From a virus, in the IMG/VR virus record IMGVR_UViG_3300021081_000087, positions 1 through 24,140 of that record: a stretch of DNA of 24,140 nt; one strand, given 5' to 3'. Below, piece after piece: positions 1 to 24,140 of the stretch. A program made the translations under genes and the position numbers. The notes beneath the pieces are model-generated. The model had not been told where the DNA came from. It ran no database searches and was given only the letters and a program-made list of their open reading frames with translations. Position 1 is the first letter of the stretch; the number at the start of each line of letters is the position of its first letter.

Positions 1-104
1 CGGTCCGGGTAGATCCCCCGTTCCTTTCGAAACGCGGATGGCCACGGCCATAAGCCGGTGGTCTCCGTGTCGAAGATTAAGGTGTTACGAGGAAGTTTAA
101 GCAC
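1..104 (-). CDS. DEDD-family 3'-5' exonuclease or N-terminus of DNA polymerase (partial)
   Basis: Only the first 34 codons lie in the window; the gene runs off the left edge. They read L-I-F-D-T-E-T-T-G-L-W-P-W, the Exo I motif (DxE) of DnaQ-like exonucleases and of the proofreading domain of family A DNA polymerases. The two acidic residues bind the catalytic metal ions that remove mispaired 3' nucleotides. The start is GTG at 102-104, overlapping the last codons of the upstream gene by 8 bases, so translation is probably coupled. Its place next to recombination and nucleotide genes fits a phage replication gene. The visible part cannot tell a stand-alone exonuclease from a polymerase. Confidence 0.75.
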   Translation of the reverse strand, partial: MLKLPRNTLIFDTETTGLWPWPSAFRKERGIYPD

Positions 105-354
105 GGTTCGGCAGTCCCGTTCCTTTGCAGGTCGGGCAAGATTCTTGTTTGATATCGTCTTGATCGTAAACGTGCCAATACTTACCGGATCCCTTGCATT
201 GCCGACAAACCTCATCCCGAAGCGTTACGATGATGCCGCTGAGATATGTCATTCGGTGACGTAGTTCTAGGGTCCTCGTCTCAGATGTATACATTTCCTT
301 TTGGACACGATCAAGTTCTTCACTGATAACAATGTGAGCATCTTTAAGACTCAT
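97..354 (-). CDS. Small DnaJ-type zinc-finger protein
   Basis: Encodes 85 residues. The N-terminal half is helical and heptad-like (E-E-L-D-R-V-Q-K-E-M region), suggesting a coiled coil. The C-terminal half has two CxxCxGxG units, CRQCKGSG and CPTCKGTG, about 20 residues apart. This is the hallmark of the DnaJ cysteine-rich zinc-binding hairpin, which would fold around one zinc ion. ATG at 352-354 is preferred to the in-frame GTG at 364-366 because GGAG sits 6 bases before it. Its last codons overlap the exonuclease start. DnaJ itself is far larger, so this is only a zinc hairpin module; its partner is unknown. Confidence 0.75.
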   Translation of the reverse strand: MSLKDAHIVISEELDRVQKEMYTSETRTLELRHRMTYLSGIIVTLRDEVCRQCKGSGKYWHVYDQDDIKQESCPTCKGTGLPNRA

Positions 355-421
355 TAGTTTCTCCACAGATTATACATGACGAAATTTTTTTATTGTCGAT
401 CCAAGTGCAACCACATCGCAG
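344..421 (-). CDS. Possible zinc-ribbon miniprotein with no canonical start
   Basis: After the SDR gene stops at 448, a second frame reads L-R-C-G-C-T-W-I-D-N-K-K-I-S-S-C-I-I-C-G and ends with TAA at 344-346, inside the start of the next gene. The paired CxC and CxxC with 12 residues between them resemble a zinc ribbon. No ATG, GTG or TTG lies in frame downstream of the SDR stop; the boundary given is a CTG. Either a rare start is used, a base is wrong, or the peptide is accidental. The same stretch contains TATAAT by chance or as a real promoter, so the call is tentative. Confidence 0.3.
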   Translation of the reverse strand: MRCGCTWIDNKKISSCIICGETNES

Positions 422-447
422 TTGAATGATCCAGCGAGACCGGTAGG

Positions 448-1170
448 TTATCCCACTAAGTCGATGCAGGCTCCCGACAGATGGCGTACCATTCCACCAG
501 TAACAATCCCAAGGATAAATGCGGCAACGTCTGTCGGATTCAACTCGAGACCGCTCACACTGTTCTGGCGGAAGTATTCCATTGCCTGCTCTGGTGTCCA
601 TCCCCGAACCTCCTGCACACGTTGATCGATGTAGGTGGACATGCCGGTCCCAGTCATCTTACCAGGACGGATGCCGATGATGCTAAGGTCTCGCGGCTTG
701 GTCAATTCACGCGCCATCTGTTTTGTGGCCATATCCAATGCCGCCTTGCTACAGTTGTACGCGAGTGAATGACGCATGGGACGCCAGGCAGCATCAGAAA
801 TAATATTGACTACAGTACCCGGCTTGTTAAAATGATCAAGGAACTTCTGGGTCATGAACACTGCGGTCATGAAGTTCACGTCCATGATGTGTTGGATGAA
901 CCCCGGCGTCAATTCTTCGAATGGACAGATGGCGTTCGTGCCTGCGTTGTTAATGAGCACGTCAATGGTGTCGAACATGCATAGGATTTCCGAGACGCAT
1001 GTTTGAATAGGTGAAGCTTTTTGTCCAGCTTCAAAATAAACGAGTTCTGGATCCCGTCGTGCCGCTACATTGTCATGTGTGGTTCCGATCACCATATGAC
1101 TCTTTGACCGAAAGGCCGTACACAACGCACGCCCAAGACCGCTATTAGCTCCCGTGACTACTACGTTCAT
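448..1170 (-). CDS. Short-chain dehydrogenase/reductase (SDR)
   Basis: A 240-residue classical SDR. The N-terminal TGANSGLG is the TGxxxGxG dinucleotide-binding loop of the Rossmann fold, NNAG stabilises the central sheet, and Y-N-C-S-K with a Ser upstream in I-I-S-D gives the Ser-Tyr-Lys catalytic set. Such enzymes reduce or oxidise carbonyl and hydroxyl groups with NAD(P)H; the substrate cannot be read from sequence. Start ATG at 1168-1170 follows AAGGAG and overlaps the upstream stop as ATGA; a longer in-frame start lacks such a site. SDRs are unusual in phage early regions and could modify a nucleotide, lipid or host metabolite. Confidence 0.9.
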   Translation of the reverse strand: MNVVVTGANSGLGRALCTAFRSKSHMVIGTTHDNVAARRDPELVYFEAGQKASPIQTCVSEILCMFDTIDVLINNAGTNAICPFEELTPGFIQHIMDVNFMTAVFMTQKFLDHFNKPGTVVNIISDAAWRPMRHSLAYNCSKAALDMATKQMARELTKPRDLSIIGIRPGKMTGTGMSTYIDQRVQEVRGWTPEQAMEYFRQNSVSGLELNPTDVAAFILGIVTGGMVRHLSGACIDLVG

Positions 1171-1379
1171 GATTTCTCCTTTTTTCTTCGCGACAGAGGC
1201 GTTCTCATGGCAGATTCGTTCGTGATAACCGAGCATTGTTGATCACACGCATGTTCCAAGTTCTCGCATCCACAACAATAGGCGTCCATCGAATCTGACC
1301 ATTTCGGATGACATCCGTGTGCAAGTGCGATTTGAGCGGCTTCATGATTCCGTCGTTCGTAAAACGCTATGCTCATCAT
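1167..1379 (-). CDS. Cysteine/histidine-rich small protein
   Basis: Encodes 70 residues. Its middle holds C-H-P-K-W-S-D followed by Y-C-C-G-C and H-A-C-D-Q-Q-C, six cysteines and two histidines in about 35 residues. This suggests one or two zinc sites, but no named family is recognised. The tail is basic (S-R-R-K-K-E-K-S) and contains the AAGGAG used by the SDR gene. It is locked between two ATGA overlaps, 1376-1379 upstream and 1167-1170 downstream, so it is co-translated with both neighbours. Start has AAGGAGAAGTC before ATG. Confidence 0.7.
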   Translation of the reverse strand: MMSIAFYERRNHEAAQIALAHGCHPKWSDSMDAYCCGCENLEHACDQQCSVITNESAMRTPLSRRKKEKS

Positions 1380-1804
1380 GACTTCTCCTTCATGCCTTCA
1401 AGTCGAGCAATGATCTGGATACCGCGAGCACTGTAGACAGCCAGATCGGAAAGTGACTCTAAAATCTCGTCGGCTTGTTCTGGACCGATTGGGTTAGGAC
1501 GGCAGAGGGTTTTCAATCGGCCGAATTTCCGTTCGATGTCTTGGTAAAGTGCCTGGATCTCCCAACGCCAGTTGTCCTCGATTTCATCATACCGGAAGGG
1601 ACCGTAGCCGTCTACCTTCCGAGCCGCGATCTCTTCCAGCACGCTGAGGATAAGTTTGAATTCCCAGTGGATGGTCGTGTTCTGTTTGCCGAGTTCATCA
1701 TATCGTTCACCCGCTATTGGATACCCAGCCAATCGCAACATACGAATACGGAGTCGATCGAATACGGCCGCGTACTTTGGACTAAGGGCGTAGGGTGTTG
1801 ACAT
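1376..1804 (-). CDS. Putative MazG/Nmad1-like nucleotide phosphohydrolase-fold protein
   Basis: A 142-residue helical protein. The end reads E-I-L-E-S-L-S-D-L-A-V-Y-S-A-R-G-I, resembling the E(S)xxDxLxDxAxYA helix of all-alpha NTP pyrophosphatase-like proteins such as nucleotide modification-associated domain 1, with R-K-F-G-R-L-K-T-L preceding it as in that group. These proteins act on deoxynucleotides, so a role in pool control would suit the neighbourhood. A clear EExxE metal motif is not visible, so this remains a resemblance. ATG at 1802-1804 follows AGGAG with 9-base spacing. The start overlaps the VOC gene by 23 bases and the end overlaps the Cys-rich gene by ATGA. Confidence 0.5.
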   Translation of the reverse strand: MSTPYALSPKYAAVFDRLRIRMLRLAGYPIAGERYDELGKQNTTIHWEFKLILSVLEEIAARKVDGYGPFRYDEIEDNWRWEIQALYQDIERKFGRLKTLCRPNPIGPEQADEILESLSDLAVYSARGIQIIARLEGMKEKS

Positions 1805-2348
1805 GGCTGTACTCTCCTACCAGGCTATCCAATTCACGTGAATAGGACATTCTAGCAATCACTTTGGTGAACGCGCCGATCTGTGAACGTGTGTCGATGA
1901 ACGCATACATATATCGCTTCGATGTTCCGGTATGGTCCGTCGTCACAGAGACCTGAGCCACTATGTAGCCGAGCACATTCCACCATTCTAACTCTTGAAT
2001 CAGCCTGTCTGTATCGGGAATGTGATAGCCGAGATGGGACAGGCCTTCGCCCGGTTCCCCCTGCATCAGCTGCACGGTTTCTCCGTTCAGTAGTTGAATG
2101 AGTTCGAGTTCTCGGTTAGGAATAATGTCGTAGTTGAATGCCAACTGCACTGCAAACTGAGACCCAACCGCAGCCTTGCTGTAATTGGGATGCAGATAAA
2201 TGTTAACAGCATTTACCCGGTCAAGGATCCATTTGGTTTCTTCGGCATTCTGGGTCATGTGGCCGTTGAACGGATACATGAGTCCCACGTCCTTGATACG
2301 CTTGGCAATGTCGCGAGTCTTGATCGCAATCTGCTCAATGGCGCGCAT
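1782..2348 (-). CDS. VOC (glyoxalase/epimerase-fold) protein
   Basis: A 188-residue protein with two vicinal-oxygen-chelate half-motifs. One begins M-R-A-I-E-Q-I-A-I-K-T-R-D-I-A; the second has L-S-H-L-G-Y-H-I-P-D-T-D-R-L-I-Q-E-L, the metal-ligand His strand followed by a helix. A central strand ends in L-E-L-I-Q-L-L, the usual Glu-bearing strand. VOC proteins isomerise, epimerise or cleave small metal-chelated substrates; methylmalonyl-CoA epimerase-like members look closest, but the substrate is unknown. ATG at 2346-2348 has AAGGAG 8 bases upstream. The gene follows the long inverted repeat at 2371-2443, so its expression may be separated from that of the SSB gene. Confidence 0.75.
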   Translation of the reverse strand: MRAIEQIAIKTRDIAKRIKDVGLMYPFNGHMTQNAEETKWILDRVNAVNIYLHPNYSKAAVGSQFAVQLAFNYDIIPNRELELIQLLNGETVQLMQGEPGEGLSHLGYHIPDTDRLIQELEWWNVLGYIVAQVSVTTDHTGTSKRYMYAFIDTRSQIGAFTKVIARMSYSRELDSLVGEYSHVNTLRP

Positions 2349-2370
2349 GGGAGAGTCTCCTTAAATAGAG

Positions 2371-2443
2371 GGTTCCCGCTTCCGAATCCATCTCAGATTG
2401 GTCCTGTCAAGGGGTGGACCCTGAGTGGTCGGAAGCGGGAACC
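2371..2443. repeat. Long inverted repeat / hairpin (15-bp perfect arms)
   Basis: GGTTCCCGCTTCCGA at 2371-2385 is the exact reverse complement of 2429-2443. The 43-base interior pairs again: CTCAG (2392-2396) with CTGAG (2420-2424), and GGTCC with GGACC inside it. As minus-strand RNA it lies between the SSB stop at 2452 and the VOC ribosome binding site, filling the intergenic space. No T-run follows on the minus strand, so it is not a standard intrinsic terminator. An RNase III processing site, a transcript-stabilising hairpin or a DNA-level cruciform are alternatives. Confidence 0.9.
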
Positions 2444-2451
2444 GGCAACGA

Positions 2452-3531
2452 CTACTTCTTGACCTTCTTTTTCTTTTTCGGCTCTTCAGGCACTTCGACA
2501 TCCACGATGTCGTCGAACGAGATGCGACGTTTCTTCTCGTCGCTCTCCACCCGGACTTCGTTGTCCTTCGGGAAGATGTCGAGCACGGTACCCTTCACCT
2601 TTTTGCCCTTGTACTTGTAGACGATCTCCGAGCCGACGGTGACTTCGACATTCTCACCGTCGCTGTCCTCCTCGTCTTCATCCTCGTCTTCGTCTTCATC
2701 GTCATCCGACTTATTGGACTTTTTCTTCTTGGACTTCTTCTTGTCGTCCTCGTCGTCTTCGTCCTCGTCATCGGAATCGTCTTCGTCCTCGTCCTCCTCT
2801 TCTTCGTCATCATCGTCGTCGTCGGACTTGGACTTCTTTTTCTTGACGACCTTCTTTTTCTTCTTGTCGTCGTCATCCTCATCATCATCGTCCTCGGATT
2901 CGTCATCGTCATCCGAGTCATCTTCGTCATCGTCGTCCTTCTTGGACTTCGATTTCTTTTTCTTTTTGGTGTCGGTGTCGTCGTCCTCATCACCGTCTTC
3001 GTCATCCACGTCCTCGTCCTCGTCCTGACCTTCCACCGCGAGGATTCGTACATTCTGGAACTCACCCTTGGTCTTGAGGGAGATCTTCGCTTTCGGTTTC
3101 TCCTTGTTCAAGTCCTTGATAATGTCTTTGAGATCTGCGGCCGACTCAACTTCATCCGTCTCGTAGCCAAGCCGGTTGAGATCGCGGCCGAAGTAGGTCA
3201 GGTTGTCCTCGGTCTCGATACCCTGGTAGGCGATCTTCTCCTTACCTTTGTATTCACCAGATAGAAACTTCCAGTGCATCGCCACCTGCAACCGGTCGTT
3301 CGACGATACACCGATCTCGGTCTTGACGAGCCGTCCCTTATATCGGCCGTCATCGAACTCTTCGAACCCACCAGCCTTCATCTCGTCTTTGACATCGCCC
3401 CACTTCTTGAACGCTCGTGCCAGACGTTTGTCGAGATCGACTTTCCCGCTTTGCTTCTTCGCCACTGTGGACTCCTCTAGATATCCGATGTTGTCTTCGT
3501 CCCGGAGCTTCGACAGAATGCCGTAGCTCAT
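2452..3531 (-). CDS. Phage ssDNA-binding protein (DUF669-like) with acidic/lysine tracts and C-terminal Tudor-like domain
   Basis: A 359-residue protein in three parts. Residues about 55-165 resemble the DUF669 phage ssDNA-binding fold (F-D-D-G-R-Y-K-G-R-L-V then F-L-S-G-E-Y-K-G-K). Residues about 165-305 are tracts of Asp/Glu interrupted by Lys-rich blocks. The last 50 residues form a small beta domain (Y-K-Y-K-G-K-K-V-K-G-T-V-L-D-I-F-P) like a Tudor/KOW barrel, ending in a lysine-rich tail. It should coat ssDNA and load the adjacent Sak4-like ATPase. ATG at 3529-3531 overlaps the ATPase stop (ATGA). An in-frame GTG at 3463-3465 has a stronger AGAGGAG site and could give a 337-residue form, although the codons before it look coding. 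Confidence 0.8.
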   Translation of the reverse strand: MSYGILSKLRDEDNIGYLEESTVAKKQSGKVDLDKRLARAFKKWGDVKDEMKAGGFEEFDDGRYKGRLVKTEIGVSSNDRLQVAMHWKFLSGEYKGKEKIAYQGIETEDNLTYFGRDLNRLGYETDEVESAADLKDIIKDLNKEKPKAKISLKTKGEFQNVRILAVEGQDEDEDVDDEDGDEDDDTDTKKKKKSKSKKDDDDEDDSDDDDESEDDDDEDDDDKKKKKVVKKKKSKSDDDDDDEEEEDEDEDDSDDEDEDDEDDKKKSKKKKSNKSDDDEDEDEDEDEEDSDGENVEVTVGSEIVYKYKGKKVKGTVLDIFPKDNEVRVESDEKKRRISFDDIVDVEVPEEPKKKKKVKK

Positions 3532-4394
3532 TTCCGGATTTTGAACTTCTTCGTCTTCGGCTCCTCCTCTCGATTCTCGTCTGGTGGTTCATACTCGTTG
3601 TTGAACGCGGCCACGAGATTCTTGTAGGCCCGTTTCGCGGAACGGCCCATGTCAATTTGACGGACCGGCTTTCCGGCCGGTGTGCGGAACCGATCCACCA
3701 ATCGGTGTCCGGCCGAAATGTGATCATCACCCTGGATTACGAGCACCCGACGGTTACCGTCATACATGTAGTAGGTCCAGATGTCCACGAGTGGTTCGAT
3801 AACTTGCCGAGCCTGCTTGGACATCGTTGGTACGATTCGGTCGTAGGTGCCACCCCCGCGACGCTTCACTTCCCGTTCCTCGGTGTGTGTGATGAGGATG
3901 AGACCCACCCCAATCTGAGACAGTGTGGTGATGAATTTGTCGAACTCCTTTCTGCATTCGGAATATCCTTTGCCCCAGTCCTCATCGGACAAATGACTGA
4001 TGGCTAATTTGTCGCAGGTGTAGGCTTCGCAGAGCGTATACAGTTTGTCTACGGTGTCCACGATGATGGGACCGTATTTCTTTCCGGCCTTCTGTAAGGC
4101 CTTGGCTGCGGCTCGGGCCGTATGCCAATCCGCAATATCGGACTTCCGAATGCGAAGACCTCGGTAGCCAACCTCGGTCGCGAGGAAGTATGATCGCTCC
4201 GTATTGAATTCACTGGCCAGTGTGGTCTTCCCGATCTTCTTCTCACCGGTCAGCAAGATGATGTAGTCCTCAAGACGATCACTCGGTTCCGTGATCTCAT
4301 CTGACAGCTTGAACTTCTCCCGAGGTTCCTCATCATCATCATGGCGTTTCTTTTTCTTTTTGACGCCACCCGGTTCCCGCTTTACGACCGCCAT
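3528..4394 (-). CDS. Sak4-like RecA-fold ATPase
   Basis: Encodes 288 residues. A charged N-terminus (K-K-K-K-K-R-H-D-D-D-E-E) precedes the ATPase core. Walker A is GEKKIGKTT at about residues 50-58 and Walker B is I-I-V-D-T-V-D-K-L near residue 112; a later strand L-I-L-I-T-H-T matches the sensor strand of RecA-type ATPases. The size and the adjacent DUF669-like SSB match the Sak4 group of phage single-strand annealing or recombination ATPases, often paired with their own SSB. It would promote annealing or strand exchange during replication and repair. ATG at 4392-4394 follows AAGGGAG. The stop overlaps the SSB start, so the pair is translationally coupled. Confidence 0.85.
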   Translation of the reverse strand: MAVVKREPGGVKKKKKRHDDDEEPREKFKLSDEITEPSDRLEDYIILLTGEKKIGKTTLASEFNTERSYFLATEVGYRGLRIRKSDIADWHTARAAAKALQKAGKKYGPIIVDTVDKLYTLCEAYTCDKLAISHLSDEDWGKGYSECRKEFDKFITTLSQIGVGLILITHTEEREVKRRGGGTYDRIVPTMSKQARQVIEPLVDIWTYYMYDGNRRVLVIQGDDHISAGHRLVDRFRTPAGKPVRQIDMGRSAKRAYKNLVAAFNNEYEPPDENREEEPKTKKFKIRK

Positions 4395-4395
4395 G

Positions 4396-4563
4396 TCAAA
4401 CTCCCTTCTTGCGTTTTAGTTTCTTTATCTTCTTTTCAAGCTTACGAACGCGTTGTTCGAGATCGCCGAGCCGGGTGTTTGCGGCTCGGGTGTTTTGCAG
4501 CGTGGTGTCTTGCGGATTTCGTTTTGGTTTCGGTCCGTGGACGGTTGTTTCGATCTTCGCCAT
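4396..4563 (-). CDS. Small basic coiled-coil protein
   Basis: A 55-residue protein starting M-A-K-I-E-T-T. The second half, L-E-Q-R-V-R-K-L-E-K-K-I-K-K-L, has leucines and isoleucines at heptad spacing and ends in a lysine-rich tail, so a short parallel coiled coil is likely. No family recognised. ATG at 4561-4563 is chosen over upstream in-frame ATGs because AGAAGGAG lies 9 bases before it. It ends one base before the Sak4 start, so it is probably made with the recombination pair and could be a DNA-binding or oligomerising accessory. Confidence 0.7.
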   Translation of the reverse strand: MAKIETTVHGPKPKRNPQDTTLQNTRAANTRLGDLEQRVRKLEKKIKKLKRKKGV

Positions 4564-4642
4564 GTCTCTCATCTCCTTCTGAATCAAGTAAACCTAGCGC
4601 ATACCGGAATGCTGCGTTAGGATCTGGTGACGCAAACGACAT

Positions 4643-5950
4643 TTATTTCACCTTGTCGTGGGGGTAGGTACCGTTGGTTCGAATCCATTCGATAGGACCT
4701 CCGGCCATGGCTGCAGGAGTGAGTACGAAGAACGGCATCTGCTCTGCCCGATGCTGACGAGATAGAGAATCAATACCTTCATATATGTGATGGGGTTTTG
4801 CCAAAGGTTTTGTTGGGTCCATTCGATCCGTATTTCCTCGTTGGCATACTTCACAAGTTGCAATCCCATCTTCCTGATCAATGAAATGGTTTGACTTTGA
4901 ATGATTGCAAACCTTGCATCGTTCGTAGGGGTTGGGATACTTTCCGTCCGGAGGCCAACTCTCGAGACCGGCAAACTTCGCGGCCTTAGCTTTGTCGCTG
5001 TGACTACCGAGGTACTTAGATAATAACGGCGGACACTTCATCTTTACTTCACGCAGCATGAGTTGGGCGACGCAGTTGAATTCCCAATCCATGATATGTT
5101 CCAGACGGTTGCCCAGCACCCCGGCCAATGCGAGATAGTTGTACTGATCATGAATGTAGGTCTGCATTCCCATGAAGAGCACACGTCGGGCATCCTGCCA
5201 CGGAATGCCAGCATCGACCAAGGTCGCGTAGAGCTCGCGGCCGTTCTGGATGTGCTCCGCGATGGCCTCGCTCAAGGTCTGCTGCACCGACCCGTTAGCC
5301 ATATCCGGTGTGGTGCGACCCATCATGTAGTAGATGATCGGATTCCAATCCGTGATGCAGTGCTTCAGTCCGTCACCCACGTCACCGGACTTGAGATATT
5401 TCGAGGCCAGGGTGGATGAGACAAGTCCACGCGCACCGAGATTGTGCTCCCAGGCCGCACACATCCGTTGCATGGTCTCAGGCATCGTCCAATGCCTATG
5501 ACGCCAATCGTTATCTCGGCCACCGTGCTGCATGAACCCGGCTCCGAGTCTGGTGCGAACGTTCTGGTGCGTGAACGCTCTGCTCACGCCGTCGATGCAG
5601 AAGTCGAACGTGACCCCTTCTAGTACTTGCTGAAGGGTCTTACCCGCGAAGCAGGACTCCACGTAGTCCCGTTCGTAGTCGTGTAGGTAGGCCCAACCGG
5701 TGTCATACAAACCGTTTTCTTTTACACGATCATCGGCTAGACCAACGACCGTTGTTCGATTAACCGATCGAGAAGGATGCTCACCCCAATTCGCTTGCAG
5801 AGCGTCATACATCGACGTGAACAGGTTGTCTACCGGTCCCCATCGGTCGAGTGTCACACGGAGGGAATCCGGTGCCATATCAATTGGATTGGTCGGCTTC
5901 TCTCCGGTATGGATTGCATGCGGTCGATGTTTTGCGTCTTCGTAACTCAT
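4643..5950 (-). CDS. Divergent ThyX-like (flavin-dependent thymidylate synthase) protein with zinc-finger insertion
   Basis: A 435-residue protein. Residues about 113-146 and 250-300 follow the ThyX pattern: F-D-F-C-I-D-G-V-S-R-A-F-T-H-Q, then an R-T-R segment, then D-A-R-R-V-L-F-M-G and N-Y-L-A-L-A-G-V-L-G-N-R-L with M-D-W-E-F-N. ThyX methylates dUMP to dTMP using methylene-THF, FAD and NADPH. The signature RHRxxSxNxxSxR is degenerate here (RTRLGAGFMQHGGRD, 132-146), so the chemistry may differ, for example another C5 modification of dUMP. Residues 345-369 carry two CxxC pairs forming a zinc finger, and the length is nearly twice that of usual ThyX (about 220-250). Its start overlaps the upstream dUTPase/HAD gene as ATGA, which would supply dUMP. 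Confidence 0.75.
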   Translation of the reverse strand: MSYEDAKHRPHAIHTGEKPTNPIDMAPDSLRVTLDRWGPVDNLFTSMYDALQANWGEHPSRSVNRTTVVGLADDRVKENGLYDTGWAYLHDYERDYVESCFAGKTLQQVLEGVTFDFCIDGVSRAFTHQNVRTRLGAGFMQHGGRDNDWRHRHWTMPETMQRMCAAWEHNLGARGLVSSTLASKYLKSGDVGDGLKHCITDWNPIIYYMMGRTTPDMANGSVQQTLSEAIAEHIQNGRELYATLVDAGIPWQDARRVLFMGMQTYIHDQYNYLALAGVLGNRLEHIMDWEFNCVAQLMLREVKMKCPPLLSKYLGSHSDKAKAAKFAGLESWPPDGKYPNPYERCKVCNHSKSNHFIDQEDGIATCEVCQRGNTDRMDPTKPLAKPHHIYEGIDSLSRQHRAEQMPFFVLTPAAMAGGPIEWIRTNGTYPHDKVK

Positions 5951-6963
5951 ATTGTCATCTCCTTCTCCATCAGCGAGGTTAACGAACGCACGGTGGTTGG
6001 ATCGTTTGACATCTGCGAATCTTCAGCGAATCGATTCAGCCAATAGGCCTTCACCCCTTTCGATCGATACTGTGCGATGAATCGGTGATCATCATCCACC
6101 GCGAACACCGTCTGTGCTTGCAGTGAGGCATGTTCGAATTCTTCCATCCGCAAGGCTTTGTTATCGGCCCACCATAGATAGTCGAACGGCAACTGGTTGT
6201 CATGCAACCATGTGACCGTGTCGGTGAAGATATTAGGGTAGCGGTCAATCGGTCGACTGGTCACGAGGATGATCATCCATCCCCGTTCACGACACCAGTT
6301 CAAAAACGGTCGTGCTTCTTTAAAGACCGGCAGGGTCCGCTTGCCACCAGAGGTTCGAAATTTATGCTTCACGGTCTGCCACTGTGCGTACGTCACTCCG
6401 ACCGATTCATGATTGATCGTAGAACCCATTCGCTGGAGTGAGTCCAATCGTCCACAGAATCGGGTCGTGTCGGAGATAGACAGACTTAATATTTGTGGAC
6501 CCCACTCTCGAGCCCACTTGCACAGGCCGGTGATGTAGTCCGCCAACACATTGTCGATGTCCACAAGCACGCAAGGACCCTCAATCTCCTTGAGCCATTC
6601 TTCCTGGTATCGATATTGCACCACTCGACTCTTGGCGTAGTAGAGATCTTCCAAGTTGTCAATAGGGAAGTCGGCCAGGTCCGCTAATGACAACCAGTAC
6701 TTAAACATGTCCACGAGTTCTTCATGGGAGTGAGCGACATTTTGTAACTTGCCCTTGTGCCGACGATGAGATTTCCATTCGTAGGTACGGAGAAACTCTA
6801 GCGTCTCTTCGACCATACCCAATGCCAAATGACGGATCCGGTCCATCAACCGAGCCGTTTCCACCGGATCATCAATACCCGCAATCGGTACCCAGTCTGA
6901 CGGAGGAACCCAGATTTGCTGATTGAATGCCCGCTGATCATCGAACATGCCTCGGAGATTCAC
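5947..6963 (-). CDS. dUTPase/MazG-like NTP pyrophosphatase fused to HAD 5'-nucleotidase-like domain
   Basis: A 338-residue two-domain protein. The N-terminal half has E-E-T-L-E at about residues 52-56 and E-L-V-D at 82-85, the EExxE...ExxD metal-binding helices of all-alpha dUTPase/MazG pyrophosphatases. The C-terminal half opens with V-L-V-D-I-D-N-V-L-A-D-Y (nucleophile Asp about 135, acid/base Asp 137), then L-V-T-S-R-P and V-D-D-D, the HAD phosphatase motifs of 5'(3')-deoxyribonucleotidases. One chain could convert a dNTP to dNMP and then dephosphorylate a nucleotide. GTG at 6961-6963 follows GAGAGGG and overlaps the upstream stop (GTGA), so it is preferred to ATG at 6978. It overlaps the ThyX-like start by ATGA. 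Confidence 0.8.
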   Translation of the reverse strand: MNLRGMFDDQRAFNQQIWVPPSDWVPIAGIDDPVETARLMDRIRHLALGMVEETLEFLRTYEWKSHRRHKGKLQNVAHSHEELVDMFKYWLSLADLADFPIDNLEDLYYAKSRVVQYRYQEEWLKEIEGPCVLVDIDNVLADYITGLCKWAREWGPQILSLSISDTTRFCGRLDSLQRMGSTINHESVGVTYAQWQTVKHKFRTSGGKRTLPVFKEARPFLNWCRERGWMIILVTSRPIDRYPNIFTDTVTWLHDNQLPFDYLWWADNKALRMEEFEHASLQAQTVFAVDDDHRFIAQYRSKGVKAYWLNRFAEDSQMSNDPTTVRSLTSLMEKEMTI

Positions 6964-7793
6964 AGTGACCCTCTCCATCCGGTAATATGTTTCCAGGTTT
7001 CATGGGCGAGCTCATCTGGTCGCCATGTGGCGAACCGGCCGAAGCAGTGTACGTCAAAGAGTTTCAGTGCCCGGAGCACGTCTTCACTCTCTGGATGTGG
7101 GTGAATCTTCCCCGGTAGAATCTTTGTGTGCGAAACGCCTACTACGCAATCCACGTCCAGTGTTTCATAAAATACCTGATCGTCGGATTTGGTTTCCCGG
7201 TAGAAGGGTTGGTCCGGATTGGATAAATAGTTCAGCACCATACCGTCCACCCCGGCCGATTGCTTTTCGCGGACCATGAAGATGGGATTGTTCTTCCAGG
7301 GATGGTGAACCAGTGGAGGGATGAGACAGAGTTTCAAAAAGAAATCTAGTGGGATGGTGTTGATGAGCACGTCATAGTCAATGAACACATCATCTGCTAA
7401 CAATAGCTGGTGAGCCGACAGGTCCACCCCTTTGACCAAACGACCGTACTCAACTTTCGGTACCGGCAGTTTGCTGTGCCATCCCGTGGAGTGATGTTGG
7501 AACTGCAATCCCCAGTCTCCGCCATCGTCTTCTTTGCCGATCTTTTTCTTGTAAGTCAGGATCGAATCCGGTGTCGGCGGTTGGTTATCCACCAACGTCG
7601 TCACTGGGAATGAAAACGACTCCACGAGTGGAATTGGTTCCCAGAGATACTGTGGACCCATCCTGGTGTCCATGTGATTGGCCGGTGGAGTCTTCCGCCA
7701 GTCCAACAAGCGAGCCGACGGCATCGCCAATTGAATTAGCTGTCCCACATATCCACCGCCGATGACGACCACGTGAGCGAAACTCAATCTCAT
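6960..7793 (-). CDS. FAD/NAD(P)-binding oxidoreductase-like protein (UDP-galactopyranose mutase-like)
   Basis: Encodes 277 residues. V-V-V-I-G-G-G-Y-V-G at residues 8-17 is a GxGxxG-type Rossmann dinucleotide loop. The C-terminal C-F-G-R-F-A-T-W-R-P-D-E-L-A-H-E-T resembles the closing G-R-Y-x-x-W motif of UDP-galactopyranose mutase and related amine-oxidase-fold flavoproteins. It is shorter than bacterial mutases (about 370 residues), so part of the substrate domain is missing or reduced. A sugar or nucleotide redox step is possible; the substrate is not evident. ATG at 7791-7793 follows GGAGG and overlaps the nuclease stop (ATGA). It sits between DNA-repair and nucleotide genes. Confidence 0.65.
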   Translation of the reverse strand: MRLSFAHVVVIGGGYVGQLIQLAMPSARLLDWRKTPPANHMDTRMGPQYLWEPIPLVESFSFPVTTLVDNQPPTPDSILTYKKKIGKEDDGGDWGLQFQHHSTGWHSKLPVPKVEYGRLVKGVDLSAHQLLLADDVFIDYDVLINTIPLDFFLKLCLIPPLVHHPWKNNPIFMVREKQSAGVDGMVLNYLSNPDQPFYRETKSDDQVFYETLDVDCVVGVSHTKILPGKIHPHPESEDVLRALKLFDVHCFGRFATWRPDELAHETWKHITGWRGSL

Positions 7794-8812
7794 GCTTCCT
7801 CCAGTTCCGAAAAGATTCTTAGCGTCCGATAGTGTTTGCTGAAGTCACCACGGCCGCAGATTGGCAACATGGAACACGTCCCATATTTGTTTTCGCAATA
7901 GTCGCTGTTCTTGTAGTGTCCGGTCTCTCCCTTCCACCACAACAGGAAATCCGAGACCACGTCTTCGAGTTCCTGTTGACGCACGAACAGATCTTGTTTG
8001 TCTACGGTCATCCGTAACCGGAGGAAGTAATACTCTGGACGCTTCCGCACGTCGGCAATAATGCGTTGAGCGAAAGTATGAAGGTCTTCATTCTTCTTTG
8101 GCTTGACTGTGGGACGTCGTACGATGTTATACAGTAACCCGGCCGGAGTCTTCCCGCCATGCGCGATCTGGAGCATGAGCAAATAGATGCCTACCTGCAT
8201 CTCATGCGGGAGAATGTCCGTGAGGTTCGATTCTCCGCTTTCACCGATCCGGGATTTGGTTTTGGTTTCGTGAAGCCACGGCCGGGTCTTGCCACCTTCA
8301 TAGAAGCTGGCGTCAATCTTGCCTCGGAGGAAGGTGCGCATCTTCTTGTGGGTGAAGGGGTGCTCCACCGCGAAGGGTTGTTTGAATTCGGTCTCTGGCG
8401 GATTCCACTTGACCTTGAAGTCTTTGTTCCAGAACTTGAAGTACATAGGTAGCACGGCTTCGGCAATGATGCAGGTGATCTCGAGACGTTCGAGTGTTTC
8501 GGCATCGGCCTTGGGATTATCCGTGCGCCATTGTTGCTCCACTACCGCCACGTGCTTCTTCACGTAGTCCGTGCTCGGAGGCTTGGTCAGCTTCCCGGCT
8601 CGCACATCCTCATAGACTTTCTGAAACAGAGAATGAGTGATGCTCCCGAAGACCTGGCCCATGCTAGTGGACTTTGGTTTATATCCTTTCAGATAGAGTC
8701 TAGCGAATTCCTTACAGTTCTTAAATTTCTGAAGCAAAGAGAATGTCACGCCATCACGTTCGGGGTTGTAGGCCTTAACACTGACGGGGACGAGTGGAAT
8801 AATTCTAGCCAT
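7790..8812 (-). CDS. PD-(D/E)XK nuclease (Cas4/RecB-like exonuclease)
   Basis: Encodes 340 residues. The N-terminal S-L-L-Q-K-F-K-N-C-K-E-F-A-R-L-Y matches the Y/F-S-x-L-x-x-F-x-x-C-P entry helix of RecB-type nucleases. The core has R-G-K-I-D-A-S-F followed by H-E-T-K-T-K, the D...ExK catalytic set. The C-terminus has C-E-N-K-Y-G-T-C-S-M-L-P-I-C, cysteines that with the N-terminal Cys could hold an Fe-S cluster as in Cas4/AddB, though one ligand is unclear. It would resect DNA ends for Sak4/SSB recombination. ATG at 8810-8812 has GAGG 10 bases upstream; an in-frame GTG at 8836 is possible. Confidence 0.85.
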   Translation of the reverse strand: MARIIPLVPVSVKAYNPERDGVTFSLLQKFKNCKEFARLYLKGYKPKSTSMGQVFGSITHSLFQKVYEDVRAGKLTKPPSTDYVKKHVAVVEQQWRTDNPKADAETLERLEITCIIAEAVLPMYFKFWNKDFKVKWNPPETEFKQPFAVEHPFTHKKMRTFLRGKIDASFYEGGKTRPWLHETKTKSRIGESGESNLTDILPHEMQVGIYLLMLQIAHGGKTPAGLLYNIVRRPTVKPKKNEDLHTFAQRIIADVRKRPEYYFLRLRMTVDKQDLFVRQQELEDVVSDFLLWWKGETGHYKNSDYCENKYGTCSMLPICGRGDFSKHYRTLRIFSELEEA

Positions 8813-9053
8813 TGGTTGTGTCCTCAATGTAGTCACGAACTGCGTTGCGTACCATTGAACCGGTCTTCACGCCGAGCTCTTTACTGAATGCGTGCCATCG
8901 TTTAAGTTCCTTCACTGGAATACGGAAAGTAAAGTTTGTGGTTTTGTCGTAGGGGTCAAGTGAACGCGTGCCGCTACCCTTCGGCCGAGATAGACCGGTT
9001 CGGCTCTTATTGCCTTTGAGCCATGGACGTGGACCCTTATCATAATTCGCCAT
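8805..9053 (-). CDS. Ribbon-helix-helix-like DNA-binding protein
   Basis: Encodes 82 residues from the ATG at 9051-9053. The N-terminal half is rich in Lys, Gly and Pro (K-G-P-R-P-W-L-K-G-N). The C-terminal half reads T-T-N-F-T-F-R-I-P-V-K-E-L-K-R-W followed by L-G-V-K-T-G-S-M-V-R-N-A-V-R-D-Y-I, a beta strand and two helices like the Arc/MetJ ribbon-helix-helix. Such proteins dimerise and bind operator DNA, so it may regulate this operon. No strong ribosome binding site is seen; the stop of the RuvC gene overlaps the start as TGATG, indicating coupling. An in-frame GTG at 9077 is an alternative start. Confidence 0.7.
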   Translation of the reverse strand: MANYDKGPRPWLKGNKSRTGLSRPKGSGTRSLDPYDKTTNFTFRIPVKELKRWHAFSKELGVKTGSMVRNAVRDYIEDTTNG

Positions 9054-9541
9054 CAGTTGAATCGATCTAATGCCCACAAGCCAATTCCAACGGCATCCCA
9101 GGCATGTGTGTCAGCGCGACGTTTGATTTCCGGCAGACCCAGTTGACGACAGGCTTTCTTTCCAATGATCGCTTCCACTCTCTTCGCAGCTACGTCCTTC
9201 GGTAACTGACCTTTCCACCCAGATGTAGTAACGGGTAAGAATTTCCTTGGGTAGACCCGGCCTGCAATGGCGCCACAGAGGAAAGTAAGTCGTTGGAGAT
9301 CTCCGGTGCGCCAGCCCATATTGCTCGTGGCGGCCGCATGATATTCGGTAAATTCCGAGACCACTCGGGTCTTGTCGTCACACAACTGCACCAACCTGCC
9401 GGCAATCCTCTGCGCTCGTTCCCACCACTCTCCTTGACCGGTCTTCTCCACACCAATCAAGGTTGGCCGGTCGAACGGAGGGAGCCAGTAGGCCCATCCA
9501 GTTCCGGTGAGACCGGGATCAACGGATAGTAAACTGCGCAT
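9053..9541 (-). CDS. RuvC-like Holliday junction resolvase
   Basis: Encodes 162 residues, close to bacterial RuvC (about 170). L-L-S-V-D-P-G-L-T-G-T-G-W-A near the N-terminus carries the first catalytic Asp of the RNase H fold, V-V-S-E-F-T-E-Y the Glu, and T-H-A-W-D-A-V-G-I-G near the C-terminus the last acidic residue. It would cut four-way junctions left by recombination-dependent replication before packaging. It lies beside the PD-(D/E)XK nuclease. ATG at 9539-9541 is inside the upstream gene's last 23 bases; the binding site is weak. An earlier in-frame start at 9568 would add nine residues lacking fold features. Confidence 0.85.
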   Translation of the reverse strand: MRSLLSVDPGLTGTGWAYWLPPFDRPTLIGVEKTGQGEWWERAQRIAGRLVQLCDDKTRVVSEFTEYHAAATSNMGWRTGDLQRLTFLCGAIAGRVYPRKFLPVTTSGWKGQLPKDVAAKRVEAIIGKKACRQLGLPEIKRRADTHAWDAVGIGLWALDRFN

Positions 9542-9995
9542 TGATGCCCAAGTTGAATATGATTTCAAGTGAGATAACCGGACGTGGATTCATTTCAAAC
9601 CCCCAGACCCCATCTTTAAAATACAGGAGTCGTTTCCAGGCTTGACCCATAAGAAGACCGTGACTGTTCATGACCTCGAACAACTGGAATGCACTCCTCC
9701 ATTCCTTGGCATCGAATGCGAGGTAACGTTTGTCCTTGGTCCCACGGTTTTCCACACCACCTTTTCCAGACCAAATCATCCAACCGCCCCCATCATTCAC
9801 GACCTTGTCGGATATATCTTGATCGGCAAAGCTGAGCAGCTGACCCAATTGATATCCGACAAACTGAAGACCGGCATATCCGGCTTCTGTTGGAGTGTGG
9901 TGAGGATGAACGAGATTGAACTTTTGCCGGTTGATTAATCGATTAGCTTGTCTCATGCTCTTGTAGGAATCTTCACCCGTAGGTGTTGGCGTCAT
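9519..9995 (-). CDS. Conserved-looking protein of unknown function
   Basis: Encodes 158 residues. Visible features are an N-terminal basic helix (S-M-R-Q-A-N-R-L-I-N-R-Q-K), a Gly/Trp-rich centre (D-G-G-G-W-M-I-W-S-G-K-G-G) and a hydrophobic C-terminus. No family is recognised. Three consecutive ATG codons follow AAAGGAG directly; the third (9993-9995) has the best spacing and is taken as the start. The stop falls inside the RuvC gene, so the two are probably coupled. The cupin gene ends just upstream at 10007. Confidence 0.7.
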   Translation of the reverse strand: MTPTPTGEDSYKSMRQANRLINRQKFNLVHPHHTPTEAGYAGLQFVGYQLGQLLSFADQDISDKVVNDGGGWMIWSGKGGVENRGTKDKRYLAFDAKEWRSAFQLFEVMNSHGLLMGQAWKRLLYFKDGVWGFEMNPRPVISLEIIFNLGINAQFTIR

Positions 9996-10006
9996 CATCA
10001 TCTCCT

Positions 10007-10552
10007 TTACCGTATTGGTGCAGTGTAAAGAACATCCGCCACGATTGCCCACAGCCGATCTGAAGTTAGGTCGTATCGATGAAACGTGTTATCCGGTTCT
10101 ATACCAACTGGCACGAACACTCGTGGTGATGGACCACCTTGTGACAAAGTCAGTCCCACTTTCTCGATGATTGTCGCACACAGTCCTTGTGGTTGCGAGA
10201 AATGAATTTCACCGGGAGACATTTCATATGACTGACCACAATACCAATGTCGAACTGATTCCACAAACAAACATCCTCGTTCGTCAACAGGTCGAAGCAC
10301 GGTATCTTCGCGGTCACGCACGTGGACCTTGTGCACTACATAGTCACCGTTAAGATTTGACTTAAAAGTGTACTTGACATTGGTCATGGTTCCAAGAAGG
10401 ACCCGACTAATGAATCCGAACGTGTGATCATGTAGAGGGGTGGGAGTACGTTGGGCAGGAATATCGGGATGACCCCAAATATGAAGACGGCGTGTTGAGG
10501 TCAGATCCACCTGAATGAATCCATTGCCGTGAACACGCGGTTCGCCGATCAT
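10007..10552 (-). CDS. Cupin-fold protein
   Basis: Encodes 181 residues. P-L-H-D-H-T-F-G-F-I-S-R-V-L-L-G matches cupin motif 1 (two His metal ligands followed by a hydrophobic strand and Gly), and the later S-P-G-E-I-H-F-S matches motif 2 (PxGxxH), then C-A-T-I-I-E-K. This double-strand barrel occurs in cysteine dioxygenase-like enzymes, epimerases and binding proteins; no specific reaction can be assigned. ATG at 10550-10552 is chosen because it overlaps the MazG-like stop (ATGA) and has GGAG 8 bases upstream; an ATG at 10570 is less well placed. Co-expression with a pyrophosphohydrolase hints at small-molecule or nucleotide chemistry. Confidence 0.7.
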   Translation of the reverse strand: MIGEPRVHGNGFIQVDLTSTRRLHIWGHPDIPAQRTPTPLHDHTFGFISRVLLGTMTNVKYTFKSNLNGDYVVHKVHVRDREDTVLRPVDERGCLFVESVRHWYCGQSYEMSPGEIHFSQPQGLCATIIEKVGLTLSQGGPSPRVFVPVGIEPDNTFHRYDLTSDRLWAIVADVLYTAPIR

Positions 10553-10845
10553 GACAAACTCTCCAACCATGCTACAGCGACAGCTGCAACATGTATCAGT
10601 TCCTTTTTCAGTTCGGCATGATGCAGATCATTGGCCAGTCCCTGCTGTTCAATCAATGCACGACAAACTTCACCGAATTCTTCCCCAATGATTGCCAATT
10701 TCCTTTCATTGGGTAGGACTTTGTCGGCACAAGTGAATCTGAACCGACCATCGGCCTTTAATTGATTCTGTCGAAGTCGTTCGGTTTCGATCAGATCATA
10801 AATCTCAGACCTGGGCCAAGGCGCCATCGATGCTTCTCCTACCAT
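10549..10845 (-). CDS. MazG-like nucleotide pyrophosphohydrolase
   Basis: Encodes 98 residues. I-I-G-E-E-F-G-E-V in the middle is the EExxE-type metal-binding helix, preceded by E-R-L-R-Q-N-Q and followed by K-K-E-L-I-H-V-A-A-V-A-V-A-W-L, the second helix of MazG-like proteins, where Glu is present but the usual Asp is replaced (E-L-I-H). MazG-like enzymes split dNTPs to dNMP and pyrophosphate; phages use them to clear odd nucleotides or lower (p)ppGpp. Three in-frame ATGs follow AAGGAG; the third, 10843-10845, has the best spacing, and another ATG further in also has AGGAG. Coupled to the cupin gene by ATGA. Confidence 0.8.
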   Translation of the reverse strand: MVGEASMAPWPRSEIYDLIETERLRQNQLKADGRFRFTCADKVLPNERKLAIIGEEFGEVCRALIEQQGLANDLHHAELKKELIHVAAVAVAWLESLS

Positions 10846-10847
10846 CA

Positions 10848-10997
10848 TCATCTCCTTATACGAACGAACCGTGGGCGGTGACTCTCACCATTGCACTTGA
10901 TGAAACAGTCTTGACAGACGAATCGCTTGAACGGTGTTTTGTTCCTGCATCCTTTGCACGGACATTGATACCTCGGCAACGGGTCCTCGGTGGCCAC
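10848..10997 (-). CDS. Hidden zinc-finger miniprotein
   Basis: A short frame of 49 codons from GTG at 10995-10997 contains C-P-C-K-G-C-R-N-K-T-P-F-K-R-F-V-C-Q-D-C then F-I-K-C, a clear treble of cysteine pairs that should bind zinc. It ends with TGA at 10848-10850, overlapping the tandem ATGs of the MazG-like gene in this genome's usual coupling style. The frame stays open for 12 more codons upstream (I-G-E-K-F-I-E-T-A-A-W-N), beginning with ATT at 11031-11033 after a TGA, and those codons also look coding. The start is therefore unresolved: GTG, or a rare ATT overlapping the previous gene's stop. Confidence 0.6.
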   Translation of the reverse strand: MATEDPLPRYQCPCKGCRNKTPFKRFVCQDCFIKCNGESHRPRFVRIRR

Positions 10998-11025
10998 ATT
11001 CCACGCGGCCGTCTCAATGAACTTT

Positions 11026-11226
11026 TCACCAATGTTTCAGCCGAACCAACAACTTCAATAAAATGTGGCGAAGTTCCGATGGCCGATGTAGCCGTATCAA
11101 CTCCCATGGGTCTAACGAGATGATGACCCAGCTACAGGCCAGACACTTCTTACACAGGTCCGGTGCCATTCCATCTGACGGTTGTTCTATTTCCGAACAA
11201 TTCCGGCAGACATAGAGTTCTTTCAT
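11026..11226 (-). CDS. Small zinc-binding protein (two CxxC pairs)
   Basis: Encodes 66 residues. The N-terminus is M-K-E-L-Y-V-C-R-N-C, followed 16 residues later by C-K-K-C-L-A-C, a zinc ribbon of about 30 residues. The C-terminal half, W-E-L-I-R-L-H-R-P-S-E-L-R-H-I-L, is a basic amphipathic helix that could touch DNA or a partner. No named family recognised. ATG at 11224-11226 overlaps the helicase stop as ATGA. It is one of several CxxC miniproteins in this operon and lies directly after the SNF2-type helicase, so a helicase accessory role is a guess. Confidence 0.7.
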   Translation of the reverse strand: MKELYVCRNCSEIEQPSDGMAPDLCKKCLACSWVIISLDPWELIRLHRPSELRHILLKLLVRLKHW

Positions 11227-12560
11227 GCTGCACGTCGCAATCCCTCGGTGAATCGTTCCATGACGGCTCGAAGGAACCGTTTGGATTCCCGTTTCTTTTC
11301 TTGTAAGGCATCGAGCACGGCCTCATCCACTGAACCCCTGGTCACGAGATCGATATAGATAAGCGGTACCTTCTTCATCATGTGCTCAATGCGCTGCTGA
11401 CTCTGAGATCGTATCTCATGGTCCCACGCATTGCTGTAATAGATGGCGGTGTTGGCACAGGCGAGATTCAATCCATACTGCCCAACCTTGACTTGCATCA
11501 GCAGCACACGGTAGATGCCGGCATGAAATTTCTTCTGAATGATCGGTCGTTTCCTTTTGTCAGTCTTACCGCGAATGATCTTGCACGTGACCCCGGCCTT
11601 CTTCAACATGGTATACGCGGCCTTGATCTCTGACGTGAACCGGAACCACACCACGATCTGTTCCTTTGACCGCTCCTCGGTGATGATCTGTTTCAGCAGT
11701 TTCATCTTGCCATCGGCAATCAGTTCAAGATCCGGCGTGAAGCCTCCAGCCAATCTCGCGAGCCAGGTCTGCTGCACTGGTGCCCACTTGGTGCTCTTGG
11801 TTCCGGCCGTGAAGTCCTTCTGAATCTCCTTCTGGAGTCGTCGCTGCACGGAGGACATATAGGCATAGCGTCGCTCGAAGACCTTCTTGTTGCCCATGCC
11901 CACTTGCTTCTGTGACCGGATGAAGCATTGCTTGTGGATCTCCTGTTTAATCTGGTCGGTGACACCCTTCCTGGGATACCATTCGTAGCCGACCATATTG
12001 AATTTGGATTGGCGGAAGGCCCAGAAGTTTTCGTAGCCGAGGAACTGACCATGCAGGAACTTCATCTGGCAGAATAGGTCAAGCGGGGACTCGGGGTTGG
12101 GGAGACCGGAGAGGATCGCACGGTACTTGATGTGGTCCGTATTGCGGAGAATCAGTTTGGTGATTTGTGCTTTGGGGTTGCGGATCCGGGTGGACTCGTC
12201 GAGGATGATCCCGTCCCAGTCCAGGTCGAGGATCTCTGGACAAGACCGAACGGCTTCGTAGTTGATGCCATACCATCCCACAGTGTTGGATGATGCCGCC
12301 GTAAGCCATATGTCCTTTCGTTCATTCGGCCAGATGTAGACCGGCCAACCACCTTCTTGCTTGATCTCATCCTCCCACTGCATACCCGGCAGGACCGACA
12401 GCGGTGCGATGACCAGCATCTTTGCCAGCTTCCGCTCTTGGGCCCACCGGATAGCAACGGGAGTTTTGCCGAGTCGCATGTCGAGGAACAGACCGATACA
12501 TTTACGCCGACGGGCGTAGTGCATGGCCTCGTCCTGATGCCGAAGAAACTTTTTCCGCAC
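11223..12560 (-). CDS. SNF2-family DEAD-like helicase/translocase
   Basis: A 445-residue superfamily 2 ATPase. R-H-Q near residue 8 and L-D-M-R-L-G-K-T at about 26-33 form the Q motif and Walker A (DMRLGKT, cf. DMGLGKT of SNF2). V-I-A-P-L-S-V-L is motif Ia, I-I-L-D-E-S-T is motif II, S-G-L-P-N-P is motif III, Q-Y-G-L-N-L is motif V and Q-S-Q-Q-R-I-E-H is motif VI. It should translocate on duplex DNA by ATP hydrolysis and remodel protein-DNA complexes or forks, as phage SNF2-like proteins such as UvsW-type enzymes do. The start is GTG at 12558-12560, four bases after the upstream stop. The end is coupled to a zinc miniprotein. Confidence 0.9.
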   Translation of the reverse strand: MRKKFLRHQDEAMHYARRRKCIGLFLDMRLGKTPVAIRWAQERKLAKMLVIAPLSVLPGMQWEDEIKQEGGWPVYIWPNERKDIWLTAASSNTVGWYGINYEAVRSCPEILDLDWDGIILDESTRIRNPKAQITKLILRNTDHIKYRAILSGLPNPESPLDLFCQMKFLHGQFLGYENFWAFRQSKFNMVGYEWYPRKGVTDQIKQEIHKQCFIRSQKQVGMGNKKVFERRYAYMSSVQRRLQKEIQKDFTAGTKSTKWAPVQQTWLARLAGGFTPDLELIADGKMKLLKQIITEERSKEQIVVWFRFTSEIKAAYTMLKKAGVTCKIIRGKTDKRKRPIIQKKFHAGIYRVLLMQVKVGQYGLNLACANTAIYYSNAWDHEIRSQSQQRIEHMMKKVPLIYIDLVTRGSVDEAVLDALQEKKRESKRFLRAVMERFTEGLRRAA

Positions 12561-12564
12561 TGAC

Positions 12565-12948
12565 CTACCGACGATGATGATGTTGCGATCGCTGCGAACC
12601 GAACGAATAAGAAGGATAGGGATATGGATACGGATAGAATGGAGACAGACCGTAAATCGTTGGCGGATCCGACATCAGGGAGCCGTCCAGCCGTCGGGCA
12701 GGCAGTGGCTTCGGACCCGACATGTTCTTCGGCTGCTGTCCAACATAGAAAGTAGGACCGTCGTAAGTGGGATACCAGACGAACTGTCGAGCGGACAGAC
12801 CCGCGAGTGTCTCCGCCGACGGGGGTGGTGCTGTCCACGTCACACGGCCACCGAGATCGGCGTTGGTGTAGACCTTCGTTTGACAGAACGCTGGTGCTGA
12901 CGGAATGACGAACGCTAACAGGCTGAACAACGCTATCTTGCGCATCAT
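12565..12948 (-). CDS. Sec-exported protein of unknown function
   Basis: Encodes 127 residues. M-M-R-K-I-A-L-F-S-L-L-A-F-V-I-P then A-P-A-F-C-Q is a typical signal peptide: positive N-end, hydrophobic core, and likely cleavage after A-F-C or near it. The mature part starts K-V-Y-T-N-A-D-L-G-G-R-V-T-W, similar to DUF4124-like periplasmic proteins, and ends in a Tyr-Pro repeat (Y-P-Y-P-Y-P-Y-P) and a His/Arg tail. A lone Cys at the signal end could also make it a lipoprotein, though the lipobox is poor. Start follows AAAGGAG. An envelope protein inside a DNA-replication operon is odd; host surface modification or superinfection exclusion are possible. Confidence 0.7.
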   Translation of the reverse strand: MMRKIALFSLLAFVIPSAPAFCQTKVYTNADLGGRVTWTAPPPSAETLAGLSARQFVWYPTYDGPTFYVGQQPKNMSGPKPLPARRLDGSLMSDPPTIYGLSPFYPYPYPYPSYSFGSQRSQHHHRR

Positions 12949-13244
12949 GACTTTCTCTCCTTTCCTAATCCGAGTCTCCGTGCGGTGGGGTCTTCTGGCT
13001 GACTCGAAGTCTCTCCGATGTCTTCGAGTGCAACAAGGTTTGAGGCAGCCGGACCCTTCGGCCGCTCTTCTGGAGTGAATTCGAATCGGGTCTTCTGCGG
13101 TATGAGCGTGTTCAGTGATCGATGGTTAGGTAGATCTCGGACCCACGCGAAGTAGTCCCGACCATCCTCATCACCGCAGATGAAGAAAAATCCTTTATCA
13201 CGGTTCACCCCTGCGACCGTGCCGACCATTCGCTTAGGCATCAT
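12945..13244 (-). CDS. Cold-shock-domain (OB-fold) protein
   Basis: Encodes 99 residues. G-T-V-A-G-V-N-R-D-K-G-F-F-F-I at residues 8-22 is the RNP1-like strand of cold-shock domains, with D-Y-F-A-W-V in the position of RNP2 (canonical V-F-V-H). The domain ends P-A-A-S-N-L-V-A-L like CspA family members (A-x-N-V). It should bind single-stranded RNA or DNA, as an RNA chaperone or anti-terminator. A charged tail of about 25 residues follows. The upstream binding site is weak (AGAAAG); ATG at 13242-13244 or the next codon is the start. The stop overlaps the secreted protein's start (ATGA). Confidence 0.8.
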   Translation of the reverse strand: MMPKRMVGTVAGVNRDKGFFFICGDEDGRDYFAWVRDLPNHRSLNTLIPQKTRFEFTPEERPKGPAASNLVALEDIGETSSQPEDPTARRLGLGKERKS

Positions 13245-13299
13245 TTACTTTCTGGCCATCGACAGACCGTTCGACGAGTCCATTTTAAAATACGAGCAG

Positions 13300-13374
13300 T
13301 GGCTGGCGAGGGTGGATTCGAACCACCGACCTTCCGGTTAACAGCCGGACGTTCTGCCACTGAACTACTCGCCA
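13300..13374 (-). tRNA. tRNA-Asn (anticodon GUU)
   Basis: A full cloverleaf is present on the minus strand. The 7-bp acceptor TGGCGAG pairs with CTCGCCA, the D-stem is GTTC/GAAC, the anticodon stem is TCCGG/CCGGA with loop CTGTTAA giving anticodon GTT, the variable loop has 5 bases and the T-stem is GGTGG/CCACC with loop TTCGAAT. The discriminator base is G and CCA is encoded at 13302-13300. All stems pair fully, so it should be functional. It would supply Asn decoding for phage genes late in infection. A spurious frame across it is not a gene. Confidence 0.97.
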
Positions 13375-13400
13375 TCGGAGGATCATCCATGAACAAGGCA

Positions 13401-13454
13401 AGCGGCATCCCGCGCGGACGGGGTTCTCGTCTCACGTGAGGATGCCGCTTTTTT
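13401..13454 (+). terminator. Terminator-like hairpin facing the plus strand
   Basis: AGCGGCATCC at 13401-13410 pairs exactly with 13440-13449, followed on the plus strand by six T residues (13449-13454). The 29-base loop contains a further GACG/CGTC pairing and the palindrome TCACGTGA. This is a textbook intrinsic terminator for plus-strand transcription, yet every gene in the window is on the minus strand. On the minus strand it lies just 5' of the tRNA and lacks a T-run. It may block antisense transcripts, or be a relic of acquired DNA. Confidence 0.6.
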
Positions 13455-13481
13455 CGGGACATGAATGATCCCTGCGTTGAC

Positions 13482-14201
13482 TTACTTCTTGCGTTTCAGT
13501 TTGAGGGTGATCTTCTTGCCACCGGTCTTCTCCGGCTTCTCAGGCGAGACCTTCTTGACCGAGCCCATGCTCTTCAAACGGTTGAGCATGACACCGGTCT
13601 GGACTAACGGGTCCTGACCAGTGACATCCTTGAGCCCACCCTTGATTGCGGCTTCGGTGATCTCGGCGACGGTCCCGGACTTGACCTTCTGAACCGCCTT
13701 GTGCACGATGCCCATGATGGTGCCGTCTTCGACGTTCTTGGCGACCTTCACGAACTCAAACACCTTGCGACCACGACGATCATCTGACGACGCTGACTTC
13801 TTCACCGACTTTTTCTTCGCCATGTCATCTAACTCCTCTTGTTGTTGAGCGCGTTGTTGTTGACGTTTCCGAATGTTCGCTTTCGAGACTGCGTCGATCT
13901 CCATCCGCTCGGTCCAGAGCATGAAACACATTGGGCAATAGACCAGCTTGCGAAGCTTGGGCGGATGTTTGGGAACCAACTCGATGTGCCCACATTGCAG
14001 CACCAGTAGCAGTGAATTGTTTAGCGGCACTCCCTGCCGATACCATCCATCGGTGGCCCACTCCGTATTGACCGAGCCCATGCGCACCGGGCGAATGGGA
14101 CGCATGTACAGCTCGCGATCTGGTGTTGATTTCCTCCTTTTGTGAAAGGTCAGAGACAGGCGGATTGGTCGCTGCGCCGTACGACGCAATCGAATTTTCA
14201 T
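13482..14201 (-). CDS. Zinc-finger plus winged-helix-like (HARE-HTH-like) protein, paralogue A
   Basis: Encodes 239 residues. The N-terminal part has Q-C-G-H-I-E-L-V and Y-C-P-M-C, a CxH...CxxC zinc site. The C-terminal part, about residues 127-220, carries G-T-V-A-E-I-T-E-A-A-I-K-G-G-L then V-T-G-Q-D-P-L-V-Q-T, repeated in the genes at 17255 and 21088. It resembles the HARE-HTH winged helix, suggesting DNA binding. A lysine-rich tail ends the protein. M-A-K-K-K at 13821-13823 is preceded by AGAGGAG with 9-base spacing, so a shorter second product starting there is likely. The ATG at 14199-14201 has no good binding site, so the first start is uncertain. Confidence 0.7.
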   Translation of the reverse strand: MKIRLRRTAQRPIRLSLTFHKRRKSTPDRELYMRPIRPVRMGSVNTEWATDGWYRQGVPLNNSLLLVLQCGHIELVPKHPPKLRKLVYCPMCFMLWTERMEIDAVSKANIRKRQQQRAQQQEELDDMAKKKSVKKSASSDDRRGRKVFEFVKVAKNVEDGTIMGIVHKAVQKVKSGTVAEITEAAIKGGLKDVTGQDPLVQTGVMLNRLKSMGSVKKVSPEKPEKTGGKKITLKLKRKK

Positions 14202-14242
14202 GAGAGTTCGTGTCCGCCTCCATCGTCGCCACCATCTTCGTT

Positions 14243-14277
14243 GCCGTTCGAGCCGGGAGATTATCGCTCCGAACGGC
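14243..14277. repeat. Intergenic hairpin (8-bp arms)
   Basis: GCCGTTCG at 14243-14250 pairs with CGAACGGC at 14270-14277; the interior also pairs GGAG with CTCC. It lies in the 122-base gap between the zinc protein stop (14324) and the paralogue A start. There is no T-run on either strand, so it is not a clear terminator. It may affect processing or initiation of the downstream gene, whose own binding site is poor. Confidence 0.6.
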
Positions 14278-14323
14278 CGCGTTTAGTAAATCCCGTCGGC
14301 ACAGCAAGTTAAGCCTCCCCGAT

Positions 14324-14659
14324 TTAATGTCGTCGTTTGCACCAACCTTTCTCGTCAACCATAAGGCCATAGGCCTCAATAGAGATCTCGGGTGACACTA
14401 TCGTTAGTTGATGACCGTCCACTGACTGCCATACGATATCGGTCTTCTCAAAGTGCCACATCACGCACATTATCTCGTCAGCGTTCAACCGTCGAACTTG
14501 ACCCATGTTATAGCCGGTCATGGCCACGATACGACACGCCGTACATCGTGGCCAACATTTCTCTGCTCGATGCGCTGCGCACGGTTCACAGTGAACCATT
14601 TCCGGTTTTGTCTCGAGATGTTCAACGATCACAGGCCGACCGCAGATGTTGCAATCCAT
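14324..14659 (-). CDS. Cysteine-rich zinc-binding protein
   Basis: Encodes 111 residues. M-D-C-N-I-C-G-R-P-V starts the protein, followed by H-C-E-P-C and C-W-P-R-C-T-A-C, at least three CxxC pairs in the first 50 residues, enough for two zinc sites. The second half is a mixed alpha/beta region (E-I-M-C-V-M-W-H-F then H-Q-L-T-I-V-S-P) of unknown fold. ATG at 14657-14659 is chosen because AAAAGGAGG lies 9 bases upstream; the frame stays open a further 37 codons to GTG 14770, and those codons look protein-like, so an extended form cannot be excluded. Confidence 0.7.
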   Translation of the reverse strand: MDCNICGRPVIVEHLETKPEMVHCEPCAAHRAEKCWPRCTACRIVAMTGYNMGQVRRLNADEIMCVMWHFEKTDIVWQSVDGHQLTIVSPEISIEAYGLMVDEKGWCKRRH

Positions 14660-14773
14660 TCGACTAAACCTCCTTTTAGGATGACTGCTGGTGGGCCATC
14701 TCCATGACGGACCCGTCCATCCCTGTTGGTCCACACGACGAAGATAATCGTGCCACCATTCGTTGGTCACGGC

Positions 14774-14986
14774 CTACTTCTTTTTGGCAGGCTTTGCATC
14801 CGGATATTTGTACACATTGATGCCGATCTTCACGTCATCGATGGCCTTGTTTCCTTCCGTGCTGGCCACGATGATTGTTTTGCCGGACTTGGATTCACCG
14901 AACTCCTTGCTGATGTCGATCTCGATTACGAGCTTCGAACCAGTCAGGGTGTACGACACGTTCTTACCGAGTGACTTTGCTGCCAT
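14774..14986 (-). CDS. Conserved small protein (about 70 residues) of unknown function
   Basis: Starts M-A-A-K-S-L-G-K-N-V and contains K-L-V-I-E-I-D-I-S-K-E-F-G then S-G-K-T-I-I-V-A-S-T-E-G-N and K-I-G-I-N-V-Y-K. I recall this arrangement from short hypothetical proteins in phages and bacteria, but no function is established. It is predicted to be a compact beta protein. ATG at 14984-14986 has AAAAGGAG 8 bases upstream. A terminator-like hairpin lies just before it (15003-15037), so it may have its own promoter or depend on read-through. Confidence 0.75.
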   Translation of the reverse strand: MAAKSLGKNVSYTLTGSKLVIEIDISKEFGESKSGKTIIVASTEGNKAIDDVKIGINVYKYPDAKPAKKK

Positions 14987-15002
14987 TGTTCTGTCTCCTT
15001 TT

Positions 15003-15037
15003 AAAAAAAGGGTGAACGGGTTGGTCCCCACTCACCC
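15003..15037 (-). terminator. Intrinsic terminator
   Basis: On the minus strand GGGTGA (15037-15032) pairs with TCACCC (15015-15010), with further G/C pairing inside, followed by seven T residues (15009-15003). It lies 10 bases after the stop of the gene at 15047-15361 and just before the ribosome binding site of the next gene. It probably ends or attenuates transcription here. Confidence 0.75.
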
Positions 15038-15046
15038 CCGATGAAA

Positions 15047-15361
15047 TTATGCCTTGATCGGTGTTCTCATCCCTCTTGCCAACAGAAGCTCCCGGCCTTT
15101 GTTGGGAGATCGAACCGTCCCATACTTGATTTCCATCTCGACTATCTTCAAAAGCTTCCCTCCCGCATTGCAGGCGGCATTGCCGATCTGGGGAGCAACC
15201 GTTCCCTCGATCAGATCGGTCATGAGGGCACTCATGAAATGTGCGAAATCTTTTGCTGATTCGATTCCACGTGACGCGACCTGGAGACTTCTGGCCTTCG
15301 GGTTGGATGCCTGAGCCACGTTCTTATTTCCTTCAGTTGTCTTCGTGCTTCTTGAAGCCAT
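15047..15361 (-). CDS. Conserved small phage protein of unknown function
   Basis: Encodes 104 residues. A polar Ser/Thr/Asn-rich start is followed by F-M-S-A-L-M-T-D-L-I-E-G-T-V and G-N-A-A-C-N-A-G-G-K-L-L-K-I-V-E-M, a helical core with an A-C-N-A-G-G-K motif that I recognise from small phage hypothetical proteins without a known role. ATG at 15359-15361 has AAGGAG 9 bases before it. The first 130 bases overlap the end of the upstream gene in a different frame, unusually long for this genome. An intrinsic terminator follows. Confidence 0.75.
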   Translation of the reverse strand: MASRSTKTTEGNKNVAQASNPKARSLQVASRGIESAKDFAHFMSALMTDLIEGTVAPQIGNAACNAGGKLLKIVEMEIKYGTVRSPNKGRELLLARGMRTPIKA

Positions 15362-15978
15362 TTCACATCTCTCCTTTTTTCATGCCATTGACGACGAATG
15401 TAACGGTGGACAATGAGTTCAACTATCATTCTCAGATTTGGATCATTTCGTTCTCCTTCCTGAAGCAGATGACCAACTGTGAGCCGTTTAGGAATCCTAC
15501 GACCCCATATAAACATTGATACAATCTGCTCTCGTATACTCTGTGCTCGTTCCAAAGTTCCCGGAGATCTTAAGGCGTCTCTAGGAATCCGTCTCTTAAC
15601 CGTATTTCCCAAATGCGTATAGGCCATAGACCAGCAATGTCTACACGTCATTTTATTTTCACATGGGCACTGCTTATGAACTCCCCCAAACTTATTTACG
15701 GATTTGGAGCCTTTCGGTCTGCCGGTGCCGTAACGTTTTCTGATCGACTTTTTTCTCCGTTTTTCCGGTACGACTAACTTAACGGGATTCGCCACGGATT
15801 CTTCTGCGGCTCTTCGCACATCCGGGTGTGACTCCGGCAGCATGAAAATATTAGCGAATGATCGACGAGCATTTCGACGGGTTGAAGCTCCCGTTCGTTT
15901 ATCCCATTCACGTCGATATGCCAACCCCTTTTCAGACTTGGCCCATTGTCGGTTGTATCGTTTTTTCTTTTCACTCAT
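15232..15978 (-). CDS. Basic protein with AT-hook-like and zinc-finger motifs
   Basis: Encodes 248 residues, strongly basic. The centre contains G-T-G-R-P-K-G-S-K, an AT-hook-like GRPKG core that binds the minor groove of AT-rich DNA, followed by Q-C-P-C-E-N-K-M-T-C-R-H-C-W, a CxC...CxxC zinc site. A helical region with many Arg and Trp follows. The N-terminus K-K-K-R-Y-N-R-Q-W resembles basic DNA-binding starts of phage HNH or regulatory proteins, but no nuclease motif is visible. ATG at 15976-15978 overlaps the ligase stop (ATGA). The last 43 codons overlap the next gene, so the true C-terminus could be shorter if a base is wrong. Confidence 0.65.
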   Translation of the reverse strand: MSEKKKRYNRQWAKSEKGLAYRREWDKRTGASTRRNARRSFANIFMLPESHPDVRRAAEESVANPVKLVVPEKRRKKSIRKRYGTGRPKGSKSVNKFGGVHKQCPCENKMTCRHCWSMAYTHLGNTVKRRIPRDALRSPGTLERAQSIREQIVSMFIWGRRIPKRLTVGHLLQEGERNDPNLRMIVELIVHRYIRRQWHEKRRDVKWLQEARRQLKEIRTWLRHPTRRPEVSRSRHVESNQQKISHIS

Positions 15979-17258
15979 AAGATGCACTCTCTTGGTTTCT
16001 TGTCATCTCGCTTTCTGAGAAAGGACGGAAATCGTAATCCTGTTTCGGACATCTTCTCGTACTTCACTTCCACCACACATGGATACGTCCATTTGAGCGC
16101 AGCCTTCCGTGTGACGTCATCGAAGCCGGTTCCCACATTACCAAGCGACACTAGGTGAACCGAATTCCGAATTCCGGTCTTGTCATATGCAGATAGATTC
16201 AAGGCACCAACCACCTTGCTGTTCCGGCCTTTACCGTATTCAAAGTCGGTCGCGACGAAGTCTCCCTCACGCATCGGTTTGAACTTGTAACAGTTGCACC
16301 GCTTCGGACTACCGTTCAGGTGCACCTGCGTGGCTTGGTCCTTCCTCCAGAGCACCAAGCCTTCCCATCCCTTGCTGTGGACCTTCTTGATATTGTGTGC
16401 CAACGACTTCGACGACTGCCACATCGGGATCACGTGACAGAACTGTGTCCAACCCTTACGTCCTTCGTGTGCCTTCTCCAAAGCAATGACCAAGGCGTTG
16501 CGTCGTTGTTCGAAGGGGAGCTGCCACGTAGGGAGCCGGTCATAGAATAACAAATCGAAAACCATGAACCGAATGTCACGTCGATTCAATTCATGCGTCA
16601 CCATCGTGCGCTTGGCTCGGTCCGGCTTCGACCGCACGATTTCCGACACGGCCTTGAAGTCGTCCACCCCTTTGTACGTGGACACCACAAACTCCGCGTC
16701 CAAGATGGTACCCGGTGGCAAGGTGAGCTCCTGGGTGAACCGTTCGAAGTAGGCGGTCAGATCGTCCATCCCCCTGGAGTAGACCCGAATGCGCCCATTC
16801 TTACCAGCCACAATGTAGTGCCGCATGCCGTCCCGTTTCCGCTGGATAGCCAGCTTACCTTCCCGGTCCAACCGATCCGCCTCTGCTGGCGAGATTTCCC
16901 GGATGGGTTTAGCCGGTGCGAAGGAACGGGGCAGATGATCAAAATCCAAACCCGACTTCAGCTTCTCCAGTTGCACGGCCTGTGTTCGTGTCTCGGCTTC
17001 CACATAGCCTGCCCGCACTTTCTTCTTCACCTGACGGACATGCTCCTCCAGCGCAACAACCTTCGGCGATTTGTATGCCAATGTTCCTTTTTTCCCCCGT
17101 GAGGTCATGGTGTCACGGGTCATCTGCATCTTGCCACCCTTAATGCCCCATGAACTCGTAACCGTAATGTCGTCTTCTTCAATCCAGCATGACCAGGTCT
17201 TGACCTGGCCTGAGGTTGTGCGAGAGAAAAATGACACATGATGCGTAGATAGTTTCAT
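15975..17258 (-). CDS. ATP-dependent DNA ligase with WGR-like N-terminal domain
   Basis: Encodes 427 residues. The first 80 residues include W-S-C-W-I-E-E-D-D-I-T-V and S-S-W-G-I-K-G-G-K-M-Q, the WGR domain pattern. The nucleotidyltransferase core has motif I K-R-D-G-M-R (Lys 141 carries the AMP), motif III D-A-E-F (187-190), motif IIIa M-V-F-D-L-L-F-Y, motif IV E-G-L-V-L-W and motif V Y-K-F-K-P. A C-terminal OB-fold region with a Tyr/Lys-rich motif follows. It seals 5'-phosphate/3'-OH nicks during phage replication and recombination. ATG at 17256-17258 follows GGAGG and overlaps the paralogue B stop (ATGA). Confidence 0.92.
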   Translation of the reverse strand: MKLSTHHVSFFSRTTSGQVKTWSCWIEEDDITVTSSWGIKGGKMQMTRDTMTSRGKKGTLAYKSPKVVALEEHVRQVKKKVRAGYVEAETRTQAVQLEKLKSGLDFDHLPRSFAPAKPIREISPAEADRLDREGKLAIQRKRDGMRHYIVAGKNGRIRVYSRGMDDLTAYFERFTQELTLPPGTILDAEFVVSTYKGVDDFKAVSEIVRSKPDRAKRTMVTHELNRRDIRFMVFDLLFYDRLPTWQLPFEQRRNALVIALEKAHEGRKGWTQFCHVIPMWQSSKSLAHNIKKVHSKGWEGLVLWRKDQATQVHLNGSPKRCNCYKFKPMREGDFVATDFEYGKGRNSKVVGALNLSAYDKTGIRNSVHLVSLGNVGTGFDDVTRKAALKWTYPCVVEVKYEKMSETGLRFPSFLRKRDDKKPRECIL

Positions 17259-17818
17259 ATGACCTCCACCACACCGGATTGCAACATTCGATGCAGCATT
17301 ATCGAAGTTTGCGTCGTTGGGTCTTGACCGGTGACCTTGGCCAAACCCCCGGACAAGGCCTCAGTCGTGATATCGGCGACCGTGCCCTCCTTGAGTTCCT
17401 TGATTGCTGAATGCACGATAGACATGATCCCAACCGGGATCTTTTCCGGTGCCTTCACATACCGGAATATCTTCTTCCCAGATTTCGTGCCCACCCTCAC
17501 TGCACGTGGAAAAGCAGACTTGGTTCGTGTCCGCTTCAGCATCTCTTTCTTTATTGCTTCCCACATCTTTCTCTTCGCGTGCTTCGTCATGTCGGTTCGG
17601 TGACAGGGACAGAGACAGTATCGGTGAATGTGTCCCTGGTCTGACGTCTTTGGACAGTGCCGATGACGAGAGTTTGTGCACGCCTGAAACAACTGACCTT
17701 TGTACGACTCGAAATAGAATCGTGTATAGGGCGGACACCCACGTGGCGTAGGGGGCAGCAGCATCTGCGCCAGCCGTGCGTGCTCCCGTATTTTTCTCCG
17801 GACCTTCGCTCGGGACAT
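17255..17818 (-). CDS. Cys/His-rich plus winged-helix-like protein, paralogue B
   Basis: Encodes 187 residues. The N-terminal half is basic and holds many Cys and His (G-C-P-P-Y, A-C-T-N-S-R-H-R-H-C, Y-C-L-C-P-C-H), likely binding two zinc ions. The C-terminal 80 residues repeat paralogue A: G-T-V-A-D-I-T-T-E-A-L-S-G-G-L then V-T-G-Q-D-P-T-T-Q-T, a HARE-HTH-like winged helix. Unlike A it has no lysine tail. ATG at 17816-17818 has AAGGAGG close upstream. It is translationally coupled to the ligase, which may point to a DNA-targeting or regulatory role for that enzyme. Confidence 0.75.
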   Translation of the reverse strand: MSRAKVRRKIREHARLAQMLLPPTPRGCPPYTRFYFESYKGQLFQACTNSRHRHCPKTSDQGHIHRYCLCPCHRTDMTKHAKRKMWEAIKKEMLKRTRTKSAFPRAVRVGTKSGKKIFRYVKAPEKIPVGIMSIVHSAIKELKEGTVADITTEALSGGLAKVTGQDPTTQTSIMLHRMLQSGVVEVI

Positions 17819-17827
17819 GTGGCCTCC

Positions 17828-18211
17828 TTAGATCAGTTTACCGGAGACCATGTTGCGAATGGTACCCTGTCGGTGGTCCTTGATCACACCACCATGATGA
17901 ATCGACATCCCACCACGGACAACGGTATTGTCCCGATGCCAGAGAATAACCTGAGCCGCAATGGGCCCATTGACATCTCGGTAGGTCGTGAAGGACAGGT
18001 TGTACCCCTTGCTGTCGGCAAACTTCACGAGCTCCCCTCTGGCCGCCTCACGGTCGCTATGATGTAGGAATCCAAATGAGGTGTCGGTGATCCGATAGCA
18101 GAACACTGAGACCGGCAGCGGCAGTCGAACGCTTTTTGGGTTGCGCTGGAACTGTTTTTCAATATAAAGAATATGATGCTTTGAAATACGTGAGCGGTTG
18201 TCAGCCTTCAT
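17828..18211 (-). CDS. Protein of unknown function
   Basis: Encodes 127 residues. It has a basic N-terminus (N-R-S-R-I-S-K-H-H), then beta-rich segments (V-R-L-P-L-P-V-S-V-F-C-Y-R-I and A-A-Q-V-I-L-W-H-R) and a Gly/His loop (R-G-G-M-S-I-H-H-G-G-V). No family recognised and no membrane or zinc signature. ATG at 18209-18211 follows TTAGGAG. It is the first gene after an intergenic stretch with a 16-base palindrome, so it may start a transcription unit that continues into paralogue B and the ligase. Confidence 0.65.
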   Translation of the reverse strand: MKADNRSRISKHHILYIEKQFQRNPKSVRLPLPVSVFCYRITDTSFGFLHHSDREAARGELVKFADSKGYNLSFTTYRDVNGPIAAQVILWHRDNTVVRGGMSIHHGGVIKDHRQGTIRNMVSGKLI

Positions 18212-18229
18212 AATGTTCTCCTAATTCGG

Positions 18230-18245
18230 AACTTGAATTCAAGTT
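18230..18245. promoter_or_regulatory. 16-bp perfect palindrome (operator-like)
   Basis: AACTTGAATTCAAGTT is an exact palindrome 18 bases upstream of the ATG at 18211, next to the ribosome binding site. A dimeric repressor could bind it, or it could form a short hairpin. Further weak hairpins follow at 18250-18300 (TGGGA/TCCCA and TTC-AAA-CC/GG-TTT-GAA on the minus strand). No clear -35/-10 pair was found around it. Confidence 0.4.
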
Positions 18246-18314
18246 GCATCAGAATTCAAACCCTACTGGTTTTCGAACTTGGGACGCTGCCTCAGATCCC
18301 AGACTCTTCGATAC

Positions 18315-18440
18315 TCACCTTAACTTCTCTAACACACTTATCAAAATAGCCACCAACCCACCCATTGCTCCAAGGAGCACTAAGAACAAAATTGTGCCTC
18401 CAATGAAGCGATCAATCTTCGCTTTAGTTTTGTATTTCAT
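18315..18440 (-). CDS. Single-pass membrane miniprotein
   Basis: Encodes 41 residues. A basic start, M-K-Y-K-T-K-A-K-I-D-R, precedes a hydrophobic helix of about 24 residues (I-G-G-T-I-L-F-L-V-L-L-G-A-M-G-G-L-V-A), then V-L-E-K-L-R. It should sit in the inner membrane with both ends short. GCAGGAG lies 7 bases before ATG 18438-18440. It begins one base after the SWIM gene's stop. Function unknown; small phage membrane proteins can affect superinfection or host envelope, but nothing here shows which. Confidence 0.65.
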   Translation of the reverse strand: MKYKTKAKIDRFIGGTILFLVLLGAMGGLVAILISVLEKLR

Positions 18441-18441
18441 G

Positions 18442-18669
18442 TCAGAGCTCCTGCGGCCGCATGGCCGCCTTCCAACGTTCCATATGCCGACAGGTCTTCG
18501 GTTTCTCCTTGCTGTATTGCCATCCCTGGCAGGTACAGTACACAGAATGATCGGCCGCAAGCCGAATCGAATGCTTGACGGTCGGGTTGCTTTTGGATCG
18601 CACCTTGGCAATCACCATCTTCTTGTGGTGTTTGAGTGCCGCTTCAATTCGCGCGGTGAGTTTATCCAT
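18442..18669 (-). CDS. Small SWIM-type zinc-finger protein (copy 1)
   Basis: Encodes 75 residues. After a helical, basic N-terminus the chain reads Y-C-T-C-Q-G-W-Q-Y followed by T-C-R-H-M, the CxCx(n)CxH pattern of SWIM zinc fingers. Before it, K-H-S-I-R-L-A-A-D-H-S-V forms the beta strands usually seen in SWIM domains. SWIM domains bind DNA or proteins. ATG at 18667-18669 overlaps the upstream stop by 8 bases; an in-frame GTG at 18717 is possible. It is a paralogue of the gene at 19204-19425. Confidence 0.75.
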   Translation of the reverse strand: MDKLTARIEAALKHHKKMVIAKVRSKSNPTVKHSIRLAADHSVYCTCQGWQYSKEKPKTCRHMERWKAAMRPQEL

Positions 18670-18856
18670 GAGTCCTCTGTTTCTCTCGAGCCAATTGCTC
18701 TGCTCGAAGGATGACACGCATCTGGGGAGCCGTCAGAGACAGCTGAACCACGACTTCATCCGGTTCTTTGCCAGATAAGGCTGTGGCCGGGGTGTCCCAC
18801 GTCCTGATGCGGCCATGGCCGTTGACCGTGATATGAATGATGCCGCTTGAATTCAT
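18662..18856 (-). CDS. Small protein of unknown function
   Basis: Encodes 64 residues. I-I-H-I-T-V-N-G-H-G-R-I-R-T-W forms likely beta strands; the second half, A-P-Q-M-R-V-I-L-R-A-E-Q-L-A-R-E-K, is a helix. No family recognised. ATG at 18854-18856 follows GGAAGGA and overlaps the preceding stop (ATGA), and its stop overlaps the SWIM gene's start. It is locked in the small-gene operon. Confidence 0.6.
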   Translation of the reverse strand: MNSSGIIHITVNGHGRIRTWDTPATALSGKEPDEVVVQLSLTAPQMRVILRAEQLAREKQRTHG

Positions 18857-19146
18857 CGTTCCTTCCTTCCGAACAACACCGGTATGTTGTTCAGCGTTTC
18901 AATTTCATAATCGATCAACGTGATCTCACCATCTTCCACGTCCTCACCGTTGGCGTCCACCACGATGCCGGAGAAGACCTGATAGGACGGATCTCCTTCC
19001 ATGTCTTCGTTGGCCGTGCCTTCTGGAATGGTATCCATATTCGTGATGCGTACGAACAGGCCTTCCATCTCCTTGGTCGGATGATTGTCCCGGCCGTTGT
19101 AGCCGTCCATGTCCACGCTCTTGATACGCACGAAAATGTCTAACAT
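18853..19146 (-). CDS. Acidic protein of unknown function
   Basis: Encodes 97 residues, rich in Asp and Glu. It starts M-L-D-I-F-V-R-I-K-S-V-D-M-D-G-Y and alternates predicted strands with acidic loops (A-N-G-E-D-V-E-D-G-E-I-T-L-I-D-Y). No zinc or membrane motif. ATG at 19144-19146 is chosen over 19167 because AGAAGG lies just upstream. Its acidity contrasts with the basic neighbours, so a DNA-mimic or partner role is conceivable but unsupported. Confidence 0.65.
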   Translation of the reverse strand: MLDIFVRIKSVDMDGYNGRDNHPTKEMEGLFVRITNMDTIPEGTANEDMEGDPSYQVFSGIVVDANGEDVEDGEITLIDYEIETLNNIPVLFGRKER

Positions 19147-19169
19147 GTCAACCTTCTCTCTTAACAAAT

Positions 19170-19192
19170 CACTGTGCAGGATTGCACGAGTG
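19170..19192 (-). terminator. Hairpin, possible weak terminator
   Basis: On the minus strand CACT-C-GTGCA pairs with TGCAC-AGTG (one bulged C), then ATTTGTT. It lies 11 bases after the SWIM gene stop (19204) and before the next gene's binding site. The T-run is poor, so it may slow rather than stop polymerase. Confidence 0.35.
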
Positions 19193-19203
19193 GCGATCGG
19201 CTA

Positions 19204-19425
19204 TCACAGTTGTTCCTGTGCTGAGGCGAGGGATTGCCGGAATTCGGTCAGATGCCGGCAGGTGTGGCCGTTGTAGCGCCACCCCTTGCAGGTGCAAAAG
19301 ACCAGGTTATGTCGGTCCAGGCAGATCTTGTAAGGTGGCTTCCCCTTCTCACTGCTGGGCACCATAGCAAGTACGATGTGCACCGGCCGACGAATGCGCA
19401 CGGTGATTTTTCGAACGACCTTCAT
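19204..19425 (-). CDS. Small SWIM-type zinc-finger protein (copy 2)
   Basis: Encodes 73 residues. F-C-T-C-K-G-W-R-Y-N-G-H-T-C-R-H-L has the CxCx(n)CxH zinc ligands and shares C-T-C-x-G-W-x-Y with the copy at 18442. A basic N-terminus (M-K-V-V-R-K-I-T-V-R-I-R-R) precedes it. Of the two in-frame ATGs after GAGGAG, the second (19423-19425) has 6-base spacing and is taken as start. Both SWIM copies lie within 1 kb, probably from duplication; SWIM domains usually bind DNA or other proteins. Confidence 0.75.
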   Translation of the reverse strand: MKVVRKITVRIRRPVHIVLAMVPSSEKGKPPYKICLDRHNLVFCTCKGWRYNGHTCRHLTEFRQSLASAQEQL

Positions 19426-19439
19426 CTCCATCTCCTCTC

Positions 19440-19670
19440 TTACCGCGTCTCTGTTTCTATCCACCGCAGGTAGAGACCGCCGACTTCGTCCAGTGTCAGT
19501 GCAACACCACTGTAGTCCCCGCCAGAGGGAATGGCAATCGTCATGACGGTATCGAACGGGAGCACATGTGCCAATGAAGAGTGCCGATTAAGAAGGTCAA
19601 TCAGTTCTTGCTTTGAAAGCTTACACATGTATTCCTTCTGGATCGTGGTTCGAAGTTTGATATCAGCCAT
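19440..19670 (-). CDS. Small protein of unknown function
   Basis: Encodes 76 residues. I-K-L-R-T-T-I-Q-K-E-Y-M-C-K-L-S-K-Q-E-L-I-D-L-L is a strand followed by a helix; the second half is beta-rich with S-G-G-D-Y-S-G-V-A-L. I recall similar short phage proteins without assigned function. ATG at 19668-19670 has GGAGG 10 bases upstream and lies two bases after the upstream stop. Four tandem small genes follow the same spacing rule here. Confidence 0.65.
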   Translation of the reverse strand: MADIKLRTTIQKEYMCKLSKQELIDLLNRHSSLAHVLPFDTVMTIAIPSGGDYSGVALTLDEVGGLYLRWIETETR

Positions 19671-19672
19671 GG

Positions 19673-19903
19673 TTACACTGCCTCCACCTTGAAATCATCC
19701 GGTGTGTAGTTCATATCCACCACATGGGCCAGAGCCATGGTCATGAAGTCGAACCGGAGTGCGTGCTCAGGACTGTCCACCCACGTGTAATATGCACCAA
19801 CCCACAGTCCAGTTTTCGTATGTTGAACGGCATACTCGGTTTGTTTTTGGGTCTGGGTCACCAGCGTCAGATTCTGAATGAGATTTCGGTTCGCCATCAT
19901 CAT
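19673..19903 (-). CDS. Small protein of unknown function
   Basis: Encodes 76 residues. Y-A-V-Q-H-T-K-T-G-L-W-V-G-A-Y-Y-T-W-V is a beta-rich core, then A-L-R-F-D-F-M-T-M-A-L. No family recognised. AAGGAG is followed by ATGGCA and then three ATGs; the codon at 19901-19903 has 6-base spacing and is taken as the start. Function unknown; its neighbours are equally small operon members. Confidence 0.6.
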   Translation of the reverse strand: MMMANRNLIQNLTLVTQTQKQTEYAVQHTKTGLWVGAYYTWVDSPEHALRFDFMTMALAHVVDMNYTPDDFKVEAV

Positions 19904-19919
19904 TGCCATCTCCTTAAAG

Positions 19920-20096
19920 TTACGGTGCTGTGTGTCGCTGAATCTCTAGATCAATGAAATTCTCCCACTCGCGTTTGGTGAACTCCTCGTGAAAGATTTC
20001 CATGACTCGGTGCACGATCGTGTCAGCCGAGCTGTCGTCCAGGCCAGCGGACGCTGCTCGCTTGTATGCCATGAGTCTCGCGTTCTGGCGGGTCAT
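19920..20096 (-). CDS. Small helical protein of unknown function
   Basis: Encodes 58 residues beginning M-T-R-Q-N-A-R-L-M-A-Y-K-R. It is helical throughout: A-D-T-I-V-H-R-V-M-E-I-F-H-E-E-F and R-E-W-E-N-F-I-D-L-E-I-Q. ATG at 20094-20096 overlaps the upstream stop as ATGA and lacks its own strong binding site, so it depends on coupling. A longer frame upstream overlaps the preceding gene and is not supported. Confidence 0.6.
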   Translation of the reverse strand: MTRQNARLMAYKRAASAGLDDSSADTIVHRVMEIFHEEFTKREWENFIDLEIQRHTAP

Positions 20097-20335
20097 GAGC
20101 ACACCACCACGGTGCCCGACTTCCCGGCCAACGCTCGCTGTCCTGCGTCGGTCGTCAGGTAGTAGGCCCGAGCCAGCTTTTTGGCTTCGGCATACGTGCC
20201 GTTGAACCACATCACGTGGTCCAGGTAATTGGTGTCGTTGTAGCGTTCGAGCGGACAGAACGCCCACGAGCCACGACCACGTGGCAGCTTGCCGTGCGCC
20301 ATCTCATATTCATGCGTCGATAATTCAAATGTCAT
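20093..20335 (-). CDS. Small conserved-looking protein with HGK motif
   Basis: Encodes 80 residues. It starts M-T-F-E-L-S-T-H-E-Y-E-M-A-H-G-K-L-P-R-G-R-G-S-W, a motif seen in short phage and plasmid proteins of unknown role, then G-T-Y-A-E-A-K-K-L-A-R-A-Y, a likely helix. A shorter version (M-A-H-G-K) recurs in the gene at 20802. ATG at 20333-20335 has GGAG 8 bases upstream; the in-frame ATG two codons earlier is too close to it. Its stop is coupled to the next gene. Confidence 0.65.
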   Translation of the reverse strand: MTFELSTHEYEMAHGKLPRGRGSWAFCPLERYNDTNYLDHVMWFNGTYAEAKKLARAYYLTTDAGQRALAGKSGTVVVCS

Positions 20336-20390
20336 GATCATGTCTCCAAAATTTATCGTTTCGTTTACGAGCCGTTGCAGCGGAATGCTG

Positions 20391-20774
20391 CTAGTTGCCA
20401 CCCATCCGGTCTGCGTACTCGTTCACCGATTTGAGCACGTCTTCCAGATCCACGGTGTAATCGTTGATGACGTCGTAGCCATCGTTGCCGTAGACGAATC
20501 GCACCCACGACAGTTCCTTGCTGCCGCCCTTGTGGGCTTCGAGATATTCATCATCCACTTCCATAATCTGTTCGAGAATGGCGACAGATGATGACGTAGG
20601 TTGGTCTGGTCGAATAGATTCACCGTCGTTGACCCGGAGTTTGTATCCGGCCGTGAGCAATGCGGTAACAGTCTTACTGACGATGCGTCCTTCCAAACGA
20701 ATGCGCACACAGGTGGCGCAGCCTTCCGGAAACATGGTCGAATTTTTGTGGGAAGCGCAGCGTAGTCTGGTCAT
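20391..20774 (-). CDS. Conserved hypothetical protein with N-terminal zinc-like motif
   Basis: Encodes 127 residues. The N-terminus R-C-A-S-H-K-N-S and G-C-A-T-C-V-R offers four potential zinc ligands. The rest has A-L-L-T-A-G-Y-K-L-R-V-N-D-G-E and V-Y-G-N-D-G-Y-D-V-I-N-D-Y-T, a pattern I recall from short hypothetical proteins in phages and proteobacteria, function unassigned. Several ATGs follow GGAG; ATG 20772-20774 has the best spacing (6). Confidence 0.7.
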   Translation of the reverse strand: MTRLRCASHKNSTMFPEGCATCVRIRLEGRIVSKTVTALLTAGYKLRVNDGESIRPDQPTSSSVAILEQIMEVDDEYLEAHKGGSKELSWVRFVYGNDGYDVINDYTVDLEDVLKSVNEYADRMGGN

Positions 20775-20801
20775 CTCCATCTCCATCATGCTAAGAAACG
20801 T

Positions 20802-21020
20802 TTACAGATACGACACATCAGTGATGCTCCGAATCACATACATGATTCGGTCTTTATCCACTGCGGTCAACCCGGTTGTCGTGGTGCTGAGCACGTGGCA
20901 GATTTCTGTCGCTGCTTCGTCCAGCTGGTCCAACGCCTTGTCGATGCGTTGACGTTCCCGGTCTTCCCGTCTGGATTTGCCGTGAGCCATTCGCATTTGA
21001 TGTGCGGTCATCTTTGCCAT
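20802..21020 (-). CDS. Small basic helical protein
   Basis: Encodes 72 residues. M-A-K-M-T-A-H-Q-M-R-M-A-H-G-K-S-R-R-E-D-R-E-R-Q-R-I is a basic helix sharing M-A-H-G-K with the gene at 20093, then A-L-D-Q-L-D-E-A-A-T-E-I and a second helix. No family recognised. Of two in-frame ATGs after AAGGAG, 21018-21020 has 6-base spacing. A terminator-like hairpin precedes it (21033-21068). Confidence 0.6.
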   Translation of the reverse strand: MAKMTAHQMRMAHGKSRREDRERQRIDKALDQLDEAATEICHVLSTTTTGLTAVDKDRIMYVIRSITDVSYL

Positions 21021-21032
21021 CTTCATCTCCTT

Positions 21033-21068
21033 AAAGAAGGGTGGGCAGTGGGCTGTCCTGCCCGACCC
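21033..21068 (-). terminator. Intrinsic terminator
   Basis: On the minus strand GGGT(C)GGGCAG (21068-21058) pairs with CTGCCCACCC (21048-21039) with one bulge, followed by TTCTTT (21038-21033). It lies 19 bases after the stop of paralogue C (21088) and before the binding site of the next gene, as does the one at 15003. Confidence 0.65.
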
Positions 21069-21087
21069 GGTGTACGAATGCGTCCAC

Positions 21088-21345
21088 TTACGCGGCCACC
21101 TTGATGCGCTTCACGGCCTTGAGCACACGCAGCCGATTCAGATGCACATGCGTCTGCACTAGTGGATTCTGGCTGGTGACCTTCTTAAGTCCCAGCTTGA
21201 CGGCTGCGGCCGCGATGTCGGCCACCGAACCCTTGCGCACTTTCTTGACCGCGTCAAGCACGACAGCCTGAATGCCGGCCTGCGCCTCGACGGTCTTGAT
21301 GAATGCGAACTGCGCACGACCACGGTTGCTCTTGACATTCTTCAT
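21088..21345 (-). CDS. Winged-helix-like (HARE-HTH-like) protein, paralogue C
   Basis: Encodes 85 residues, the domain alone. A basic start (M-K-N-V-K-S-N-R-G-R) leads to V-L-D-A-V-K-K-V-R-K-G-S-V-A-D-I-A-A-A-A-V-K-L-G-L then V-T-S-Q-N-P-L-V-Q-T-H-V-H-L-N-R-L, matching the C-terminal parts of the proteins at 13482 and 17255. It probably binds DNA. ATG at 21343-21345 has AAGGAG 9 bases before it. RNA element E1 (21373-21448) lies in its leader, so its translation or transcription may be controlled by that structure. A terminator follows. Confidence 0.8.
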   Translation of the reverse strand: MKNVKSNRGRAQFAFIKTVEAQAGIQAVVLDAVKKVRKGSVADIAAAAVKLGLKKVTSQNPLVQTHVHLNRLRVLKAVKRIKVAA

Positions 21346-21372
21346 TGTGCTACTCTCCTTGTTAATCCCGAA

Positions 21373-21448
21373 CCGGCCTTGGAACCGGACGCCAGCGGAA
21401 TTGCTGCCGTGGGATTTACAAACGCAGGGGGATGCGTTTGTCCTCATC
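21373..21448 (-). ncRNA. Structured leader RNA element, copy E1
   Basis: Read on the minus strand: GATGAGG, a 9-bp stem (ACAAACGCA/TGCGTTTGT, loop of 6), AAATCCC, an 8-base stem with one mismatch (ACGGCAGC/GCTGGCGT), then CCGG-TTCCAAGG-CCGG. The unpaired blocks are identical in E2 at 21873, while the stems differ and still pair. It starts on the stop codon of the gene at 21447 and ends 27 bases before the start of paralogue C. This is what a cis-regulatory RNA would look like; I match it to no family. Confidence 0.6.
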
Positions 21449-21710
21449 ACAGGTTGATTGCAAATGTTTCCGTCCAGTCTTCTACGTTGCCACCCTTTTC
21501 TTTTACCTCTCTTACAAGAGATACGATTTCAATAATACACTCCTCTAGTGTCGAGTGCCCATCGTTGATTTCGTTCTCGATGCCGGCCAGTTCGAAGCAC
21601 TGCGGACAGATCTTATTACCGGCCGATTGCACACCGGTGTCTCTCGTGCCGCGTCCGCAGACATTACACTTGAACACCGCAGAGCCTCGATAGAACTTTT
21701 TAATTGTCAC
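21447..21710 (-). CDS. Small zinc-ribbon protein
   Basis: Encodes 87 residues. K-C-N-V-C-G-R-G-T-R-D-T-G-V-Q-S-A-G-N-K then I-C-P-Q-C-F gives a CxxC...CxxC zinc ribbon. The second half, S-T-L-E-E-C-I-I-E-I-V-S-L-V-R-E-V-K-E-K, is a helix. I recall this arrangement from phage hypothetical proteins; function unknown. The start is GTG at 21708-21710, with AGGAGG 5 bases upstream; the overlapping ATG is out of frame. Its stop begins the E1 RNA element. Confidence 0.75.
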   Translation of the reverse strand: MTIKKFYRGSAVFKCNVCGRGTRDTGVQSAGNKICPQCFELAGIENEINDGHSTLEECIIEIVSLVREVKEKGGNVEDWTETFAINL

Positions 21711-21722
21711 ATTGACCTCCTG

Positions 21723-21866
21723 TTACGATTTCCGAATGGCTTCGAGTTTTTTTAAGGCTTCCTGATGCAACCCAGCGCGACGGAGCCGCATGATTTCGGC
21801 ATAGCGTTCATTTAACTGCCGAGCGATGAGACGAACCTGTGTGGCTTCCCACTTTTGATTGCGCAT
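21723..21866 (-). CDS. Small basic helical protein under element E2
   Basis: Encodes 47 residues starting M-R-N-Q-K-W-E-A-T-Q and continuing as helix: L-N-E-R-Y-A-E-I-M-R-L-R-R-A-G-L-H-Q-E-A-L-K-K-L. No family recognised. ATG at 21864-21866 lies 6 bases after RNA element E2, whose AAGG loop is the only nearby Shine-Dalgarno-like sequence, 10 bases before the ATG. The frame stays open upstream through E2 to GTG 21986 and beyond, so a longer protein is the alternative. Confidence 0.55.
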   Translation of the reverse strand: MRNQKWEATQVRLIARQLNERYAEIMRLRRAGLHQEALKKLEAIRKS

Positions 21867-21872
21867 TGTTGT

Positions 21873-21950
21873 TTGGCCTTGGAACCAACCATGGCGGTAT
21901 GCCATGGGGGATTTACAACGCAGTGCTGTCACCGCTGCGCTGTCCTCATC
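21873..21950 (-). ncRNA. Structured leader RNA element, copy E2
   Basis: Read on the minus strand: GATGAGG, a 9-bp stem (ACAGCGCAG/CTGCGTTGT, loop of 11), AAATCCC, a 7-bp stem (CCATGGC/GCCATGG), then TTGG-TTCCAAGG-CCAA. Blocks GATGAGG, AAATCCC and TTCCAAGG equal those of E1, while most paired positions differ and remain paired, including CCGG/CCGG changed to TTGG/CCAA. It ends 6 bases before the gene at 21723-21866, and its last loop could act as or hide the ribosome binding site. Confidence 0.6.
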
Positions 21951-22437
21951 TCTTGCAATCACCGCCTGACTTCTTTCTGCCCGCACATTGCGTGCTACGC
22001 ATTCGATTTCGGCCGCGTGATTGATGTTGAAGGCGAGCAGCCATTGGTGGGGTGGTCTCCGGGTCTGGCAGCGACCGCAGTCGCTGGGCTTTCCGGAAGC
22101 CGCTCGCTATTTGGTTGTCAAAGTTGCCGCGATCAGCGAGATCCTGAAGGGGATTACGACATTGCCGCTTGGCCACTCGGGCGCTAGGGCGTCTACCCTT
22201 CCTACTGTCTCCCTGTCCGACCCTATAAGTATGTCTCGAACGGGGTGTGAATGGCATATTGAAAAGTGGTGAATTTACTGGACTTTCCACTTTATTATTA
22301 CCAAGTTTCCTAGCAATTTCCGCACTGGTGAATTTGCTCAGGAATTCGACAGCCGAAATCTCCTGGCAGGCAGAGCCGGGTGAGGCCAAAACCCATTTAC
22401 CCCCCATTTTTGAGAGTCATGAAAATGCCGCTTACGG
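21951..22437 (-). other. 487-base stretch without a convincing gene
   Basis: One minus-strand frame is open from ATG 22407 to 21946 (153 codons), Arg/Pro-rich in its second half and without a ribosome binding site. Another frame reads plausibly from about 22286 to 21723 except for one TAG at 22107-22109. Neither has a recognised domain. The stretch holds a perfect 7-bp hairpin (CAGCGAC/GTCGCTG, 22069-22086), a GGCTT/AAGCC hairpin next to it, and two TGGTGAATTT repeats (near 22267 and 22326). It could be a decayed gene or a noncoding RNA gene. Confidence 0.45.
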
Positions 22438-22438
22438 C
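22427..22438 (-). terminator. Weak terminator-like hairpin
   Basis: On the minus strand GCCG-TAAG-CGGC followed by ATTTTC, directly after the TAG of the SLOG gene. The stem is only 4 bp, so termination would be weak; it does mark the border of the gene-poor stretch. Confidence 0.3.
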
Positions 22439-22800
22439 TACACGAGTATGAGGCATTTCTTCGGCTTGCGTTTGAGGAATTTTTTGATGGTGTCTTCCGT
22501 TCCGCCGGTATGGTCCACTGCTGGCGCAGCAATAAGATAATCGGCATCAATGGCGACAGAAGTATTGCGAACGAAGGTCGCACACCGGCCATAGCGTTTG
22601 AAGTTTGGATAATGGACCACAAGTCGGAGTCCATATTTCTTCGCGAGCAATGGCGCCATCTGGTCTGCACATGCATCGCATCCGCCGGACACGACCGTCG
22701 TGACGGACTTCCGAATCAGTTTTTGAAAGGCACGACAGACCTTCTTATACGATCCGAAGTTATTTCGTCTCCGGGAGCCGATGACGCCAATGACCTTCAT
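22438..22800 (-). CDS. SLOG-superfamily (DprA/LOG/YspA-like) nucleotide-binding protein
   Basis: Encodes 120 residues. M-K-V-I-G-V-I-G-S-R-R-R starts a Rossmann-like fold, then V-V-S-G-G-C-D-A-C-A-D is the SGG(A)xGxD loop, P-N-F-K-R-Y-G the next strand and T-G-G-T-E-D-T the late T-G-G-T loop, all in SLOG order. Members bind nucleotides or nucleotide-derived ligands (DprA, LOG, CBASS and Thoeris sensors). Here it is a stand-alone domain like YspA/DUF2493, so the ligand is unknown; nucleotide sensing or hydrolysis would suit a phage. ATG at 22798-22800 follows AGGTG and overlaps the upstream stop (ATGA). Confidence 0.8.
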   Translation of the reverse strand: MKVIGVIGSRRRNNFGSYKKVCRAFQKLIRKSVTTVVSGGCDACADQMAPLLAKKYGLRLVVHYPNFKRYGRCATFVRNTSVAIDADYLIAAPAVDHTGGTEDTIKKFLKRKPKKCLILV

Positions 22801-23030
22801 GGTGCACCTAGCAGTTCAAGGAGTTCAACCGGCAACCATCCGCAGGGTTGATGGGGATAGAGTTGAATCATTTCTTTCTCATGTACCCGGCCGGAGGGAA
22901 TATGCACGCAGTTCCAGACCCGCCTTGAATGCGTATCCACCCGATAAATACGACCCAATGGCACGTGATCCTCCAGTTCCATCAGACCGTCATCGGTTTT
23001 TCGCTTGATGAGCCGTGCTTCAACAATCAT
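22797..23030 (-). CDS. Small beta-rich protein of unknown function
   Basis: Encodes 77 residues. V-P-L-G-R-I-Y-R-V-D-T-H-S-R-R-V-W-N-C-V-H-I is a run of strands, then L-P-V-E-L-L-E-L-L. No family recognised. ATG at 23028-23030 has AAGGGAG 9 bases upstream. It is coupled to the SLOG gene by ATGA, so a shared function is possible. Confidence 0.6.
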   Translation of the reverse strand: MIVEARLIKRKTDDGLMELEDHVPLGRIYRVDTHSRRVWNCVHIPSGRVHEKEMIQLYPHQPCGWLPVELLELLGAP

Positions 23031-23071
23031 ACCGGTGGTCTCCCTTCCGCGTGCGTCAGGCGTCGCTGGAG

Positions 23072-23155
23072 TTATTCGAGCATGTCTTCCGCTTCCTGGA
23101 GTTTAACTTTCCACATCTGGATCGATTCCAGGCAAGCTTCGTATTCCGTGGCCAT
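23072..23155 (-). CDS. 27-residue acidic helical miniprotein
   Basis: Reads M-A-T-E-Y-E-A-C-L-E-S-I-Q then W-K-V-K-L-Q-E-A-E-D-M-L-E and stops with TAA at 23072-23074. The chain is one amphipathic helix with G/C-ending codons like real genes here, and it fills the 136-base gap between its neighbours. The ribosome binding site is weak. It may be real or a remnant. Confidence 0.45.
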   Translation of the reverse strand: MATEYEACLESIQMWKVKLQEAEDMLE

Positions 23156-23166
23156 GGTGCCGTTTC

Positions 23167-23583
23167 TTAGCTTGTACTTCTTTTCCGGGACTCGTTGAAA
23201 GACCATTCACGGTACCTCCGTTCGTATTCTTCTTTGCTCACTGAGACATCATCGATGTAGCACCGAATGATGCCTGGAACGTATTGCGTGTTGGTGTCAG
23301 CACAGAAGCCGTGTTGAATTTCTTGCTTGCAGATGCGGCAGATGTAATGGCCGACATCATGCGGCTCGTCATCGTCCTCGTAGAACTCTTCGCCGGTCTT
23401 TTCCCAGACGGTCGTGGGGACCGAGTAGGATTGCATAGCAGAGTAACCTATGGCCGGTTTGCCTTCAGTGAACCATTGATGCACGTGTCCTTCGGCATCG
23501 GTGAAGATCCAGGAAGGATCTGGCCGGTGCAGGGATGTGGCTTCAATGAGTGAGCGTTCCATTCGAAAGATTGGCTTCTCCAT
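23167..23583 (-). CDS. Zinc-motif protein of unknown function
   Basis: Encodes 138 residues. The first half has S-W-I-F-T-D-A-E-G-H-V-H-Q-W and S-Y-S-V-P-T-T-V-W, beta-rich. The second half has Y-I-C-R-I-C-K-Q-E-I then G-F-C-A-D-T-N-T-Q-Y-V-P-G and R-C-Y-I, four Cys fit for one zinc ion. I recall similar unnamed phage proteins with E-E-F-Y-E-D-D-D-E-P before the zinc part. ATG at 23581-23583 follows AAAGGAT and overlaps the upstream TAA (TAATG). Confidence 0.7.
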   Translation of the reverse strand: MEKPIFRMERSLIEATSLHRPDPSWIFTDAEGHVHQWFTEGKPAIGYSAMQSYSVPTTVWEKTGEEFYEDDDEPHDVGHYICRICKQEIQHGFCADTNTQYVPGIIRCYIDDVSVSKEEYERRYREWSFNESRKRSTS

Positions 23584-23780
23584 TATCGGTATCCTTTCTT
23601 CGAGAACATACTCTGATCAGCAAAAGCTGGATGAGAGGCACAGATTTCAATGAGCTCAGCTAAGTGATTGAGATCTTTCGCGTTTGCGCGTAGTTGTCGG
23701 TTGGCCCGGTCGATGTAAAGCAGTTCTAATGTGTGTCTGAGATCACGTGCTTGTAATAAGGCTTTTCGTAGGTTGTCCAT
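23583..23780 (-). CDS. Small helical protein of unknown function
   Basis: Encodes 65 residues. L-R-K-A-L-L-Q-A-R-D-L-R-H-T-L-E-L-L and D-L-N-H-L-A-E-L-I-E-I are two helices. No family recognised. Three ATGs follow AAAGGAG; the third, 23778-23780, has 6-base spacing. It ends within the start of the next gene. Confidence 0.65.
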   Translation of the reverse strand: MDNLRKALLQARDLRHTLELLYIDRANRQLRANAKDLNHLAELIEICASHPAFADQSMFSKKGYR

Positions 23781-23791
23781 CATCATCTCCT

Positions 23792-23944
23792 TTAGAGCTT
23801 GAACCGAACGGCCGCGTACTTGCCATACAAATGAAAATAGAACGTAACATCGAGCACGTTTTTCGGGTCAAGGGTCTTGAGAAATTCATTCACTTGGTGT
23901 TCCAACCGCGCGATCGCCGGTGCTTCGAACAACTTCACCGCCAT
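23792..23944 (-). CDS. 50-residue protein of unknown function
   Basis: Reads M-A-V-K-L-F-E-A-P-A-I-A-R-L-E-H-Q-V-N then T-F-Y-F-H-L-Y-G-K-Y-A-A-V-R-F-K-L, a helix followed by strands. Short phage proteins with V-N-E-F-L-K-T and alternating aromatic strands are common and unassigned. GGAGG is followed by two in-frame ATGs; 23942-23944 has 8-base spacing. Its stop lies just before the next gene's AAAGGAG. Confidence 0.7.
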   Translation of the reverse strand: MAVKLFEAPAIARLEHQVNEFLKTLDPKNVLDVTFYFHLYGKYAAVRFKL

Positions 23945-23959
23945 CGCCATCACCTCCGG

Positions 23960-24140
23960 TTATAATTTGAATTCAATAGAGACTTCGCCGAGGACATAAC
24001 GGTTCAGATCCCCAAACGTAGATATATCAATCGCGTGTATAGAGACCCGTTGCGGTAACACACCGGTCTCCTTGTGAAAGGCTTCGATGAAGGGTTTCAT
24101 TGCGGTGCGGAGATCGTCTTTGAGTTGTGTGGCCTGCTGT
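23960..24140 (-). CDS. Hypothetical protein (partial, 5' end outside window)
   Basis: The last 59 residues are visible, starting Q-Q-A-T-Q-L-K-D-D-L-R-T-A-M and ending L-G-E-V-S-I-E-F-K-L with TAA at 23960-23962. It has a helix (K-P-F-I-E-A-F-H-K-E) followed by a strand pair. The ending V-S-I-E-F-K-L resembles the V-R-F-K-L ending of the next gene, hinting at a distant relation. No start is in the window. Confidence 0.65.
   Translation of the reverse strand, partial: QQATQLKDDLRTAMKPFIEAFHKETGVLPQRVSIHAIDISTFGDLNRYVLGEVSIEFKL

Follow-up and report, generated by a model that had tools for sequence, protein, structure and literature searches.

The window analysed here, the whole 24,140-nucleotide stretch of the viral record IMGVR_UViG_3300021081_000087 (positions 1 to 24,140), contains two copies of a structured RNA element, E1 (21448..21373) and E2 (21950..21873), both on the minus strand. 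The initial annotation had placed two such copies at these sites, and the coordinates check out. The neighbouring genes are likewise encoded on the minus strand, and each copy sits between the stop codon of one open reading frame (ORF) and the start of the next. The features of the locus are listed below in their order along the minus strand. RF02684 is the Rfam family of the type-P5 twister ribozyme; P and L denote stems and loops, and T1 and T2 are the two pseudoknots of the twister fold.

21873..21950, minus strand: E2, candidate type-P5 twister, full element (RF02684 27.5 bits, model 1-58, E 2.1e-4)
21948..21950, minus strand: E2 P2, 5' strand GAU, pairing with AUC at 21910-21912 (alignment, covariation, folding)
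21943..21947, minus strand: E2 loop L1, GAGGA, with the T1 half GGA at 21943-21945 (alignment, covariation)
21916..21942, minus strand: E2 P1 hairpin (folding)
21914..21915, minus strand: predicted E2 cleavage step U21915/A21914 (from the position of UAA in the RF02684 alignment)
21889..21907, minus strand: E2 P3 hairpin, 7 bp
21873..21888, minus strand: E2 P4 hairpin, UUGG-UUCCAAGG-CCAA
21723..21866, minus strand: ORF of 47 amino acids directly downstream of E2, after a gap of 6 nt
21447..21710, minus strand: ORF of 87 amino acids between E2 and E1, zinc-ribbon-like, phrog_3633; the first two bases of E1 are also part of its TGA stop
21373..21448, minus strand: E1, candidate type-P5 twister, full element (RF02684 33.4 bits, model 1-58, E 4.5e-5)
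21446..21448, minus strand: E1 P2, 5' strand GAU, pairing with AUC at 21413-21415 (alignment, covariation, folding)
21441..21445, minus strand: E1 loop L1, GAGGA, in which GGA at 21441-21443 is half of T1 (alignment, covariation)
21419..21440, minus strand: E1 P1 hairpin, 8 bp with a 6-nt loop (folding)
21417..21418, minus strand: predicted E1 cleavage step U21418/A21417 within UAA (from the position of UAA in the RF02684 alignment)
21411..21412, minus strand: E1 L2, CC, half of T2 (covariation)
21389..21410, minus strand: E1 P3 hairpin
21373..21388, minus strand: E1 P4 hairpin, CCGG-UUCCAAGG-CCGG, with UCC (T1, 21381-21383) and GG (T2, 21377-21378) in L4 (alignment, covariation)
21088..21345, minus strand: ORF of 85 amino acids downstream of E1, after a gap of 27 nt, with AAGGAG upstream

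From 5' to 3', E1 consists of GAU, GAGGA, the P1 hairpin, UAA, AUC, CC, the P3 hairpin and the P4 hairpin, and E2 has the same order with other letters in its stems. Taken as a spaced pattern, GATGAGG...AAATCCC has exactly two occurrences in the window, whereas 100 dinucleotide-preserving shuffles gave none. The folding of each element beats 200 of 200 shuffled sequences (z -2.94 and -2.99); its minimum-energy structure includes P1 and the GAU/AUC stem along with the second and the last hairpin. The compensatory stem changes that the initial annotation saw between the two copies are confirmed. The blocks GATGAGG and AAATCCC, which it took as conserved, are indeed present in both copies, but they are not spacers: GAU, the start of the first block, pairs with AUC inside the second, and the blocks are thus partly stem.

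Could a protein reading frame account for the conservation instead? The TGTAAATCCC..TTCCAAGG spacing is in frame in E1 and E2, where the frame is open by chance, but it is out of frame in the related copies L003, L005 and L008, where the frame is broken. In several relatives the distance between the conserved blocks is not divisible by three, which excludes a shared protein frame as the cause; the initial annotation had argued that such a frame could not account for all of the conservation. Loss of pairing in homologues, which it had named as evidence against a structured RNA, was not seen either; all E-like relatives keep the stems with other letters.

Does the element belong to a known RNA family? 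At its default cut-off Rfam reports nothing at the positions of E1 and E2, and the element had been assigned to no riboswitch or ribozyme family. Once the cut-off is relaxed, however, both copies align end to end with RF02684, at 33.4 bits for E1 and 27.5 bits for E2, below the gathering cut-off of 37.6 bits; together with the two twister pseudoknots, both confirmed by covariation, this full-length sub-threshold match contradicts the earlier statement. E1-like copies in other phages score 35.2 bits (L003) and 29.9 bits (L005), and the phage contig that carries L008 also bears an above-cut-off twister, L019 (44.5 bits). The Rfam cut-off misses diverged members such as E1 and E2. A further model, R1, gives E1 69.6 bits and E2 86.5 bits, both being members of its training set. 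Other Rfam families yielded only weak sub-threshold snoRNA or ribosomal-leader matches for the two elements. A hammerhead (CUGAUGA ... GAAA core) was considered and rejected: GAUGA is present but GAAA is not, and there is no Rfam hammerhead match down to E 10.

Twister ribozymes are characterised by a U-A cleavage step, the stems P1, P2 and P4, a T1 pseudoknot of three Watson-Crick pairs between L1 and L4, and a T2 pseudoknot between an L2 dinucleotide and two bases of L4; P1 is dispensable for cleavage (PMC5408937). E1 and E2 retain P1, P2, P4, the U/A step and both pseudoknots. The stems are arranged as in the P5 permutation, with P1 closed by a loop and the open end after P4, and P1, P2 and P4 all show two-sided changes. 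Like RF02684, the two elements have the order P2-L1-P1 hairpin-U/AA-P2'-L2-(P3)-P4/L4, GAG in L1, U...CAA in L4 and both pairings. They differ from it in a P3 hairpin inserted between L2 and P4, in T1 (GGA/UCC against GGG/CCC), in T2 (CC/GG against GC/GC) and in a P2 of 3 bp, where the published consensus has 4. Among 135 distinct above-cut-off sequences from the arrays described below, the P2 spacing is 3 nt in 66 and 4 nt in 64.

Seven further phage contigs in IMG/VR have copies resembling E1 and E2. Six of them, with eight copies, came from scanning IMG/VR contigs for the two conserved blocks, and scanning for the other half of the element gave these six and no others. A relaxed pattern gave one true new copy, L012; the other candidates from this pattern (L009-L011 and L013-L017) lack GAGGA and the P1 stem and were discarded on reading. 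A two-gap pattern gave one true new type, L028 plus three contigs with an identical element, and its remaining matches were likewise discarded. The sole match of a bacterial genome scan, L018, was false. No related locus was found through the protein downstream of E1, and no close relative among GenBank phages by E2 DNA or by one array protein. Within the window no further copy has a credible score (a match of 9.5 bits at 7027-7088, E 0.99, was ignored).

The covariation analysis drew on the E group, L019 and the eight-copy array of contig G008, and used 17 distinct cores, leaving out L012, whose P2 region misfits the fixed columns, and two duplicates. Pairing is found in 95.5% of cells, compared with 70% in shuffled alignments, and the covariation score of 0.658 (0.176 shuffled) was reached by 0 of 500 shuffles; sliding the partners by one base abolishes the signal. 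The position of UAA was picked with P1 in view, so the P1 counts lean towards structure, but T1, T2, P2 and P4 were unfitted. The U-A cleavage dinucleotide with a conserved A in L1, a trait of the family, is present: UAA is invariant in 17 of 17 sequences, with UAAA being part of the search patterns for E-type copies and UAA the anchor for cutting out the cores. T1 pairs in 100% of the 17 sequences; two of its pairs vary, through 5 and 7 two-sided changes, and it exists in five versions (GGA/UCC, GCC/GGC, GUG/CAC, GUC/GAC and GGC/GCC). If a shift by one base is tolerated, T2 has its partner in 20 of 20 copies, and in fixed register the pairing stands at 91%; the letters of T2 vary while the pairing is kept, from CC/GG in the E group to CG/CG in L019 and AC/GU in L072. 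Within the E group T1 and T2 are invariant, partly because the search patterns fixed their letters, and the variation comes from the wider family, whose arrays constitute a large natural set of covarying type-P5 sequences.

Taken together, E1 and E2 are very probably copies of the type-P5, circularly permuted twister ribozyme that lie at gene junctions of a phage operon and cleave there. Family membership rests on sequence, structure and covariation; cleavage, the chemistry of the ends and an effect on expression are predicted. The two copies are new, diverged members of a ribozyme class that, like its P5 permutation, was already known; the part of interest is the occurrence of many-copy arrays at the gene borders of phages.

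How regular is this placement? The upstream stop codon overlaps the 5' edge of the element in E1, E2, L004b, L006b and others, and mostly lies within a few bases elsewhere; downstream of E-type copies the next ORF mostly starts 0-40 nt past the element. A scan with the consensus form gave 53 stretches, many of them multi-copy, and RF02684 scores above its cut-off in 48 of 50 tested records, a maximum of 15 copies per record reaching E 1e-4 or better. In 19 phage array loci there are 139 above-cut-off copies, on one strand per locus and mostly 250-1500 nt apart, numbers that give no census or frequency, as the loci were chosen by ribozyme pattern. The choice took no account of gene context, which makes the context result fair: an ORF stop lies within -12 to +8 nt of the 5' edge in 84% of the 139 copies (15% of random positions), a start lies within 45 nt downstream in 91% (47%), and the two occur together in 75% (7.8%), although the short ORFs counted may include some that are not true genes. 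No family is known for the ORF upstream of E2. The phage contigs G027, G049, G025, G012 and G008 (L161, L159, L160, L164 and L178) each have 8-15 type-P5 twisters, which share a strand and mostly lie at gene borders. In the open PMC subset, outside which most subscription papers lie, no description was found of phage operons in which successive gene borders carry a type-P5 twister.

The description of the element as a structured RNA 5' of phage genes is upheld. Its designation as a cis-regulatory RNA gives way to a more specific one, that of a predicted self-cleaving element at the junction of two cistrons. An element in this position would, upon cleavage, affect the 3' end of the upstream gene as well as the 5' end of the downstream gene.

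Twister ribozymes are fast and chemically well studied. In the proposed mechanism, a polycistronic RNA would be made and each element would fold into P1-P2-P3-P4 with T1 (L1 GGA with L4 UCC) and T2 (L2 CC with L4 GG). The backbone would then cut itself at the U/A step, 21418/21417 in E1 and 21915/21914 in E2, separating the cistrons. Because of the P5 permutation, P1 would stay on the upstream mRNA as the hairpin at its 3' end, which would bear a 2',3'-cyclic phosphate. The first base of the downstream mRNA would be an A with a 5'-hydroxyl, and after it would come the P3 and P4 hairpins and the region for ribosome binding. The purpose might be to split the operon mRNA of the phage into units that have protected ends and a stability of their own; considered alone, this purpose has about an even chance of being correct. 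P1 is mostly 7-11 bp long in E-type copies; in the arrays its median length is 7 bp (a rough count), with a UUCG or GNRA loop in 43 of 135. Since P1 is dispensable for the chemistry and yet long here, it may serve the RNA end, which suggests a role as an mRNA-end hairpin. A broader proposal, with a little less than an even chance of being correct, is that many uncultivated phages carry long arrays of type-P5 twisters, one per gene junction, which would cut operon transcripts without protein into short hairpin-protected mRNAs, the window being a divergent two-copy member.

The window and two related phages (L004 and L006) agree in the sequence that precedes the first ribozyme and in the family of the gene that follows the second, but the DNA between the two ribozymes is unrelated (ORFs of 47 and 87 amino acids in the window, of 27 amino acids and other short ORFs in the others). 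The predicted excised piece in the window is 497 nt long. Unrelated DNA between ribozymes with both flanks conserved is located at 21418-21914 in the window, at about 588-745 in L042 and at about 19181-19465 in L043.

Alternative roles for the elements can be considered. Tandem ribozymes might mark or enable the exchange of small genes between conserved flanks, with cleavage letting new arrivals be expressed independently. The unrelated DNA between conserved flanks and the one to few genes per array interval are consistent with such cassettes. Nevertheless, the comparison covers no more than three phages, small genes of phages are replaced quickly even where there is no ribozyme, and a conserved catalytic core with pseudoknots would be unexplained unless cleavage also matters; cassette boundaries are thus an unlikely primary role. 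A control of translation, in which folding of the ribozyme would mask the ribosome-binding site of the following gene until cleavage and release of the 5' product expose it, is similarly improbable. It fits E2, L004a and L008, where the gap between element and ATG is 6 nt and the sole Shine-Dalgarno-like run is AAGG in L4, of which GG forms T2 (in E2 this putative ribosome-binding run precedes the ATG at 21866). In E1, L004b, L006b and most array copies, by contrast, the ribosome-binding site lies outside the ribozyme and the start codon is 20-40 nt downstream.

Two further roles are much less probable. The two predicted tandem cuts, on one strand in three related phages, could release the inter-ribozyme fragment as a stable RNA, possibly circularised by ligation of its 5'-hydroxyl and 2',3'-cyclic phosphate ends, and ribozyme-bearing circular RNAs are known elsewhere (PMC7761336). 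However, the excised part is coding and is not conserved between phages, and many phages have long arrays rather than pairs, which makes this very doubtful. It is scarcely credible that the element is a riboswitch or protein-bound leader that merely resembles a twister, as the inferred cis-regulatory RNA might have been. The location of E1 and E2 5' of genes would suit such a leader, but both twister pseudoknots and the catalytic-core letters are kept with compensatory changes, Rfam gives no riboswitch match, and, in contrast to riboswitch regulons, the gene that follows E1 is unrelated to the one that follows E2, neither having a known family.

Division of operon mRNA by self-cleavage, the preferred reading, can be compared with other small ribozymes. 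Bacterial twister and hammerhead ribozymes occur near Mu-like phage genes, with other ribozymes nearby, for a reason that was called unknown (PMC10085705). The present copies differ from these in lying exactly at cistron junctions and in forming arrays on one strand, with as many as about 15 copies in a record, and the border arrays offer a testable hypothesis for the association, namely the division of phage operon mRNA. HDV-like theta ribozymes of gut phages adjoin tRNA genes and have been proposed to process tRNA 3' trailers (PMC10879173). Like E1 and E2, for which cleavage is predicted, they are phage RNAs proposed for transcript processing, but they have another fold, and the substrate here would be mRNA and not tRNA trailers. 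The P4 loop letters of twister-sister are similar to those of twister (PMC6154101, PMC5408937); twister-sister, however, has no pseudoknot evidence and cleaves in the opposite loop strand, whereas T1 and T2 are here supported by covariation.

Some features of the elements recur beyond the catalytic core. The longer P1 stems of E2 (21916-21942), L003, L005 and L007 share an apical GUGACAG that short P1 loops do not have, possibly a tertiary contact or a protein site. Several P3 loops (E2 21889-21907, L004b, L006b, L007 and L008) share GCAUnCCGC while their stems vary.

The product of the gene downstream of E1 has two paralogues in the window, and the three (13482-14201, 17255-17818 and 21088-21345, all on the minus strand) have a common domain of about 75 amino acids, with 49% identity in the two pairs compared; none has a match in Pfam. 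The genes downstream of E1, L004b and L006b consist of this domain alone. Elsewhere in the window there are a tRNA-Asn (GTT) gene at 13300-13374 on the minus strand and, at 2452-3531 on the same strand, a gene for a 359-amino-acid protein with very long low-complexity runs rich in Asp/Glu and Lys.
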